DNA from: Paludibacteraceae bacterium
GTDB taxonomy: Bacteria; Bacteroidota; Bacteroidia; Bacteroidales; Paludibacteraceae
Reading direction: 5' to 3'
Length of the DNA stretch: 64,000 nucleotides
Assembly: GCA_024693065.1 (NCBI GenBank)
Contig: JAILLP010000016.1
Coordinates: forward strand, 1 to 64,000
Shown here: positions 1 to 64,000 of the stretch, in pieces
Position numbering within the stretch: position 1 is the first letter of the stretch
How the letters are laid out: each line of letters begins with the position of its first letter
Program-made: the position numbers and the translations under genes
Notes under the pieces: generated by a model
Seen by the model: only the letters and a program-made list of their open reading frames with translations
Databases searched by the model: none
What the model was told of the DNA's origin: nothing

Positions 1-2558
1 GATCCAACTACTCTTACATCGGTATCTATGGTTGGACGAAGAATCCGTTGACCGAGTACTATATTGTGGACGACTCCTTCGGAGGTGGCGGAAACTTCTA
101 CGGTGCGCAAGACAAAGGAACTTACACTGTGGATGGCGTTACATACACCTTGAAAGTTGGTACGAGAGTAAATGCACCTTCTATTGATGGTACTCAAACA
201 TTCACTCAAATCTTTGCAGTTCGTTCTTCTTATACAAACTGTGGAACCATCAATGTTACCGAGCACTTCAAGGCATGGGAAAATAAAGGTGTCACTCTAG
301 GTGGTGTCTATGACTGTAAATTCTTATGCGAGTCAGGTGGCGGACAAGGTTCTATCGAATACTCATACGCTTCTATGTGCTGGAATGGCTGCAAGGGCGC
401 AGGTTCCATCTGCGGTGGCGAACTTCCTGAACCAGAACCAACTGAGACAGAGGAGCCATACAAGGGCGCCATCTCTATTCCTGGTAAAGTCGAGGCTGAG
501 AACTACGACAAGGGTGGAAACGGCTTCGGATATAGCGACTCGGATGACGAGAACGAAGGCGGTAAATATCGTAACGATGGTGTAGATATCGTATCTGGTG
601 GATCAAACTACGCAGTAGGGTATACGACTGACAGCGAGTGGTTGAAATATACCATCAACGTGGAGGAAAGCGGTGACTACGACATCTCCGCTAGCGCTTC
701 CAACGGAAACAACGACATCGAACTGGTACTTACTCTGGATAATAAATCATTGATTACCCTCTCAGGTAGTTCAACAAGCGACTGGGATACTTATAAAACC
801 ATTAAGGGAAGCAAATCTGTATCTCTCACTAAGGGTGAGCACGCATTGAAAGTGAAGTTCGGTACTAGCTACTGTAACGTGGATTATATCCAAATCGTTA
901 AAGCAGGCACAAGCACTGAAGGACAAGAAGGCCAAGAGGGACAAGAAGGCCAGGAAGGCCAGGAGGGTCAAGAAGGTCAAACTATCGCTTCAGGCGCATC
1001 TAGCTTCTTCGATGAAAACGGCGCTTACTTCGGCCCTTCATGCGATAATGGTGAACAAAAAACTTCTGGTGCATACTACACCGGCGTTTACCCTTCTCCA
1101 TTCAAAACTTATCTCGGGAAAACTGATGATGAGATTCAGGGGAAACTTGATGAACTTTGGAATCATTACTTCAAAGGAAACAGCAACAGCACAGTTTACT
1201 ACGAAAATGGTAACGAAGCTTACGTCAAGGATATCAACAACAATGATGTTCGTTCTGAGGGTCAATCCTATGGTATGATGATTTGTGTTCAGACAAACCA
1301 TAAGACAGAGTTCGATAAACTTTGGAAGTTCGCCAAGAGCCACATGCTCCATACATCCGGACAGTGGGAAGGCTACTTCAAATGGAAATGTAACCCTGAC
1401 GGTTCTGCCCAAGATGCCAACTGTGCTCCTGATGGTGAAATGTACTTCGTAACCTCTTTGCTTTTGGCTGCAAACCGTTGGAATGAGCCTTCTTACTTGC
1501 AAGACGCTCAATACTGCTTGTCAAGATTCTGGAAGAATGGCAATGGATCTTTGTTCAACGAATCCTACAAGATCATCACATTCCAGCCATACAACTGCTC
1601 AAACTTCGGTGATCCTTCTTACGACCTTCCTGCTTTCATTGAGTTGTTCGCTAGATGGTCTGACACCAACAAAGATAAATGGGAAAGCTGTTTGGCGCCA
1701 ACCCGTGGTCACTTGGAGAAATCCTGTCACTCTTCGTCAGGTTTGTTCGCAGACTATTCTGAATTTAATGGTCAGCCTACAACTGGAGGATTCAGCCAAA
1801 ACTCCAACAAGTACATGTACGATGCAATGCGTTGCGCTATGAACGTGGGTATGGACTATTACTTGTTCGGCGCTGACAAGAAGACCCAGAATAACATGAT
1901 GACACGTTTGATTAATCATTTCGAGAAAGATGGTTACTCTCACGCTCGTTTCAACTGGGACGGTACCGGAGGTTCTGAGTCATACACCCTTGGAGAGTGT
2001 GGCGCAAACGCTGTGGGTTGCTTCGCTTTGATGGACGATCCTGCAAACGATGACAAGGTTAAGACTAACTTGAAGAAAGCATGGAACGGACAATTGATGA
2101 CCGGTCAATACCGCTACTACGACGGTTTGGTTCACTACTTGGCTATGCTCCACTTGTGCGGAAGCTTCAAGATCTGGAAACCTGCTCCTACTATCAAAGA
2201 GAAGTCAATTTCAGCTAACTCATACAACGGCGTAACCTACGATAAGGAGACTACTATCGACGCCTTCGAGGATTGCCAACTCTATAAGTTGACTATCAAG
2301 CCTACTAACACAAGTAGCGTGGAAGATGTTGAGAACAGCGACGCTATCGTCCTCATGCCTAACCCTGCGGAGAACTTCTTCGTAGTGAAGAGCGCAAAGG
2401 AGATCAGCAGCATCGAATTGATCAACGTAATCGGCCAAAGCGTTTACAAACAAGCTAACGGCGACATGGTTCAAATCAACGTGCCAGCTGGTACTTACAT
2501 TGTGAAAGTTACTACGGCTGATGGTAACATTTCTACTCAAAGATTGATCGTAAAATAA
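1..2558 (+). CDS. GH11 xylanase - CBM6 - GH8 exo-oligoxylanase fusion with T9SS sorting domain (5' partial)
   Basis: The frame is open to the left edge (first whole codon at base 3), so the N-terminus is missing; residues are numbered from the in-frame TTG at 48. The first ~110 residues are the C-terminal part of a GH11 endo-xylanase, with nucleophile Glu3 in TEYYIVD and probable acid/base Glu95. A CBM6 follows (~140-285), then a Gly-Gln-Glu repeat linker (~291-312). Next comes a GH8 domain of the reducing-end xylose-releasing (Rex) type: SEGQSYGMM with Glu404, CAPDGE (Asp462) and YDAMR with candidate base Asp592. The last ~75 residues (NPAENFFVV to RLIVK) form a type A T9SS sorting domain. 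Inference: an exported enzyme that cuts xylan internally and trims the oligosaccharides. Domain order is clear; exact specificity is not proven. Confidence 0.92.
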   Translation, partial: SNYSYIGIYGWTKNPLTEYYIVDDSFGGGGNFYGAQDKGTYTVDGVTYTLKVGTRVNAPSIDGTQTFTQIFAVRSSYTNCGTINVTEHFKAWENKGVTLGGVYDCKFLCESGGGQGSIEYSYASMCWNGCKGAGSICGGELPEPEPTETEEPYKGAISIPGKVEAENYDKGGNGFGYSDSDDENEGGKYRNDGVDIVSGGSNYAVGYTTDSEWLKYTINVEESGDYDISASASNGNNDIELVLTLDNKSLITLSGSSTSDWDTYKTIKGSKSVSLTKGEHALKVKFGTSYCNVDYIQIVKAGTSTEGQEGQEGQEGQEGQEGQEGQTIASGASSFFDENGAYFGPSCDNGEQKTSGAYYTGVYPSPFKTYLGKTDDEIQGKLDELWNHYFKGNSNSTVYYENGNEAYVKDINNNDVRSEGQSYGMMICVQTNHKTEFDKLWKFAKSHMLHTSGQWEGYFKWKCNPDGSAQDANCAPDGEMYFVTSLLLAANRWNEPSYLQDAQYCLSRFWKNGNGSLFNESYKIITFQPYNCSNFGDPSYDLPAFIELFARWSDTNKDKWESCLAPTRGHLEKSCHSSSGLFADYSEFNGQPTTGGFSQNSNKYMYDAMRCAMNVGMDYYLFGADKKTQNNMMTRLINHFEKDGYSHARFNWDGTGGSESYTLGECGANAVGCFALMDDPANDDKVKTNLKKAWNGQLMTGQYRYYDGLVHYLAMLHLCGSFKIWKPAPTIKEKSISANSYNGVTYDKETTIDAFEDCQLYKLTIKPTNTSSVEDVENSDAIVLMPNPAENFFVVKSAKEISSIELINVIGQSVYKQANGDMVQINVPAGTYIVKVTTADGNISTQRLIVK

Positions 2559-2578
2559 TCTGAGTGTTTCCTAACAGT

Positions 2579-2617
2579 AAGGGGGAGCGTCCAATCGGAT
2601 GCTCCCCCCTTCGTTTT
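2579..2617 (+). terminator. Rho-independent terminator after the xylanase gene
   Basis: A GC-rich hairpin has arms 2581-2592 and 2597-2608 around a 4-base loop. It is followed by TTCGTTTTT, and lies 21 bases after the stop codon. Confidence 0.9.
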
Positions 2618-2640
2618 TCTATCGTCGCTCCTCATTCCTA

Positions 2641-3087
2641 TTACTCCTTCATATCCTTCTCATTCAAATAGATGCAATTCATCACCTCCCGCTTATCTTT
2701 GTCATATAGCTTCAGATTGTCCTTGCTGACCCTGAATCGTATCACCTCCGGTATCGCCTGAAAGAAGGCTTCCTCTATCTTTAGCTCCGGACATGCCTTG
2801 CGGGTGGATACCACATCCGAAATGGAGATGCTGTCCCCTACTGCCCTAAACTTGCCACTGTACTGGTTACATCCTCCTCCTCCTTTTACCTTCCGGTCTC
2901 CGCTGAAGACGAAATAGGAGACATCCCCCTGGTTAGGATACTGCACTTCCTTCCCCTTGATGGAGGTGACTGCCCACATCTTGTCTAATAATAACGGATT
3001 GCTATAGGGTTGCTCCACACTGTGCTTCGACGTGCGACAGCTGGTTAAACCAACCAAAAACACCACAAAAATGTACCGCGCTCTCAT
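2641..3087 (-). CDS. META-domain lipoprotein (HslJ-like)
   Basis: This 148-residue protein starts with a short lipoprotein signal peptide ending in a lipobox, VGLTSC, with Cys17 as the predicted lipidated residue. It is followed by a META domain: LLDKMWAVTSIKG, a GGGGCNQYSGKF core and a late Cys in TRKACPELKIEEAFF. META/HslJ proteins are small envelope proteins of poorly defined role, linked in enterobacteria to novobiocin or heat response. It is probably monocistronic with its own promoter at 3121-3151. Family membership is confident; the function is not known. Confidence 0.85.
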   Translation of the reverse strand: MRARYIFVVFLVGLTSCRTSKHSVEQPYSNPLLLDKMWAVTSIKGKEVQYPNQGDVSYFVFSGDRKVKGGGGCNQYSGKFRAVGDSISISDVVSTRKACPELKIEEAFFQAIPEVIRFRVSKDNLKLYDKDKREVMNCIYLNEKDMKE

Positions 3088-3120
3088 TTCTTCTTAGATT
3101 ATATTATTCTTCATCGGACA

Positions 3121-3151
3121 CAAATGTACAAAAGATAGATCGTTCCTCAAA
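3121..3151 (-). promoter_or_regulatory. Bacteroidetes-type promoter of the META lipoprotein gene
   Basis: On the minus strand TTTG (3148-3151) is followed after 19 bases by TACATTTG (3121-3128). This matches the Bacteroidetes -33/-7 consensus TTTG-N19-21-TAnnTTTG. It lies 34 bases upstream of the start codon. Confidence 0.75.
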
Positions 3152-3220
3152 TATTCTATGAACACCTGCCTGACACGCTATAACCACTTCCTTCTTAATA
3201 GGCAATATCAACGCACGTCT

Positions 3221-4141
3221 CTACGATGGAATGTCTCGTTGACGGGAACGATGTTCACTTATTATCATGAAAAGTACCGCGAAAATGCAGATGGTTATAC
3301 CAACGACAACATTTACCGTAAGTGGTTCGGAGAAGACTACCGTGCCTACTATGATGGCGGTTATCGGCTCGAAGGCACCCAATACGGAGGTCTTCGTCGG
3401 ACCAATCAGTCGTGTCGAAAGGGAAATGGTAAGCATCGAAATCATTGTGGGGAACACAGCTAAACCTGCCAAACAGAATACCTCCGATGTCTGATCTATC
3501 CCCTGCATGACAGAGATTCCTTCCCATAACAGATATCCCAAAAATATAACCGACCCGAATATCAACGCATAGAACGTGAGCAACATCTCGGAGATGTGTT
3601 TGATCTGTCGCGACTGATTCACGACAACTAGGAAAAACGCATAGCTCAAAGCCGACATAGCCGCCATGATCATTCCTCCCCAATGCAGGGAATAGTTTTC
3701 TCCCGAACAACTGAGCAATACTACTCCCACGATGGTGATGACTATGCTCAACATTACCTGCCAAGTAGGATAAACACGCAGAAAAATCATGATTACAGCC
3801 ACAAATACGGGATACAGATATAGCAATGTAGTGGCTAGTCCGGCTGGTATATACTTATATGATTCGAATAGAAATATGCTGCTTCCGGCAAAGAACATAC
3901 CCAACACGAAAAGTATTCGGCATTCTCGCCAGTTCACCCTGAAATTTCCATGGTGAAACAATATCCAAATGCCCAAAATGACAGCTGATATGGCATAACG
4001 GAAAAACAGCATGGACAATACCGGGACACCACCATCGATCAGGGGCTTGCCGAAAAGTGGATTAAGTCCATACGATATTCCAGCCACCGCTCCAGCTACA
4101 AAACCCCAAAAAGTTCTTTTCTGTCCACTATATACTTGCAT
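3221..4141 (-). CDS. EamA/DMT-family transporter
   Basis: A 306-residue, very hydrophobic protein with about ten predicted membrane segments in two similar halves, as in the drug/metabolite transporter (EamA, RhaT-like) superfamily. Typical signatures are GISYGLNPLFGKPLI near the N-terminus and the LGAFEPITAIIVGTVVFSEPLT stretch in the second half. These inner-membrane proteins export metabolites or amino acids, but the substrate cannot be read from sequence. It is separated from the META gene by ~130 bases and ends on a charged tail. A second, unrelated EamA protein is encoded at 57560-58468. Confidence 0.88.
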   Translation of the reverse strand: MQVYSGQKRTFWGFVAGAVAGISYGLNPLFGKPLIDGGVPVLSMLFFRYAISAVILGIWILFHHGNFRVNWRECRILFVLGMFFAGSSIFLFESYKYIPAGLATTLLYLYPVFVAVIMIFLRVYPTWQVMLSIVITIVGVVLLSCSGENYSLHWGGMIMAAMSALSYAFFLVVVNQSRQIKHISEMLLTFYALIFGSVIFLGYLLWEGISVMQGIDQTSEVFCLAGLAVFPTMISMLTISLSTRLIGPTKTSVLGAFEPITAIIVGTVVFSEPLTVNVVVGITICIFAVLFMIISEHRSRQRDIPS

Positions 4142-4253
4142 ACCGTTCGCTGATACAGATATTTTCTTCCAGCAAAATTATATATTTTACCGATTAATCT
4201 AACTAATACTTATCTCAAGTAATTACATTACAAGAAAAATCTATTCCTCTACC

Positions 4254-4928
4254 CTACTTCTTCTCCGATACATTCTCCCTTATCTCCTTTACCCTCTCCG
4301 GCGTATAAAATTCCAACGTCACACGCCTATTTTGTTCATGTTCTGGCTCAGTTTGCGCATTGCGTATAACACAATCCTTAGGCCCAGCACCTTTGGCTAT
4401 TATCCGTTGAGGATCCACTCCCCTCTCCACAAGAAGTTTACGGAGGTATTCAGCTCTTACTTGAGACAATTTTAAATTATACTTCTCACTCCCTCGTTCG
4501 TCGGTATGTCCTACAACCAAAAACGTGTCATTCGGAAACTTCGAAATAAACGTTGCCATCTCATCCCATTGTGCCATTTCCTCAGGTTTAGGTTCGCGAC
4601 CATCAAAATCAAAACCATAATAATCCCACTCGAACCTTTTCTGTACCGTATCCCTCTCCTGCATCATCTCCTGCGCCTGTACCTCCTGTCCGGAAAGCAT
4701 GGAAGTCAGACCGGCCGCCACACCGACCACCTTCAGCGTGTGCCCTGCCATCGCCCTTAACGATAACTGCTCCTCCACGTACTGACGCTCCCGCTCGCAA
4801 GCCGGACACGTCCCTATGCAGTCTCCCTCATGGGTACATTCGACAGGCGCATACTGGATACCGTTCAGATCGGCCACCCGCTTCCGAACCGCCCTCAATA
4901 CCTCGCAAGTTTTCTTCCCTTTGAACAT
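4254..4928 (-). CDS. Cys-motif / OmpA-domain protein, copy 1 of 3
   Basis: 224 residues. The first ~58 are predicted cytosolic and carry Cys8 and a Cys cluster, C31-x5-C37-x3-C41-x2-C44 (ECTHEGDCIGTCPACERE), which looks like a metal-binding knuckle. A hydrophobic stretch (~60-80) ends in SGQEVQAQE, which resembles a signal-peptidase I site. The C-terminal ~110 residues are an OmpA-like peptidoglycan-binding domain with the GHTDERGS and NRRVTLEF signatures. The first ~88 residues are almost identical in all three copies, while the OmpA parts have diverged. It lies 49 bases after copy 2 with no promoter of its own visible, so it is probably co-transcribed. The role is unknown. Confidence 0.85.
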   Translation of the reverse strand: MFKGKKTCEVLRAVRKRVADLNGIQYAPVECTHEGDCIGTCPACERERQYVEEQLSLRAMAGHTLKVVGVAAGLTSMLSGQEVQAQEMMQERDTVQKRFEWDYYGFDFDGREPKPEEMAQWDEMATFISKFPNDTFLVVGHTDERGSEKYNLKLSQVRAEYLRKLLVERGVDPQRIIAKGAGPKDCVIRNAQTEPEHEQNRRVTLEFYTPERVKEIRENVSEKK

Positions 4929-4977
4929 AGGCCCAAGTATTTTTAGCTATATAAAATACAATTTGGAAAATAATCCT

Positions 4978-5697
4978 TTACCGCCTCCCTTTCCTACGAA
5001 GGAACTTTTTCTTACGAATAGACTTTATAGGTTCAACTTTGGGTCCCTCCTTTATCGCCTTTACCCTCTCCGGTGTACAGAATTCCAGTGTCACACGCCT
5101 GTTTTGTTCATGCTCAAACTCAGTTCGCGCATTGCGTATAACACATTCCTTAGGCCCAACACCTATAGCCATTATTCGCTGAGGGTCCACTCCCCTCTCC
5201 ACAAGAAGTTTACGGAGGTATTCGGCTCTAACTTCGGATAACTTTAAATTATACTTCTCACTCCCTCGCTCATCGGTATGCCCCACCACAAGAAAAGTGT
5301 CTTCCGGAAACTTTGAAATAAATGCTGCCATCTCATCCCATTGAACCATATCTTCTGGTTTAGGTCTGGCACCAAAATCAAAACAATAAGAGTCCCACTT
5401 GAACTTCTGCTGAACCATGTCCCTCTCCTGAATCATCTCCTGCGCCTGCACCTCCTGTCCGGAAAGCATGGAAGTCAGACCGGCCGCAACGCCGACCACC
5501 TTCAGCGTGTGCCCTGCCATCGCACGTAACGACAACTGCTCCTCCACGTACTGACGCTCCCGCTCGCAAGCCGGACACGTCCCTATGCAGTCTCCCTCAT
5601 GGGTACACTCCACAGGCACATACTGGATACCGTTCAGATCGGCTACCCGCTTCCGAACCGCCCTCAATACCTCGCAAGTTTTCTTCCCTTTGAACAT
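4978..5697 (-). CDS. Cys-motif / OmpA-domain protein, copy 2 of 3
   Basis: 239 residues with the same order as its neighbours: N-terminal Cys cluster (C31, C37, C41, C44), hydrophobic segment (~60-80) with a VQA-Q cleavage-like site, and a C-terminal OmpA domain (GHTDERGSEKYNLKLS to NRRVTLEF). It differs in a longer, strongly basic C-terminal tail (KSIRKKKFLRRKGRR). A consensus promoter lies just upstream (5726-5756), in a ~110-base block nearly identical to the block upstream of copy 3. The two genes therefore arose by tandem duplication including the promoter. Anchoring to peptidoglycan is inferred from the OmpA domain. Confidence 0.85.
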   Translation of the reverse strand: MFKGKKTCEVLRAVRKRVADLNGIQYVPVECTHEGDCIGTCPACERERQYVEEQLSLRAMAGHTLKVVGVAAGLTSMLSGQEVQAQEMIQERDMVQQKFKWDSYCFDFGARPKPEDMVQWDEMAAFISKFPEDTFLVVGHTDERGSEKYNLKLSEVRAEYLRKLLVERGVDPQRIMAIGVGPKECVIRNARTEFEHEQNRRVTLEFCTPERVKAIKEGPKVEPIKSIRKKKFLRRKGRR

Positions 5698-5808
5698 GAC
5701 ACAAACAATTTAGTTGGACATATTACAAATATAAAATAATTCGCAAACCGTTCAAAATATGTATATCGCTAACAAATAGTAAATTGTAAATGGTTAAATA
5801 GTAAATAT
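5698..5808. repeat. Duplicated upstream block, unit A
   Basis: About 110 bases directly upstream of OmpA-like copy 2. They recur at 6528-6638 upstream of copy 3 with only about four substitutions. The block contains the promoter and, at its far end, the AAATAGTAAATTGTAAAT repeat. Confidence 0.9.
5726..5756 (-). promoter_or_regulatory. Promoter of OmpA-like copy 2 (duplicated block)
   Basis: On the minus strand TTTG (5753-5756), 19 bases, then TATATTTG (5726-5733): an exact Bacteroidetes consensus match. It starts 29 bases before the copy 2 start codon and is identical in both boxes and spacing to the copy 3 promoter. Confidence 0.8.
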
Positions 5809-5828
5809 CCAATATGGTAAATCATCCC

Positions 5829-6527
5829 CTATCTCCTCTTCATTCTATGGATGAATTTTTTGCGTTCAATTTTCCCTTTTATCTCCTTTACCCTCTCCGG
5901 CGTATAAAATTCCAACGTCACACGCCTGTTTTGCGCATGTTCAAGCTCAGTTTGCGCATTGGGTATGACACAATCCGTTGAACCTGCTCCTATAAATTTT
6001 ATTCGCAGAGAATCTACTCCCCTCTCTACAAGAAGATCACGGAGATATGTGGCTCTATCTTCTGATAGCTTTACATTATATTTTTTTCCTCCTCGTTCGT
6101 CGGTATGTCCTACCACCAAAAACGTGTCATTCGGAAACTTTGAGATAAACGTTGCCATCTCATCCCATTGAACCATATCCTCAGGTTTAGGTCCACGACC
6201 AAAATAATCAAAACAATGACAATCCCACTCAAATCTTTTCTGTACCGTATTCCTTTCCTGCATCATCTCCTGCGCCTGCACCTCCTGTCCGGAAAGCATG
6301 GAAGTCAGACCGGCCGCTACGCCGACCACCTTCAACGTGTGCCCTGCCATCGCCCTTAACGATAACTGCTCCTCCACATACTGTCGCTCCCGCTCACATG
6401 CCGGACACGTCCCTATGCAGTCTCCCTCATGGGTACACTTCACAGGCACATACTGGATACCGTTCAGATCGGCAACCCGCTTCCGAACCGCCCGCAATAC
6501 CTCGCATGTCTTCTTCCCTTTGAACAT
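5829..6527 (-). CDS. Cys-motif / OmpA-domain protein, copy 3 of 3
   Basis: 232 residues and the most upstream copy. The N-terminal half, with the Cys cluster at 31/37/41/44 and the hydrophobic segment, matches the other two copies almost residue for residue. The OmpA domain is the most diverged: GHTDERGGKKYNVKLSEDRA and GAGSTDCVIPNAQTELEHAQNRRV. The peptidoglycan-contacting Asp in GHTD and Arg in NRRV are both kept. The C-terminus is basic (ERKKFIHRMKRR), as in copy 2. It has its own consensus promoter (6556-6586). Strong conservation of the N-terminal half suggests that it is under selection or was recently gene-converted. Confidence 0.85.
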   Translation of the reverse strand: MFKGKKTCEVLRAVRKRVADLNGIQYVPVKCTHEGDCIGTCPACERERQYVEEQLSLRAMAGHTLKVVGVAAGLTSMLSGQEVQAQEMMQERNTVQKRFEWDCHCFDYFGRGPKPEDMVQWDEMATFISKFPNDTFLVVGHTDERGGKKYNVKLSEDRATYLRDLLVERGVDSLRIKFIGAGSTDCVIPNAQTELEHAQNRRVTLEFYTPERVKEIKGKIERKKFIHRMKRR

Positions 6528-6638
6528 GACACAAACAATTTAGTTGGACGTATTACAAATATAAAATAATTCGTAAACTGTTCAAAACATGTATATCGCT
6601 AACAAATAGTAAATTGTAAATGGTTAAATAGTAAATAT
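6528..6638. repeat. Duplicated upstream block, unit B
   Basis: Second copy of the ~110-base block found at 5698-5808. The two diverge abruptly at about 6638 and 5808. Confidence 0.9.
6556..6586 (-). promoter_or_regulatory. Promoter of OmpA-like copy 3 (duplicated block)
   Basis: On the minus strand TTTG (6583-6586), 19 bases, then TATATTTG (6556-6563). Same boxes and spacing as the copy 2 promoter. Confidence 0.8.
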
Positions 6639-6652
6639 TAACATGAAGAGAC

Positions 6653-6684
6653 AAAAAAGCCCGCCAAGTAACTTGACGGGCTTT
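6653..6684 (-). terminator. Rho-independent terminator of the fumarate reductase operon
   Basis: On the minus strand, arms AAAGCCCG and CGGGCTTT (extended inside by CAAG/CTTG after one mismatch) are followed by a T-run. It lies about 20 bases after the frdB stop codon. Confidence 0.88.
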
Positions 6685-6704
6685 ACAATTATATGGACTA
6701 AATA

Positions 6705-7466
6705 TTAATCCTTAAACTTAGCGCACAAGAACTCACGGTTCATACGAGCGATATTGCTGATGGAGATCTTCTTAGGACACTCAGCCTCACACGCACGGGT
6801 ATTCGTGCAGTTACCGAAGCCAAGCTCATCCATCTTAGCCACCATCGCCTTCACACGCTGAACTGCCTCAACACGTCCTTGTGGAAGCAGAGCGAACTGT
6901 GATACCTTAGCGGAAACGAACAACATTGCGGAACCGTTCTTACATGCTGCGACGCACGCTCCACAACCGATGCAAGTAGCGGAATCCATCGCCTCATCCG
7001 CATCCAACTTAGAGATAGGAATTGCGTTGGCGTCCTGCGCTCCTCCACAGTTGAAGGAAACGTAACCTCCCGCCTGTTGGATCTGGTCGAACGCGTTACG
7101 GTTCACCATCAAATCCTTGATGACAGGGAATGCGGCCGAACGCCAAGGCTCAACGGTGATAGTCTCACCATCCTTGAAACGACGCATGTAGAGCTGGCAA
7201 GTGGTAGCGCCTGTAGCAGGTCCGTGCGGATGTCCGTTGATGAACAAAGAACACATACCGCAGATACCCTCACGACAGTCATGGTCGAATACGATAGGCT
7301 CCTCACCCTTCTCAACCAATGTCTCGTTCAAGATATCCAATGTCTCCAAAAACGAAGTATCAGGTGTAGTCTCTACGTCGTTATATGTAACGAACTCACC
7401 TTTTTCTTTCGGGCCGGCCTGACGCCAAACCTTCAAGTTGACTTTCATTATATTATCTAATGCCAT
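6705..7466 (-). CDS. frdB: Fumarate reductase/succinate dehydrogenase iron-sulfur subunit
   Basis: 253 residues. It carries electrons between the membrane cytochrome b and the flavoprotein. The N-terminal plant-type ferredoxin domain holds the [2Fe-2S] motif [10 protein letters not shown] (Cys64, 69, 72) and Cys90. The C-terminal half has [17 protein letters not shown] and [13 protein letters not shown] for the [4Fe-4S] and [3Fe-4S] clusters. It is the last gene of the leftward frdC-frdA-frdB operon, 21 bases after frdA. Length and order match the Bacteroides/Wolinella type B enzyme. The direction in vivo is most likely fumarate reduction, inferred from the anaerobic Bacteroidales setting. 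Confidence 0.96.
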
Positions 7467-7487
7467 TGTTTTGTCTGTTTAAGTTGA

Positions 7488-9470
7488 TTAAGATTTATAA
7501 TTACGAGTTTGAACCTTGATAGCCTCGTAAGTGAGAGGTTCCTTGATCAATTCAGGTTCCTTGGTATCGTCACCTTGGTAGTTCCAACAACCTACGTAGA
7601 AGTAGTTCTCATCATCACGTTTCGCCTCTCCCTCTTCCGTCTGGTACTCCTCACGGAAGTGTCCACCACAACTCTCGTTACGGCTCAAAGCGTCACGGGC
7701 GATCAACTCACCCATTGTGATGAAGTCCTTCAAATGGAATGCCTTGTCAAGCTCGATGTTCATCGGCTCGTCCACAGTTCCAGGAACGAACAAGTTCGTC
7801 TCAAACTCCTTACGCAAATCCTTCAACTTCTTAAGCGCTGTCTCCAAGCTCTCTTTGGTACGTCCCATACCAACATATTCCCACATGATATGGCCCAACT
7901 CCTTGTGGATGGAATCCACAGAGCGTTTTCCCTTGATGTTCATGAGCTTATCCATATCAGCCTTGCAGGATTTCTCTACTTCGTCGAATTCCTTTACATC
8001 GGTAGAAACCTTAGGCCAAATCTTTTGGTCTGACAAGTAGTTCTGGATAGTGTATGGCAATACGAAGTATCCGTCTGCCAAACCTTGCATCAACGCGGAT
8101 GCTCCCAAACGGTTGGCACCGTGGTCGGAGAAGTTGCACTCTCCGATGGCGAACAATCCTGGAACGGATGTTTGGAGTTCGTAATCTACCCAAAGACCAC
8201 CCATCGTGTAGTGGATAGCAGGGAAGATCATCATCGGATTGTAATATTTCACACCGTTGATCTCGTTGGCGAACTCGCCTGGATTAACGTCCGTGATCTC
8301 CTCGTACATATCGAATAAGTTACCATAACGCTGGCGAACGACGTCGATGCCCAAACGGTTGATGGCCTCGGAGAAATCCAAGAACACAGCCAAACCAGTG
8401 TTGTTCACACCGAATCCGTGGTCGCAACGCTCCTTAGCGGCACGGGATGCCACGTCACGAGGCACCAAGTTACCGAACGCTGGGTAACGACGCTCCAAAT
8501 AGTAGTCACGCTTCTCCTCCGGAATATCAGATCCCTTGATCTCGCCACGCTGCAACTTCTTAGCGTCCTCGATATCTTTTGGTACCCAGATACGTCCATC
8601 ATTACGCAATGACTCTGACATCAAAGTCAACTTAGACTGCTTGTCACCGTGAACCGGGATACAAGTAGGGTGGATCTGAACGTAGGATGGGTTGGCCATG
8701 TAAGCTCCCTTACGGTAAGCGGCGATGGCTGCTGAACAGTTACATCCCATTGCGTTGGTAGACAAGAAGTAAGTGTTTCCGTAACCACCAGTTGCCAATA
8801 CAACTGCGTGTGCGGAGAAACGCTCGAATTTACCAGTCACCAAGTTCTTCGCGATGATACCGCGCGCACGGCCGTCCACCATCACGATGTCATGCATCTC
8901 ATAACGGTTGTAGCTATCTACCTTGCCCGCTTTGATCTGACGGTTCAATGAAGAATATGCGCCCAACAACAATTGTTGTCCGGTCTGACCCTTCGCATAG
9001 AAGGTACGGCTTACTTGCGCACCACCGAATGAGCGGTTCGCCAAAAGACCTCCGTAATCACGGGCGAAAGGAACACCCTGTGCCACACATTGGTCGATGA
9101 TGTTAGCGGACACCTCAGCCAAACGATATACGTTGGCCTCACGTGCACGGTAGTCACCACCCTTCACAGTATCATAGAACAAACGATATACGGAGTCGCC
9201 ATCGTTCTGATAGTTCTTCGCAGCATTGATACCACCTTGTGCCGCGATTGAGTGGGCACGACGTGGAGAATCTTGAATACAAAAATTAAGCACATGGAAT
9301 CCCATCTCAGCCAAAGTGGATGCCGCAGATGCGCCAGCCAATCCGGTTCCTACAACAATCACATCCAATTTACGTTTGTTGGCAGGATTCACAAGCTTCT
9401 GATGTGCCTTATAATTGGTCCACTTTTCTGCTACTGGACCTTCTGGAATTCTTGAATTTATTTCAGCCAT
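7488..9470 (-). CDS. frdA: Fumarate reductase/succinate dehydrogenase flavoprotein subunit
   Basis: 660 residues, the catalytic FAD subunit that interconverts fumarate and succinate. The N-terminal dinucleotide fold is [17 protein letters not shown]. The [15 protein letters not shown] stretch contains the conserved His that binds FAD covalently in this family. Further signatures are [31 protein letters not shown] and a C-terminal capping region with [19 protein letters not shown]. The length fits the type B enzymes of Bacteroides and Wolinella. It lies between frdC (30 bases upstream) and frdB in one operon driven from 10230-10261. Confidence 0.97.
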
Positions 9471-9500
9471 AATTATATATCTTATTTCTTTTATTACTTA

Positions 9501-10172
9501 TTAAAGATTTTGAAGGTATCCCGCTACCACTACTGCGGCAAAGCCTAAGAAAATCAAAGTGGATACGATGTTAGCGATACATTTCAGACGAGGGAACCAT
9601 GTCTTTCCGTTCAGACCCATCGTCTGGAATGCGCTCCAAAATCCATGAGTCAAATGGAACCAGATGGCAATAAACCATACAATATACAAAAGACAAATGA
9701 TCGGATTGGCGAAAGTTGCCTTGATCAAGGCAGCTCCATCAGCGAACTGTCCTGCATACTCTGCTTCCGCACCCATGATCTCAGGCAACTGCATCTTCGC
9801 CCAAAAATGACTCAAGTGCATGCACAAACCGAGCAATACAATTATTCCCAACACGAACATGTTTCTTGATGCCCACTCCACCTTAGGCTGATTCTCCTGA
9901 AAAGCGTAGCTCTGCTCGCCACGGGCTTTTTGGTTACGCAACGTAAGGATCGTCGCGAAGATGATGTGCAAAACAAAACCTCCAGCTAGCACAGCCGTAC
10001 CAACCAAAGCGTACCAATTCGCACCTAAAAACTCACATATCTTATTATATGACTCGCCTGAAAAAATGGCGACCACATTCATCGACATGTGAAAAATAAG
10101 AAACAGAATGAGAAAAAGTCCCGTGATACTCATAATCAACTTTCTCCCGATTGATGAATCAATTAGCCACAT
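9501..10172 (-). CDS. frdC: Fumarate reductase/succinate dehydrogenase cytochrome b subunit
   Basis: 223 residues with about five membrane helices, matching the single-subunit dihaem cytochrome b of type B complexes. Candidate haem-binding His lie in LIFHMSMNV, VLHIIFA, MHLSHFW and FHLTHGFW. It anchors FrdAB to the inner membrane and links them to menaquinol. It is the first gene of the operon; the start codon is ~58 bases downstream of a consensus promoter. The N-terminus (MWLIDSSIGRKLIMSITGLFL) is typical of the family. Confidence 0.95.
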   Translation of the reverse strand: MWLIDSSIGRKLIMSITGLFLILFLIFHMSMNVVAIFSGESYNKICEFLGANWYALVGTAVLAGGFVLHIIFATILTLRNQKARGEQSYAFQENQPKVEWASRNMFVLGIIVLLGLCMHLSHFWAKMQLPEIMGAEAEYAGQFADGAALIKATFANPIICLLYIVWFIAIWFHLTHGFWSAFQTMGLNGKTWFPRLKCIANIVSTLIFLGFAAVVVAGYLQNL

Positions 10173-10229
10173 AAGTTTTTGAATTTTTAATTAGTTATTT
10201 TTGTTATTGTAAATTGTCGTTAATTCAGG

Positions 10230-10261
10230 CAAAAGTAAGTTAAAAACATAGAATATACAAA
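10230..10261 (-). promoter_or_regulatory. Promoter of the frdCAB operon
   Basis: On the minus strand TTTG (10258-10261), exactly 20 bases, then TACTTTTG (10230-10237): full match to the Bacteroidetes consensus. The predicted 5' leader is about 50 bases. Confidence 0.82.
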
Positions 10262-10561
10262 ATAATACCTCATAAAAATGGCGCTTTCCCGCTTTATTTC
10301 TTCGATGAAATGGTACTTTTCTCCTTATTTATATCTTTTTGTTTTCACACCCCTCTTTTTAATTGTTGATAAACTATCTTTTCTCCTGTTGAAAATATGT
10401 ATGTTTCCTATGATAAATTTTTAATAATTAAATTTTCTATTTCGATTTTTCTTTTTATACAATCGGCTTTACTTTCCCTCCAAATAAGTTTTATGCTTTT
10501 TAATATCTTTTACTGACAGATTTTTTATTCGGAAAGTTGAAATTTCAGTTATTAAAATTTG
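10262..10561. other. Very AT-rich intergenic stretch between the frd and nadA promoters
   Basis: Extremely AT-rich, with T and C strongly favoured on the plus strand. No convincing reading frame, RNA gene or repeat was seen in it. It separates the divergent frd and nadA transcription units. Confidence 0.6.
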
Positions 10562-10569
10562 TAGATTTG
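10562..10569 (+). promoter_or_regulatory. Possible -7 box for nadA
   Basis: TAGATTTG fits TAnnTTTG, but the -33 box is weak (a TTG at 10537-10539, 22 bases away). If used, it gives a leader of about 215 bases before nadA. That leader contains an 8-base inverted repeat (ATGGTTGA near 10582, TCAACCAT near 10627). Confidence 0.4.
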
Positions 10570-10789
10570 TGGAAATGTTAGGATGGTTGATAAAGATAAG
10601 ATTTCTTTTATTTTCAATACTTTATTTTCAACCATACGGAGGAGATTTTGGGGACTGGCTTTTGATTATGGATTTTACAAGAACTTTTTTAGGAAAATTT
10701 TAACCATTTCAACACCCTATTATACCCATATCTTTAATATTTATTTTTTTAAAAGTTTAAAAAGTAGATAAAAACAGAAAGGAAAAGTT

Positions 10790-11728
10790 ATGGATCTGAA
10801 AGAAGAAATTTTTCGTTTGAAGAAGGAAAAGAACGCTGTTGTCATGGCGCACTACTATACGTTGGGCGATATCCAGGATGTGGCCGACTCTGTGGGCGAT
10901 AGCCTTGCGCTGGCTCAGGCGGCTGCGAAGACTTCTGCGGATATAATTGTTCTTTGCGGTGTTCATTTTATGGGTGAGACTGCTAAGATATTGTGTCCTG
11001 ATAAGAAGGTCCTTGTTCCGGATATGAACGCTGGCTGTTCTTTGGCCGATAGTTGTAGGGCGGAGGATTTCGCTAAATTCATCAAGGAGAATCCTGGCCA
11101 TACGGTTATTTCTTATGTGAATACGACTGCGGCTGTCAAGGCTTTGACTGATGTCGTGGTCACTTCTTCCAACGCTTTCCAAATTGTTAACAGTTTTCCT
11201 AAGGATGAGAAGATCATCTTTGGTCCGGATAGAAACCTCGGTAATTATATCAACTCGATCACGGGTAGGAACATGAAGCTCTGGAATGGCGCTTGCCATG
11301 TCCATGAGAATTTTTCTTTGGAAAAGATTTTGAAGCTGAAGGAGGTCTATCCTGATGCTCGTATCCTCGTGCATCCAGAGTGCAAAGGTCCTGTTGTGAA
11401 GTTGGCCGATAAGGTGGGCTCTACGGCTGCTTTGTTGAAATATGCTGTGGCTTGTGAGGATTGCAATGATTTCATCGTGGCTACCGAAAGTGGTATTTTG
11501 CATGAGATGCGTAGGCAGGCTCCTCAAAAGAACTTTATTCCTGCTCCTCCGTCTGATTCCACTTGTGGTTGTAACGACTGCGCTTACATGAAACTGAATA
11601 CGTTGCAGAAATTGTACGATTGTTTGGTCAACGAATCTCCTGAGGTTTTAGTTGATCCGGCTATCATTGAGCGTGCTTGCTTGCCTATCAAACGTATGCT
11701 CGAAATTAGTGCTAAATATGGAATCTGA
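10790..11728 (+). CDS. nadA: Quinolinate synthase
   Basis: 312 residues. It condenses iminoaspartate with dihydroxyacetone phosphate to quinolinate in NAD biosynthesis, using a [4Fe-4S] cluster. Visible signatures: AHYYTLGDIQDVAD, MNAGCSLADSC (Cys83), LWNGACHVHE (Cys169) and the C-terminal TCGCNDC, which supplies the third ligand. SYVNTTAAVKA and HPECKGPVV are also typical. A Shine-Dalgarno-like AAAGGAAAAG precedes the ATG. The 3' end overlaps the next gene by 11 bases, so the two are co-transcribed. nadB and nadC are not in the window. Confidence 0.96.
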   Translation: MDLKEEIFRLKKEKNAVVMAHYYTLGDIQDVADSVGDSLALAQAAAKTSADIIVLCGVHFMGETAKILCPDKKVLVPDMNAGCSLADSCRAEDFAKFIKENPGHTVISYVNTTAAVKALTDVVVTSSNAFQIVNSFPKDEKIIFGPDRNLGNYINSITGRNMKLWNGACHVHENFSLEKILKLKEVYPDARILVHPECKGPVVKLADKVGSTAALLKYAVACEDCNDFIVATESGILHEMRRQAPQKNFIPAPPSDSTCGCNDCAYMKLNTLQKLYDCLVNESPEVLVDPAIIERACLPIKRMLEISAKYGI

Positions 11729-12056
11729 TATTTCTCTCCGTGATCTTCAATCTTCTGTTGATCAGTGGATTAAGACTTACGGTGTTCGTTATTTCAGTGA
11801 GCTAACGAATATGGCTTGCCTCACCGAGGAGGTGGGCGAGTTGGCTCGTGTCATGGCTCGTAAATATGGTGACCAATCTTTTAAGTCTTCCGATTTGAAT
11901 GTTAATTTGGCGGACGAGATGGCCGACGTGCTTTGGGTGCTGGTTTGTTTGGCTAACCAGACTGGCGTAGACCTAACTGAAGCTGTTAAGAAAAACTTTG
12001 AGAAGAAGACCAATAGGGATGCTCACCGTCATTTGGATAATATTAAACTTAAATAA
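11718..12056 (+). CDS. MazG-like nucleotide pyrophosphohydrolase
   Basis: 112 residues from the ATG at 11718, which overlaps the nadA stop. A longer frame from 11652 would lie inside nadA and is not supported by family length. The all-alpha NTP-pyrophosphatase motif is present: Glu37-Glu38-x2-Glu41 (LTEEVGELARVMARKYGD), then Glu67-x2-Asp70 (ADEMADVLWVLVCLANQ), which bind Mg. Members hydrolyse non-canonical or excess nucleoside triphosphates to monophosphate and pyrophosphate. Substrate unknown. It sits between nadA and deoC, a nucleotide-metabolism setting. Confidence 0.88.
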   Translation: MESDISLRDLQSSVDQWIKTYGVRYFSELTNMACLTEEVGELARVMARKYGDQSFKSSDLNVNLADEMADVLWVLVCLANQTGVDLTEAVKKNFEKKTNRDAHRHLDNIKLK

Positions 12057-12059
12057 TTT

Positions 12060-12938
12060 ATGGATCGTTTTGATGCTCTTTTCGCAAAGTATGATATGGA
12101 TTTGGATGCTGCCCAAATTCAACAGGATGTGAAAAAAATTCTTTTGGATAAATTTGATACTTTTAATCAGAAATCTATTTATAGTCAGATACTTAGCTTT
12201 GTAGATATCACTTCTTTAAACCCTACTGATTCGGTTGCTTCGATCACTGAATTTGTGGAGAAGATTAATAAGTTCGATACTAAATTCGAGATACTTCCCC
12301 ACCCTGCCGCTATTTGCGTTTATCCGAAGTTTGTTCAGACTGTGAAGGATAATTTGGTGGAGGATCTTGAAATTGCTTCGGTGGCTGGTGGATTCCCTGA
12401 TGCGAATACTTTTATTGAGGTGAAGGTGGCTGAGGTGGCCATGGCTGTCATGGAGGGTGCTACTGAGATTGATGTGGTGATTCCTTCGGGTATGGTTTTT
12501 AATGGTGAGTTCGAGGAGATCTTTGATGAACTCTCAGAAATCAAGGCTTCTTGCCGTGACGCGAAGCTCAAGGTCATTTTGGAAACGGGTGTGTTGAATG
12601 ATCCTGTTTTAATTAAAAAAGCTGCTTTGGTGGCTATGAATGCTGGGGCTGATTTCATCAAGACTTCCACCGGAAAAGTTTCTGTCGGCGCTACGTATGA
12701 TGCTGTTTATGTGATGGCTAAGACTATTGCCGAGTACAATGCGTTGAATAATGTGAAGGTTGGTTTGAAGGTGGCCGGCGGTGTTTCGACTACCGAACAG
12801 GCTGTTTCTTACTATACGATTGTTGCCTCTGTTTTAGGTGAGGATTGGCTGAATGCTTCCTCGTTCCGTTTTGGTGCGAGCCGTTTGGTCAATGCGTTGA
12901 TTTCCTCGCTTTGTGGACAGGAGGTGAAGTACTTCTGA
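12060..12938 (+). CDS. deoC: Deoxyribose-phosphate aldolase
   Basis: 292 residues, the longer form seen in Bacteroidetes. It splits 2-deoxyribose 5-phosphate into glyceraldehyde 3-phosphate and acetaldehyde in deoxynucleoside breakdown. The Schiff-base lysine is Lys201 in ADFIKTSTGK. The second active-site lysine is Lys236 in LKVAGGVST, and Asp139 lies in ATEIDVV. The start codon is three bases after the previous stop, so it is part of the nadA operon. A terminator follows at 12961. Confidence 0.95.
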   Translation: MDRFDALFAKYDMDLDAAQIQQDVKKILLDKFDTFNQKSIYSQILSFVDITSLNPTDSVASITEFVEKINKFDTKFEILPHPAAICVYPKFVQTVKDNLVEDLEIASVAGGFPDANTFIEVKVAEVAMAVMEGATEIDVVIPSGMVFNGEFEEIFDELSEIKASCRDAKLKVILETGVLNDPVLIKKAALVAMNAGADFIKTSTGKVSVGATYDAVYVMAKTIAEYNALNNVKVGLKVAGGVSTTEQAVSYYTIVASVLGEDWLNASSFRFGASRLVNALISSLCGQEVKYF

Positions 12939-12960
12939 TAAGTTTTTGTGAGACTTGATA

Positions 12961-12995
12961 GGGTGGGGTAGTTTACTGCTCCACCTTTAATTTTT
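12961..12995 (+). terminator. Terminator after deoC
   Basis: Hairpin 12962-12985 (GGTGGGGTAGT / CTGCTCCACC, with G-U pairs) followed by TTTAATTTTTT. It overlaps the last codon of the convergent polyprenyl synthase gene. Confidence 0.78.
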
Positions 12996-13964
12996 TCTTT
13001 CGATCACGTGTTGGATCAATTCTTCCAATGATTTCTTAATATCTTGTTTTTCAATTATTTCTATTTTTTTCATAGCCTCTTTTTTGTATTCTTTCATCTT
13101 TTCTTCGGCATATTTGATGCCTCCTTTTTCTATGGCAAACTGTGTGATTTTTTGTATGCTCTCTTCTTTGTCTTTCTTTGTTTTAATCAGGTCGATGATA
13201 GTTTCTCTTTCTTTTTCTGTGCAGTTGTTCAGAGCGTAGATGAGAGGTAGGGTGATTTTTCCTTCCCTGATATCATTGCCAACTGGTTTGCCGATTTCCT
13301 TTTCTGAACTGGTGTAGTCGAAAATATCATCTTTGATTTGGAAACAAATACCATATAATTCACCATATTCTTGCATCGCTTTGCATGCTTCTTCGCTTGC
13401 TCCGCTGGTGATTGCTCCGCTCTTGGTACATGTTGATAACAATGCGGCTGTCTTCATTCTGATGACTTCCAGATATTTCTTTTCGTCATAGATGCTGTTT
13501 CGCATGTTGGTTATTTGTTGAATTTCTCCTTTGGAAATCTCTTTTCCTAATTTGGTGATTTCGTCTATTATTCGGATATCCCTTGTTTCATTAGCTGTGT
13601 ATAATGCTTGTGAAAGGATGTAATCACCTGATAATATGGATATTTTGTTGTTCCAAATAGCGTTGACAGATTCTTGTCCGCGTCTTTCGTAGGTTTCATC
13701 TACCACATCATCATGAATCAGACTGGCTGTGTGCAACATCTCCATTGCTATGGCGGTCAATATGCTTTTTTGGTTTATTTCGCCAGTTGCTTTCGCTGAT
13801 AGCAATGTCAAAATTGGCCTAATGAGTTTGCCTTTTTTGTTCAGAATGTGTTGGTGGATTTGTTGTAATATGATATTGTCGGTCTGGAATCTTTTTTCGT
13901 ATTCCTTCTCGAATAATGCAAATTCTTCCTCAATTGGTTTTGTTATTTGCTTTAACGTTATCAT
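12987..13964 (-). CDS. Polyprenyl diphosphate synthase
   Basis: 325 residues, an all-trans prenyltransferase that elongates isoprenoid diphosphates, probably to the octa-/nona-prenyl chain used for menaquinone. The first Asp-rich motif is DDVVD (85-89) in LIHDDVVDETYERRG. The second is DDIFD (212-216) in QIKDDIFDY, followed by KPVGNDIREGKITLPLIYAL. Chain length cannot be set from sequence alone. It is transcribed leftward, convergent with deoC and divergent from polA. Menaquinone would serve the fumarate reductase encoded nearby (inference). Confidence 0.9.
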   Translation of the reverse strand: MITLKQITKPIEEEFALFEKEYEKRFQTDNIILQQIHQHILNKKGKLIRPILTLLSAKATGEINQKSILTAIAMEMLHTASLIHDDVVDETYERRGQESVNAIWNNKISILSGDYILSQALYTANETRDIRIIDEITKLGKEISKGEIQQITNMRNSIYDEKKYLEVIRMKTAALLSTCTKSGAITSGASEEACKAMQEYGELYGICFQIKDDIFDYTSSEKEIGKPVGNDIREGKITLPLIYALNNCTEKERETIIDLIKTKKDKEESIQKITQFAIEKGGIKYAEEKMKEYKKEAMKKIEIIEKQDIKKSLEELIQHVIERKN

Positions 13965-14054
13965 ATTCTTTCCTTAATTCATCGCGAATTTAATAAATTA
14001 ATCTTTATTATTTTCCTTTCTCATCCTCATTCGTTTTTTCTCTATTCATTTTTG

Positions 14055-14062
14055 TAACTTTG
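14055..14062 (+). promoter_or_regulatory. Probable -7 box for polA
   Basis: TAACTTTG fits TAnnTTTG and lies 21 bases before the polA ATG. The -33 region has only TTCG at about the right distance. Confidence 0.5.
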
Positions 14063-14083
14063 TTAACTAAATAGTTTCTGGTT

Positions 14084-16852
14084 ATGGATAAAAAGCTTCT
14101 CTTAATTGATGCCTATGCGTTGATATATCGATCGTATTATGCTTTTATTAAGAACCCTCGTATCAATTCCAAAGGTCTTAACACCTCAGCGATTTTAGGT
14201 TTCGTGAATGTGTTGCAGGAGGTTATCAAGTCTGAGTCACCCACTCATGTTGCGGTTGCTTTTGATCCTTCCGGACCTACATTTCGTCATGAGGCTTACC
14301 CTGAATATAAGGCTCAACGTGAGGAAACACCTGAGGATATAAGACTCTCTGTTCCAATTATTAAAGAGGTTATTTCTGCTTTTAATATTCCTATACTTGA
14401 GGTTCCTGGTTTTGAAGCGGACGATGTGATCGGAACGGTTTCTAAGATAGCTGAGTCTAGGGGTTTTACTGTTTATATGTTGACGCCTGACAAGGATTAT
14501 GCACAGCTGATTTCCGATAAAGTTCTTTTGTATCGTCCTCGTCATGGGGGTGGTTATGAGACATTGGGTGTTTCGGCTGCTTGCGAAAAGTGGCAACTCT
14601 CTTCCACCGATCAGATCATCGATTATTTAGGTTTGATGGGTGATGCTTCCGATAATATTCCTGGTTGTCCGGGGGTTGGGGAGAAGACGGCCGTGAAGTT
14701 GTTGGCCGAGTTTGGTTCCATCGATAACCTTCTTGCTCATACCGAGGAGTTGAAAGGTGCTTTGAAAAAAAAGGTGGAGGAAAATGTTGAGCTGATTAAG
14801 TTCTCTAAATTTTTGGCTACTATTCGTGTGGATGTTCCGATTGAATTTGATGAGGAACTTTTGGTTTACAAAAATCCGGATGTGGAAAAGTTGAAGACTC
14901 TCTACACGGAACTTGAGTTTAAGAATCTTCTTTCCAAATTGGATCCTCAACCTATTGTCAAGAAAAATACAGAGGCTACTCAACTCTCTCTCTTTGATGA
15001 ATATGTGGACGAAGATACAGGAAAAATAAAATATTCAAATCTCAGCGACTTAACTTCTACTCCTCATACCTATCAATTAATTGATAGTGAGGAACTTATC
15101 ACTGATTTTTTGGCCAATTTGAGTAAACAGGAATTTTTCTGTTTTGACACGGAAACGACTGGTACGAACACGATTTCGGATGAATTAGTTGGTTTTTCCT
15201 TTTCTTGGAAGGAATTCGAGGCATTTTATATTCCGATTCCGAAGGGTAGGGCAGATGCCGAAAAATTCTTACAACGATTCAAACCAATTTTTGAAAATGA
15301 GTCTGTTCTGAAGATTGGTCAGAATATTAAGTTCGATTTGTTGATGTTGCGTCAATATGGTATTGAGCTGAAAGGTAAAATGTTTGATACCATGATTGCG
15401 CATTATTTGTTGCAGCCTGATCTTAGGCATGGCATGGATTATTTGGCGGAGATTTATTTGAATTATAAAACGATCACCTATGAAGAGTTGTGTGAGGGTC
15501 GCAATCCTAAAACGACAGATCTGCGTTCGCTTGATATTCATAGGCTCTGTGATTATGCTGCGGAAGATGCGGATGTTACTTTGCGTTTGAAGAATGTTTT
15601 CGAGGGTCAGTTGAAGGAGAATAATCTTGAGAAAATTTTTTATGAAATTGAGATGCCTCTTATGCCTGTCTTGGCTGACATGGAGTTTACCGGTGTATCC
15701 ATTAATTCAGAAGCCTTGAAACAATTTTCGGTTTCATTGAATGAACGTATCGCTGAGAAGGAAAAGCAGATTTATACTCTTTCCGGATATGAGTTCAATA
15801 TCTCTTCTCCTCGTCAGGTTGGTGAGTTGATTTATGATCGTTTAAAGATTGTTGAGAAACCTCGCAAAACGAAGACTGGTTTATATTCCACTTCAGAGGA
15901 AGTTTTAGTTTCTTTGAAAGGAAAGCATCCAATCATTAATCTAATCTTAGAGTATCGTGGTCTGAAAAAATTGTTGACCACCTATGTTGATACATTGCCT
16001 GATTTGGTAAATTCCAAGACAGGTAAGATTCATACTTCCTACAACCAGACAGTTGCTGCTACAGGTCGTCTTAGTTCTAGTAATCCGAATCTGCAGAATA
16101 TTCCTATTCGTGATGAGGATGGTAAGGAGATTCGAAAAGCGTTTGTACCAGATGAGGGTTCCACTTTTCTTTCGGCCGATTATTCTCAGATTGAATTACG
16201 TCTCATGGCTCATTTGAGTGATGATGAAAATTTGATAGAAGCTTTCAATAAAGGATATGATATTCATACTGCAACGGCTGCTAAAGTTTTTAAAGTGGAT
16301 ATTGATGATGTGGATAAGGATATGAGACGTAAGGCGAAGACGGCCAATTTCGGAATCATATATGGTATTTCAGCTTTTGGTTTGGCGGATCGTTTGGATA
16401 TTTCTCGTACGGAGGCGAAGCAACTGATTGATGATTATTTTTTGAGTTATCCTAAAATTAAAAATTATACTGATTCAGTTATTGCTTTTGCACGTGAGAA
16501 GGGATATGTGGAGACATTGTTTGGTCGACGAAGATATTTGCCGGACATTAATTCACATAATAGTGTGGTGCGTGGTTATGCGGAACGAAATGCGGTCAAT
16601 GCACCTATTCAAGGTACTGCTGCTGATATCATAAAGATTGCGATGATTAATATTTTTAGAAGATTTAAGGAAGAAAATATTTTATCGAAGATGATTTTGC
16701 AGGTTCATGACGAGTTGAATTTTACTGTTTTAAATAGTGAACTTAAAAAGGTAAAATCTATTGTTGTTTCAGAAATGGAGCAAGCCGTCAAGCTTAAAGT
16801 CCCTTTGGTCGCTGAATGTGGAATTGGTAGTAATTGGTTGGAGGCGCACTAA
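14084..16852 (+). CDS. polA: DNA polymerase I
   Basis: 922 residues, for repair and Okazaki-fragment maturation. All three domains look intact. The 5' nuclease has LLIDAYALIYRSYYAF, FEADDVIGT and GDASDNIPGCPGVGEKTA. The 3'-5' proofreading exonuclease starts at FCFDTETTGT and continues with IGQNIKFDLLML and YAAEDADVT, so the catalytic Asp/Glu set is kept. The polymerase has TGRLSSSNPNLQNIP, motif A SADYSQIELR, motif B RRKAKTANFGIIYG and motif C LQVHDEL. Single gene, followed by a parS site and a bidirectional terminator. Confidence 0.97.
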   Translation: MDKKLLLIDAYALIYRSYYAFIKNPRINSKGLNTSAILGFVNVLQEVIKSESPTHVAVAFDPSGPTFRHEAYPEYKAQREETPEDIRLSVPIIKEVISAFNIPILEVPGFEADDVIGTVSKIAESRGFTVYMLTPDKDYAQLISDKVLLYRPRHGGGYETLGVSAACEKWQLSSTDQIIDYLGLMGDASDNIPGCPGVGEKTAVKLLAEFGSIDNLLAHTEELKGALKKKVEENVELIKFSKFLATIRVDVPIEFDEELLVYKNPDVEKLKTLYTELEFKNLLSKLDPQPIVKKNTEATQLSLFDEYVDEDTGKIKYSNLSDLTSTPHTYQLIDSEELITDFLANLSKQEFFCFDTETTGTNTISDELVGFSFSWKEFEAFYIPIPKGRADAEKFLQRFKPIFENESVLKIGQNIKFDLLMLRQYGIELKGKMFDTMIAHYLLQPDLRHGMDYLAEIYLNYKTITYEELCEGRNPKTTDLRSLDIHRLCDYAAEDADVTLRLKNVFEGQLKENNLEKIFYEIEMPLMPVLADMEFTGVSINSEALKQFSVSLNERIAEKEKQIYTLSGYEFNISSPRQVGELIYDRLKIVEKPRKTKTGLYSTSEEVLVSLKGKHPIINLILEYRGLKKLLTTYVDTLPDLVNSKTGKIHTSYNQTVAATGRLSSSNPNLQNIPIRDEDGKEIRKAFVPDEGSTFLSADYSQIELRLMAHLSDDENLIEAFNKGYDIHTATAAKVFKVDIDDVDKDMRRKAKTANFGIIYGISAFGLADRLDISRTEAKQLIDDYFLSYPKIKNYTDSVIAFAREKGYVETLFGRRRYLPDINSHNSVVRGYAERNAVNAPIQGTAADIIKIAMINIFRRFKEENILSKMILQVHDELNFTVLNSELKKVKSIVVSEMEQAVKLKVPLVAECGIGSNWLEAH

Positions 16853-16864
16853 TTTTTTAGTTTA

Positions 16865-16880
16865 TGTTCCACGTGGAACA
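16865..16880. promoter_or_regulatory. parS: parS chromosome-partitioning site 1
   Basis: TGTTCCACGTGGAACA is a perfect 16-base palindrome that matches the conserved ParB-binding consensus TGTTNCACGTGNAACA at every fixed position. It lies just after polA. A second site is 1,064 bases away. parB itself is not in the window. Confidence 0.88.
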
Positions 16881-16889
16881 GTGGTAAAG

Positions 16890-16930
16890 TTAAGGGTGAA
16901 TTTTAAAAATTCACCCTTAATTATTTTTAC
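16890..16930. terminator. Bidirectional terminator between polA and dusB
   Basis: A near-perfect palindrome at 16890-16920 (arms TTAAGGGTGAATTT and its complement) is flanked by T-rich sequence on the polA side. It is suited to end both convergent genes. Confidence 0.85.
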
Positions 16931-17913
16931 ACCAGATTGTATTTTTCTTTGATTCCATCGAGGATTTTAATCAATTCATCTTTAGTTTGAGCTCGAAGAA
17001 TCGCAATCCTTGTTTGTTTGAAATTGTCTATTCCTTTTAGCAGTGGGGTAGAGGCGAGGTGCCTTCTGGTGTGAATGATTCCTCTTATTTCACCCAACCA
17101 TTCTATGTTTTTTTCTATATGTTCTTTTAGTATTCCGATGTAGTACTCAAATGGTTTCTTTTCCATTCTCTCTCCATTCTTTAGGTAGTATTTGATTTCC
17201 TCAAATATCCATGGATTACCGAATGTGGCTCTGCCTATCATCACTGCATCCACACCATACTTGTCGAAGCATTCTTTTGCTCTTTCAGGTGTTGTCACAT
17301 CACCATTTCCGATGATTGGTATTTTGATTCGTGGATTATTTTTCACCTCTCCAATCAATGTCCAGTCTGCGGAACCAGTATACATTTGTGATCTTGTTCT
17401 TCCGTGTATGGCCAAAGCTTGTGCGCCACAATCCTGGATTTGTTCCGCTAGGGTAGTGATGATTTTATTGTTTTCATCCCATCCCAATCTGGTCTTTACG
17501 GTGACAGGTGTGTTCACTGCCTTTACAACAGCTTTGATTATTTCAAGCATTTTAGGAATATCCTTTAGCAATCCCGCACCACCACCTTTTCCTGCCACCT
17601 TTTTTACAGGACATCCGAAGTTTAAATCGATGATGTCTGGATGTGCCGCTTCAGCCATTTTAGCCGCTTCAGCTATTGGTTCTGGATCTCTTCCGTAAAG
17701 TTGGATGACCACTGGTCTTTCTTCGTCGTTTATATTCAGCTTTCTTTCTGTGCTTTGCACGTTTCTGATCAATGCATCTGCTGAGACGAATTCTGAATAG
17801 ACCATGTCTGCGCCAAACCTTTTGCATAGTAATCTGAATGTTGGATCTGTCACATCCTCCATGGGGGCTAAGAATAACGGATATTCTCCAAATTCTATGT
17901 TTCCTATTTTCAT
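16927..17913 (-). CDS. dusB: tRNA-dihydrouridine synthase B
   Basis: 328 residues, an FMN enzyme that reduces uridine to dihydrouridine in tRNA. It begins with the FMN-barrel signature LAPMEDVTDPTFRLLCKRFGAD and has the catalytic cysteine Cys101 in LNFGCPVKKVAGKGGGAGLL. LAIHGRTRSQMYTGSADW and PIIGNGDVTTPERA are typical. The C-terminal helical domain (TRRHLASTPLLKGIDNFKQTR) matches the DusB subgroup. The start codon is 16 bases from parS site 2. Confidence 0.95.
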   Translation of the reverse strand: MKIGNIEFGEYPLFLAPMEDVTDPTFRLLCKRFGADMVYSEFVSADALIRNVQSTERKLNINDEERPVVIQLYGRDPEPIAEAAKMAEAAHPDIIDLNFGCPVKKVAGKGGGAGLLKDIPKMLEIIKAVVKAVNTPVTVKTRLGWDENNKIITTLAEQIQDCGAQALAIHGRTRSQMYTGSADWTLIGEVKNNPRIKIPIIGNGDVTTPERAKECFDKYGVDAVMIGRATFGNPWIFEEIKYYLKNGERMEKKPFEYYIGILKEHIEKNIEWLGEIRGIIHTRRHLASTPLLKGIDNFKQTRIAILRAQTKDELIKILDGIKEKYNLV

Positions 17914-17928
17914 CTCTAAAATATAAAA

Positions 17929-17944
17929 TGTTTCACGTGGAACA
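17929..17944. promoter_or_regulatory. parS: parS chromosome-partitioning site 2
   Basis: TGTTTCACGTGGAACA fits TGTTNCACGTGNAACA. The palindrome extends outward (AA...TT) to 20 bases with one mismatched pair. It sits in the 31-base gap between trhP and dusB. Confidence 0.88.
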
Positions 17945-19210
17945 TTATTCTTTTATTATATCGGAAGTGTTTACCCATTTGTATAGTTTGTCCGATGTTC
18001 TGATTTTATCGGGAACCGCTATGGAGAATAAGTCACCTTTTTGACACTCTTCCGCCACTGATTCTCCTACGTGCATTTCTCCAACTTTTAGTTCGATGAC
18101 TCCTGTGGTTGGTCCGATAATCAATACTTCATCTCCCTTTTTAATGCCGTATTTGGTTTCTACCAAAAATTCCGCAACACCTATTTTGGAATAATACTTG
18201 GTTCCTTTTCCTACATATACTTTTTTCTTTTTGGCTTCTGAACCGTATGTGGCACTCCATTCACCTAGGCGTTGGCCTAAATAATATCCATTCCAAAATC
18301 CTCGGTTGAATACTTTGCTGAGCCTCTCGTCCCACTGCGCTATTTTCTCTTCACTGTATGTTCCGTCCAAGTAGGAGTTTATCGCTTCATCATAACATGA
18401 AACCACAGTTTTTACATATTCAGGTCCTCTTGCGCGTCCTTCTATCTTCAATACCCTGACACCTGATTCAATCAGTTTATTGATGAAATGGATGGTTTTT
18501 AAATCTTTTGGCGACATCAGATACTGATTGTCTACTTTGATTTCTATGTCGCTGTCATCATCGATTAACCGATAGCCATGGCGGCAAACTTGATAGCAGG
18601 CTCCTCTGTTGGCCGATGCGTTGAGCTCGTGCAGGCTTAAATAACACTTGCCCGAAACTGCCATGCAAAGTGCACCATGGCAGAACATCTCAATCTTTAT
18701 GAGCTCTCCTTTGGGTCCTTTGATCTGCTCTTCCTGAATAGCTTCCCAAATGTTCCTCACTTGATCCATGTTACATTCACGCGCAAGGACAACCACATCC
18801 GCATATCTCGCATAGAATTTCAATGCTTCTACGTTCGCTATGTTCAGTTGCGTGGAGAGATGTACCTCGACGCCAATGCTATAAGCGTATGTCATCGCCG
18901 CCACATCCGCTGCGATGATGGCACTTACTCCAACCTCTTTGGCGGTGTCGATGATCTCTTTCATCAACTCTAAATCGTCATTGTAGATGACTGTATTTAC
19001 GGTTAAGTAACTTTTTATGCCGTTCTCTTTGCAGATACTGACGATTTTTCGAAGGTCCTCCGTGCTGAAATTGCTGGCGGAACGGGAACGCATATTCAGT
19101 TTTTCTATGCCGAAATAGACAGAATTGGCCCCAGATTGGATGGCAGCTTGCAGACTTTCGTACGAGCCAACAGGTGCCATTATCTCGAAATCTTCTCTCT
19201 TTATATTCAT
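17945..19210 (-). CDS. trhP: Peptidase U32 family protein, tRNA hydroxylation protein TrhP-like
   Basis: 421 residues. It belongs to the U32 family, whose tRNA branch (TrhP/YegQ) helps form 5-hydroxyuridine at position 34. It starts with IMAPVGSYESLQAAIQSGANSVYFGI. Conserved Cys motifs follow: EMFCHGALCMAVSGKCYLS and RGACYQVCRHGY. Then comes VLKIEGRARGPEYV and a C-terminal beta-domain from about residue 330 (GVAEFLVETKYGIKKGDEVLIIGPT). It is the last gene of the leftward mnmG-uvrC-dtd-trhP run. Two of the four genes are tRNA-modification genes, which supports the tRNA role over a protease role. Confidence 0.85.
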   Translation of the reverse strand: MNIKREDFEIMAPVGSYESLQAAIQSGANSVYFGIEKLNMRSRSASNFSTEDLRKIVSICKENGIKSYLTVNTVIYNDDLELMKEIIDTAKEVGVSAIIAADVAAMTYAYSIGVEVHLSTQLNIANVEALKFYARYADVVVLARECNMDQVRNIWEAIQEEQIKGPKGELIKIEMFCHGALCMAVSGKCYLSLHELNASANRGACYQVCRHGYRLIDDDSDIEIKVDNQYLMSPKDLKTIHFINKLIESGVRVLKIEGRARGPEYVKTVVSCYDEAINSYLDGTYSEEKIAQWDERLSKVFNRGFWNGYYLGQRLGEWSATYGSEAKKKKVYVGKGTKYYSKIGVAEFLVETKYGIKKGDEVLIIGPTTGVIELKVGEMHVGESVAEECQKGDLFSIAVPDKIRTSDKLYKWVNTSDIIKE

Positions 19211-19222
19211 ATAATTCTCTTT

Positions 19223-19675
19223 TTATTCTCTATTCTGTGAATCTATCCATATCGTGACAGGTCCGTTGTTGAGCAGTTCAACTTTCATGTCCGCTCCGAA
19301 TTCGCCCGTTCCTATCGCTTTTCCTAAGTCTGCTTCTACTTGCGCACAGAATTTCTCATACATTGGTATGGCGAAATCTGCCTTGCTGGCACGTATGTAG
19401 GAGGGACGATTCCCTTTCTTCGTCATCGCTTGTAGGGTGAATTGGCTGACCACCAATATCTCTCCTTCCACATCTTTCACGGATTTGTTCATCACTCCGT
19501 TTTCATCGTCAAATATACGAATGTTGACAATCTTTCCGCTCAGCCATTCTATGTCTTCCTCCGTGTCCCTGTCTTCAATTCCTACCAGTACAAGCAGTCC
19601 GTTCCCTATCTTAGACTTTATTTTGCCGTCGATAGTGACCGATGCGTGCGTGACTCTTTGTATTACTATTCTCAT
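19223..19675 (-). CDS. dtd: D-aminoacyl-tRNA deacylase
   Basis: 150 residues. It removes D-amino acids wrongly attached to tRNA. It starts with MRIVIQRVTHASVTIDGK and contains the two family motifs SQFTL (catalytic Thr) and NNGPVTIW (cross-subunit Gly-Pro motif). Length is exactly that of DTD1. It lies 12 bases upstream of trhP and 33 bases downstream of uvrC in the same direction. Confidence 0.95.
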   Translation of the reverse strand: MRIVIQRVTHASVTIDGKIKSKIGNGLLVLVGIEDRDTEEDIEWLSGKIVNIRIFDDENGVMNKSVKDVEGEILVVSQFTLQAMTKKGNRPSYIRASKADFAIPMYEKFCAQVEADLGKAIGTGEFGADMKVELLNNGPVTIWIDSQNRE

Positions 19676-19708
19676 ATATTTTTTTATATTAATTCTAAAA
19701 TTATATGA

Positions 19709-21526
19709 TTATTTATTTTTATTGTTATTGAAATAATCTACAATTATTCTTGCTTTATTTTTACCAATCTCAGCGGACAACTCTTCGAAACTAAGCTCCT
19801 TGATTCGTTTCACGCTCTTGAATTTCTTGATGAGCGCTTCTTGTGTTTTTTCACCGATTCCTTTGATGTCAAGTTCGGTCCTGATCATGTTCTTGCTTCG
19901 CTTCTCTCTGTGAAATTTGATGGCGAAACGGTGCACTTCATCCTGGATGGATGCGAAGAAACGGAAGGTTTCATCCGTTGGGTCGAGGTTAATAATCCTC
20001 GGTGGAAAGCCGAAAATTAGCTCTTTCGTGCGGTGCTTTTCGTTCTTGGCCAAGCCGGCGATGGGTATTCCTAAATGAAGCTCGTCTTCTACCACTTCCC
20101 TGATCACCTCCATCTGTCCGATGCCACCATCGGCGATGATGAGTTGGGGCAGCGGCTGCTCCTCTTCCATCAGTCGGCTGTATCTTCTTCGGACCACCTC
20201 TTTCATGGAGGCGTAGTCGTCTGGTCCGACCACCGTCTTGATGTTGTATTTTCTGTAATCATTCTTCGATGGTTTCGCCATTTTGTAGACTACGCAGGCG
20301 GCTACCGCATCGCTTCCTTGTATGTTGGAATTATCAAAACATTCGATTTGAACGGGGATTTTGTCCAATTGGAGCAGGTTCTGTATGGCCTTCAGCATTT
20401 TGGTGGCGCGCTGCTCCGGATTGAATTTCTCCATCTGTTTCATGCGGTCGAAACGATATTGTTTCACATTCTGGATGGATAGGTCGAGCAGTTTTCTTTT
20501 GTCTCCTTTTTGCGGGATGGTGATCACCGTGTTCTTGAATTCATAGCCGATCTCGAAAGGAACGATGATCTCACGGGAAGTACTTTTGAATCTTTCCCGT
20601 AGTTCAGTAATCGCTGTCGCAAGAATTTCCTCTTTTTCCTCATCGGTCCGTATCTTGTATTCCAGGGTATAGGCTTGTGAGATGGTGCCGTTCGTCACCT
20701 TCAGGAAATTCACAAAAGCATCGTTTTCATCGATTTCTATGGCGAATGTGTCGATGTTGGTGAGCGAAGGATTTACGATGGTGGACTTAGCTTTGTAGCG
20801 TGCCAAAGCGTCCAGTTTGTCTTTGATGTTTTGTGCCTCTTCGAACTTCAGTTCTTCGGCCAAAAGCATCATTTTTTCCTTCAGCGTTTTTTCCAGTTCG
20901 CCTAACTCTCCTTTCAATAAAAGCTTGATTTCACCGATGTTTTTGTTGTATTCCTCCAAGCTTTGTAACCCTTCACAACACCCCTTACACTTCTTGATGT
21001 GGTATTGAAGGCAAACCTTGAATTTTCCTTCGTTGATGTTATCCGGCGTAAGGTTGAGCTTACAATTCCTGATCGGGTAGAGTTCCGATATGAGTTCCAG
21101 TAAAATATGGATGGCGGGCAGGTAGGTGTAGGGTCCGTAATAGATGGATCCATCCTTCACCATGTTCCTCGTTTTGAATATCCTGGGAAAAAACTCGTTC
21201 TTCACGCATATCCAAGGATATGTCTTTCCATCCTTCAGCAGAATATTGTAGCGTGGCTGATGCTTTTTGATCAGACTGTTTTCGAGCAACAGGGCGTCTT
21301 GTTCGCTTTCGACGACGATGTATTTGATGTCGGCTATCTGTTTCACCAACACTCTTGTCTTTACGCTTTGCTGCTCTTTGTTGAAGTAGGAGGAGACCCT
21401 TCTTTTCAGATTTTTCGCCTTTCCAACGTAGATTATCTCGTTTTTGTCGTTCAGATATTGGTACACACCTGGACTTTCCGGAAGGGACAAAACAATCTGT
21501 TTTACGTGTGAAACCTCCTTCTCCAT
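19709..21526 (-). CDS. uvrC: Excinuclease ABC subunit C
   Basis: 605 residues, the dual-incision nuclease of nucleotide-excision repair. The N-terminal GIY-YIG domain is SPGVYQYLNDKNEIIYVGKAKNLKRR. A Cys-rich region (YHIKKCKGCCEG) follows, then a UVR motif (EEAQNIKDKLDAL). The RNase H-like domain has IECFDNSNIQGSDAVAA and LIIADGGIGQ, and the C-terminal helix-hairpin-helix is LDIKGIGEKTQEALIKKF. The start codon lies next to the mnmG stop. Confidence 0.97.
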   Translation of the reverse strand: MEKEVSHVKQIVLSLPESPGVYQYLNDKNEIIYVGKAKNLKRRVSSYFNKEQQSVKTRVLVKQIADIKYIVVESEQDALLLENSLIKKHQPRYNILLKDGKTYPWICVKNEFFPRIFKTRNMVKDGSIYYGPYTYLPAIHILLELISELYPIRNCKLNLTPDNINEGKFKVCLQYHIKKCKGCCEGLQSLEEYNKNIGEIKLLLKGELGELEKTLKEKMMLLAEELKFEEAQNIKDKLDALARYKAKSTIVNPSLTNIDTFAIEIDENDAFVNFLKVTNGTISQAYTLEYKIRTDEEKEEILATAITELRERFKSTSREIIVPFEIGYEFKNTVITIPQKGDKRKLLDLSIQNVKQYRFDRMKQMEKFNPEQRATKMLKAIQNLLQLDKIPVQIECFDNSNIQGSDAVAACVVYKMAKPSKNDYRKYNIKTVVGPDDYASMKEVVRRRYSRLMEEEQPLPQLIIADGGIGQMEVIREVVEDELHLGIPIAGLAKNEKHRTKELIFGFPPRIINLDPTDETFRFFASIQDEVHRFAIKFHREKRSKNMIRTELDIKGIGEKTQEALIKKFKSVKRIKELSFEELSAEIGKNKARIIVDYFNNNKNK

Positions 21527-21527
21527 A

Positions 21528-23402
21528 CTATCTGCCCATTAGGATTAAGAGAATGTTGATGTCGCTTGGCGAAATGCCAGGGATACGGCTGGCCTGACCG
21601 ATGGTTTCCGGGTCGATGCGTGTTAGTTTCTGACGCGCCTCCGTCGATAATGATTGCAGGGTAGAGTAGTCGAATCTACCTTTTATCTGTATGTTTTCCA
21701 AGCGTTTAAGCTTATCGGCAATCATTGTTTCCCGATCGATGTACCCTTTGTATTTTATCTGAATTTCAGCCGCTTCCGTGATCTCCTCTTTTCGGTTAGG
21801 TATCTTATCGAGCGCCGCCTTCAGAGGTGCGATGCCTTCGGATAGCTGTTTGATGGTCAGCTGAGGACGGTTCACCAAGTCCACCAGCTTGCATCCGTTC
21901 TTCAGAGCGGATGTTCCGTTCTTCTCTAAGAAGTCGTTGATGAGGTTGGCTCTGATGGAGAAATTCTCGATGAAATCGACAATTCTTTCCACCTCCTTCT
22001 TTTTCTCCACGTAGAGATCATAGCGTTCTTTCTTGGCTAAACCGAGCTCGTATGCCTTAGGTGTCAGTCTTGCGTCGGCGTCGTCTTGCCTTAGGAGAAT
22101 TCTGTATTCAGCACGTGACGTGAACATTCGGTATGGTTCGTCCACTCCTTTCGTCACCAAATCGTCGATGAGCACGCCGATGTAGGCTTCGTTTCTGCTC
22201 AAGGTGAATGGTTTGCCGCCGTGGCAGTTGATGTGGGCGTTGATACCGGCGATGATACCTTGTCCGGCAGCCTCCTCATATCCTGTGGTACCGTTCACCT
22301 GTCCGGCGAAGAATAGGTTCTTGATCACCTTCGACTCCAGGTTATGGTGCAATTGCGTCGGATCGAAGAAGTCATACTCGATCGCATAGCCCGGACGATA
22401 GACGACAGCGTTCTCCAAACCACGGATGGTTTTTAACGCATTTAACTGAATATCAAGCGGTAACGATGATGAAAAACCGTTGAGGTAATATTCTTGTGTG
22501 GTCTCGCCTTCTGGTTCGAGGAAGAGCTGGTGCTGTGTCTTGTCCGCGAATGTGACGATTTTCGTCTCTATGCTTGGGCAATAACGAGGGCCGATACTCT
22601 TGATTTGTCCGTTGTAAAGGGGAGAATCCGGCAGACCCGCACGGAGAATCTCATGCGTCCTTTCGTTGGTATGGGTGATGAAGCAATCCCTCTGTTTGAG
22701 CGGTCTTGGCTTGAAGTCCAGATAAGAGAATTTATGGAAATCATCCTCTCCGCCTTGAACCGTCATGACAGAGAAATCTATCGTCCTACCATCGATACGC
22801 ACAGGCGTACCAGTTTTCATCCTATCTGTTCGGATGCCCAATTCCTTGAGTTGTTCCGTCAATCCGTAAGATGCTGGTTCAGAGATTCTTCCTGCGGCTA
22901 TTTGTGTTCTTCCGCAGTGGATGAGGCCCGTGAGGAAGGTGCCGGCGGTCAGCACGACACATTTCGCCTTGAATGTCGCGCCCATGCTGGTGACGACACC
23001 CCGCACTTCATTATCCTCGATGATGAAACGGACAACGGAGTCTTGCCAGATATTCAGGTTGTCGGTATTTTCGAGGGTGCTTCTCCATTTCTCGCTGAAT
23101 TTCTGTCGGTCGGCCTGTGATCGTGGGCTCCACATGGCAGGTCCTTTGGACTGGTTCAGCAATCTATATTGGATGGCGGTGAGGTCCGTGATGATACCCA
23201 TCTGTCCTCCTAACGCATCTATCTCCCTCACAATCTGTCCTTTAGCGATACCACCAACAGCTGGGTTGCAGCTCATTTGAGCGATTTTATGCATATCCAT
23301 GGTGATAAGCAGAGTTTTTGACCCAAGATTAGCCGCCGCTGCCGCCGCTTCACAACCGGCATGTCCGGCTCCGATGACGATTACTTCGTAATGAAATTCC
23401 AT
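21528..23402 (-). CDS. mnmG: tRNA uridine-5-carboxymethylaminomethyl modification enzyme MnmG
   Basis: 624 residues, the FAD subunit that with MnmE modifies the wobble uridine in certain tRNAs. The FAD fold GAGHAGCEAAAAAANLG is at the N-terminus. It is followed by MSCNPAVGGIAKGQIVREIDALGG and the TGTFLTGLIHCGR stretch. The C-terminal MnmE-binding region ends with IPGISPSDINILLILMGR. First gene of the leftward four-gene run. mnmG lies near the replication origin in many bacteria, which agrees with the parS sites ~5 kb away. Confidence 0.97.
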   Translation of the reverse strand: MEFHYEVIVIGAGHAGCEAAAAAANLGSKTLLITMDMHKIAQMSCNPAVGGIAKGQIVREIDALGGQMGIITDLTAIQYRLLNQSKGPAMWSPRSQADRQKFSEKWRSTLENTDNLNIWQDSVVRFIIEDNEVRGVVTSMGATFKAKCVVLTAGTFLTGLIHCGRTQIAAGRISEPASYGLTEQLKELGIRTDRMKTGTPVRIDGRTIDFSVMTVQGGEDDFHKFSYLDFKPRPLKQRDCFITHTNERTHEILRAGLPDSPLYNGQIKSIGPRYCPSIETKIVTFADKTQHQLFLEPEGETTQEYYLNGFSSSLPLDIQLNALKTIRGLENAVVYRPGYAIEYDFFDPTQLHHNLESKVIKNLFFAGQVNGTTGYEEAAGQGIIAGINAHINCHGGKPFTLSRNEAYIGVLIDDLVTKGVDEPYRMFTSRAEYRILLRQDDADARLTPKAYELGLAKKERYDLYVEKKKEVERIVDFIENFSIRANLINDFLEKNGTSALKNGCKLVDLVNRPQLTIKQLSEGIAPLKAALDKIPNRKEEITEAAEIQIKYKGYIDRETMIADKLKRLENIQIKGRFDYSTLQSLSTEARQKLTRIDPETIGQASRIPGISPSDINILLILMGR

Positions 23403-23550
23403 TCTCCAATCTATTTGGAATGCAAAGTACGCAATTTTTTACTTATTAGGGTGTTAGTCGAGTGAAGTATTTTCCTTAAATGTGTTAATGATGGGTGTTT
23501 TTTTGTTAATTTGCGGATGATTTGGAAACAGGAAAGCATGAGATAATCTA

Positions 23551-26500
23551 ATGGAAGAGAGAAACGAACATTTACTGAAGATATACAAGGCGTCGGCCGG
23601 TTCGGGGAAAACATACCGGTTGACGATGGAGTTCCTCAAGTATATCATCGAGGATCCCACCTGTTTTGAGCGCATTTTGGCCGTGACCTTTACGAACAAG
23701 GCGACCGCCGAGATGAAAAACCGTATCATCACCACTTTGTATGGAGTCGCCAAGAATCTTGATGATTCCCAGGGAGATATTACCGTTCTTTCCGATGAAT
23801 TGGGCGTTTTTGATGCGAAATTCAAAAGTCGTTCCTATATTGTTTCCCAAGCGAAAACGGCCTTGTCACTCATGTTGCATAACTATAGTTCTTTCCACAT
23901 CGAGACGATTGATTCTTTCTTTCAGACCGTTCTTCGAAACTTGGAGAAAGAGTTGGGCTTGGGGACGCACTTGAACATTGAAATTGATGAAAAGCCCGTT
24001 CTTTCCGAGACAGTTGCATCCATGTTGGAGAATATCACAACAGATAGGACCCTTTTTAATTGGGTACAGCTTTTCCTTTCCGATAAATTAGAAAGTGAAA
24101 AAAATTGGAATATTTCCGATGAAATCGAAAAATTTGGTGCAGCATTATTTACTGAAAGGTTTCGTAGAAAATCAAAGCCATTGTTCGAATTCCTGATGGA
24201 TAACGGTGGTCATATGAACGAAGGGAGGCTTCATGCTTATCGGGATAAATTAGAAAAATATAGGGACGGATGTTTAAGTAAGATTCAGGAATCCGCTCAG
24301 CGTTTTTTTGATTTCAATAATCAAAACGGATTTGAGTCCGATGATTACTCATATGGATTAAATGGCGGTATTCCAGGATATTTTAATAAAATTGTCGAGG
24401 GTGAATATTGGTTTGATGGCAAGGGGCCAGGGAAAAGGATAATTGCGTTTATCGAGGAAAAGAAATTTTTCTCCAAAAAAAGTGAGTTATTGTCTCATAT
24501 AGATTACATACGTGATTTGGTTGTGGAAACGGAGGACCTTCGGAATCGCTATTTGGTGGAGATTAATACTGTGAATCTGATCATTAAAAATATTTTTAAT
24601 GTTGGTCTATTGCACTATATGGATGCGTTGATGCAGAAAATCAACGAGGAGAAAAACCAGTTTATTCTTTCCGAGACGCAAACGTTGTTGAATGGAATGA
24701 TAGAGGGCAGTGATGCTCCCTTCATTTATGAAAAGATAGGCACCTATTTGGATCATATCATGATTGATGAGTTTCAGGATACAAGTGAAACGCAATGGTT
24801 TAATTTTAAGCCACTTATTAATGAATGTGCTTCCAGACATCAGAGCAGTTTGATAGTTGGTGACCCCAAACAGTCCATCTATCGTTTTCGTAACGGAAAA
24901 TGGCAATTACTTTGTGATTTATCCGATGAAATGGCGCATATTTCCCCAAAGGTTGTTCCGTTAAACACCAATTGGAGAAGTGAAAAGAAGATAGTTGAAT
25001 TCAATAATCTCGTCTTTCAACATCTTCCCGAATTATATCGGGAAAGTGGTATAAACCATCCTATGTTAGAGGATATGATAGAGGCTTACCAGGATGTTTC
25101 GCAAATGTGTAAGAAGGGTGAAAAGAAGGATAAAGGGTATGTGAAGGTCCGTTTTTTGGAAGGCGAGAATAAAGATAAATATAGTTTGGATACATTATGT
25201 GCCCTTGCGGAGGAGATTAAGATGATGCAACAGCGGGGGATTAAACCCGAGCAAATGGCTATTTTGATTCGCAAAACGAAGGATGTACCGTTGATTGCCG
25301 AGTATTTTGCCCAGTTTAAAGACCAAGGTGATAATGCGAAATACTGTTTCGAGTTAATATCCGAAGAGGCCTATATGTTGGAAACATCCGAAGCAATCCA
25401 ATGTATCATAAGTGCGATGCGGTATTTAGTGTTGTTTGGGGGAGACATTAAAGAAAGTGGATTGAAAAAGAAAAATAATTTAGCGTTGATCCAATTATTG
25501 CATGCGTATGAAAGAATAGAAAAAAAAGAAGAGATTGATGTTCCACCCAATCTCAATGATATGACGGTCGAACAATGTGAATTGATCGATTCCATCGAAA
25601 AATTAGCGCTTCTTCCTCTTTATGAGATGGTAGAGGAGATTTATCGAATCATGAGGCTTGATCGCATAAAGAATCAGGAGAGTTATTTTTGTTTTTTCCT
25701 TGATAGGGTTAATGAGTTTCTAACCAGACGATCTTCTGATCTCCGTTTGTTTCTGAAATATTGGGATGAATCCCTTCATAATAAATCCATTCCGAGTGGT
25801 GAAGCTAGCGGTATTAGGATTATGACCATTCATAAATCCAAGGGACTTGAATTTCATACTGTATTCATACCTTTTTGTGATTGGGAGTTGGGGCCGAAAT
25901 CAGGAGATAAGGCTCCGTTATTGTGGGAAAGTACCGATGAATTGGGAGAAAAATACAATGAATTGCCTTTGGCAGCTGTAAAGATGGTAAAGCAAATGTC
26001 CCAGTCACATTTTGCCGAATCATACAATGAGGAATATGTGGAATCTTTTATGGATAATCTAAATGTTCTTTATGTCGCCTTGACCCGGGCGGAGAAAAAC
26101 ATGGTGATATTCGGAAAGAAAAAAGCTGTATCGAAGAAAGGTGAAGGGAAGCCCGATACCCGTATATCACATCGTTTGGCTACTGTTCTCAGGACTTATG
26201 CGGGGGAGAAGTGGAACGAGGCGGAAGATACCTTCATTGACGGTGATTTGTATGTGGATGAGGATGTCATGGTTCAGCCAGGTCATTCCAGCAATCCTTT
26301 CAAGCGAAATCCTGACAAGTATGGTTTCAGATGTGTCAGTTACCAGCAGAAAGGGAAATTCCGTCAATCCAATAAATCTAACGATTTCATCGAGGATAAT
26401 GAAGATTCGGAATGGGAAGAACATAACGAATATATCCAACAAGGCAAGTTGCTTCATTATCTTTTCTCCAACATTGCGACGTCGGAAGATGTTGATAATG

Positions 26501-26859
26501 TGGTGAACAAGATGGAGTTCGAAGGGTTAATTGAAAGTGGGGAACAAAAGAGGAAAATACTAACATCCATGCGAAAGGCGATGGCCACGGAGGAGGCGAA
26601 GAAATGGTTCCGTCCAGGGTTGAAGCTTTACAATGAGTGTTCCATCCTCTTTCGTGATGATCGGGGAGAGCTGCAGGTCCGTCGTCCGGACCGTGTAATC
26701 CAGGAAGGAAACCATATGACGGTGATCGATTTCAAATTCGGGAAGAAATCCCCCAAATATGAAAAACAGATAGATGAATATGTGAATCTATTGGAAAAAA
26801 TGGGCTATCAGGCCGAAGGTCATATCTGGTATTTGAAACAATATTTCGAATGGATTTGA
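23551..26859 (+). CDS. UvrD/RecB-type helicase-nuclease (AddA-like)
   Basis: 1102 residues. It is a superfamily 1A DNA helicase with Walker A ASAGSGKTY at the N-terminus, TFTNKATAEMKNR (motif Ia), IMIDEFQDTSETQW (motif II), VGDPKQSIYRFRNG (motif III), IMTIHKSKGLEFHTVFIP (motif V) and LYVALTRAEKNMVIFGKK (motif VI). The C-terminus has a PD-(D/E)XK nuclease core: RRPDRVIQEG, VIDFKFGKK and a Gln-Tyr motif (KQIDEYVNLLEKMGY). It probably processes double-strand breaks like AddA or RecB. The usual partner addB is not adjacent; the next gene is an acetyltransferase on the other strand. Confidence 0.88.
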   Translation: MEERNEHLLKIYKASAGSGKTYRLTMEFLKYIIEDPTCFERILAVTFTNKATAEMKNRIITTLYGVAKNLDDSQGDITVLSDELGVFDAKFKSRSYIVSQAKTALSLMLHNYSSFHIETIDSFFQTVLRNLEKELGLGTHLNIEIDEKPVLSETVASMLENITTDRTLFNWVQLFLSDKLESEKNWNISDEIEKFGAALFTERFRRKSKPLFEFLMDNGGHMNEGRLHAYRDKLEKYRDGCLSKIQESAQRFFDFNNQNGFESDDYSYGLNGGIPGYFNKIVEGEYWFDGKGPGKRIIAFIEEKKFFSKKSELLSHIDYIRDLVVETEDLRNRYLVEINTVNLIIKNIFNVGLLHYMDALMQKINEEKNQFILSETQTLLNGMIEGSDAPFIYEKIGTYLDHIMIDEFQDTSETQWFNFKPLINECASRHQSSLIVGDPKQSIYRFRNGKWQLLCDLSDEMAHISPKVVPLNTNWRSEKKIVEFNNLVFQHLPELYRESGINHPMLEDMIEAYQDVSQMCKKGEKKDKGYVKVRFLEGENKDKYSLDTLCALAEEIKMMQQRGIKPEQMAILIRKTKDVPLIAEYFAQFKDQGDNAKYCFELISEEAYMLETSEAIQCIISAMRYLVLFGGDIKESGLKKKNNLALIQLLHAYERIEKKEEIDVPPNLNDMTVEQCELIDSIEKLALLPLYEMVEEIYRIMRLDRIKNQESYFCFFLDRVNEFLTRRSSDLRLFLKYWDESLHNKSIPSGEASGIRIMTIHKSKGLEFHTVFIPFCDWELGPKSGDKAPLLWESTDELGEKYNELPLAAVKMVKQMSQSHFAESYNEEYVESFMDNLNVLYVALTRAEKNMVIFGKKKAVSKKGEGKPDTRISHRLATVLRTYAGEKWNEAEDTFIDGDLYVDEDVMVQPGHSSNPFKRNPDKYGFRCVSYQQKGKFRQSNKSNDFIEDNEDSEWEEHNEYIQQGKLLHYLFSNIATSEDVDNVVNKMEFEGLIESGEQKRKILTSMRKAMATEEAKKWFRPGLKLYNECSILFRDDRGELQVRRPDRVIQEGNHMTVIDFKFGKKSPKYEKQIDEYVNLLEKMGYQAEGHIWYLKQYFEWI

Positions 26860-26866
26860 GTCATGA

Positions 26867-27487
26867 CTAGTTTTTAAAGTGGTTTTCGACCGGATATCGA
26901 TTTTTAATGAATCGACCGGGATTATTATAGTTCAACACTTTGGTAGGGACCCCCGCGACAGTAGCGTTTTCAGGAACATTTTTGGTTACTACCGCACCTG
27001 CACCAATAGATGAATTGCACCCAATCAATACATCTTCGACGACGCATACATGTGGTCCGATATAGACATTGTCACCGATAGTGGCAGGTGTTCCATGGTT
27101 GCTTCCTATGTTCAGGAACTGGGATAGGTTCACATTGTTTCCTATGACGGTCCCTTTGGCCACTACCATACAGATTTCATGTCCGATGTAAAAACCATAG
27201 CCGATTTTCGTTGACAAAGAAATCCTCATCTGTGATTTACAGCATGCGCGCGCATACATGGCTACGCAAAAAGGGTAAAGCCAGCCTTTGTATTGGCTTA
27301 ACCTGAGCCAAAATAACAGGGATGAGATAAAAGGAATAAAATTCCTAAGGATAATGGATAGTGAGGACTCCATTCGTCCAGATAGGCGGTATCTATCGCT
27401 TTTAATTAGTTTCATGCAATCAGCGTAACTTTCCGCGATAGGTATATTTATTTGGTAACCGTCTAAGTCGTAATGTTCTATTCTCAT
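26867..27487 (-). CDS. Hexapeptide-repeat acyltransferase, serine-acetyltransferase-like
   Basis: 206 residues. The C-terminal ~110 residues are a left-handed beta-helix: IGYGFYIGHEICMVV, VIGNNVNLSQFLNIGSNHG, TIGDNVYIGPHVCVV, IGCNSSIGAGAVVTKNVPENATVAGVPTKVL. This pattern is close to serine O-acetyltransferases and polysaccharide O-acetyltransferases. The N-terminal part (~1-85) is divergent, with a hydrophobic stretch (FIPFISSLLFWLRL). It lies head-to-head with the polysaccharide operon across a 356-base gap, so acetylation of a surface sugar is at least as likely as cysteine synthesis (inference). Confidence 0.8.
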   Translation of the reverse strand: MRIEHYDLDGYQINIPIAESYADCMKLIKSDRYRLSGRMESSLSIILRNFIPFISSLLFWLRLSQYKGWLYPFCVAMYARACCKSQMRISLSTKIGYGFYIGHEICMVVAKGTVIGNNVNLSQFLNIGSNHGTPATIGDNVYIGPHVCVVEDVLIGCNSSIGAGAVVTKNVPENATVAGVPTKVLNYNNPGRFIKNRYPVENHFKN

Positions 27488-27843
27488 TAATAGTAATTAT
27501 TGGGGTTTATCAAAAAAATTATTTTATTTATGTAATTCACAATTATAAATGATTATAAAACCTAGGTCAATGCCATGTGCGATTTTGTCACAATCACTTG
27601 GTTTTCAAACCAGATGGTTGTGCAGATTTATGTTGACCATTTCCTATGTTTCTTTTTTTCAAAGTTAAATATTCTCATTTGATTATAAAAGATGCTATGC
27701 ATTTTTTTTGTGCGTGTAACTATTTTTGGAAATATGATTAATTGGTTTTAAATTTGTCGCGTGAAAAACGTACGTAATTGTGGAAAAGTAATTATGGGGT
27801 TATTTCAAATCGAATGGTAGAGGGTTGAAATAGATTATAGATT
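27488..27843. other. Regulatory gap upstream of the polysaccharide operon
   Basis: AT-rich and without a plausible gene. It holds a small palindrome TGGTTTTCAAACCA (27599-27612), the consensus promoter at 27725-27756 and, in the predicted leader, a hairpin with arms TATTTCAA (27801-27808) and TTGAAATA (27825-27832). No promoter for the leftward acetyltransferase gene could be identified with confidence. Confidence 0.6.
27725..27756 (+). promoter_or_regulatory. Promoter of the surface-polysaccharide operon
   Basis: TTTG (27725-27728), exactly 20 bases, then TAAATTTG (27749-27756): full consensus match. The predicted leader is about 80 bases before the first glycosyltransferase. Confidence 0.82.
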
Positions 27844-28962
27844 ATGTCAGAAAAAAAGAAGATTGCATTTGTGGGGAATACCTCATTTTCAATGTATAAT
27901 TTCCGAATGGGGGTTATGCGCCATTTTATGAGGGATTATGAGGTAGTTGTGATTGCTCCTGAAGACGAATATTCTGATTTTTTTAGGAATGAAGGAATCC
28001 GCTATATACCGGTCGCCATGGAGACACGAGGAACAAATGTGATAAGCGATATGGGTTTATTGAAGACCTTATATCGTTGTTATAAAGAAGAAAAATTTGA
28101 TTTTGTTTTCCATTATACGATTAAACCCGTTATATATGGTTCGATAGCTTGTCGGCTATTGTCAATCAAATGCATTTCGGTAGTCACGGGTTTAGGTTAT
28201 ACCTTCATGAGGGAGAACCTATTGAACAAACTGGTGAAAAACATGTACAGGGTGGCATTGCGTAAGGTGCTACAGGTCTGGTTTTTAAACCGGGATGATC
28301 GTGAAGTTTTCGTTAATGACAAAATTGTGGATGAGGCTAAAACCTTTGTCTTGAATGGGGAAGGTATCGATATGGATCATTTCCAGTCGATGGAAAAGCA
28401 GGTGAATGACGGCAAGTTCCGTTTCCTTTTGATAGCCAGGCTAATAAAGGAGAAGGGCATAAGGGAGTATGCGGATGCGGCGAAAAGATTGAAGGCCAAA
28501 TATCCTGATATGATTTTTTCCATACTTGGGAAAATGGATAATGGTGTTGACGACAATATCTCTTCCGAAGAGATTGACGAATGGGTGAGGGATGGATATA
28601 TCGATTATAAGGGATATTCGATGAATGTGTGTCAGCATATTGCCGATTCGGATTGTGTCGTTTTACCATCTTATCGGGAAGGAATACCTCGTAGTCTGAT
28701 GGAGGCGATGAGCATGAAGAAACCTATCATCGCATCGAATAGCGTTGGGTGTGTTGAGTTGATAGAGGACGGTGTCAATGGATATAAGATCGAGCCTAAG
28801 TCGTCCGATGATTTGTTGGAAAAGATGGAGCGTCTCTATCATTTGAGCGAGGAAGAGCGTGCCGCGATGGGTCAGGCGGGCTTTGATATCGTCGCGAACA
28901 AATTTGATGAGAAAATAATCATATCGATATACAGGGAGAAAATCAAAGATTACCTATTATGA
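27844..28962 (+). CDS. Glycosyltransferase family 4 (PglA-like)
   Basis: 372 residues with a GT-B fold. The N-terminal domain begins FVGNTSFSMYNFRMGVMRHF, as in the PglA/WbaZ-type enzymes that add a sugar to a lipid-linked intermediate. The C-terminal donor domain has LLIARLIKEKGIREYADA and the E-x7-E-type motif in REGIPRSLMEAMSMKKPIIAS. It probably transfers a hexose or N-acetylhexosamine from a nucleotide sugar on the cytosolic face of the membrane. First gene of the operon, 8 bases before the flippase. The exact sugar cannot be told. Confidence 0.9.
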   Translation: MSEKKKIAFVGNTSFSMYNFRMGVMRHFMRDYEVVVIAPEDEYSDFFRNEGIRYIPVAMETRGTNVISDMGLLKTLYRCYKEEKFDFVFHYTIKPVIYGSIACRLLSIKCISVVTGLGYTFMRENLLNKLVKNMYRVALRKVLQVWFLNRDDREVFVNDKIVDEAKTFVLNGEGIDMDHFQSMEKQVNDGKFRFLLIARLIKEKGIREYADAAKRLKAKYPDMIFSILGKMDNGVDDNISSEEIDEWVRDGYIDYKGYSMNVCQHIADSDCVVLPSYREGIPRSLMEAMSMKKPIIASNSVGCVELIEDGVNGYKIEPKSSDDLLEKMERLYHLSEEERAAMGQAGFDIVANKFDEKIIISIYREKIKDYLL

Positions 28963-28969
28963 TGTTTTT

Positions 28970-30514
28970 ATGAATCTACTATCCACACCCCGTAGAATTT
29001 CACTGGCGTTAGGATTCTCGCGCTTTCTGAAAATGATATTGGGTTTGGTGGTTTTGTATCTATCTGTTAAATATTTCGGGACAACCTTTCAGCGTGATTC
29101 ATGGGTATTGTCGATCGCTTTTTGGGGCATCGTCATTTGTTTGATATATTCGCCCATCAATGATATATTCCGTACAAAATACATTTTCATTAAGAGTCGT
29201 GAGGGAGAAGAGGCGGCGATCAGATCGGTGAATTCGTTGATGAATCTCTTCAATCTTTCTTACTTGGTGGTTGCGCTTGCCGTATTTGTTTTTGCTACTC
29301 CGATTTCCACCCTATTGGCGCCAGGTTTTGACGATGAGATGAGGAGATATTTGTATATAATGATTTTCTCTTTGATCCCTTTCTTCATTCTTCAACAACA
29401 CAGCAATATTCTAATCGCTTTATTGAACACCTACGAGTCATACTTCTACCCCGAAATCGTATTCCTTCTGGCGAGTATCATAAATATTTTGGCCATCGTT
29501 TTCTTTTCGGATACGTTAGGCATATATTCATTGGTTGTGGCCACCACATTGAACAACGTGATAATGGTGTTGGTCTTAACCTGTATGTTAAAGAGGAAAG
29601 TCCGCTCATTCCGTCCTATTTCCATGGAAGGGATAAAATGGGCAAAGCCTTTTGTGAAATTGTCGTTGCCGATGTACCTTGGTGCATTATGTAGTCAGGT
29701 ATATTTGTTTGTCGAGAAATCCCTGTGTACTCATTTCGGCGAGGGGGCGGTTTCCGTGTTTGACTATGCGAGGCAAATTGCGAATATGCCATATGTGGTC
29801 TTTTCCTCTATCGTGCCCATTGTGATGACCCCCTTATTATCGATGGCTTTTGTGAAAGGAGATGAGGTCACATTTTCCAATGAGATGCGTCGTCTTGCGC
29901 ATTTGTTCTTATATCTCACATGTTTTTTTGTCATCCTGATGTCTGTGGATGCGGAACAGGTATCTTATATCTTATTTTCGTGTAAGCATGAAACGTTCAT
30001 GAAGATACTGGGTTATCTATGTGCGGGTGTGTTCTTCATGACTGTCACTCTGATATGTGGTCAAGCGTTAATCGCTCGTGATAGGGTAACAGATTATGTG
30101 ATCGCGGTCATTTCCGGCAATATTATTTCTATTCTTTTGTGTTATGTGTGGGTAAATATCTCTGTTCATTTGGAGAATGTTGCTCTTTCCTTCTTATCCG
30201 GACAGATCATATCGTCTCTGATCGCTCTGTACAAATTGAGGATAAAAGGCAGGAAATTGTTCCTTAAGAGTCTTTTTTTCATGTTTCTGGCCTGTCTGGC
30301 GGCATATGGTTTGACATATTCATTCCAATATTTGATGCGTGGGACCGTATTGTTATCCATGGACAAATTGTATGTGGTGATGGATATGCTGATATGTTCC
30401 ATAATAATATTTTTTATACTTTTGTGCATGTTGATCGCTTTTGATGCGGAAGAACGTAAAACAATATACGATATGTACAGAAGGTTTGTACACAAATGGT
30501 TTAAACATAAATAA
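28970..30514 (+). CDS. MurJ/MviN-like lipid flippase
   Basis: 514 residues with about 13-14 membrane helices. The pattern (DSWVLSIAFWGIVICLIYSPIND, STLLAPGFDDEMRRYLYIMIFSLIPFF) is that of the MviN/MurJ branch of MOP exporters rather than the Wzx branch represented at 34042. In a polysaccharide locus it probably flips the lipid-linked repeat unit across the inner membrane. Flipping of lipid II cannot be excluded. Start codon 8 bases after the glycosyltransferase; three bases separate its stop from the next gene. Confidence 0.85.
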   Translation: MNLLSTPRRISLALGFSRFLKMILGLVVLYLSVKYFGTTFQRDSWVLSIAFWGIVICLIYSPINDIFRTKYIFIKSREGEEAAIRSVNSLMNLFNLSYLVVALAVFVFATPISTLLAPGFDDEMRRYLYIMIFSLIPFFILQQHSNILIALLNTYESYFYPEIVFLLASIINILAIVFFSDTLGIYSLVVATTLNNVIMVLVLTCMLKRKVRSFRPISMEGIKWAKPFVKLSLPMYLGALCSQVYLFVEKSLCTHFGEGAVSVFDYARQIANMPYVVFSSIVPIVMTPLLSMAFVKGDEVTFSNEMRRLAHLFLYLTCFFVILMSVDAEQVSYILFSCKHETFMKILGYLCAGVFFMTVTLICGQALIARDRVTDYVIAVISGNIISILLCYVWVNISVHLENVALSFLSGQIISSLIALYKLRIKGRKLFLKSLFFMFLACLAAYGLTYSFQYLMRGTVLLSMDKLYVVMDMLICSIIIFFILLCMLIAFDAEERKTIYDMYRRFVHKWFKHK

Positions 30515-30517
30515 ACT

Positions 30518-31609
30518 ATGTTGCCTTATGTAATACTCATCTTGTTGGCTCTTATATGTGCCGCCACGGACGTGACTCCGGTAAGAAACCGCATTGTTTT
30601 CGCTTTGCCTTTTTTTATGGTTATGTTTATGATGGCGGCGTTCCGTGACCATTTGGGAGGAAGCGATTATGAGATGTATGAGCTATTCTACTCGAAGGTT
30701 GTGGGGGTCGGGGACTATCTTAGGGGATCGTACGAGCCATATTATCGCACAAAATCTGTCGAGAGTGGATTTGTATTCCTTTCGTCTATGATCAGGTCTA
30801 TTGATTTCACCCATGGTCCTTATTTGTTCATGTTTGTAATAGCGTTGATTACGTTCTCTATTTTTATTCCCTCGTTGAAGGAGTACACGCCGTATTTCTA
30901 TATCGCCATTTTCTTCTATATGTATAAAGCCTATTTTTGGCATGATTTCACGCTTGCCAGGCAGGCTGTGGCGATCGCTTTCTTTACTTACTCCATCCGT
31001 TTTGTGAAGAGAAGGGAGTATTGGAAATACATTGTGTTGAATTTGTTGGCTCTTTCTATGCACCATTCCGCTGTGATATTGCTTCCGCTCTGTTTCTTCC
31101 TGAACCATAAGTTTAGTGTGAGGACAATCCTTATTGCGATGTCTGTGGCTATTGTGGTGAGTTTAATCGGTCCTTCTCTTTATGAGATGAGTATGCGTTT
31201 GACCGAGACGATAGGACTTGGCAAGAGATTGGCTTTGTATGCATCGGAGACGGGCAGAATTAATCCGTTGAACTTCATCGAGATTTTTGTCATATTATTC
31301 TGCGCTTTATTTTATCGGGAATACTATGAGCAGAAGGAACCCTATTTCAATATATTTTTGAATCTCTTCATGGTTTCTTCTTTTATTGTCATCGCTTTTT
31401 CTTCGTTTGATATTTTTTCCCGCTTCAAGGAATATTTTGTAATCGCATACATGATGCTGGTCTCCTATATGGTCGGACATGTCCGTTCTAACCGGAATAG
31501 GTGGATAATCTTCGCTTTTCTCTCCGTATATATCATAATGGGCTATTTCCGTTACATTATGGTTTTTGATGATGGAGGATTGTTGCCTTATAAATGGATT
31601 CTATGGTAG
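30518..31609 (+). CDS. EpsG-family polysaccharide polymerase
   Basis: 363 residues with about ten membrane helices. Family marks are FRDHLGGSDYEMYELFYSKV near the N-terminus, ARQAVAIAFFTYSIRFVKRREYWKYIVLNLLA and LSMHHSAVILLPLCFFL. EpsG/Wzy-type proteins polymerise repeat units on the periplasmic face. The last 16 bases overlap the next gene. It is one of four polymerase/ligase-type membrane proteins in this locus. Confidence 0.87.
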   Translation: MLPYVILILLALICAATDVTPVRNRIVFALPFFMVMFMMAAFRDHLGGSDYEMYELFYSKVVGVGDYLRGSYEPYYRTKSVESGFVFLSSMIRSIDFTHGPYLFMFVIALITFSIFIPSLKEYTPYFYIAIFFYMYKAYFWHDFTLARQAVAIAFFTYSIRFVKRREYWKYIVLNLLALSMHHSAVILLPLCFFLNHKFSVRTILIAMSVAIVVSLIGPSLYEMSMRLTETIGLGKRLALYASETGRINPLNFIEIFVILFCALFYREYYEQKEPYFNIFLNLFMVSSFIVIAFSSFDIFSRFKEYFVIAYMMLVSYMVGHVRSNRNRWIIFAFLSVYIIMGYFRYIMVFDDGGLLPYKWILW

Positions 31610-33390
31610 GCTATATGGGTAGATTTCAGTGGGAGAGGATGATTGGCGATCTGCTGGTATTCGCATTCTTCTTTGTCCCGTTTATGAAGTTTTCTCCTGT
31701 GGCGTGTGGAACAATTCTGTTATGTTCGCTTCTTTTGATTGTGTTTGCTCTTGTTCGAGGGGAGAAGTTGGGGAGGTTGAATATTATATCCCTCGCTGTT
31801 TTCGCGTTCATGATGTATGCATCATTGAGTTCCGCATCGCTTCTATCGGATTACCATGATTTTTTCAGATTGCAGTTCCAGATCCGTCTTCCGTTGCTGC
31901 TCTTTGCTTTGGCTTTCCTTTTTCGGGACTTGAATTGTTTTTCGGTGGGTCGGGCATTGTTCAGCTTCTCGATGGGTGCTTACGGAATGGCGTTAGTGGC
32001 GGTGATAGTCTCTTTTTGTTCGTTGGTGACACATTTCGATAATGTGCCACGTTCTCTCATGAATATGATTCTATGTTTCCAGGCTGTAGTTGGAATGTTA
32101 GTGCATAGAACATATATGTGCTTTGATTTGTTGACCGCTTTGTTGGTTGTTTACCTTCGTTTTTCTCATGGGTGGTGTAAACGTAGGATCATCATCTTTT
32201 CTATCCTTTTTGCGTTTACCGGATTATTTGTTTTCCTCACGGATGCCAGGATGGCTTTCCTTTCTTTCCTTTTCCTATTGTTCTGTATAGTGGTAATGGA
32301 AATGAGACGTCTTCTTAAAGGGTGGCGTTTCTGGGCATGTATAGGGGGTGTCGCTTTGTTGTTATTTGTTTTGTTATTCCAAAGTGAACGAGTGAATAAT
32401 GTGATGCTCTCTTTTAGAGACGCTTCGTTCTCTTTATCTGATATTGATCCACGTTTTAGGATTTGGAATTGTGGTTGGGAACTGTTTAAGGATTGTCCGC
32501 AACCTTTGTGGGGTTATGGATGTGGTGCGGCGAAAGATTTGTTGCAGGATGAATATATGCGGCGAGGTTTCGACTTGGCGGCTAATTCGCAGTGGGAAAT
32601 GCATAATCAGTTCTTGGAGATTTTGGTGGAGAATGGAATAATGGGCTTACTGCTTTTTATGGGTTTGCTCTTGCTTCCTATGCTTGTGAAGTCTTCTAAC
32701 AGACGGTTTTATGTGACGTGGATACCGATGTTGTGTATCAATCTGTTTTTTGAGATGATGTTGAGTCGAACTATTGGAACATATCCGATTATCGCAGTGA
32801 TGCTATTGGCTGGAATGTCCGATGAAAAGGGCGATTATCGTCCAACTTTGGCGTGGAGGAGCTTTTGTCTGATTGGTGCTCTCATTGCGGTTTTGTGCGT
32901 TTCTGTGAAGTTCGTTAGAAAGGATAAGAGAATTGAATTTTCAACTTTTCAACGTGGTTTCGAGCGTGTGGATCTCCTACCAGGTGATGTCCCGGAAATA
33001 TTGAAGGGTGTGACGGGTCTTCGAATAGATAATCAGGTGGAATCAGAGGTTTGGTATGATTGGGCGGCGATGTATTATCGTTTCGACAAATGCTCGGTGG
33101 ATGTGTCTGATTCCATTTCTTTTTCCCTCTATGTATATGCTTCTGAGGATTTTGACGCGGATGTGTTGCAGATTCGTGCGGAAGAGCGTCAGCGAGAAGC
33201 GTATACTGACTCGTATGACTTGCAACGGAAAGGGGAATGGCAAAAGCTCTCTGTTCAGAAAAAAGGACTATATGGGAATGTGGTTTTTGTTGTTTCTTGT
33301 TCAAAAAAAGGTGTTCCTGATTTTTCTTCCCTAAAAGGGTATGCTATATTCGCGCAACCAATAGTTAATGTTATCAAAAAGGATGATTAA
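31594..33390 (+). CDS. O-antigen ligase/polymerase family protein with C-terminal periplasmic domain, copy 1
   Basis: 598 residues. The first ~440 form about 11-12 membrane helices with a large periplasmic loop holding the Wzy_C/WaaL signature (DPRFRIWNCGWELFKDCPQPLWGYGCG, then MHNQFLEILVENGIMGLLL). After the last helix (~430-450) come ~150 soluble residues that look like a beta-sandwich (YDLQRKGEWQKLSV). The same tail occurs in the protein at 35322, which is unusual for ligases. Inference: joins or polymerises glycan chains, with the tail binding sugar. The start at 31594 overlaps epsG; later Met codons (residues 4, 8) are possible. Confidence 0.85.
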   Translation: MDSMVGYMGRFQWERMIGDLLVFAFFFVPFMKFSPVACGTILLCSLLLIVFALVRGEKLGRLNIISLAVFAFMMYASLSSASLLSDYHDFFRLQFQIRLPLLLFALAFLFRDLNCFSVGRALFSFSMGAYGMALVAVIVSFCSLVTHFDNVPRSLMNMILCFQAVVGMLVHRTYMCFDLLTALLVVYLRFSHGWCKRRIIIFSILFAFTGLFVFLTDARMAFLSFLFLLFCIVVMEMRRLLKGWRFWACIGGVALLLFVLLFQSERVNNVMLSFRDASFSLSDIDPRFRIWNCGWELFKDCPQPLWGYGCGAAKDLLQDEYMRRGFDLAANSQWEMHNQFLEILVENGIMGLLLFMGLLLLPMLVKSSNRRFYVTWIPMLCINLFFEMMLSRTIGTYPIIAVMLLAGMSDEKGDYRPTLAWRSFCLIGALIAVLCVSVKFVRKDKRIEFSTFQRGFERVDLLPGDVPEILKGVTGLRIDNQVESEVWYDWAAMYYRFDKCSVDVSDSISFSLYVYASEDFDADVLQIRAEERQREAYTDSYDLQRKGEWQKLSVQKKGLYGNVVFVVSCSKKGVPDFSSLKGYAIFAQPIVNVIKKDD

Positions 33391-33402
33391 AGAACTGGGG
33401 TT

Positions 33403-33957
33403 ATGGATTCAAGTGAAGAATTAAGGGGGATAGCGGAGCAGACCCGACAGATCATAATGAATTTATTGGATGAACATTCCATGAAAAATGGCTCTATTTT
33501 CGTGATCGGTTGTTCGTCGAGTGAAGTGGCGGGTGGTACGATCGGCAAGAACTCGAGCGAGGCGATCGGCAAGACCATCTTCGAGGTGGCCCACAACCTT
33601 TTGTCCGAACGGGGCATCTTCCTCGCATGCCAATGCTGCGAACATCTGAACCGCTCGCTGGTGATCGAGGAGGAGTGTGCCGACAAGTACGGCTACGAGC
33701 CTGTTTGCGTCGTTCCATGGCTGCATGGCGGCGGTTCTTTCGCTACGGCGGCATACCATGGCTTCCGTCACCCTGTCGTGGTGGAGCATATCAAAGCCTC
33801 CGCCGGATTGGACATCGGCGACACCTTGATCGGCATGCACCTCAAGGATGTGGCTGTCCCTGTCCATCTTACGCCTAACCAAATCGGCGCCGCCCACGTG
33901 GTCGCCGCCTACTGCCGGCCAAAGCTTGTGGGGGGCGAACGGGCGAGATACGTGTGA
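33403..33957 (+). CDS. TIGR01440 family protein (YwlG-like, DUF436)
   Basis: 184 residues. It matches the uncharacterised YwlG/TIGR01440 family along its whole length: FVIGCSSSEVAGGTIGKNSSEAIGK, LACQCCEHLNRSLVIEEE, VVPWLHGGGSFATAAYHGF and GMHLKDVAVPVHL. No enzyme activity is established that I can cite. It does not look like a polysaccharide gene, yet it lies 12 bases after the first ligase gene. Base composition rises sharply towards G+C from about 33500 inside this gene, close to the junction of the two polysaccharide modules. Confidence 0.88.
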   Translation: MDSSEELRGIAEQTRQIIMNLLDEHSMKNGSIFVIGCSSSEVAGGTIGKNSSEAIGKTIFEVAHNLLSERGIFLACQCCEHLNRSLVIEEECADKYGYEPVCVVPWLHGGGSFATAAYHGFRHPVVVEHIKASAGLDIGDTLIGMHLKDVAVPVHLTPNQIGAAHVVAAYCRPKLVGGERARYV

Positions 33958-34005
33958 TGCGCGAGGAATGGGACCGCATGGAGGTGGCCTATCGCTTTCT
34001 TCCGT

Positions 34006-34013
34006 TAATTTTG
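34006..34013 (+). promoter_or_regulatory. Possible -7 box for the second polysaccharide module
   Basis: TAATTTTG fits TAnnTTTG, 28 bases before the flippase ATG, but no -33 TTTG is present at the right distance. Confidence 0.3.
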
Positions 34014-34041
34014 TACATTCGCGTCGGTAAACATATCGGGC

Positions 34042-35334
34042 ATGGCGCAGCATCTGTTGGATAAGCGGGACTCTATCGTCAAGAACTTTCTCTCCCTGGG
34101 ATTATTACAGGGGGCGAACGCTATTATTCCCCTCCTTGCCATCCCTTTCATTGTCCGCGCGCTGGGCGTGGAGATGTTCGGAAAGGTTACATTCGCCCAA
34201 AGCGTCGTGCAGTATTTCACGATAATCATCAACTATGGCTTCGACTACTCCGCCACGAAGGCGGTCGCGGTCTCCGTAAACGATGGACGCAAGGTCGACA
34301 ATGTGTTCTGGGGTGTTATCTCGGCGAAATTCTCCTTGTTCGTCATCTCCTCCGCTTTGTTTTTCCTCCTTTCCATCGGATATGGCAGGATAGAGGAGGA
34401 TCTCCTGCTTTACGTCGCCATCTTTGCCATCAACATCGGCTACGTCTTTTTCCCCTCTTGGTTTTTCCAAGGCATAGAGGATATGCAATATGTCGCCATC
34501 CTGAACTTCATCATCAAGCTGGTCGGTATGGGTTTGCCCGTTCTGTTGGTTACTGTGCCGGACGATTACATGATCTATGCGGCCATGCCTTCCGTCGCCT
34601 GCTCCGTGATGGGCATTGTCGGTTTCCTCTTCGCCATTCGGCACTATGACATCGAGCGACCATCCGCCGAGGCGATTCGGGAAGAACGTAATGCACAGCT
34701 GAAAAGCGGTTTCCCCATCTTCCTGAACACCTTGTTCGCTGCCTTCTACACGGTGGCGAACGTGACTATATTAGGACTGTTCAAAGACGATTATGACGTG
34801 GGGATCTACTCCGGTGCCTACAAGATCATCTGTGCCATCATGATGGTGACAAGCATGCCGCTCCATACGGCGATATTCCCCTCCATCGCAAGGGAAATGG
34901 ACAAGTCGTCCCGTGCGGGCTGGATTTACTATAAGCGGATGACGGTCTACGTCTTTCTGTTCGGACTTGCCGTGAGTCTATGCACCTATTTGGCCGCTCC
35001 GCTGATGGTGGAGATCCTTTTGGGGGAGGAGTTCCTGGCGGGGATTCCCCTGTTGCGCCTCCTCTCGGTCATCCCAGCGTTGGTCATCATCGCGAGTATG
35101 TTCACCGTGCAAGGGCTTTATGGCTTGGGCTTCACGAAATATGCCCCGTGTGTGGGACTGGCCGTCGGACTTGCCTGCATCGCACTGAACCTTGTCTGGA
35201 TCCCGCAGTTGGGGGGCATGGGTGCGGCCTACGCATGGATCGTGGCGCAGGTGCTCGAGATACTCATCTCGGGGGCTATCGTGATATGGAATGTGAGGAG
35301 ATTAACCAATAAGATAGACGGATGGGAAAGGTGA
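34042..35334 (+). CDS. Wzx-type polysaccharide flippase
   Basis: 430 residues with about 12-14 membrane helices, of the RfbX/Wzx branch: SLGLLQGANAIIPLLAIPFIVRALG at the N-terminus, FAQSVVQYFTIIINYGFDYSATKAV and FFPSWFFQGIEDMQYVA. It moves lipid-linked oligosaccharide from the cytosolic to the periplasmic leaflet. It is the second flippase of the locus and begins the more GC-rich module. The next gene overlaps its end by 13 bases, so the two are translationally coupled. Confidence 0.9.
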   Translation: MAQHLLDKRDSIVKNFLSLGLLQGANAIIPLLAIPFIVRALGVEMFGKVTFAQSVVQYFTIIINYGFDYSATKAVAVSVNDGRKVDNVFWGVISAKFSLFVISSALFFLLSIGYGRIEEDLLLYVAIFAINIGYVFFPSWFFQGIEDMQYVAILNFIIKLVGMGLPVLLVTVPDDYMIYAAMPSVACSVMGIVGFLFAIRHYDIERPSAEAIREERNAQLKSGFPIFLNTLFAAFYTVANVTILGLFKDDYDVGIYSGAYKIICAIMMVTSMPLHTAIFPSIAREMDKSSRAGWIYYKRMTVYVFLFGLAVSLCTYLAAPLMVEILLGEEFLAGIPLLRLLSVIPALVIIASMFTVQGLYGLGFTKYAPCVGLAVGLACIALNLVWIPQLGGMGAAYAWIVAQVLEILISGAIVIWNVRRLTNKIDGWER

Positions 35335-37106
35335 GAGACATAGAGACGAATTTGGATGTGCTGTATCGGTGGCTGAGTTGCTTTTTTGCCCTTTCCATCG
35401 CACTTCCGAGACCTCTTTCCACTTGGATTTTCTCCATCTGGGGACTTTTTACCTTAGGCATCATTATCTACGATTCCATCGGGAAAAAACATCCTATTAG
35501 GGGAATGGGCAAGGAAGACCTTCCGTGCTTGCTTTTATTGGCGCTCTCCATGTTGGGACTGGTCAGCGCGGGGGTGGCCGAGCATCCCGATTTTGTCTTC
35601 CGGAAAACCTTTGGTCCTCGTTTCTCGTTGATCATCCTTCCTCTCTTCGCGTTGCTCCTTCGGAGAGCGGTCGACACCCGTGCCATGCTGAAATGCTTCG
35701 TGGCAGGAAATGCCCTTTCCATCGCATTTTCCGTTGGGTTCGTCGCCCTTTCCATGGCGACCTGCACTTCTCCGTATAGCGTTTTGGGGGGATTGTCGAG
35801 TGCGGCGTTCGAGCTCTATCGTGATTTCTTTGCCAATTTTACGGAGGTCTGCACCGACTTCACGCATCGCACCTATTCCGGGCTGAATATCCTGCTTTCG
35901 TATGCGGCGATAGCGTACCTGGTGAATGGGCGCAGCCTCTCCAAGCGCGAGGCTTTCGTGTGGATACTTTACTTGGCGGTTTCGCTGGCCTTTCTTTTGC
36001 TGAACAACTCGCGTATCATCACTTTGTGCCTGCCGTTGTTAGGGATTTCCCTATGGTTTTGCGGTGCGCGGATCACACGTCGTAAGTGCCTGATCGGAGG
36101 GGGTGTCATCCTGCTCGTCGTCGCGGCGCTGTTCCTCTTGCCCACACGCTTGAATCAGCTGCTCATGGAGGACGGATTAGGCGGGATGCTGGCGAACGAT
36201 CCGAGGGCGGAGATCTGGCCGTCGGTCTGGGAGTTGATCCGAAACAAACCGATCCTTGGCTATGGGTTGGATAATATAGAGTCGCCGCTCGTGTCGCTCT
36301 ACCTCGAGCATGGTTTCAAGGAGGGTGTTGCCTGCGCCTATGCGCCGCACAATGAGTATCTGGGAGAGTGGGCACAGATGGGTATCCTCGGAGTGCTCCT
36401 TTTGGTCACCACCCTTCTCTTTTGGGCGATTTCATCGAAGAAAAAGGATCGTATCCTCATCTGTCCCGTAGTCCTTGTCTTCTCCGTAGTCTTCCTTACG
36501 GAATCGTTGTTGGATAGGTACATGGGATGTCTCTCCTTCGCGTTCTTCCTCTTCCTGACCCATGGGATCCATGAGAAAGAGGAGAATTCCGGCATGGGGA
36601 AAAAATATCTCGGTGGATTGGCGTTTTTCCTTCTCGTCTCCCTCTCCGTCGGTATGGTTTCGATGCTTAAGGCGACCTGTTTCGCTCCAAGGGAGATGGT
36701 GAAGGAATCCAATTGCATCAGCAAAAGTGAGGGCTTTCTTTATGGTGTCTGCAAGCAGGATGTCGTCACCTTCATCCATCAGGGAGTTTGTGTGAATCGA
36801 ACTCCTTTCGCCTTTTGTAACCTGAAGGAGGGGGAAAGCGCAAGGTTCTCCGTCTCCTGCCGATGCACGCCGGACTTCGACGGACAAATCGTTAAACTCA
36901 TTGCGGAAAAGGACCTTCCGGATGGCACGCACATCCCGACAGAGGTTGCCTATGACCTCACCCGAAAAGGAGAATGGCAGACGCTCTCCGTCGATGTGAC
37001 AGGGCGGCAGACCATCCTCATCTATTTCCTGGGAGAGGATAAAATCCGTTTCGAAGATTTTTCCGGAGAAGTATATTTCAGAAATCCATGTTTCATCAAT
37101 AATTAA
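35322..37106 (+). CDS. O-antigen ligase/polymerase family protein with C-terminal periplasmic domain, copy 2
   Basis: 594 residues with the same plan as the gene at 31594. About 11-12 membrane helices carry the Wzy_C-type loop (DPRAEIWPSVWELIRNKPIL, GYGLDN, HNEYLGEWAQMGILGVLLL). A ~140-residue soluble tail contains YDLTRKGEWQTLSVDV, closely matching the tail of copy 1. The membrane parts are only distantly similar, so the shared tail stands out. Inference: glycan ligase or polymerase. It overlaps the flippase by 13 bases. Confidence 0.85.
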   Translation: MGKVRDIETNLDVLYRWLSCFFALSIALPRPLSTWIFSIWGLFTLGIIIYDSIGKKHPIRGMGKEDLPCLLLLALSMLGLVSAGVAEHPDFVFRKTFGPRFSLIILPLFALLLRRAVDTRAMLKCFVAGNALSIAFSVGFVALSMATCTSPYSVLGGLSSAAFELYRDFFANFTEVCTDFTHRTYSGLNILLSYAAIAYLVNGRSLSKREAFVWILYLAVSLAFLLLNNSRIITLCLPLLGISLWFCGARITRRKCLIGGGVILLVVAALFLLPTRLNQLLMEDGLGGMLANDPRAEIWPSVWELIRNKPILGYGLDNIESPLVSLYLEHGFKEGVACAYAPHNEYLGEWAQMGILGVLLLVTTLLFWAISSKKKDRILICPVVLVFSVVFLTESLLDRYMGCLSFAFFLFLTHGIHEKEENSGMGKKYLGGLAFFLLVSLSVGMVSMLKATCFAPREMVKESNCISKSEGFLYGVCKQDVVTFIHQGVCVNRTPFAFCNLKEGESARFSVSCRCTPDFDGQIVKLIAEKDLPDGTHIPTEVAYDLTRKGEWQTLSVDVTGRQTILIYFLGEDKIRFEDFSGEVYFRNPCFINN

Positions 37107-37124
37107 ATTCATTACATTTGTAGC

Positions 37125-38327
37125 ATGGTTTATGTGATTATCGTAGTATGCTTATTCTTTGTGTTCGGTGGATTATATTGCTCCAAAAATAATCCATTCG
37201 CTCCCTCTGTGATTACTCCGATGTTGTGGATGTGCTGTATGTTGCTTTATCTGACGGTAGACCATCGTCTGCCCACGTTGAGCACCGCATTCTGCGTCAC
37301 GTTATTGTGTTGGATTGCCTCGATCACCATCTCTTCCTTGTTGACGCAATCTGTCACTTATAAGCAAGACCAATACAACGATGTGGGTTTTTTCGTCCGT
37401 AACGTTTATCTTGTCTTGGCCATCATTGCGTTTCCGTCCCTGATACGGTTCGCCCAGATCGCTATCGTGAATGGTTCGTCTGGTAATTGGGCCTTGGATC
37501 TACGTCTTGCGGCATTAGGGAGGGGAAGCGGTTTCGAGGAGCCGTATGGCGGATGGCAGATCGTCATCTGGCCTGTATCCTACATGTTGGAACTCCTCTG
37601 CTTCAAGAAGAAGACTTGGTGGCGGTTCGCCATCCCTCTGACGATCTATTTCCTCTTTGGCGTGGTCACGATGTCGAAGATGGTTTTTCTCTCCATCTTT
37701 CTTTACACGGGTTCCATCCTTTTCTTCAAGAAGGTCATTCGGTTGAAGCATTTTGTGATGGCGATGGTGCCGTTGGCTATCTTGTTCATCTCGCTTCAGA
37801 TGGTTCGCCATTCTTCACAATTTTCTGCGGTTTCATCGGATTTTATTCGGACGTATATCTTGGGTAACATGTCAGCGTTTGACACGTTGAGGCCTTGCAG
37901 CGCCGAACATTTTGGGGAAAACACCTTTCGTCTATTCTATGCGGTCCTTTACAAAACAGGGTTGTCGTCGACCGAACCCGTGGATGTGATCCTCCCGTGG
38001 ATCGAGAAGCCACTCGTGACCAACACTTACACGGGAATGTATCCTTTCTACGTCGATTTCGGTGTCGTGGGCGTCATCATCTTCGCCATCATCCTGGGAG
38101 GTATCTACGGATGGACATTCAAGAAGGCGCAGTGTGGAAGCAATTTCAATATATTGGTCTATGCGGTCTTTTCCCAGATTGTCTTCACCCAATATGTGGC
38201 GGACATGCTCTTCTCGAACACTGCCATATACGTTAAGATGATATTATTGCTGCTTATCCCGTTCTACGTCACGAAGAACAATCTGCTGGTCTGCAAGGAG
38301 AAGGTGGTGTCGATCATTAAGTTGTAA
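37125..38327 (+). CDS. Wzy-like O-antigen/oligosaccharide repeat-unit polymerase
   Basis: 400 residues with about ten to twelve membrane helices. The family of O-antigen polymerases is suggested by length, hydropathy, the NPFAPSVITPMLWMCCMLLYL start and the late GMYPFYVDFGVVGVIIFAIILGGIYG segment with a preceding large loop. Sequence identity in this family is always low, so the call rests largely on topology and context: it sits between a ligase-type protein and two glycosyltransferases, four bases before the next gene. Confidence 0.78.
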   Translation: MVYVIIVVCLFFVFGGLYCSKNNPFAPSVITPMLWMCCMLLYLTVDHRLPTLSTAFCVTLLCWIASITISSLLTQSVTYKQDQYNDVGFFVRNVYLVLAIIAFPSLIRFAQIAIVNGSSGNWALDLRLAALGRGSGFEEPYGGWQIVIWPVSYMLELLCFKKKTWWRFAIPLTIYFLFGVVTMSKMVFLSIFLYTGSILFFKKVIRLKHFVMAMVPLAILFISLQMVRHSSQFSAVSSDFIRTYILGNMSAFDTLRPCSAEHFGENTFRLFYAVLYKTGLSSTEPVDVILPWIEKPLVTNTYTGMYPFYVDFGVVGVIIFAIILGGIYGWTFKKAQCGSNFNILVYAVFSQIVFTQYVADMLFSNTAIYVKMILLLLIPFYVTKNNLLVCKEKVVSIIKL

Positions 38328-38330
38328 GGT

Positions 38331-39230
38331 ATGGATGTTTCTGTCATTATCGTAAACTATAACACTTCGCAGCTGACCATCCAGGCCATCTCTTCCCTCT
38401 ATGCTTGTGTCGATGAGGGAACGTATGAGGTCATTGTGGTGGATAGCTCCTCCACCGAGGATATATCTGCGCTCAAATCCTTTTGCGAGGAGAAGGAGAT
38501 AAGGCTTATTTTGCTCGATGAAAACGTCGGTTTTGGCATGGCGAATAACAAAGGCGTGCAGTATGCGAAAGGAAGGAACCTCTTCTTCATGAACCCCGAC
38601 ATCATCCTGTTGAACAATGTGGTGAAAATCTTATCGGACTATCTGGACACCCATCCTGACGTGGCGGCCTGCGGCGGTAACCTCTTTACGGAGGACCGAT
38701 GCCCATCCCACTCCTATAGCTTCTTCATGCCGTCCATCACACAGGAGGTGGATTTCATCTGCGGACGGGTAATCTCCAGGTTACTTTATCCTGCGGACGC
38801 GGATTTCAATCCGACGGAAAACCCGATGCGTGTCGCCTATATCTGTGGGGCGGATTTGATGGTGAAAAGGGAGATTTTCGAAAAAGAGGAGGGGTTCAGC
38901 CCTGATTTTTTCCTCTATTACGAGGAGACCGATCTGCAACAACGGATGAAGCAGGACGGGTATGAGGTCCATTCGGTGCCACAGGCCAAGGCCATCCATT
39001 TGGACGGAAGGAGTTTCCGTTTTTCCGAGGAGAGGGAAATGCACGCTTTCAACGGAAGAAACGCCTATTTCCGCAAGCATCATCCCGCATTCTACCATTA
39101 TGTCTCCAATCTGATAAACAAAACGGCTTTGTCGGTCGGCGTGCTTCTCTGTTCCTTGTTGGGGAAGAGGGAGAAGAAAGAGAAATATCGTTTCAGGCTA
39201 CAGTTGTACAAGAAATCCTATGCCAGCTAA
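38331..39230 (+). CDS. Glycosyltransferase family 2 (rhamnosyltransferase-like)
   Basis: 299 residues. GT-A fold beginning VSVIIVNYNTSQLTIQAISSL, with the acidic nucleotide-sugar motif FMNPDIILL in the position of DxD and VGFGMANNKGVQYAKG. The acceptor-side region is AYICGADLMVKREIF, then FSPDFFLYYEETDLQQRMKQDGYEV. This pattern is typical of enzymes that add rhamnose or similar deoxysugars to surface glycans. The donor is inferred by resemblance only. It overlaps the next gene by 11 bases. Confidence 0.9.
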   Translation: MDVSVIIVNYNTSQLTIQAISSLYACVDEGTYEVIVVDSSSTEDISALKSFCEEKEIRLILLDENVGFGMANNKGVQYAKGRNLFFMNPDIILLNNVVKILSDYLDTHPDVAACGGNLFTEDRCPSHSYSFFMPSITQEVDFICGRVISRLLYPADADFNPTENPMRVAYICGADLMVKREIFEKEEGFSPDFFLYYEETDLQQRMKQDGYEVHSVPQAKAIHLDGRSFRFSEEREMHAFNGRNAYFRKHHPAFYHYVSNLINKTALSVGVLLCSLLGKREKKEKYRFRLQLYKKSYAS

Positions 39231-40281
39231 AACCCTTTACATCAACGGACGTTTCCTCACCCAACCCATGACGGGGACCAACCGATTCGCCTATGAGCTG
39301 AGCGTAGGCTTGGCGAAGCGTGGCTATCCGTGTGTGGTGCTTGCCCCGAATGGTCCGCTGCGGGAGGATATGTATGACCTTTCGTCGCTGAACATCGAGC
39401 AGGTGGGCCCGTTCAAATCGCACCTCTGGGAACAGGTGACGCTTCCTTGGCATATGCGGAAGAAGAAGGATTCATTGCTGTTGAGCCTGAAGGGGTTGGG
39501 GCCCGTTTTCATGACACGGCAGGTAGCGACCATCCACGACATGTCCTATCTGGTGAATCCTAAGTGGTTCTCCTTGCCCTATAGACTCTTCTACCGCCTG
39601 ATGACACCCCTGTTGGCTTCCTATGCTAGACGACTCATCACGGTCAGCGAGTTCTCGAAAGGGGAGATTGTCCGGCTGCTGAAGGTGTCTCCCGACAAGG
39701 TAAGCGTCATCTACAACGCACCGTCAGGTTGTTTCCTCCAAGGGGAAGGAGTATGTGGAAATACCTCCGAAAATGACCATTCCACCGATAATTTCATATT
39801 GACGGTCTCCTCCTTGGATCCGAGGAAGAACCTCTCCCTGGTCTTTGAAGCCTATGGCAAATCCGCCCAACGGTTGCCCTTGTATGTGGTGGGGGAACGC
39901 TACCCTGTCTTCGGGAAGTTGGAAGTCCCGTGGAACGATAACATCAAGTTCCTGGGACGGATCTCTGACGAGGAGTTGCGTAGCTATTATGCCCACGCCT
40001 CTTTGTTTGTCTACCCATCCTTGTACGAAGGGTTTGGCATGCCGCCCATGGAGGCGGTCGCTTGCGGTTGCCGTAATGTTGTGCTCTCCGACATACCCGT
40101 CTTCCGTGAGGTCTATGGCGACTTGGCGCATTACGTGAAGGTGGACGACTCCGATGCTTTGGCGGCGATGTTCGACACGTTGCCCGAAGCGCTCCATCCT
40201 GAGAAAATATCCGATTTCATCGGAAAATTCACATGGGAGGCAAGTGCGGAAAAGTTGATGGAGACGTTGCGTAACGTATAG
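39220..40281 (+). CDS. Glycosyltransferase family 4
   Basis: 353 residues with a GT-B fold. The N-terminus INGRFLTQPMTGTNRFAYEL and the C-terminal donor domain (LTVSSLDPRKNLSLVFEAY, FVYPSLYEGFGMPPMEAVACGC) are those of retaining GT4 mannosyl/glucosyl-type transferases. The E-x7-E pair is Glu-Gly-Phe-Gly-Met-Pro-Pro-Met-Glu. Last gene of the polysaccharide locus, overlapping the GT2 gene. No terminator hairpin was seen before the next promoter. Confidence 0.92.
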   Translation: MPAKTLYINGRFLTQPMTGTNRFAYELSVGLAKRGYPCVVLAPNGPLREDMYDLSSLNIEQVGPFKSHLWEQVTLPWHMRKKKDSLLLSLKGLGPVFMTRQVATIHDMSYLVNPKWFSLPYRLFYRLMTPLLASYARRLITVSEFSKGEIVRLLKVSPDKVSVIYNAPSGCFLQGEGVCGNTSENDHSTDNFILTVSSLDPRKNLSLVFEAYGKSAQRLPLYVVGERYPVFGKLEVPWNDNIKFLGRISDEELRSYYAHASLFVYPSLYEGFGMPPMEAVACGCRNVVLSDIPVFREVYGDLAHYVKVDDSDALAAMFDTLPEALHPEKISDFIGKFTWEASAEKLMETLRNV

Positions 40282-40353
40282 ACGTTTTTTGCCAATTGAC
40301 AGATTTATATTGTATTCTGACCTGAAAATCCATTGTTTTTGCGCTATTATCAC

Positions 40354-40400
40354 ATACGAATAATACAAATTTTCAATCCATAATCAATGCTTATTCGTAT
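40354..40400. repeat. 10-base inverted repeat flanking the esterase promoter
   Basis: ATACGAATAA (40354-40363) and its exact complement TTATTCGTAT (40391-40400) are separated by 27 bases. The right arm runs into the -7 box. It could be a dimeric regulator site or a looped operator. Confidence 0.7.
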
Positions 40401-40405
40401 ATTTG
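40398..40405 (+). promoter_or_regulatory. Promoter -7 box of the esterase gene
   Basis: TATATTTG fits TAnnTTTG, 28 bases before the ATG. The -33 box is poor (TTTC at 40371-40374), which fits a promoter that needs an activator. Confidence 0.6.
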
Positions 40406-40433
40406 TGACATTAACAACATAATTTTTTACGCC

Positions 40434-42227
40434 ATGAAGAACATATATACATTTTTACTGTCGCTATGCCTCTTAGGGTTGGCGACGACAACAAAGGCGG
40501 ATCCAGACCCTAATTTCCACATCTATATTTGTTGGGGACAATCGAATATGGAAGGAAATGCACCAGTACCGGAATCAGAACAAAAGAATGTGGATGAAAG
40601 ATTCCAATTGTTGTATTCCGCGAATGATTGCGGTCGAGGTGACCGTAAGAAAGGGCAATGGTACACCGCCATTCCGCCTTTGGCCCGCTGTTTCCACGGA
40701 TCACAAATGAACGGACAAAGTATGGGATTCGGTCCCATTGATTATTTCGGACGTACCATGGTCGAGAATCTGGACCCGGCGATCAGAGTGGGTGTAATCG
40801 TAGTGGGTGTCGGTGGCGCTGACATTCAACTATTCGAAAAAGACAACTACCAATCGTATCTTAGCTCCGCGGCGAACTGGTTACAGAATTACGCCAAAGA
40901 GTATGGAAGCAACCCTTATGGACGAATCATTGAGATGGGAAAAATAGCGAAGGAAGTGGGTGTCATCAAAGGCATCCTCGTTCATCAGGGAGAGACCAAC
41001 TCAGGACAGTCCAATTGGCCGAACCGACTGAAAGGTGTTTATGAGAACATGTTAAGCGACCTTGGACTGAAGGCTTCCGAGGTGCCTTTGTTGGTGGGTG
41101 AAGTACGTTATACGGGTCCTTGTAGCGGCCATAACAACGTCATAAGGAACGTGCCGAATGTTATATCGACCGCACATGTCATCTCCGCACAGGGTTGCGA
41201 GGCGGCCAACGATGAGTATCATTTCTCCGTCAATGGCTACAAACTGTTAGGCAAACGGTACGCTGAGAAGATGTTGGAGCTTTTGGGCGACAATCCTGTC
41301 CAACAGGTCGACCTCTCCATCTCAGCCGCTGTCACGGTGGAGTCGGAGCCAGGAAGGGTTGAAATTTCCGTGAACAAGGAGAATGAAGCCATCAACAGGG
41401 TGGATATCTATGCCGATGGCGAGAAGATAGCCAGCGACCAAATGACTTACGTGTGGGAAGAGGTTGCGCAAGGCGACCATACCATTTGGGCTGTCGGATA
41501 CGACAACCAGAACAAGGAATACACCACCTCGAAAGTTAAAATAAGCATCATGAAACCTCAGACACCTTTCAACGGCACGCCTGCCAAAATCCCTGGGAGA
41601 ATCGAAGCCGAGGAATTCGATTATGGCGGTGAAGGCAACGCATACCACGACATGGATGAGGAGAACCGTAACAAAGGGGATCGTAACGAGGGTGTGGACA
41701 TGAACAATACGGCTATCGGATATACCCAAACCGGAGAGTGGATCGAATACACCGTCGAAGTGGAGAAGGATGGTGATTACATTGTGGAGTCAAGTGTAGC
41801 TTCCGGTAGCAACGGAGCCGCTTTCACCCTCTATATGGACAATACATTCATCATCCCTGGTGACGACGGCACGCCGGGTGGATTTGTGAATGTGCCTAAT
41901 ACTGGCGATTGGAGTACCTTCACCACCGTGGAGACGAAACTCAACAAACTCTCCAAAGGTGTCCATGTCCTGAAGCTCGAAATCACGGGAGATTGGGTAG
42001 ACTTGGATTATATGGATTTCAAGTTGGTCGGATCCGAGGAATCTCATGTGGTCGACCACGCTTCTTCCGGGGATAGTCTCCCTGACGGGTTCTACTTCGC
42101 ATACGACGCATCTGGTAAGATGGTTAAGACCATTACCATCCGGGACGCATATAGCAATGAATTGGAGCCAGGTTTCTATATCCTCAAGAGTGCCGAGGGT
42201 AAGTCCTATCCTATGGTTGTTAAGTAG
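40434..42227 (+). CDS. CE6-type acetyl esterase with CBM6 (exported)
   Basis: 597 residues. A signal peptide (about 1-22) is followed by a SASA/CE6 esterase domain: IYICWGQSNMEGNAPV with the nucleophilic Ser, VHQGETNSGQ, and the catalytic His in DEYHFSVNGYK. A small beta-sandwich (~285-380) and a CBM6 (~385-530, IPGRIEAEEFDYGGEGNAYHD) come next. The C-terminus (DASGKMVKT, then ELEPGFYILKSAEGKSYPMVVK) resembles the last strands of a T9SS sorting domain, but shortened. It probably removes acetyl groups from xylan, complementing the xylanase at the window start. Own promoter; terminator at 42355. Confidence 0.9.
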   Translation: MKNIYTFLLSLCLLGLATTTKADPDPNFHIYICWGQSNMEGNAPVPESEQKNVDERFQLLYSANDCGRGDRKKGQWYTAIPPLARCFHGSQMNGQSMGFGPIDYFGRTMVENLDPAIRVGVIVVGVGGADIQLFEKDNYQSYLSSAANWLQNYAKEYGSNPYGRIIEMGKIAKEVGVIKGILVHQGETNSGQSNWPNRLKGVYENMLSDLGLKASEVPLLVGEVRYTGPCSGHNNVIRNVPNVISTAHVISAQGCEAANDEYHFSVNGYKLLGKRYAEKMLELLGDNPVQQVDLSISAAVTVESEPGRVEISVNKENEAINRVDIYADGEKIASDQMTYVWEEVAQGDHTIWAVGYDNQNKEYTTSKVKISIMKPQTPFNGTPAKIPGRIEAEEFDYGGEGNAYHDMDEENRNKGDRNEGVDMNNTAIGYTQTGEWIEYTVEVEKDGDYIVESSVASGSNGAAFTLYMDNTFIIPGDDGTPGGFVNVPNTGDWSTFTTVETKLNKLSKGVHVLKLEITGDWVDLDYMDFKLVGSEESHVVDHASSGDSLPDGFYFAYDASGKMVKTITIRDAYSNELEPGFYILKSAEGKSYPMVVK

Positions 42228-42354
42228 GAGGTAAGACCTGAAAAGGTGGAATGAAAAATTAAGAATTGAAGCGGATGTCGTTGTAGTGTCTTGAAAGAAA
42301 GGACGATATAGATTATCGATTGATTCTTAATGTAATATATAATTTTCTAATATG

Positions 42355-42397
42355 ACAAAAGCCCCAATTTGTGAAAGTTGAGGCTTTTGTTGTTTTA
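42355..42397 (+). terminator. Terminator of the esterase gene
   Basis: Arms ACAAAAGCC (42355-42363) and GGCTTTTGT (42382-42390), followed by TGTTTTA. Confidence 0.78.
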
Positions 42398-42399
42398 TA

Positions 42400-42434
42400 C
42401 GAAAAGAGGGTATATCAAAACCGATATACCCTCT
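42400..42434 (-). terminator. Terminator of the Bax-inhibitor family gene
   Basis: A perfect 11-base stem, GAGGGTATATC (42406-42416) with GATATACCCTC (42423-42433), is followed on the minus strand by TTTTCG. Confidence 0.85.
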
Positions 42435-42459
42435 CGTCATAAATAGGATGATAAATGTA

Positions 42460-43179
42460 TTAGCTTCTTCTTTTACCCATAATTCGCAGGATGTAAATTA
42501 AGAGGTTGATGAAGTCCAAATAAAGATCTAATGCGCCAAGCAGTGCGATCTTCTGGCTATTTTCATTCACTTCATTTCCGTAAACTGCGATCATGTTTTT
42601 AATTTTCTGTGCGTCATAGGCAGTTAGTCCCACAAATACGAGTACTCCCACGTAAGAGAGGATGTATTGGAATTTGGAGCTTCCGATGAACAGATTCACG
42701 ATAGTTGCGATGATCAATCCGATAAGGGCCATTGTTAGGATTTGTCCGATGGACGTTAGATCCTTTTTGGTGAAATGTCCCAACAATGCCATGGCGGTGA
42801 AGGTCCCCGCAGTAATGAAGAATGCGGTTGCCACCGACTCGGCGGTATAGGCGAGTAGTATGACGCTCAAGGTCAGTCCATTGATGATGGAGTAGACGAT
42901 GAACATGATTCCTGCGGCGGCAAATGACAGTTTGTTGATCATACTGGAGATGACCACTACCAAGATAAATTCGGCGATAATCAAGCCGTAGAATACCATT
43001 GAGGATCCGTAAATGGCTTGGATCATGCGTTCTGAAGAGGCCACATAAAAGGAGGTCAAGCCCGTCACGACGAGGGCGAGAGCCATCCACCAGTAGACGT
43101 TCCTTAACAGTGTACGTTGTGCGGATTGCACCTCCACCTGATTCAAATCTTCGCTTCCGAAGTGGCTGTAATTTTCCAT
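42460..43179 (-). CDS. Bax inhibitor-1/YccA family membrane protein
   Basis: 239 residues from the ATG at 43179 (MENYSHFGSEDLNQ). A longer frame to 43341 would run into argF' and has no family match. Seven membrane helices; hallmarks are the N-terminal RTLLRNVYWWMALALVVTGL and the conserved LTAYDAQKIKNM with its acidic residues in the sixth-seventh helix region, then ALDLYLDFINLLIYILRIMG. The bacterial family includes pH-gated calcium-leak proteins and FtsH modulators (YccA). The role here is not known. Confidence 0.92.
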   Translation of the reverse strand: MENYSHFGSEDLNQVEVQSAQRTLLRNVYWWMALALVVTGLTSFYVASSERMIQAIYGSSMVFYGLIIAEFILVVVISSMINKLSFAAAGIMFIVYSIINGLTLSVILLAYTAESVATAFFITAGTFTAMALLGHFTKKDLTSIGQILTMALIGLIIATIVNLFIGSSKFQYILSYVGVLVFVGLTAYDAQKIKNMIAVYGNEVNENSQKIALLGALDLYLDFINLLIYILRIMGKRRS

Positions 43180-43205
43180 AAAATGATTTTGTTTATTTGT
43201 TGTTA

Positions 43206-44159
43206 TTATAATGCTTCCAAGATACGTTTGATTACAGTCTCGGCGGAAATCTCTCGGTTGGCGGCCTCTGGGATAACCAATGACTGAGGGCTCTCGATCA
43301 CGTCGTCCGTCACAATCATGTTGCGACGCACAGGTAAGCAATGCATGAAGTAGGCGTTGTTAGTGAGGGCCATCTTTTCCGTGCTGATGGTCCATGACAT
43401 ATCCTTGCTCAGGATTTGTCCGTAATTAGGGTCTTGGTAGGCTGACCAGTTTTTCGCATAGACAAAGTCGGCGCCTGCCAATGCTTTGTCCTGATCATAT
43501 TCGATCTTGGCGTTCCTGACGAACTTTTCGCTCAGTTCGTAGCCCTTTGGGTGTGTGATGACGAAGTCCACGTTCGCCTCGTTCATGAAATCGGCGAATG
43601 AGTTAGGTACCGCCTGCGGGAGCGCGCGTGGATGAGGAGCCCATGTCAAAACAACTTTCGGACGTTTTTTTTTCTTGTACTCTTCGATGGTGATGAGGTC
43701 TGCGAAAGCCTGCAGTGGGTGTGCGGTAGCAGACTCCATGCTGAACACTGGTTTACCCGAATATTGGATGAACTGATTCAGGATCGTTTCTTGGTAATCG
43801 AACTCTTTGTTCTCGAAGCGGGCGAAAGAGCGCACACCAATCACATCGCAGAATGATGCCATGACAGGAATGGCCTCGAGCAGGTGCTCTGACTTGTCGC
43901 CGTCCATGACGACACCTCTTTCCGTCTCCAATTTCCATGCGCCCTGGTTCACGTCAAGCACCATCGTGTTCATGCCTAGGTTCATGCCCGCCTTTTGGGT
44001 GCTGAGGCGTGTGCGTAGACTATTGTTGAAGAAGACGCACAAAAGCGTCTTGTTCTCGCCCAAATGTTTATAGGCGTATCTGTTTTTTTTGACTTCCAAA
44101 GCCTCTTTTACCGCTTTGTTCAAGTCGCCCAAGTCTTGGGCCATTAATAATTTCCTCAT
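43206..44159 (-). CDS. argF': N-succinylornithine carbamoyltransferase
   Basis: 317 residues. It follows the Bacteroides N-succinylornithine transcarbamylase closely: carbamoyl-phosphate motif NNSLRTRLSTQKAG (~45-58), QGAWKLETERG, HPLQAFADL and the HCLPVRRN motif. The residue that separates acetyl- from succinyl-ornithine use is Pro90 in Bacteroides fragilis and Glu92 in Xanthomonas campestris; here it is Ser90 (MDGDKSEH). Published E92S mutants of the Xanthomonas enzyme become succinylornithine-specific, so Ser supports the succinyl route. No other arginine gene lies nearby. Cytosolic. Confidence 0.93.
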   Translation of the reverse strand: MRKLLMAQDLGDLNKAVKEALEVKKNRYAYKHLGENKTLLCVFFNNSLRTRLSTQKAGMNLGMNTMVLDVNQGAWKLETERGVVMDGDKSEHLLEAIPVMASFCDVIGVRSFARFENKEFDYQETILNQFIQYSGKPVFSMESATAHPLQAFADLITIEEYKKKKRPKVVLTWAPHPRALPQAVPNSFADFMNEANVDFVITHPKGYELSEKFVRNAKIEYDQDKALAGADFVYAKNWSAYQDPNYGQILSKDMSWTISTEKMALTNNAYFMHCLPVRRNMIVTDDVIESPQSLVIPEAANREISAETVIKRILEAL

Positions 44160-44302
44160 CTTTTATGATATTTATGACTAATCTTTCTTTTCGCAAAGTT
44201 ATAAATTTTGGGTGATTTTGTATGGACAATGGTAGATGGAGTTGTGAAAAACAGTTAATGCCTTGTTAAGGTGAGTTCTTATGGAACCGCCTTCGTTTTA
44301 TT

Positions 44303-45442
44303 CTAATGAATACTGCAGTTCACAACCGGATTGGCATAGATCCGAAGGAAGATCTGTTCTAGTTCCGACGGTTCTGCCTCAATGCCGATATGGGCCAATC
44401 CATCGTTCATATAGGCGATGAAATCTTTCTTTTCGTCTGCCGAATAATGGTCGGCGAATGCGTTCCCACCATGGAGGATATCGTATGCGATGTAATTTGT
44501 CTTGAACAGTTTGTAACTTTTATAAATCCGTTGGTCAATCAATGAAGCCAAGGCGACCATCTTCTCATTTTTCTCCTTTTCATCGCATATTTCAAGTTCT
44601 TTCCTTGAGATAGGTTCTGTCATGGAGAGGTGTACTTTCCCTTTTTTCTGCTGTATACCCGTAAGGATGCTGTTCAGGTCCTCATTCTCTCCCTTCACGT
44701 ACTTTTGAAGCTTGGAGATGTATAATTCCGCCGTTTTGAGGAAATCGCAAGGCTCGTATTCGTAGGAGACGGCGACGGGCGTGATGCTCAGTTCGTCGAG
44801 GTTGTCCACGAAGCTCTTATCGCTACTGAGGGAGAACATCTTCAGAACCCCCATTTCCGTCTTGTCGTTGCCATCCTTGGTCCGGCCATTGCGTTGTGCG
44901 ATCCATACCGACTCGTCCAATTCGGTCACCACATGGCGCATATAGGCGGAAACCTCCAATGAGTTTCTGTAAAAGTCCTTGATGTTTCCCCCGCGGATAA
45001 TGCGGAACATCTTGTTCAGCTTACCGATGTTGATGACCAGGTTCCCTTTCATCAGATTACTGCCGAAAGTGATTTGGCAGGTCTTGATCTTATGCTCGTA
45101 CAACAGCAGGTCTAGGATTGCGGAATCCAGTGCGATGTCGCGGTGATTGGCGATGAAGATATGACGCTTCACATCGTCAATTTTATCGAATCCATCGAAG
45201 GAAATGCCATCTGTGGTCTTTGTGATGACTGCTTGGATGGCGGGGTACATGACGCGGGTTTGGAACTCGTCGACCGTCTTGATCTGTAATAACGTGCGAT
45301 TCACTTCATCAATGTCCGCATCGGGCAAACAATACTTCACCACCATCGGGAAGAACGGATCTTCGGTGATCGCCTTCATTGCGGCGGGAACCTCCGAGTC
45401 GTTGTAGGGGCGAACTGGTTCAAAATTAAACTCTCCGATCAT
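44303..45442 (-). CDS. 1-acyl-sn-glycerol-3-phosphate acyltransferase-like protein
   Basis: 379 residues, with an acyltransferase core in the PlsC/PlsB style: IFIANHRDIALDSAIL, where His100 and Asp106 stand five residues apart instead of the usual four, a variant seen in Bacteroidetes members. It then has KLNKMFRIIRGG and ESVWIAQRNGRTKDGNDKTEMGVLKMFSL. It probably transfers an acyl group to a glycerolipid or glycolipid at the membrane. It is the last gene of a leftward operon with glycosyltransferase, esterase and CoA-ligase-like genes; the gap to the ligase is five bases. Confidence 0.85.
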   Translation of the reverse strand: MIGEFNFEPVRPYNDSEVPAAMKAITEDPFFPMVVKYCLPDADIDEVNRTLLQIKTVDEFQTRVMYPAIQAVITKTTDGISFDGFDKIDDVKRHIFIANHRDIALDSAILDLLLYEHKIKTCQITFGSNLMKGNLVINIGKLNKMFRIIRGGNIKDFYRNSLEVSAYMRHVVTELDESVWIAQRNGRTKDGNDKTEMGVLKMFSLSSDKSFVDNLDELSITPVAVSYEYEPCDFLKTAELYISKLQKYVKGENEDLNSILTGIQQKKGKVHLSMTEPISRKELEICDEKEKNEKMVALASLIDQRIYKSYKLFKTNYIAYDILHGGNAFADHYSADEKKDFIAYMNDGLAHIGIEAEPSELEQIFLRIYANPVVNCSIH

Positions 45443-45447
45443 GGCAA

Positions 45448-46740
45448 TTATCTTTTATCGATGAATTTAACGGGTTTTCTATTCATTTCGGGGAATTGGA
45501 TCTTATGGATCTCCTCGATAGGTTTGAACATCACGTCAGGCGCCACACGCAGCTTGGCCCTGAAATGGTCTTTCAGTTCCTTGATCATGTTCTCGTTCGG
45601 GTTCTTCACGCCGATGTATACGGTGAGATGGTCCATTCCTATCTCGTTGGACGATACCTCGACCAAGTAATTCTCCACGTAATCCGCATTATCCAACACG
45701 TCGAACACGGAGGCTGGATAGAGGGTTGTGCCCTTGAACTTGATCATCTGCTTTTTCCTGCCGATGATCGGACTGATACGCATGGTGGTGCGCCCACAGG
45801 AACAAGGTTCGTAATGGAACCTCGCCACATCGCCTGTCCGGAAACGGAGTAGCGGCATACCCTCCACGCCTAACGTCGTGACGACCAACTCTCCAGGCTC
45901 CCCTTCGTTCACAGGATTGCCGTTTTCATCGATCAATTCGCATATAATCAGTTCCGGGTGATGATGTCCGCCCTTTCCTGCCGAGCATTCGCAGAAGGAG
46001 GTGCTCATCTCGGTGGAGGCATAGGTGGAATACAATTCGATGTCCCATTTCTCCTTGATTTTCGTTCCCAACAGATTCAGTGAGAAGTCGTCGTTCCTGA
46101 GATTTTCCCCGATGCAAACGGCCTTTTTTACGCTACAGTTCTTATAGTCGATGCCGTGTTCCTCGGCGAATTTGATGATGCGTAGGATGAAGGAAGGGAC
46201 GCAGATAATCGCATCTGGTTGGATTCGCTTGATAGTGTCCCATTGCAGTTCCGGTATGCCATTGCCGACGCGCACTAGGCCGGCGCCCATCATGCGTATG
46301 CCCAAGCAGTAGGCGTATCCAGCCATAAAGCGTTTATCGATCGTCGTCATCAGCTGGTATATCTCACCTGGGTGTCCGCCTGTGCCTGTGAAGGAGATCG
46401 CTTCATTGTAGGCGAGGCGCACGAGGTCCTTCTCCGTCATGGCGAAGGTGGTAGGGTCGCTCAATGTGCCGGAAGTGGTGATGTAATCCCTGATCTCGGA
46501 AGGCTCGACGCAGAAGAAATCCTTGTTCCTCGTCTGCAGGTCCTCCTTGGTCGTGAAAGGAATCAGACGCAAGTCCTCCAAGGTCTTGACCTTTGCCACA
46601 TCGATATGGTTTTTTGCGAATAAATCTTTGTAAAACAGAGATTTGGAGGATAGATAGGCCAAATCCTCCCTCAACTTCTCCTCTTGGAACGCTTTGATCA
46701 CGTTCCTAGGCTGGAATTCAATTTCTGGAACTAAATTCAT
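45448..46740 (-). CDS. AMP-binding enzyme, phenylacetate-CoA ligase-like
   Basis: 430 residues from the ATG at 46740. This start is chosen because AAGGAGG lies eight bases upstream; a GTG at 46770 overlapping the preceding gene is less likely. PaaK-like adenylate-forming fold: YITTSGTLSDPTTFAMT (phosphate loop), YSTYASTEMSTSFCEC, LLRFRTGDVARFHYEPCSCGRT, ISPIIGRKKQMIKFKGTTLYP. A Cys-containing loop typical of this family is kept. It activates a carboxylic acid as CoA thioester. The substrate is unknown, and a link to the acyltransferase next door is inferred. Confidence 0.87.
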   Translation of the reverse strand: MNLVPEIEFQPRNVIKAFQEEKLREDLAYLSSKSLFYKDLFAKNHIDVAKVKTLEDLRLIPFTTKEDLQTRNKDFFCVEPSEIRDYITTSGTLSDPTTFAMTEKDLVRLAYNEAISFTGTGGHPGEIYQLMTTIDKRFMAGYAYCLGIRMMGAGLVRVGNGIPELQWDTIKRIQPDAIICVPSFILRIIKFAEEHGIDYKNCSVKKAVCIGENLRNDDFSLNLLGTKIKEKWDIELYSTYASTEMSTSFCECSAGKGGHHHPELIICELIDENGNPVNEGEPGELVVTTLGVEGMPLLRFRTGDVARFHYEPCSCGRTTMRISPIIGRKKQMIKFKGTTLYPASVFDVLDNADYVENYLVEVSSNEIGMDHLTVYIGVKNPNENMIKELKDHFRAKLRVAPDVMFKPIEEIHKIQFPEMNRKPVKFIDKR

Positions 46741-46766
46741 ATACACGTCCTCCTTTCTTCTCCTAT

Positions 46767-47639
46767 TCACTTGTTAGGCAAAAAGCCATTTTGAATAAGC
46801 CATGTCTTAAGCAACAATCCCCACTGGCTGGTCTCCGTGGATCTTGTCCGTATCATGCCGAACCCGTGTCCGCCCTGTTCGAACAGGTGGAACTCGCAGG
46901 GTATGTTTTTTTGTGCTAGCGCATCGCGCAACACAACGGTATTTCTATAGTCGACCACATCATCATCCTTGCAAGCGAGCAGGAAAACGGGTGGCATATT
47001 TTCAGGAATGTGCCTTTCCATCGAAAAACTGTCTGCCATGGCTTTCGTGAAACCCTCGCCGAGGAGGTTCCTCCTAGACTTCACATGGGCGATGCTATCC
47101 TGCATGGATACGACAGGGTAGATGGGGCAGACGAAGTCGGGACGCAGGTTGACGGAGGTGTGTATTCCGCGGTCGGCCAAGAAATCGTGGGAAGCGTAAG
47201 CGCCACCCATCGTGACCAGATGACCTCCGGCGGAAAAGCCCATACAACCCAGTTTGTGCGGGTCGATGCCGAATCTCTCCGCATTCTCGCGTAGGATCTG
47301 CACGCCGCGCTGGAAATCCTCGATCATGGCGGGATGATGGTTGCCATGCATTGAGACGCGGTAACGCAATACCACGGCGGTAATCCCCCATTGCCGCAGG
47401 TATTCCGCCACTTCCGAGCCTTCGTTGCGTAGGCCCAAATGATGATAGCTACCCCCAGGGCAGATTAGGACACAAGTGCCATTGCGCAAAGAATCGACCG
47501 GAGCGAATACTCTCAGTTCCGGACGTTTCTCCTTACGGGTGGGATGTTTATCCCACAATTTTACAACCTCATATTGGGCGTGTATGCACAAGGAGAAAGA
47601 CAGCAACAAAAGGAAGTGTGCCAATCTTATCATGGGCAT
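46767..47639 (-). CDS. Exported alpha/beta-hydrolase, acetyl-xylan-esterase-like
   Basis: 290 residues. An N-terminal signal peptide (IRLAHFLLLLSFSLCIHAQ) is followed by an alpha/beta-hydrolase domain with oxyanion loop CPGGSYHHL, nucleophile elbow GCMGFSAGGH (Ser), Asp in LLACKDDDVVDY and His in FEQGGHGFGM. The pattern matches the esterases found with xylan-degrading genes in Bacteroidetes. The start overlaps the stop of the upstream glycosyltransferase (TAATG), so translation is coupled; a second ATG six bases later (47633) is possible. Confidence 0.88.
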   Translation of the reverse strand: MPMIRLAHFLLLLSFSLCIHAQYEVVKLWDKHPTRKEKRPELRVFAPVDSLRNGTCVLICPGGSYHHLGLRNEGSEVAEYLRQWGITAVVLRYRVSMHGNHHPAMIEDFQRGVQILRENAERFGIDPHKLGCMGFSAGGHLVTMGGAYASHDFLADRGIHTSVNLRPDFVCPIYPVVSMQDSIAHVKSRRNLLGEGFTKAMADSFSMERHIPENMPPVFLLACKDDDVVDYRNTVVLRDALAQKNIPCEFHLFEQGGHGFGMIRTRSTETSQWGLLLKTWLIQNGFLPNK

Positions 47640-48769
47640 TACTGTATGAGTAAATCATATTCCTTCATGATGACCCCTTTGATGCGTGTCATCGTGAACT
47701 TCTCCGCGATAAGGTCATGGGCCCGCTCGCCCATTTTGTCACGGATATGGTCTTTATTCTGCAATAATTTATCGATTGCTTCGGCGAAGGCCTGAACGTC
47801 ACCATTGGCGACCTCGATGCCGGTGGTGCCATTTTGGTTCAACCAATTCACACCCGATCCCTCGATGGAGAACAGGACAGGGGGTGTTCCGCAGTACATC
47901 GCTTCAGCCAGTACAATGCCAAAGGCTTCGTTTTTCGTGATGGAAGGGAAGGCGAATACAGAGGCCGCACGCATGTATAGACGTACCTCGTCATCGCTGA
48001 TTTTCCCGATGAAATGGATTCTTTCGGAGTTTGCGTTCATCTTCAGCTCGTTCGACAACGGACCTTCGCCCGCAATCAGGATCACACAATCTGAAGTGAT
48101 TTTCTTTTCAGCCGCGATCAATCGGTCGATGCCTTTGTACGCCACATGGCGACCCATGAAGAATATAATGTCCTTGCCATCGTACTTGCGCTTGATCTCC
48201 GCTATCTTCTCGTCATCCCCTTCACGGACGGAAATCTTCTTCTCATTGATTCCGTTAGGTACAATGATCACTTTATCCTTGAATTGCTTTAGCGGGATGG
48301 AGTGTTCCGCATAATTCGGACTTGTGGCGAAAATGGAGTCCGCACGCTCCAGCAACTTCTGTTCGAAAGGCTTGAACGCAGTGTAAGTGAACTGCTGCTT
48401 CACGATGTCGGAGTGCCAGTGCACAATCAATTTCACGTTGTCCGGAATATAGTGGCAAACAAGCAGGGAGGCATATGGGTTAGGCGTATGGAGGTGTATG
48501 ATGTCGGGCTGAAACTCCCGCAATATCTTCTTCAACATATTGGGATAGGAGAATGATATGGGCTGACTGTATTTCTGCATTTGTACGCCCAAACGATACA
48601 CATGAACTCCCTCATATTGTTCCTCAACATTGTTTTTCCCTGTATTAAAGCACAATACGCAATGTTCATAATCAGCCATGGAGCTGACGATGCTATAACA
48701 TACGTCCTCAATTCCCCCTTTATAAGGTGGATAAAATTTCGATATATGTAAAACCTTCCCTTTAGACAT
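47639..48769 (-). CDS. Glycosyltransferase family 4
   Basis: 376 residues from the ATG at 48769; an upstream TTG at 48787 is the alternative. GT-B fold: VLHISKFYPPYKGGIEDVCYSI at the N-terminus (GGIE acceptor loop), DIIHLHTPNPYASLL, FMGRHVAYKGIDRLIAAEK and the donor motif NEAFGIVLAEAMYCGTPPVLFS with its E-x7-E pair. First gene of a leftward operon with esterase, ligase and acyltransferase. It may glycosylate a membrane lipid, given the acyltransferase partner (inference). Confidence 0.9.
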   Translation of the reverse strand: MSKGKVLHISKFYPPYKGGIEDVCYSIVSSMADYEHCVLCFNTGKNNVEEQYEGVHVYRLGVQMQKYSQPISFSYPNMLKKILREFQPDIIHLHTPNPYASLLVCHYIPDNVKLIVHWHSDIVKQQFTYTAFKPFEQKLLERADSIFATSPNYAEHSIPLKQFKDKVIIVPNGINEKKISVREGDDEKIAEIKRKYDGKDIIFFMGRHVAYKGIDRLIAAEKKITSDCVILIAGEGPLSNELKMNANSERIHFIGKISDDEVRLYMRAASVFAFPSITKNEAFGIVLAEAMYCGTPPVLFSIEGSGVNWLNQNGTTGIEVANGDVQAFAEAIDKLLQNKDHIRDKMGERAHDLIAEKFTMTRIKGVIMKEYDLLIQ

Positions 48770-48899
48770 CAGCCTCACATCCAACAATTACCGCTCTATC
48801 GTCGTCTCTCATCGATTTACAACAAGATATTACCCATGGTAAAACGACACTAACCACAGTTAGTTATGAGAGTGAAATTACTCAAATTATTTATGAATG

Positions 48900-48930
48900 C
48901 AAAGATAGGAAATTTAGTCTTATATTAAAG
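48900..48930 (-). promoter_or_regulatory. Promoter of the glycosyltransferase-acyltransferase operon
   Basis: On the minus strand CTTT (48927-48930), 19 bases, then TATCTTTG (48900-48907). The -7 box is exact; the -33 box has mismatches. Confidence 0.5.
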
Positions 48931-49004
48931 AATATGTTTCTAGATTATTTCTTTTATGGGGAATCTGTTTCCGGAACAACTCATACAGACCATTAATCGC
49001 CTCA

Positions 49005-51215
49005 TTAGAATTTCATTATCTGGCGACTTCTAGTCCCTGATTCGTCTTCTATCACAATCATATAGATTCCCGCTTTCCAATCATTTAAATAGAAATAGGC
49101 ATTCGGTTGCTTCAATCGCCGGCTGATCATCTTTCTGCCGTTAGGGGCAAATATCCTGATCGTTGATTTTCCGCTCAGTCCCTCTATGTATAGATCTCCA
49201 TCCGTATATTTGGGGTAAATGGTCAGTTGATCGTCTTTTACGGAAGGGGAGTAGACTGTTCCCGTATTCCTCAGCAGTACGGGCGTGGCGGCGCAGACAT
49301 TGCCGCACGACACTTTCCAGTGATAAAAATAGAGATACCAAGGTTTGTTGTTGATCCAAGCCAGATTTGCCCCATCCAAGGAGATTAGGCCCTCGATTTC
49401 GTACGGAAAGGCGATATCATCGTCCGTGTGGGAGTGGTACAATGGGGCGGTGGTTCCCTGCGCATCCATCCGGTACTTGCCTGGCGCCAAGGTCACACCG
49501 ATAGGCAGGCGGTTCTCGCCCGGTGTGAGGCCTTCGAAGGTGCGGGACGAGACGACCTCGCCCGTGGCATCATCCAAAATGCGAATCACGGCGGTCAGGT
49601 TCTTGGATGGATAGATGGAGAGCGAATCGATGGTCAGCTCCTTGTAGACCGTGAAGAGCATCCATTCGGAGAAATCGGTGCGGGTCCATGCGTTGGTGGT
49701 GAGTCGTTTCTTGCCCACATAGCCCGTATAGGCGGAGGCATCCTTCACATAGAGGTAGGAGGATTGTGCAGGGATCGTATATGGGCATAGATTGCCCTCC
49801 CCGATCACCTCCCGCAACGTCGAGTCTTTGTACCATACATAGTTGCCATTGCCTGTCACCTCCAGCGTCACATTGGTGCCAGCGACTCCCTCCACATCCT
49901 TCACATCCAGCAATCCGGAGGTAACCGTCACCTCGTCGGAGGCGGATTCGCAATGTGGGGAAGAGACTGTCAAGCGATAGCCGCCCGCATCCTTCACCTG
50001 CAGGGATGGCTCCGCATTGTCCAGCAAGGCACCATCTTTTCTCCACTCATATTTGAGCTGGGAAGCATCGTCGGTGATGCTAGCCTGCAGGGTGGCGAAG
50101 GAGGTGGCGCAGAGTAGCCGGTCCTCGCCCAAATCGGGCTGCAAGGTGGAGAGCAGGGAGACCGTGTCCCGACCGTTACACCAGCCGCTATCCGCAACCA
50201 ACACATACGTTCCTTCCTCCCATACCGAGATGGAAGGGCCCTGGGAGAAGCGCTTCCCGTCTCGTAGCCATTGGTAATGGAAGGCGTCCGACTGCCAATC
50301 GGGTGCAAACTTGTATGACTTGGAGCCTGTGCACAACGTCTTATCCATGCCCAATTCAGGCTTACGGCAGGATTGATAGGCCACATCCCCATAGGTGGCT
50401 CCTATGCGGATATCGTCCAGCCATGTATAGCAGGTCTCGGTGGGGCACCATGTCTCATCATCACCTCCGTGGAAGGTGGAAATATAGAGATTGTCCACTT
50501 TGTCGCCGTTGGAGGTGAAACGCAGTCCTTTCAGCAGCAGAACCTGCTTCCCATTCACCCAAATCTCCACCTCTCCGTCATAGGTATCTCCGTCCGTGTT
50601 GATCTTGACACGCTCCGCTATGTGGTACCATTTCCCACGTTCGAAGAGCACAGAAGAGCCGTCCGGGTAGAGAAGGTCATGGTCCTCCCCGTACTTATCA
50701 GGCTTATCCATGTGGTAGAGATAGAGCACGGCTTTGCCACCAGCTCGCCACATCAGACGGGCGGAGAATCCGTTCGTTCCGTCGCACAGATCGCCTCCGG
50801 AGCAGCATGCGCCGCCACACAGCCCAGGTAGTTTGCCACCATAGCTGGTGGTGCCCCACGAGAAGTTTTCGGAAAAACGCAGGTTATAGGATGTGTACGC
50901 CTCCTCCCTGCTGTCGAACATCAGCTTCACCTGACAGCCCGTCTCCTCAGGACCATAACCGCCCTCGGGATAGGTGATTCGCATCGATTGCAGACCGGAA
51001 GCTGCCTGGGTGGAGTCTATGACGGTACGGGACCCCAAGGCATTGTCCCACGAATCCGTTCGGAACCCGTTCTCCTGGAACAGTGTGCGGGACATAGGGG
51101 TTCCGGAGCGCAGATCCTCGAAGTTGGTGGAGGAAATCATCGCGGCGGAGAGGGTGGCCGGCAAAACGAGCGACCCTATAGCGAGCAACCAATGTTTAGC
51201 TTTCCGGTATTTCAT
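49005..51215 (-). CDS. PL14-type polysaccharide lyase with T9SS sorting domain
   Basis: 736 residues. A signal peptide (~1-25) is followed by a lyase-like beta-jelly-roll (~28-270) with ITYPEGGYGPEETGCQVKL, SYGGKLPGLCGG, FSARLMWRAGGKAVLYLYHMD and KWYHIAERVKIN, the pattern of polysaccharide lyase family 14 (alginate or glucuronan lyases). Two Ig-like repeats follow (YQWLRDGKRFSQGPSISVWEEGTYVL and YEWRKDGALLDNAEPSLQVKDAGGYRL), then another beta domain. A type A T9SS sorting domain closes it (TIYPKYTDGDLYIEGLSGK to RSRQIMKF). It probably cuts a uronic-acid polymer outside the cell; the substrate is not proven. A weak -7 box (TATCTTTA) precedes it. Confidence 0.85.
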   Translation of the reverse strand: MKYRKAKHWLLAIGSLVLPATLSAAMISSTNFEDLRSGTPMSRTLFQENGFRTDSWDNALGSRTVIDSTQAASGLQSMRITYPEGGYGPEETGCQVKLMFDSREEAYTSYNLRFSENFSWGTTSYGGKLPGLCGGACCSGGDLCDGTNGFSARLMWRAGGKAVLYLYHMDKPDKYGEDHDLLYPDGSSVLFERGKWYHIAERVKINTDGDTYDGEVEIWVNGKQVLLLKGLRFTSNGDKVDNLYISTFHGGDDETWCPTETCYTWLDDIRIGATYGDVAYQSCRKPELGMDKTLCTGSKSYKFAPDWQSDAFHYQWLRDGKRFSQGPSISVWEEGTYVLVADSGWCNGRDTVSLLSTLQPDLGEDRLLCATSFATLQASITDDASQLKYEWRKDGALLDNAEPSLQVKDAGGYRLTVSSPHCESASDEVTVTSGLLDVKDVEGVAGTNVTLEVTGNGNYVWYKDSTLREVIGEGNLCPYTIPAQSSYLYVKDASAYTGYVGKKRLTTNAWTRTDFSEWMLFTVYKELTIDSLSIYPSKNLTAVIRILDDATGEVVSSRTFEGLTPGENRLPIGVTLAPGKYRMDAQGTTAPLYHSHTDDDIAFPYEIEGLISLDGANLAWINNKPWYLYFYHWKVSCGNVCAATPVLLRNTGTVYSPSVKDDQLTIYPKYTDGDLYIEGLSGKSTIRIFAPNGRKMISRRLKQPNAYFYLNDWKAGIYMIVIEDESGTRSRQIMKF

Positions 51216-51250
51216 GATACGTATTATTTGTTTAGCCTAAAGATACGAAA

Positions 51251-51285
51251 AGAGTTAAAAATTAAGAATTAAGAGTTAAGAATTA
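51251..51285. repeat. AT-rich TTAAGAATT intergenic repeat
   Basis: Several imperfect units of TTAAGAATT / GTTAAAAATT lie in tandem between the PL14 gene and the carB terminator. A shorter related piece occurs at about 42254-42269. Such runs are common in Bacteroidetes intergenic DNA. Confidence 0.5.
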
Positions 51286-51330
51286 TGTCTGCATGATTTG
51301 TACGATATGGGTTTCAACGGCCAACTATGG

Positions 51331-51379
51331 CGCAAAAACCAAGGAAGGGAACCCATCCTTTGCAGGATCGATTCCCTTC
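51331..51379 (-). terminator. Terminator of carB
   Basis: Arms GAAGGGAA (51344-51351) and TTCCCTTC (51372-51379), with an inner ATCCT/AGGAT stem. On the minus strand it is followed by CTTGGTTTTTG. Confidence 0.7.
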
Positions 51380-51404
51380 TCTTATATTACACAATAGAAC
51401 TGAA

Positions 51405-54400
51405 TTAATATTCTTGCCAAGTCTTGATCTCGATGTCAGTCTCCTTCATGTTGCAGAATGCCTTGATGAAGGCACTTGCCAAACGGGCGTTCGTCATCAA
51501 CGGAATGTTATGGTCGATCGCGGAGCGACGGATCTTGTAACCGTTGGTCAACTCACGTCTGGTCTGGTTCTTAGGGATATTGACAACCAAATCCACTTGA
51601 TGTTCCTGTAACAACGAAATGATATTCATGTTGTGGTTCTGCTCATCCGGCCAGCTAACCACTGTGGCTTCAACGCCATGGTCGGCAAGGAACTTCTGCG
51701 TTCCCTCCGTAGCGTAGATCTTATATCCACCAGCGGCGAGCAACTTGCAAGCGTCGAGCAAATCCACCTTGCCGCGGATATCACCGGAAGATACCAAAAC
51801 GCCCTTCTTCGGAACGACGTATCCTACTGAAAGGAGGGCGGTCATGATCGCGCTGTCGAAGTCCTTTCCGATGCAACCAACCTCACCCGTAGAGGACATG
51901 TCCACGCCCAATACAGGGTCCGCCTTATGCAGACGGGCGAAAGAGAATTGGGAAGCCTTCACGCCCACATAGTCGATATCGTAAGTAGAAGAATCCGGCT
52001 TCTCGAACGGTGCGTCCAACATGATTTTGGTAGCCGTCTCGATGAAGTTGCGCTTCAACACCTTGGATACGAATGGGAAGCTTCTCGAAGAACGCAAGTT
52101 ACACTCGATCACCTTCACCGCATTGTCCTTCGCCAAGAATTGGATATTGAATGGACCGCTGATGTTCAACTCCTTAGCGATCTTCTTGCTGACCTTCTTG
52201 ATCTGACGAACCGTCTCCAAGTAGATCTTCTGTGCAGGGAATACCAATGTGGCGTCACCTGAGTGGACACCGGCGAACTCGACGTGCTCGGAAATCGCAT
52301 ATTCAACGATCTCACCATTCTTAGCCACAGCGTCGAACTCGATCTCCTTAGCGCCTTGCAAGAAGGAAGATACAACGACTGGATACTCCTTGGAAACCTT
52401 AGCGGCCATCTTCAGGAACGTCTCCATCTGCTCACGGTTGTAGCATACGTTCATCGCCGCACCGGACAAGACGTAAGACGGACGGATCAGGACAGGGAAA
52501 CCAACCTCCTTGATGAAGTTGTCGATGTCCTCCGAGCTGGTCAACTCGCCCCAACGAGGCTGGTCGATGCCCAATTGATCCAACATAGCGGAGAATTTGT
52601 GACGGTTCTCCGCACGGTCGATGGAAACAGGGGAAGTACCCAATACCGGCACATTCTGACGATAAAGCTTCATCGCCAAGTTATTCGGAATCTGACCACC
52701 CACAGAGACAATCACACCCTTAGGGTTCTCCAAGTCGATGACATCCAACACACGCTCGAAGCTCAACTCGTCGAAATAGAGGCGGTCACACATGTCATAG
52801 TCGGTGGAAACCGTTTCAGGGTTGTAGTTGATCATGATGGACTTATAACCCAATTGACGGGCCGTCTTCACCGCATTCACGGAACACCAGTCGAACTCTA
52901 CGGAAGAACCGATGCGGTAAGCACCAGAACCCAAGACAACGATGTTCTTGTCGTTTCTGTATGAATAATCGATGCTATGCTCAGTCTCGCCGTAAGTCAT
53001 GTACAAGTAGTTGGTCAACTCAGGATGCTCCGAAGCGACCGTATTGATGCGGCGTACGGCAGGTACGATATTCTGTTTCTTACGAAGGGCACGCACACGA
53101 AGGATTTCCTTCTCCATGTTGTTCGTAGGGTTCTCGGAGAAACGGGCGATCTGGAAGTCGGAGAAGCCAAGGCGTTTCGCTTCCTTCATCACGTTAGCCG
53201 GAATATCCTCGATCTTCTTGTATTGACCCAACACCTTCGTGTAGTCCACGATGTTCTTCAACTTACCGATGAACCATTTGTCGATCTTCGTCAAATCGAC
53301 GATTTTCTCGATGGAATAGCCCTTCTCCAAAGCGGCTGCGATGGCGAAGATACGCAAGTCGGTAGGGTGGGACAATTCCGTATCCAAGTCGTTGAACTCG
53401 ATGTCATGGTTGCCGACGAAACCGTGCATACCCTGACCGATCATACGAAGACCCTTTTGCATGATCTCCTCGAAAGACTTACCGATGGACATGATCTCAC
53501 CGACCGACTTCATGGAAGAGTTGATCTCACGGTCAACGCCCACGAACTTGGACAAGTCCCAACGAGGGATCTTCACGATGATATAATCAACCGATGGAGC
53601 GACGTAAGCCGAGTTAGGCGTGCCCATCTCACCGATCTGGTCGAGGGAATAACCCAAAGCCAACTTAGCGGCCACGAAAGCCAACGGATAACCGGAAGCC
53701 TTGGAAGCCAAAGCGGATGAACGGCTCAAACGAGCGTTGATCTCGATAATACGGTAGTCGTTCGTCTCGGCGTTGAACGCATATTGGATGTTACACTCGC
53801 CGACGATGCCGATGTGACGCACCACCTTTTGGGAGATTTCCTGCAACATGCTGATCTGCTCCTGCGTGAGGGAGATGATTGGCGCCACCACGATACTCTC
53901 GCCCGTGTGGATGCCGAGCGGATCGAAGTTCTCCATCGGAACCACCGTGAAACAGTGGTCGTTCTTGTCGCGGATCACCTCGAACTCGATCTCCTTCCAA
54001 CCCTTCAGAGACTCCTCGACGAGGATCTGCTTAGAGTGAGCCAAGGCGCTGTCGCAGAGCTCAACGAACTCCTTCTCGTTGGCGCAGATACCTGAGCCCA
54101 AACCGCCCAACGCATAGGCTGAGCGCACCATCACCGGATAACCGATGCGGCGAGCCACCGTCAAGGCATCCTCCATATTCTCGACAGCCTGTGAAACAGG
54201 AGTCTTCGCCTCAATCTCCTTCAGTTTCTTCACGAAGAGGTCACGGTCTTCCGTGATCATGATCGCATCCACAGAAGTACCCAACACCTGCACGCCATAT
54301 TTCTTCAAAGTGCCAGAAGTATACAATTCAGTACCGCAGTTCAAAGCGGTCTGACCACCGAAAGCCAAGAGGATTCCGTCCGGCTGCTCCTTCTTGATAA

Positions 54401-54632
54401 CCTCCTCGACGAAATAAGGGGTGATAGGCAAGAAATAGACCTTGTCGGCCACACCCTCCGATGTCTGGATCGTCGCGATGTTCGGATTAATCAAAACTGT
54501 GGAGATACCCTCCTCGCGCATTGCCTTCAGTGCTTGCGAACCGGAATAGTCGAACTCTCCCGCTTGCCCAATCTTCAGGGCTCCGGAGCCAAGCAAAATG
54601 ACCTTTTTTAACTTCTGACTCATATCATTCAA
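51405..54632 (-). CDS. carB: Carbamoyl-phosphate synthase large subunit
   Basis: 1075 residues, the synthetase subunit that makes carbamoyl phosphate for pyrimidines and arginine. It is two homologous ATP-grasp halves. The first begins VILLGSGALKIGQAGEFDYSG and includes MVRSAYALGGLGSGI. The second begins VVLGSGAYRIGSSVEFDW and includes LIRPSYVLSGAAMNV. The C-terminal ~130 residues are an MGS-like regulatory domain (GVLVSSGDIRGKVDLLDACKLLAAGGYKIYATEGT, MNIISLLQEHQVDLVVNIPK). carA is not adjacent. A leader frame and terminator-type hairpin precede the start codon, suggesting attenuation. Confidence 0.97.
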   Translation of the reverse strand: MNDMSQKLKKVILLGSGALKIGQAGEFDYSGSQALKAMREEGISTVLINPNIATIQTSEGVADKVYFLPITPYFVEEVIKKEQPDGILLAFGGQTALNCGTELYTSGTLKKYGVQVLGTSVDAIMITEDRDLFVKKLKEIEAKTPVSQAVENMEDALTVARRIGYPVMVRSAYALGGLGSGICANEKEFVELCDSALAHSKQILVEESLKGWKEIEFEVIRDKNDHCFTVVPMENFDPLGIHTGESIVVAPIISLTQEQISMLQEISQKVVRHIGIVGECNIQYAFNAETNDYRIIEINARLSRSSALASKASGYPLAFVAAKLALGYSLDQIGEMGTPNSAYVAPSVDYIIVKIPRWDLSKFVGVDREINSSMKSVGEIMSIGKSFEEIMQKGLRMIGQGMHGFVGNHDIEFNDLDTELSHPTDLRIFAIAAALEKGYSIEKIVDLTKIDKWFIGKLKNIVDYTKVLGQYKKIEDIPANVMKEAKRLGFSDFQIARFSENPTNNMEKEILRVRALRKKQNIVPAVRRINTVASEHPELTNYLYMTYGETEHSIDYSYRNDKNIVVLGSGAYRIGSSVEFDWCSVNAVKTARQLGYKSIMINYNPETVSTDYDMCDRLYFDELSFERVLDVIDLENPKGVIVSVGGQIPNNLAMKLYRQNVPVLGTSPVSIDRAENRHKFSAMLDQLGIDQPRWGELTSSEDIDNFIKEVGFPVLIRPSYVLSGAAMNVCYNREQMETFLKMAAKVSKEYPVVVSSFLQGAKEIEFDAVAKNGEIVEYAISEHVEFAGVHSGDATLVFPAQKIYLETVRQIKKVSKKIAKELNISGPFNIQFLAKDNAVKVIECNLRSSRSFPFVSKVLKRNFIETATKIMLDAPFEKPDSSTYDIDYVGVKASQFSFARLHKADPVLGVDMSSTGEVGCIGKDFDSAIMTALLSVGYVVPKKGVLVSSGDIRGKVDLLDACKLLAAGGYKIYATEGTQKFLADHGVEATVVSWPDEQNHNMNIISLLQEHQVDLVVNIPKNQTRRELTNGYKIRRSAIDHNIPLMTNARLASAFIKAFCNMKETDIEIKTWQEY

Positions 54633-54657
54633 ATTTTAAACATAACATTCGTAAACA

Positions 54658-54687
54658 AAAAAAATGCGTTGAAGAAAGTCTCAACGC
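54658..54687 (-). terminator. Terminator hairpin in the carB leader (candidate attenuator)
   Basis: On the minus strand GCGTTGA, an 8-base loop and TCAACGC (54666-54687) are followed by A and seven T. This is a complete Rho-independent terminator. It lies only 25 bases before the carB start codon and inside the predicted carB transcript, so it must be bypassed for carB to be expressed. Confidence 0.85.
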
Positions 54688-54691
54688 AACA

Positions 54692-54808
54692 TCAAAAAAC
54701 AATATTAAAAAAACAGAATGAATCGACAACTTTCATTGTCTCCCCGAAATCTATATCCTTATGTATTCCTCTCAAGTTCACTCCGTTTTTTAAATTTTCT
54801 GCATCCAT
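54692..54808 (-). CDS. Putative 38-residue leader peptide of carB
   Basis: A short frame from ATG (54808) to TGA (54692-54694) lies between the predicted promoter and the attenuator hairpin. It begins MDAENLKNGVNLRGIHKD and ends DSFCFFNIVF. Its last codons are written by two U-runs (seven and six U), and the stop lies five bases before the terminator stem. This is the arrangement of the pyrBI leader of enterobacteria, where UTP shortage stalls RNA polymerase in U-runs so that the following ribosome blocks the terminator. Existence of the peptide is inferred; no homologue is recognised. Confidence 0.6.
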   Translation of the reverse strand: MDAENLKNGVNLRGIHKDIDFGETMKVVDSFCFFNIVF

Positions 54809-54821
54809 TCTAAAATTTCGG

Positions 54822-54829
54822 CAAAGGTA
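54822..54829 (-). promoter_or_regulatory. Promoter -7 box of carB
   Basis: TACCTTTG on the minus strand fits TAnnTTTG. The -33 box is imperfect (TTTC about 18 bases upstream). It lies 13 bases before the leader-peptide ATG. Confidence 0.65.
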
Positions 54830-54921
54830 GTGCTTTTGTATGAAACTGAAAAATAATAACAAATATTTTTTCTAGAGACGACACGACGGATTTATTTGAC
54901 ATAATGGAGATCCATAATCAT

Positions 54922-54956
54922 TTACTATTTAGTTATTTACAATTTACTATTTCCCG
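54922..54956 (-). repeat. Interspersed AAATAGTAAATTGTAAAT repeat, inverted copy
   Basis: Read on the minus strand, about 33 bases (AAATAGTAAATTGTAAAT, then AACTAAATAGTAAAT) match the distal ends of the duplicated OmpA upstream blocks (about 5774-5806 and 6604-6636) with about three differences. It lies between the carB and PHP promoters. The remaining sequence to 55040 holds no recognisable gene. Confidence 0.75.
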
Positions 54957-55040
54957 AGCGGAAAGTCTGATCTTCTTCTGTCATGTCTCTATGAGGTTCG
55001 ATCCGCTTCGACCGAAAATTTTCCAAATACCCGCATAACG

Positions 55041-55072
55041 ATTGATACATTCAGGGATTTTAATTATATTTG
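55041..55072 (+). promoter_or_regulatory. Promoter of the PHP phosphatase gene
   Basis: ATTG (55041-55044), 20 bases, then TATATTTG (55065-55072). The -33 core TTG and the -7 box fit the consensus, 18 bases before the ATG. Confidence 0.72.
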
Positions 55073-55090
55073 TATAAACAGAGGTAGAAT

Positions 55091-55807
55091 ATGAAGGTAG
55101 CGTTAGACGTACATACACATACGATTGTGAGCGGGCACGCTTACAGTACCATACAAGAGATGGCCAAGGCTGCGGCGGAGAAAGGGTTGCAGATTCTAGG
55201 CATGGCGGAACACGGACCCACCATCAAAGGGGCGTGCGACGCGGCATACTTCAACAACTTGAGCGTTATTCCGGAAGAGATATATGGGGTGAAGATCCTT
55301 GTGGGTGCCGAGATCAACATCTTGGACACCTACGGCTCGTTGGACCTTAGCGAGAAGAGCATCCGCAAACTGAAGATCCGCATAGCGGGTATCCACCACT
55401 CTTGTTACCGCCCAGGCACAGTCGAAGAGAACACGGATGCGGTTATCGGGGTGATGAAGAACCCGCTGATCGACATCATCAGCCATCCCGCCGATGGTAC
55501 GGCCGACCTCGATTATGAGCGGTTGGTGCAGACCGCCAAGGAGACGCGGGCGATGCTGGAGATCAACAACAGCTCCCTCAGCCCGAGCCGAGGCAAGGAA
55601 AAGGCTTGGGAATGCCACAAGCAACTGCTCACCCTCTGCAAGAAATATGAACTAATGGTGATCATGGGAAGCGATGCGCATATATCCTTCGACGTGGCCC
55701 GCTACGACCACATCTACCGATTGCTCCAAGAGGTGGAGTTCCCGGAGGCTCTGCTTATCAACGACAAGCCCGACCTGTTTTGGCAACGCCTCCAAAGAAA
55801 AGAATAA
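55091..55807 (+). CDS. PHP-domain phosphatase (YcdX family)
   Basis: 238 residues. A PHP metal-dependent hydrolase with trinuclear metal-site motifs: DVHTHTIVSGHAYSTIQEMA at the N-terminus, MAEHGPTIKGAC, LVGAEINILDTYG, GIHHSCYRPG, DIISHPADG and MGSDAHISFDVARYD. The YcdX subgroup (alkaline phosphatase-like) fits by length. The substrate is unknown. It ends one base before the convergent arginase-like gene. Confidence 0.9.
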   Translation: MKVALDVHTHTIVSGHAYSTIQEMAKAAAEKGLQILGMAEHGPTIKGACDAAYFNNLSVIPEEIYGVKILVGAEINILDTYGSLDLSEKSIRKLKIRIAGIHHSCYRPGTVEENTDAVIGVMKNPLIDIISHPADGTADLDYERLVQTAKETRAMLEINNSSLSPSRGKEKAWECHKQLLTLCKKYELMVIMGSDAHISFDVARYDHIYRLLQEVEFPEALLINDKPDLFWQRLQRKE

Positions 55808-55808
55808 A

Positions 55809-56921
55809 TCAGTTCATATAATGCCGCATCCAGATATCTGGGATATCCCCGTCACACGCCGTTTGGTAGTCTGACGGAAGACAAGCGTAGATTCTTTCGC
55901 CTGCTATTGTTGGTATCTTAATCCACCATCTATTATTCAGCCTATTGTGATAGAAGTGGATATTCTTCTCGTTCTCGGAAGGGAAAATCGCCACACGCTC
56001 CTCATAGGAACTTATTTCTCTCTTAGGATAATCGCCGTAACGGTTGTCGAGTCCTTCGAGGAAGTGCCAGATGATTTGTGCCGCAAGGGATGCGGTCTGG
56101 TCGCTATCGTCAAAGGCGGGGTTAGTCTCGAAAAGGCCGAAAAGGGAGATCCTGTCGCTCAGTCCAGCGTAGTGGGATAGCTGGCAGATTTCCTCGCCCG
56201 TCAACCCATTAGGGATGGCGGAGGCGAAGCCAGGCGAATCAGCGTGGCGGACGACGGACATATCAATGCTGAGCAGGTCCGTATCCCGCAGCAATGGTTC
56301 GGCGGAAGCGATGTTCCTGAACATCTCCCCGACACGCACCAATTGGCACTTATGCTTCTGCAATTCACCCAGGAAAGGCTTCGGGCAATAATATCCTTGA
56401 TAACCCAAAAGCCGTAGCTCCTCGTTGTGCGGGTCTTCGATGATACGGTCCATGAAAGCGTTCGCATCGAATATCTGGGAAGAGCTGAACGGGTAGTCCA
56501 GTTTACGGTCCACCAATGTGGTCGTTATCTGAGGCAGCTTCTCCCTCATCGCCTCGAAGAGCGGAAGGGTGAGTTCATGGCTACCGCCCATGATGACAGG
56601 AATCACACCCATCGATAAAAGCTCTTCCGTGACATTCCTAAGGGCCGCATACGTATCGGCTAATGTCTTGCCTTTCTTTAGATTTCCTAAGTCCCTGATT
56701 TTTATATTACTGAATCCTCCTCGCAGGGCATAGAGTTGTTGGCGGATAGCGTCCGGTGCGGTTGCGCTCCCGGGGTTCGTGTCGTTCATCTCGCTTTTCA
56801 CTCCGATCAGGGCGACGTTGAAATCCTCCTCCACCCAATCATTGGACAGGGAGAATTGGCGGGGGAAACAGACATAGTTGGCGTGGATATCCTCACACTT
56901 ATCGAAATATAGGTCTAACAT
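55809..56921 (-). CDS. Arginase/formimidoylglutamase-fold protein with degenerate metal site
   Basis: 370 residues with ureohydrolase-fold landmarks: VALIGVKSEMND, SATAPDAIRQQLYAL, IPVIMGGSHELT (112-118) and a late LFGLFETNPAFDD. The metal ligands are largely lost. The DAHxD motif reads DRKLD (138-142) and the SxDxDxxDP motif reads SIDMSVVRH (218-226), so only part of the Mn-binding set survives. Similar Bacteroidetes proteins are usually annotated formimidoylglutamase, but hydrolase activity is doubtful here. The rest of the protein is intact, which argues against a pseudogene. Confidence 0.82.
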   Translation of the reverse strand: MLDLYFDKCEDIHANYVCFPRQFSLSNDWVEEDFNVALIGVKSEMNDTNPGSATAPDAIRQQLYALRGGFSNIKIRDLGNLKKGKTLADTYAALRNVTEELLSMGVIPVIMGGSHELTLPLFEAMREKLPQITTTLVDRKLDYPFSSSQIFDANAFMDRIIEDPHNEELRLLGYQGYYCPKPFLGELQKHKCQLVRVGEMFRNIASAEPLLRDTDLLSIDMSVVRHADSPGFASAIPNGLTGEEICQLSHYAGLSDRISLFGLFETNPAFDDSDQTASLAAQIIWHFLEGLDNRYGDYPKREISSYEERVAIFPSENEKNIHFYHNRLNNRWWIKIPTIAGERIYACLPSDYQTACDGDIPDIWMRHYMN

Positions 56922-57038
56922 CAGCGATACGGTTTTTTACGATTGATACGCGAATTTATGGAAACAAAAAGAGAACTAGGCATCGTGAAGAGGAAAAAAC
57001 GATTCGTCTCGGGAATAATTGGGGCGGGACGAAAAAAA

Positions 57039-57070
57039 TTCGCCTCTTCGTCAAATATTTATTATCTTTG
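57039..57070 (+). promoter_or_regulatory. Promoter of the Rieske-like lipoprotein gene
   Basis: TTCG (57039-57042), 20 bases, then TATCTTTG (57063-57070). It lies inside the longer open frame from 56943, and therefore supports the GTG at 57090 as the true start. Confidence 0.65.
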
Positions 57071-57089
57071 CAAGAAAACATATATAGCA

Positions 57090-57536
57090 GTGAAGAGGTA
57101 CTTCATATACTTTTCTTTGGTAATATCCTTTTTGATTTCTTTTTCGTGCAAAGATGACGAGTCTCTTGTCCCGAACAGTGAAGTCTATGTGAAGACCCGT
57201 ACGAGTGAGTATAATGAGTTGCGAACGCCGAATCATGTAGTCGTATTCGAAAATGATGGACTTTATCCATCCAATTTCAAGTTAGGATATGGTGGCGTTG
57301 CCATTTTCCGCGATCTGGAAGGCAAATTGGGTTGTTGTGACTTGGCGTGTCCGAACGACAAGTCGAGGATGAATCCGATAACGATTAGCATGCCTTTTGC
57401 CACGTGTCCACTATGTGGGTCCAAGTTTGACTTGTCGTATAGCGTAGGCAATGCTGTTGGGGGGACATCAAATGTCCCACTCAGAATGTATAGGAATATC
57501 CGTGATACAGGGGAATATATTGTTGTGACGAATTAA
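57090..57536 (+). CDS. Rieske-like lipoprotein with Cys in place of His ligands
   Basis: 148 residues from the GTG at 57090. The frame is open from 56943, but the promoter at 57039-57070 and the lipoprotein signal starting at MKRYFIYFSLVISFLISFSC (lipobox Cys20) favour the later start. The C-terminal half looks like a Rieske ferredoxin: CCDLACPND (Cys82, 83, 87), then FATCPLCGSKFDL (Cys106, Cys109) and NVPLRMYRNI. In a Rieske centre the second residue of each pair is His (CPWHG); here it is Cys. It may hold a Cys4 iron or zinc site instead. The role is unknown. Confidence 0.72.
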   Translation: MKRYFIYFSLVISFLISFSCKDDESLVPNSEVYVKTRTSEYNELRTPNHVVVFENDGLYPSNFKLGYGGVAIFRDLEGKLGCCDLACPNDKSRMNPITISMPFATCPLCGSKFDLSYSVGNAVGGTSNVPLRMYRNIRDTGEYIVVTN

Positions 57537-57559
57537 TATCTGTAAGGTTTTCACAAATA

Positions 57560-58468
57560 ATGCGAAGCAAAGGAAGGAATTTTTGGCATTTGATGGCCAT
57601 CGTGACGATGATTTTTTGGGGTACCAGTTTTGTGTCCACAAAAGTGTTGCTCTGCCATGGATTCTCCGCAATATTCATCTTTGTCGTCCGATTTATCTTC
57701 ACGTACTTGCTACTACTGCTATTATCGCATGACAACATGTTCTCCAAGAACAAGAAGGATGAGTTTTTTCTGTTTCTGGGGGGAATCATGGGTGGTACGC
57801 TCTATTTCTGGTTGGAGAACACTGCTCTTATGCACTCCCCCTCCTCGAACGTTTCGCTCATCGTATGCACGAATCCGTTGATGATCTTTATCGTCGTCAG
57901 TCTATTGTTCAAGAAAGAACCATTGAACAGACGCCAGGTGATTGGTTCATTATTGACGTTTTTAGGGATGATACTCGTCGTGCTGAACGGCCATTTTTAT
58001 CTGCACCTCTCACCCAAAGGAGACCTACTCGCTTTGGGGGCTGCGATCACGTGGGTTATCTATTCCATCAGCGTAAAGAAACTGCACGAAAAATATTCCA
58101 GCCTATTTATCACGAGGAAGGTATTCTTTTACAGCTGTCTAACGGCCATCCCGTTGTTGCTGATCGAACGACCAGACATTCCATGGGAGAACTTCAAAAC
58201 GCCTGTCGTGATACTGAATTTCCTGCTATTATCCATATTCTCGTCATTATTTGGCTATTTGGTATGGAACCTCGTGCTGAAGAACTTAGGGACAGTGTTG
58301 GCTTCCAACTATATTTATTCGATTCCGCTTGTCACGATCATCACTGCGGTGATCGCATTGGACGAGCATATCACGTGGGTGGCGCTTCTCGGAGCGTTGG
58401 CCATTGTGGTCGGGATGGTGATGGCTGAATACAGAGGGAAAAGCGGATCGAGCTCCGAAGAGGGGTGA
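57560..58468 (+). CDS. EamA/DMT-family transporter
   Basis: 302 residues with about ten membrane helices. The DMT pattern is clear: IVTMIFWGTSFVSTKVLLCHG, WLENTALMHSPSSNVSLIVCTNPLMIFIV, RRQVIGSLLTFLGMILVV, and in the second half GDLLALGAAITWVIYSISVKKL and LASNYIYSIPLVTIITAVIALDEHITW. It probably exports a small metabolite; the substrate cannot be inferred. It lies 23 bases after the Rieske-like gene, so the two may be co-transcribed. It ends before a hairpin shared with the convergent operon. Confidence 0.9.
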   Translation: MRSKGRNFWHLMAIVTMIFWGTSFVSTKVLLCHGFSAIFIFVVRFIFTYLLLLLLSHDNMFSKNKKDEFFLFLGGIMGGTLYFWLENTALMHSPSSNVSLIVCTNPLMIFIVVSLLFKKEPLNRRQVIGSLLTFLGMILVVLNGHFYLHLSPKGDLLALGAAITWVIYSISVKKLHEKYSSLFITRKVFFYSCLTAIPLLLIERPDIPWENFKTPVVILNFLLLSIFSSLFGYLVWNLVLKNLGTVLASNYIYSIPLVTIITAVIALDEHITWVALLGALAIVVGMVMAEYRGKSGSSSEEG

Positions 58469-58494
58469 TAGGTCATAGCGTATCATACATGGGG

Positions 58495-58540
58495 GAAAAA
58501 ACGGAGGGCATATCCATGAGTGGATGTGCCCTCCGTTGTT
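58495..58540. terminator. Terminator between EamA and the pyrE operon
   Basis: Perfect 10-base stem ACGGAGGGCA (58501-58510) with TGCCCTCCGT (58527-58536), plus an inner ATCCA/TGGAT. On the minus strand it is followed by a T-run, so it is mainly the terminator of the leftward operon. Confidence 0.87.
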
Positions 58541-58556
58541 ATCGATGACCAATGGC

Positions 58557-58976
58557 TTATAGCTCGCCGTAAGGCAACGACGCCAACATCTCAGCCATCT
58601 TATTCAACATCTCCTTGATGGGTTTCTCCACCATCATCTTAATCATCATGTTGATTTCCGCCTTCAGTGTAATTTTGATGCGGGTATCGTTCGCATCGAC
58701 AGCCTTGAGTTGTACCCACAGGTTGAAATCGATTGGCGCTTGGTCAGATCCGAACTTGATGGTCTTGTTCGGCTCGCGCTCGATGATTCTTAGGCTGACC
58801 TGTCCCAATGGAGGAATGTCGAATCCGCAGCTATCAGCGTCGAAGGTGATGTTTTGAACCTTGTCCTGAGGAAGTTTGTCCTTTAGTTTTTCCAGGTTCC
58901 TGAGATCAGAGATGACACTGAATATCTTCTCGTCGCTATACGTTGATTTGGTGATGGTACTTTCTATTGTTGTCAT
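58557..58976 (-). CDS. SRPBCC (polyketide cyclase/START-like) family protein
   Basis: 139 residues with the START/Bet v1-like pattern: TTIESTITKSTYSDEKIFSVISDLRNLEKLK at the N-terminus, central beta-strands (GQVSLRIIEREPNKTIKFGS) and a long C-terminal helix (MVEKPIKEMLNKMAEMLASL). These small proteins bind a hydrophobic ligand; the ligand here is unknown. It is the last gene of the leftward operon, nine bases after pyrE. No catalytic residues can be assigned. Confidence 0.86.
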   Translation of the reverse strand: MTTIESTITKSTYSDEKIFSVISDLRNLEKLKDKLPQDKVQNITFDADSCGFDIPPLGQVSLRIIEREPNKTIKFGSDQAPIDFNLWVQLKAVDANDTRIKITLKAEINMMIKMMVEKPIKEMLNKMAEMLASLPYGEL

Positions 58977-58985
58977 ATCATGAAA

Positions 58986-59618
58986 TTATTTACCCCACAC
59001 ATCTGGGTTTTTACGCCATTCTTTCAATGTAGCCATCTCGCTTTCTCCGATACATTTCGTATCCAAAAGATGTTGCAGTACCGCCTCGTAGTTGGAGAGG
59101 GTAGTCAGTTCCACCTTCGCCTCTGCGAATTGGTTAGCGGCGAGCGGGAATCCGTATGTGAAGATAGCCACCATGCCCAATACCTGCGCACCAGCCTCAC
59201 GGAGAGCGTTGACAGCCTTCAGGCTGCTACCGCCTGTGGAGATAAGGTCTTCGATGACGACCACCTTTTGTCCCGCCTTGAGTTCTCCTTCGATGATGTT
59301 ACCCATTCCGTGGTCTTTAGGGGAAGAACGGACATAGATGAAAGGTTTTCCGAGCAGTTCAGCCACAAGAACACCTTGGGCGATAGCACCTGTCGCAACA
59401 CCGGCGATTACTTCCACATCCTTGTATTTCTCACGTACGATGTTCGCCAGTTCCTCCTTGATGAGGGTGCGGATCTCAGGATAAGCCAATGTCTTACGGT
59501 TGTCGCAGTAGATAGGGGATTTCCATCCGGAAGCCCATGTGAATGGAGAAGAAGGCTGAACCTTGACAGCCTTGATGCCGAGAAGCTTTTCGGCGATCAG
59601 ATTTTGAACATTGCTCAT
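58986..59618 (-). CDS. pyrE: Orotate phosphoribosyltransferase
   Basis: 210 residues. It joins orotate to PRPP to form OMP in pyrimidine biosynthesis. The PRPP-binding motif is VVVIEDLISTGGSSLKAVN. The N-terminal FTWASGWKSPIYCDNRKTL (orotate site) and VIAGVATGAIAQGVLVAELL are typical. It lies 27 bases after the sugar-kinase gene. No attenuator hairpin like that of carB was seen in front of it. Confidence 0.96.
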   Translation of the reverse strand: MSNVQNLIAEKLLGIKAVKVQPSSPFTWASGWKSPIYCDNRKTLAYPEIRTLIKEELANIVREKYKDVEVIAGVATGAIAQGVLVAELLGKPFIYVRSSPKDHGMGNIIEGELKAGQKVVVIEDLISTGGSSLKAVNALREAGAQVLGMVAIFTYGFPLAANQFAEAKVELTTLSNYEAVLQHLLDTKCIGESEMATLKEWRKNPDVWGK

Positions 59619-59645
59619 ATCGTAACAGTTTATAAGTTGTATTGA

Positions 59646-60578
59646 TTATTTTTTCGAGATGAATTGTTGGGCGTAATCCGGAGTGATATAGTTCTCTAAC
59701 GTTGTGCATACGTAGGAGGAGAAATCTATCGCATAGCGGATGATAGCATCCCATTGTGAATTTGACAGTCCGTTTTTCAGATCTTCCAGTGTTACATTCT
59801 CCTTGATGAGTCCGTAGATGATGCCGGCATTGAAGTTATCGCCTGCGCCGACGGTGCTGACAGGCGTGATTTTATTGCCGGAGTAAGTCTTGCTGAACTT
59901 CTCGCCGAAGACGTGTGCACCCTTTTCTCCAAGCGTATAGATGAAATTCTTGGAATAGAAGCCCACATGGTCGTTGTAGATTTGTTCTGCGCCTGTTTCC
60001 CCGTAGATGTTCAGGAAATCCTCGTCGGAGCCTTTTATGATGTCCGCATATTCGAAGTTGTCGAGGATGGTAGGCATTAGGTGACGTACGTCGTTGATAT
60101 GCGACTTGCGGAAATTCACGTCGTAATAGATGATGGCCTTTTTAGCTTTTGCCACGTCCAGCAAATCCACTAGTTTGTCATGCAATACCGGATTGAGGGC
60201 GAAGTATGAACCAATTATTAGGATATCATCCGCCTGAATGTCTGGCATGATATAATCGAGTCTGTCGTGTGGATAATCCTTGTAGAAAAGATAGTCAGCG
60301 TTCTGTTTCTCATCGAGGAAAGCCAACGCTAGTGGGGTTTTCCCTCTGTCAAAAGAGTATATGAATTCTGTTTTGACATTATTCTTATCGAGAAAATCTC
60401 TGATAATCATGCCAATCTTGTCGTTGCCGATTTCACTGATGAAGATAGGTTCCAGTCCCAATCTTCCTAAGGAGATTAATGCGTTGTAGACCGATCCGCC
60501 TGGTTTAGCGCTTACGGGTTGGTCTTCCTTAAACAAAATGTCGAAAACAGTTTCTCCGACGCCGATGATTTTTCTCAT
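59646..60578 (-). CDS. PfkB-family carbohydrate kinase (fructokinase-like)
   Basis: 310 residues, a ribokinase-fold sugar kinase. KPGGSVYNALISLGRLG is the N-terminal PfkB signature region and STVGAGDNFNAGIIYGL is the C-terminal one, with the catalytic Asp in GAGD. The start GVGETVFDILF is typical of fructokinase-like members in Bacteroidetes. It phosphorylates a monosaccharide, most likely fructose, with ATP; the substrate is inferred. It lies four bases after the lipoprotein gene. Confidence 0.92.
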   Translation of the reverse strand: MRKIIGVGETVFDILFKEDQPVSAKPGGSVYNALISLGRLGLEPIFISEIGNDKIGMIIRDFLDKNNVKTEFIYSFDRGKTPLALAFLDEKQNADYLFYKDYPHDRLDYIMPDIQADDILIIGSYFALNPVLHDKLVDLLDVAKAKKAIIYYDVNFRKSHINDVRHLMPTILDNFEYADIIKGSDEDFLNIYGETGAEQIYNDHVGFYSKNFIYTLGEKGAHVFGEKFSKTYSGNKITPVSTVGAGDNFNAGIIYGLIKENVTLEDLKNGLSNSQWDAIIRYAIDFSSYVCTTLENYITPDYAQQFISKK

Positions 60579-60582
60579 TGTA

Positions 60583-61872
60583 TTAGTTTTGATAGTTCAA
60601 ATCGTCTGCAATCAATTTATTCAAGACCGCCTTTCTAACCTTGTTGGAAATACCGGTTGGGGTGTTTCCTCCGACAAAGACGATTTCCCCGTGTTTGGAG
60701 AATATGAATGTGCCCGAGTTAGATAATCCTGAGCTTAGGTCTTTGTGCCAATCGTGTTCCCATGTGATGCCTCCGCTTTTGGAAGAGAAGCATTGTGTGG
60801 AATAGGTGCCGTCTTCTTTTTCTCCGCCGACGATGCCCAGTATACCCGAGTATATGAATACATTAGGGTATTTGAGGAATGGGATGGTGCCGTCTGCTTT
60901 TTGGAGCAGGCAGGTTTTCCCTTTCGCATCTATCGACCAGATTGTTCCTTGTCCGTTTTGGGTTGCGTAGATGTAGCCGAGGGAGGTGTAGCCTGAAGGG
61001 GATGTGAAGGTGGTGAGATTCTCAGTGGAGAATGCGTCGGAAAGGACGGAGATCTTTTGGAAATCCCCTTCTCCCTTCGAATACAAGTATTTTCCCTTCC
61101 CATCGTTACCGATCGCCCACATTTTTTCTCCTATTGTGAAAAGAATCTTCTCGATTTCCGTGGAAGCGGATAATTTTGAGAACTTTAGGTCGTTGATATG
61201 AGCGGAATAGATTTCCCCGTTGTTTTTCTGCACGTAAATGGAGTCGTTCAGGATGGCTGATGCGGACCAATCCGCATTGTCGATGTCGAGCACTTTCTTC
61301 TCCCATGTGGTCAGGTCGGTGGAGGTATAGAGCGTGCTTCCTCCTTCGTTATCGGAGCAGAACCAATAGTTAGTTTGTTTGTAGGTGAATGACTTTTGGG
61401 AGGATATTGGTTCTGAGACATTCACGGTCGCGAACTCCTGCCATGTAAATGCCGCCACGTCATAATTGTGTACGCGTATGTCGATGGTGTATTTCTTTTG
61501 TTGGCTTTTGTCTTCTGATGTGCTGAGGATCTCCAGTTTGTCAGACAAATCGAGCAATGTGCCGTTTTTAAAGTTGACCCATTCTCCGTCCTTCTTGTAT
61601 TTGAAAGTTGGTTGGGAGATGTAGCCGTATATGTAGGTGCGTATATGCGTTAGGTCTGTCCCTTTGTCCAATGAATCATAGTTGAATATGATAGCATTCA
61701 CGTCGTCTATGACGATGTCTGGGTCTGAGGTGATCACCATCCTTCTGATGCGTGGGTCACCAAGATTCTTTTCCTCATTTTGATCCTCATCGTCCTTGCA
61801 TGCCATAAAAGTTAGTGATGTGCTGAATACGGCAAGCGATATGAAGGCAAATAACTTATGTTTCATTTTCAC
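60583..61872 (-). CDS. DUF6242-type beta-propeller lipoprotein
   Basis: 429 residues. A lipoprotein signal (LAVFSTSLTFMAC, Cys at ~25) leads into an acidic stretch (KDDEDQNEEKN). A small beta-domain follows (RRMVITSDPDIVIDDVNAIIFNYDSL), and then repeated strand units with Ser/Trp patterns (YWFCSDNEGGSTLYTSTDLTTWEKK, KSGGITWEHDW) that resemble a sialidase-like propeller. This matches a Bacteroidetes family of unknown function (DUF6242). It is probably anchored in the outer membrane. It is embedded in a nucleotide-gene operon without an obvious link. Confidence 0.8.
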   Translation of the reverse strand: MKMKHKLFAFISLAVFSTSLTFMACKDDEDQNEEKNLGDPRIRRMVITSDPDIVIDDVNAIIFNYDSLDKGTDLTHIRTYIYGYISQPTFKYKKDGEWVNFKNGTLLDLSDKLEILSTSEDKSQQKKYTIDIRVHNYDVAAFTWQEFATVNVSEPISSQKSFTYKQTNYWFCSDNEGGSTLYTSTDLTTWEKKVLDIDNADWSASAILNDSIYVQKNNGEIYSAHINDLKFSKLSASTEIEKILFTIGEKMWAIGNDGKGKYLYSKGEGDFQKISVLSDAFSTENLTTFTSPSGYTSLGYIYATQNGQGTIWSIDAKGKTCLLQKADGTIPFLKYPNVFIYSGILGIVGGEKEDGTYSTQCFSSKSGGITWEHDWHKDLSSGLSNSGTFIFSKHGEIVFVGGNTPTGISNKVRKAVLNKLIADDLNYQN

Positions 61873-61924
61873 GAATTTTTCACGAATTTTGAATGCAAAA
61901 ATAAAAAAAATATAGGAGAATATT

Positions 61925-62371
61925 TTATCCGGCGAAGTAAATGTGTGCCATCATCCATGCGAAGTAACGGATTCCTTTCCCTATGGCGATGAATAGGCAA
62001 ACGAACCATGCGTTGCTTCTCAGGTATCCTAAGGCTACTTCAATTATTTCTCCGATGAAGGGAAGGAATCCTAGGATTCCCAGTATGGCTCCCTTATTTC
62101 TAAGCCTTACACTCCATATCTTCACCTTTTCCTCCTTAATGCCTAATCGTTTTTCGAGTAGATCCATTCTTCCTAGTTTGCCCAGCCAATAGCATGTCAT
62201 GCCGCCTAACGTGTTTCCTGCGGTGGCAGAAATAAGGCATAGCGTAGGGTTAGCCCCTGCCAGCAATAGTCCGGACAAAAGGATTTCGGAACTGAACGGC
62301 AAGATGGAACCTGCTAGAAACGCACCGATGAATAATCCCCAATAACCATAGTTGGCAAGAAATTCAATCAT
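61925..62371 (-). CDS. YqaA/DedA-family membrane protein
   Basis: 148 residues with about four membrane segments. The SNARE-associated/VTT-domain pattern is recognisable: GYWGLFIGAFLAGSILPFSSEILLSGLLLAG, TAGNTLGGMTCYWLGKLGR and LGFLPFIGEIIEVALGYLRSN. Short members of this kind are called YqaA. DedA relatives act in lipid scrambling and membrane homeostasis; the specific role here is unknown. It follows the DUF6427 gene by three bases. Confidence 0.88.
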   Translation of the reverse strand: MIEFLANYGYWGLFIGAFLAGSILPFSSEILLSGLLLAGANPTLCLISATAGNTLGGMTCYWLGKLGRMDLLEKRLGIKEEKVKIWSVRLRNKGAILGILGFLPFIGEIIEVALGYLRSNAWFVCLFIAIGKGIRYFAWMMAHIYFAG

Positions 62372-62374
62372 GGT

Positions 62375-63385
62375 TTATATCAGGTTGGGTTGGACGAAGT
62401 ATAGGATTGAACTCACGAGGAATATGGCTAGTAATATTTTAGAGAGTATTGACCACTCCAGCGTGAAGTATTGCCCTATGATGAATGCGCAGAAAAAAAG
62501 GCATGTGGGCAGGAACAATTGTGCGTTGCCCATGTCCATGAACATGATGACCAGCGTTGTGAAGAAACATCTTGTGAGGAACACTACTTCTTCCCTGCTT
62601 CGGATGTTCTGATGTGAACGTGTGCGCATGAAGTGTAACAGGGAGATGATAAGGAGAACTCCAATGATGCCGAAATATGTTTTGCCTTCGGTATCATGTG
62701 CCAAAGATAAGGCGCTATGCAGATTTATCCATGTGCTCCAATATTCTGTCCATTCAGTGAGGTGGTTGCGGTAGGCCGACACGAGGATGCAGTAGAAAAA
62801 TGGCAGGATAACTCCTGTCAAAAAGGCGAATACAATCTTCACATTCAGTGAATTGCACCTATACAGCAGGATGAAGAATGGGATCGCCAAAATCAGGGAT
62901 TGCATCGCAAAGAGGGCGGATATGGAAAGGATGAGGCCCGCATCGAATGCCCTGATGATGAACTTGTCGGAGCTGCCTTCCACCAAACGGAATGTGGTGT
63001 TCACGAAGAGTACGACGCAGAAGACGATGATCCATGAGGTGGAGAAGCAATGAGGTCGCATCAGCAGTGATGTGATGACCGCGAAGATGAATGCGGGTAG
63101 GATTGTTCTCACATTGATGAACGAGAAGGTCTCGTTCAGCCATATCATCGAGTAGGCGGTGATAATGAGGCATGCCAAGGCGATGAGTCGGCTGATCCAC
63201 CCATTAAACGGAAGGTATTGGTTCCATAGGGAGGCGAGGGGAGAATCTCCTAGTACGATGGACTCCTCACTCACCACCATGCTTGGGAAAAACACTTCGT
63301 GCCACAGTACCAGCACAACGATAAGCGATATCAAGATGGTTGATACGTTAGGTAATATGTTGTCTTTGTACTGTAGGTATTGCAT
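62375..63385 (-). CDS. DUF6427-type polytopic membrane protein
   Basis: 336 residues from the ATG at 63385; an ATG at 63418 would add 11 residues but lies inside a hairpin (63405-63428), so the later start is preferred. About ten membrane helices (NVSTILISLIVVLVLWHEVFF, AYSMIWLNETFSF, FALMQSLILAIPFFILLYR-like segments, LLAIFLVSSILYFV). It corresponds to a Bacteroidetes-specific family of unknown function often found near purD. No catalytic motif is visible. Confidence 0.78.
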   Translation of the reverse strand: MQYLQYKDNILPNVSTILISLIVVLVLWHEVFFPSMVVSEESIVLGDSPLASLWNQYLPFNGWISRLIALACLIITAYSMIWLNETFSFINVRTILPAFIFAVITSLLMRPHCFSTSWIIVFCVVLFVNTTFRLVEGSSDKFIIRAFDAGLILSISALFAMQSLILAIPFFILLYRCNSLNVKIVFAFLTGVILPFFYCILVSAYRNHLTEWTEYWSTWINLHSALSLAHDTEGKTYFGIIGVLLIISLLHFMRTRSHQNIRSREEVVFLTRCFFTTLVIMFMDMGNAQLFLPTCLFFCAFIIGQYFTLEWSILSKILLAIFLVSSILYFVQPNLI

Positions 63386-63404
63386 CTCAGATCGTTTTAA
63401 GGTG

Positions 63405-63436
63405 GGGTCTAAAATCATTTAGACCCCTTGTTTTTT
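63405..63436 (+). terminator. Hairpin with plus-strand T-run between purD and DUF6427
   Basis: Perfect 10-base stem GGGGTCTAAA / TTTAGACCCC with a 4-base loop. It is followed on the plus strand by TTGTTTTTT. All neighbouring genes run on the minus strand, so it would stop antisense transcription; on the minus strand no T-run follows. Confidence 0.6.
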
Positions 63437-63467
63437 ATCTGTTTGGTTAAGTGGTGACCTTGTGGAA

Positions 63468-64000
63468 TCACCTTAGATCCTTTCCGATGTCGGAGCGGAA
63501 ATACTTCTTGTCGAATTGGATCTTCTGAGCGTTCTTGAAAGATACGGACAATGCCTCCTCCTTGTCTTTCCCGTAGGAACTGACGGAGATGACGCGTCCT
63601 CCACTTGTGATCAATTGCCCATCTTGTACCTTTGTGCCGGCATGGAATACAATGCTATCCTTCACATTCTCGATCCCTGTGATTATTTTTCCCTTCTCGT
63701 AGGCTTCAGGGTAACCGCCAGAGACAAGCATTACGGTGACAGCTGCACGCTCGTCCTCTACCAATGTTTTGGAAGCCAATGTGCCTGTTGCCACACCTTC
63801 GAAAAGATCAACAAGGTCGGATTTGATACGAAGCATAACAGCTTCTGTCTCTGGATCGCCCATTCGTACATTGTACTCGATGACCATCGGCTCGTTCTTC
63901 ACGTTTATTAAGCCTAAGAAAATGAATCCTTTATAGGTTATCTTTTCTTTCTTTAGACCTTCTATAGTTGGGATGACGATACGTTTCTCCACCTTTTCCA
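63468..64000 (-). CDS. purD: Phosphoribosylamine-glycine ligase, C-terminal part (5' end outside window)
   Basis: About 177 codons are visible, and the frame runs off the right edge, so this is a partial gene and not a short one. It is the C-terminal half of GAR synthetase, which joins phosphoribosylamine to glycine in purine synthesis. Visible landmarks: [31 protein letters not shown] (Mg/ATP-binding end of the ATP-grasp fold), [27 protein letters not shown] and [19 protein letters not shown]. Probably the first gene of the leftward run ending with pyrE. Confidence 0.93.

Follow-up and report, generated by a model that had tools for sequence, protein, structure and literature searches.

A candidate pyrBI-type, UTP-sensing attenuator in the leaders of free-standing carB genes of Bacteroidales

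Introduction

The closest described counterpart of the leader reported here is pyrL, which precedes pyrBI in Escherichia coli and in which, as measured on NC_000913.3, a leader open reading frame (ORF), a hairpin, a 10-nt spacer, a U-rich run and a terminator follow one another in the same order. Folded with the routine used below for the carB leaders, the pyrL hairpin scores -8.6 kcal/mol and lies 10 nt before the U-run. The carAB genes of E. coli, which code for the same enzyme as the gene studied here, also respond to UTP, but the control there lies in reiterative initiation and in DNA-binding proteins and does not involve attenuation, in the accessible portion of the source (PMC6245113).

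Within the Bacteroidetes, the Bacteroid-trp motif (RF01692; PMC2864571, in part) and the leader-peptide attenuators of Flavobacterium psychrophilum (PMC9723704, in part) are likewise regulatory leaders, but they belong to amino-acid biosynthesis genes. Short ORFs resembling leader peptides have been reported in 5′ UTRs of B. thetaiotaomicron, carB not being among them in the portion of that paper available (PMC7366714). The terms Bacteroid, pyrimidine, carB, pyrB and carbamoyl have no match in PMC2965389, and no description of a carB attenuator in Bacteroidetes was found in the open-licence papers searched.

Here, we describe a leader upstream of carB in the window, a stretch of 64,000 nt from a Paludibacteraceae bacterium, together with its counterparts in other Bacteroidales. 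We consider it likely that this leader is a pyrBI-type transcription attenuator which senses UTP through a hairpin-stabilized pause and controls a free-standing carB. The likeness to pyrBI is one of layout, with a pyrimidine-pathway gene downstream in both cases; the gene (carB, not pyrBI), the phylum (Bacteroidota) and the promoter (TAnnTTTG) differ.

Anatomy of the carB Leader in the Window

An earlier reading of the letters alone had proposed a promoter box, a 38-codon frame, two U-runs and a terminator before carB, all of which were confirmed on the minus strand.

54822..54829, minus strand: Bacteroidetes-type promoter box TACCTTTG (TAnnTTTG), basis: sequence
54692..54808, minus strand: leader ORF of 38 codons plus TGA (MDAENLKNGVNLRGIHKDIDFGETMKVVDSFCFFNIVF), ATG at 54808 and TGA at 54694-54692
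54777..54791, minus strand: A-rich segment AAAAAACGGAGUGAA, with predicted pairing to 54722-54708 (UUCAUUCUGUUUUUU)
54725..54740, minus strand: candidate pause hairpin (GACAAU-GAAA-GUUGUC), with 11 nt between its 3′ edge and the first U-run
54707..54713, minus strand: first U-run (7 U), at which a UTP-sensitive pause is proposed, basis: sequence and T-run enrichment
54694..54699, minus strand: second U-run (6 U), extending into the stop codon of the leader, basis: sequence
54657..54688, minus strand: intrinsic terminator with a 9-pair stem, a 6-nt loop and a T8 tail (stem-loop 54688-54665, T8 54664-54657)
51405..54623, minus strand: carB, carbamoyl-phosphate synthase (CPSase) large subunit, not adjacent to carA

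The carB product matches the CPSase large subunit model TIGR01369 with 1423 bits (cut-off 1027). From the position of the box, which is placed at -12 to -5 (PMC9723704, in part), transcription is predicted to start at about 54817. The true start of the leader ORF is uncertain, as GTG 54781 and ATG 54736 are also in frame, and the relatives L008 and L010 have the GTG start and lack the matching ATG. Some distances proposed by the sequence-only reading had to be revised. The terminator with its T-run stands, but its stem, described as a perfect one of 7 bp, comprises nine pairs (eight Watson-Crick and one G-T), and the leader stop, which does lie just before it, is 3 nt and not five bases from this nine-pair stem. 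Similarly, carB does begin shortly past the terminator, but its ATG (54623) is 33 nt past the T-run and not 25; an in-frame TTG at 54632, 24 nt past the T-run, is an alternative start. The candidate pause hairpin (54740-54725) had been missed altogether, and in the predicted fold (z -3.3, terminator included) it is enclosed by a long stem joining 54777-54791 to 54708-54722. Rfam yielded no match at E up to 5 between positions 54300 and 55300.

Recurrence of the Leader in Bacteroidales

The leader-carB region was matched in 15 of 16 genomes of the genus, the window's own included; in G005, the sole match was to carB of the second kind, which is linked to carA. The 15 leaders form groups that are strongly different upstream of the terminator, each of them with a short ORF and a U-rich stretch before the terminator, and leaders built in this way precede free-standing carB genes across Bacteroidales. 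The conservation proposed as a check on the pyrBI-like reading was found: frame, U-run and terminator persist in relatives although the sequence diverges.

Upstream regions were taken from contigs of the family, of the order and of named genomes, giving 185 loci, of which 182 yielded a carB start (the exceptions being L203, L220 and L223); the terminator scan found a terminator within 200 nt in 93 of the 182. Two sets were derived: 58 terminator-bearing upstreams sharing less than 80% identity, from which L065, L066, L118, L119 and L146 were dropped by hand, and a selected set of 49 leaders, from which the same five were dropped by hand together with L131, L114, L225, L207, L217, L102, L092, L109 and L150. 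As controls, 37 gene-end terminators replaced a too-small set of four terminators from the window.

A leader ORF at the terminator is commoner than chance would have it: an ORF beginning with ATG, at least 15 codons long and with its stop between -15 and +22 of the stem start was found in 50 of the 58 nonredundant upstreams, against 12.4 in dinucleotide shuffles. In the 49 selected leaders, stop positions relative to the stem start range from -12 to +22, with a median of -1, and 34 of these nonredundant leaders have a TAnnTTTG box no more than 75 nt before their start (2.5 expected from base shuffling). The stop of the carB leaders usually lies at the 5′ arm of the stem or within it, whereas pyrL stops 43 nt past the stem start. 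The eight upstreams without such an ORF include L008, with its GTG start, and L006, in which a second U-run shorter by one base causes the loss of the near-stem stop, so that the frame crosses the terminator and ends shortly before carB. This stop is also lost in L009, and in both L006 and L009 the leader frame continues through the terminator as it does in pyrL. The leader peptides themselves are weakly conserved, with a pN/pS of 0.56 over 17 pairs built on protein alignments, a choice that favours the true frame; in eight gapless pairs, pN/pS was 0.57 in the true frame versus 0.77 and 0.75 in the shifted ones.

The U-run and a Candidate Pause Hairpin

A run of at least five T within the 45 nt before the stem is present in 41 of the 58 unselected and 39 of the 49 selected leaders, compared with four of the 37 gene-end terminators; the other 17 of the 58 have no such run. 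The last 30 nt before the terminator hold on average 15.3 T in the selected leaders, against 8.7 in the gene-end controls (p 1e-11), and 14.7 T in the unselected leaders. The 56 T-runs located in leader ORFs are distributed over the three codon phases as 22, 21 and 13, and Phe occurs among the last 14 codons in 49, 48 and 48 of the 49 leaders across the three frames. Since T-runs fall in all codon phases and Phe appears in every frame, the U-run is kept as nucleotides, which argues for the sensing of a nucleotide and not of an amino acid.

Hairpin propensity peaks sharply 10-11 nt before the U-run, both in the 49 selected leaders (z -12.6 and -11.4) and in 39 leaders with less than 60% identity (z -10.8 and -8.7). 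Hairpins that score at least as well as -3 kcal/mol and leave 9-13 nt between their 3′ edge and the run were found in 15 of these 39 leaders (mean 1.8 and maximum 6 over 200 shuffles) and in 21 of the 58 unselected leaders versus two of the 37 gene-end terminators; a strong simple hairpin is absent from most of the 58, and the spacing stands as an average over leaders. When the leaders are anchored on the terminator instead, the signal is smeared over several distances, which indicates that the hairpin goes with the U-run. The U-run precedes the stem by 8-45 nt in the carB leaders and by 28 nt in pyrL. The 3′ end of the paused RNA has been placed 11-12 nt downstream of pause hairpins (PMC12288461, in part), a distance at which the pause would fall at the first Us here. 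The sequence-only comparison with pyrBI thus gained a further element, namely a pyrBI-type hairpin 10-11 nt before the U-run, at the spacing of pyrL. Covariation in the hairpin was not significant, a single pair being changed on both sides among nine sequences, a result matched by 175 of 500 shuffles.

Whole leaders fold somewhat better than shuffles that keep positions (mean z -1.5; 20 of 50 below -2). An A-rich 5′ segment that differs in sequence between groups pairs with the U-run in predicted folds of L010, L013, L009 and L015, which belong to the window's genus. We know of no description of such a second structural layer for pyrBI.

Terminator and Gene Context of carB

Searched in 10 genomes, the terminator pattern GCGTTN{4,18}AACGCATTTTTT gave eight matches in seven of them, seven being at the carB leader by position, and one match for the reversed control, so that the stem sequence is nearly locus-specific. 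The pattern was unmatched in the other three, whose carB terminators, where read, diverge from it. Terminators were found in none of the 15 carB upstreams (of 182) linked to carA, as judged by carA similarity, and in 93 of the 165 upstreams of at least 150 nt that are not so linked. The 72 without a terminator by scan include some misses of the scan (for example L009, L056 and L059) and others, several Prevotella among them, in which no terminator was seen by eye either. Other arrangements were observed upstream of some relatives. In L065 and L066 (tRNA-Gln) and in L062, L124 and L135 (tRNA-Gly), carB lies directly behind a tRNA gene, with a GCGTT-type terminator in between in L065 and L066, and this adjacency means that carB may be transcribed there by read-through from the tRNA. 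A gene resembling argR (L093:1887-2363; 109 bits against a cut-off of 130) directly precedes carB in another relative.

Exactly one CarA scored over the cut-off in 19 of 20 genomes searched; the open frame that holds it spans about 1450 codons in 12 of these genomes, a length which suggests a CarA-CarB fusion, and is shorter in seven. With one CarA per genome, no separate carA is left for the lone carB. In six of 26 genomes, G002 (L015), G008, G020, G026, G066 and G050, this lone kind is the sole carB over the cut-off; among these six, CarA was checked in G002 (99% complete), which has no match. These genes could possibly code for a lone CPSase large subunit that works without a glutaminase subunit. 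Gene content failed to assign the lone carB to arginine or to pyrimidine synthesis, all six lone-only genomes having both a pyrB and an argG match, of which the argG match passes the curated cut-off in a single genome.

Proposed Mechanism and Rival Explanations

Beyond the anatomy, its conservation and the distance between hairpin and U-run, which are observed, we infer pausing, UTP dependence, ribosome coupling in Bacteroidota and an effect on carB, which would be combined as follows. RNA polymerase would start at the TAnnTTTG promoter, a ribosome would begin the short leader ORF, and the hairpin, in the exit channel, would hold the polymerase where the U-run begins. At low UTP, the pause would be long and the ribosome would close up; on the last codons or the stop, which lie at the terminator's 5′ arm or within it, the ribosome would block the stem, and carB would be transcribed. 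When UTP is plentiful, the polymerase would escape ahead of the ribosome, the terminator would form and transcription would stop.

Each of the alternatives fits codon phase, spacing or conservation less well. Arginine sensing is plausible because arginine synthesis draws on carbamoyl phosphate, and carB serves both the pyrimidine and the arginine pathways; a ribosome stalled at scarce Arg (or Phe) codons of the leader peptide could also block the stem. Some leaders read the CGT of the terminator arm as their last codon (…MR*, …LR*), and the argR-like gene of L093, although below the cut-off, would suit such a role. However, no conserved codon run for one pathway amino acid was found: Arg is present in the last 14 codons of 24 leaders and missing from those of 25 of the 49, being absent from the whole leader in 16, and Phe is not frame-specific, with counts of 105 in the true frame versus 125 and 97 in the other two. 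Given also that constraint on the peptide is weak and that an Arg sensor would need neither a U-run nor a hairpin 10 nt before it, we regard amino-acid sensing as quite improbable.

Coupling to the ribosome could also operate with a pause set by NusG or by sequence alone, the leader then reporting the general state of translation and not UTP. NusG-dependent pauses, known from Bacillus subtilis, likewise combine an RNA hairpin with a T-rich stretch, but the T-rich motif begins 11 nt before the RNA 3′ end and thus directly behind the hairpin in what is available of PMC12288461, whereas about 10 nt separate the two in the carB leaders; moreover, carB is a pyrimidine and arginine gene with no general role in translation, and we hold this explanation to be unlikely. 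Least probable of all is the absence of any regulation, in which the terminator would belong to an upstream gene or a small RNA and the U-rich sequence would be incidental, perhaps the tail of an earlier terminator. The stem that abuts the U-run directly in L015 and L016 and the terminator between tRNA and carB in L065 and L066 fit that picture, but the statistics of ORF, U-run and spacing oppose it, and the usual spacer of 10-11 nt is wrong for a terminator tail.

Other Pyrimidine Genes

A terminator is present in most of the pyrB leaders read, but they bear no U-run ORF of the carB kind and have an A-rich short ORF instead. By eye, within genomes that also carry the carB leader, a leader terminator and an A-rich, Lys/Arg-rich short ORF were seen at pyrB of L160, L158, L159, L163, L164, L166, L167, L156 and L162, and the pyrB leader is a candidate for a second, different attenuator. 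No leader terminator was seen by eye upstream of pyrD and pyrF. A switch common to all pyrimidine genes was not borne out by the pyrB, pyrD and pyrF upstreams, whose differences indicate that the pyrimidine genes are not controlled uniformly.

Implications

The UTP-sensing reading may be extended, tentatively and with considerable doubt, to a UTP clock, built of a pause hairpin 10 nt before a U-run within a leader ORF, that evolved in Bacteroidales independently of enterobacteria and acts on a free-standing carB, in some genomes the sole CPSase large subunit and maybe one without any CarA. Pyrimidine supply would thus set an unpartnered, possibly ammonia-using carbamoyl-phosphate synthase, with, in the window's genus, a predicted pairing of the U-run and the A-rich 5′ segment in addition.

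In gut Bacteroidales, the leader looks built for the reading of carB only at low UTP, an E. coli-like switch placed in another phylum and on another gene. If the attenuator operates as proposed, it would reveal how entry into pyrimidine synthesis is adjusted in Bacteroidales, and the coupling of ribosome and polymerase would prove usable for regulation in a phylum whose leaders are little studied. The recurrence in two phyla of a 10-nt spacing between hairpin and U-run would then amount to a searchable design rule for nucleotide-sensing attenuators.
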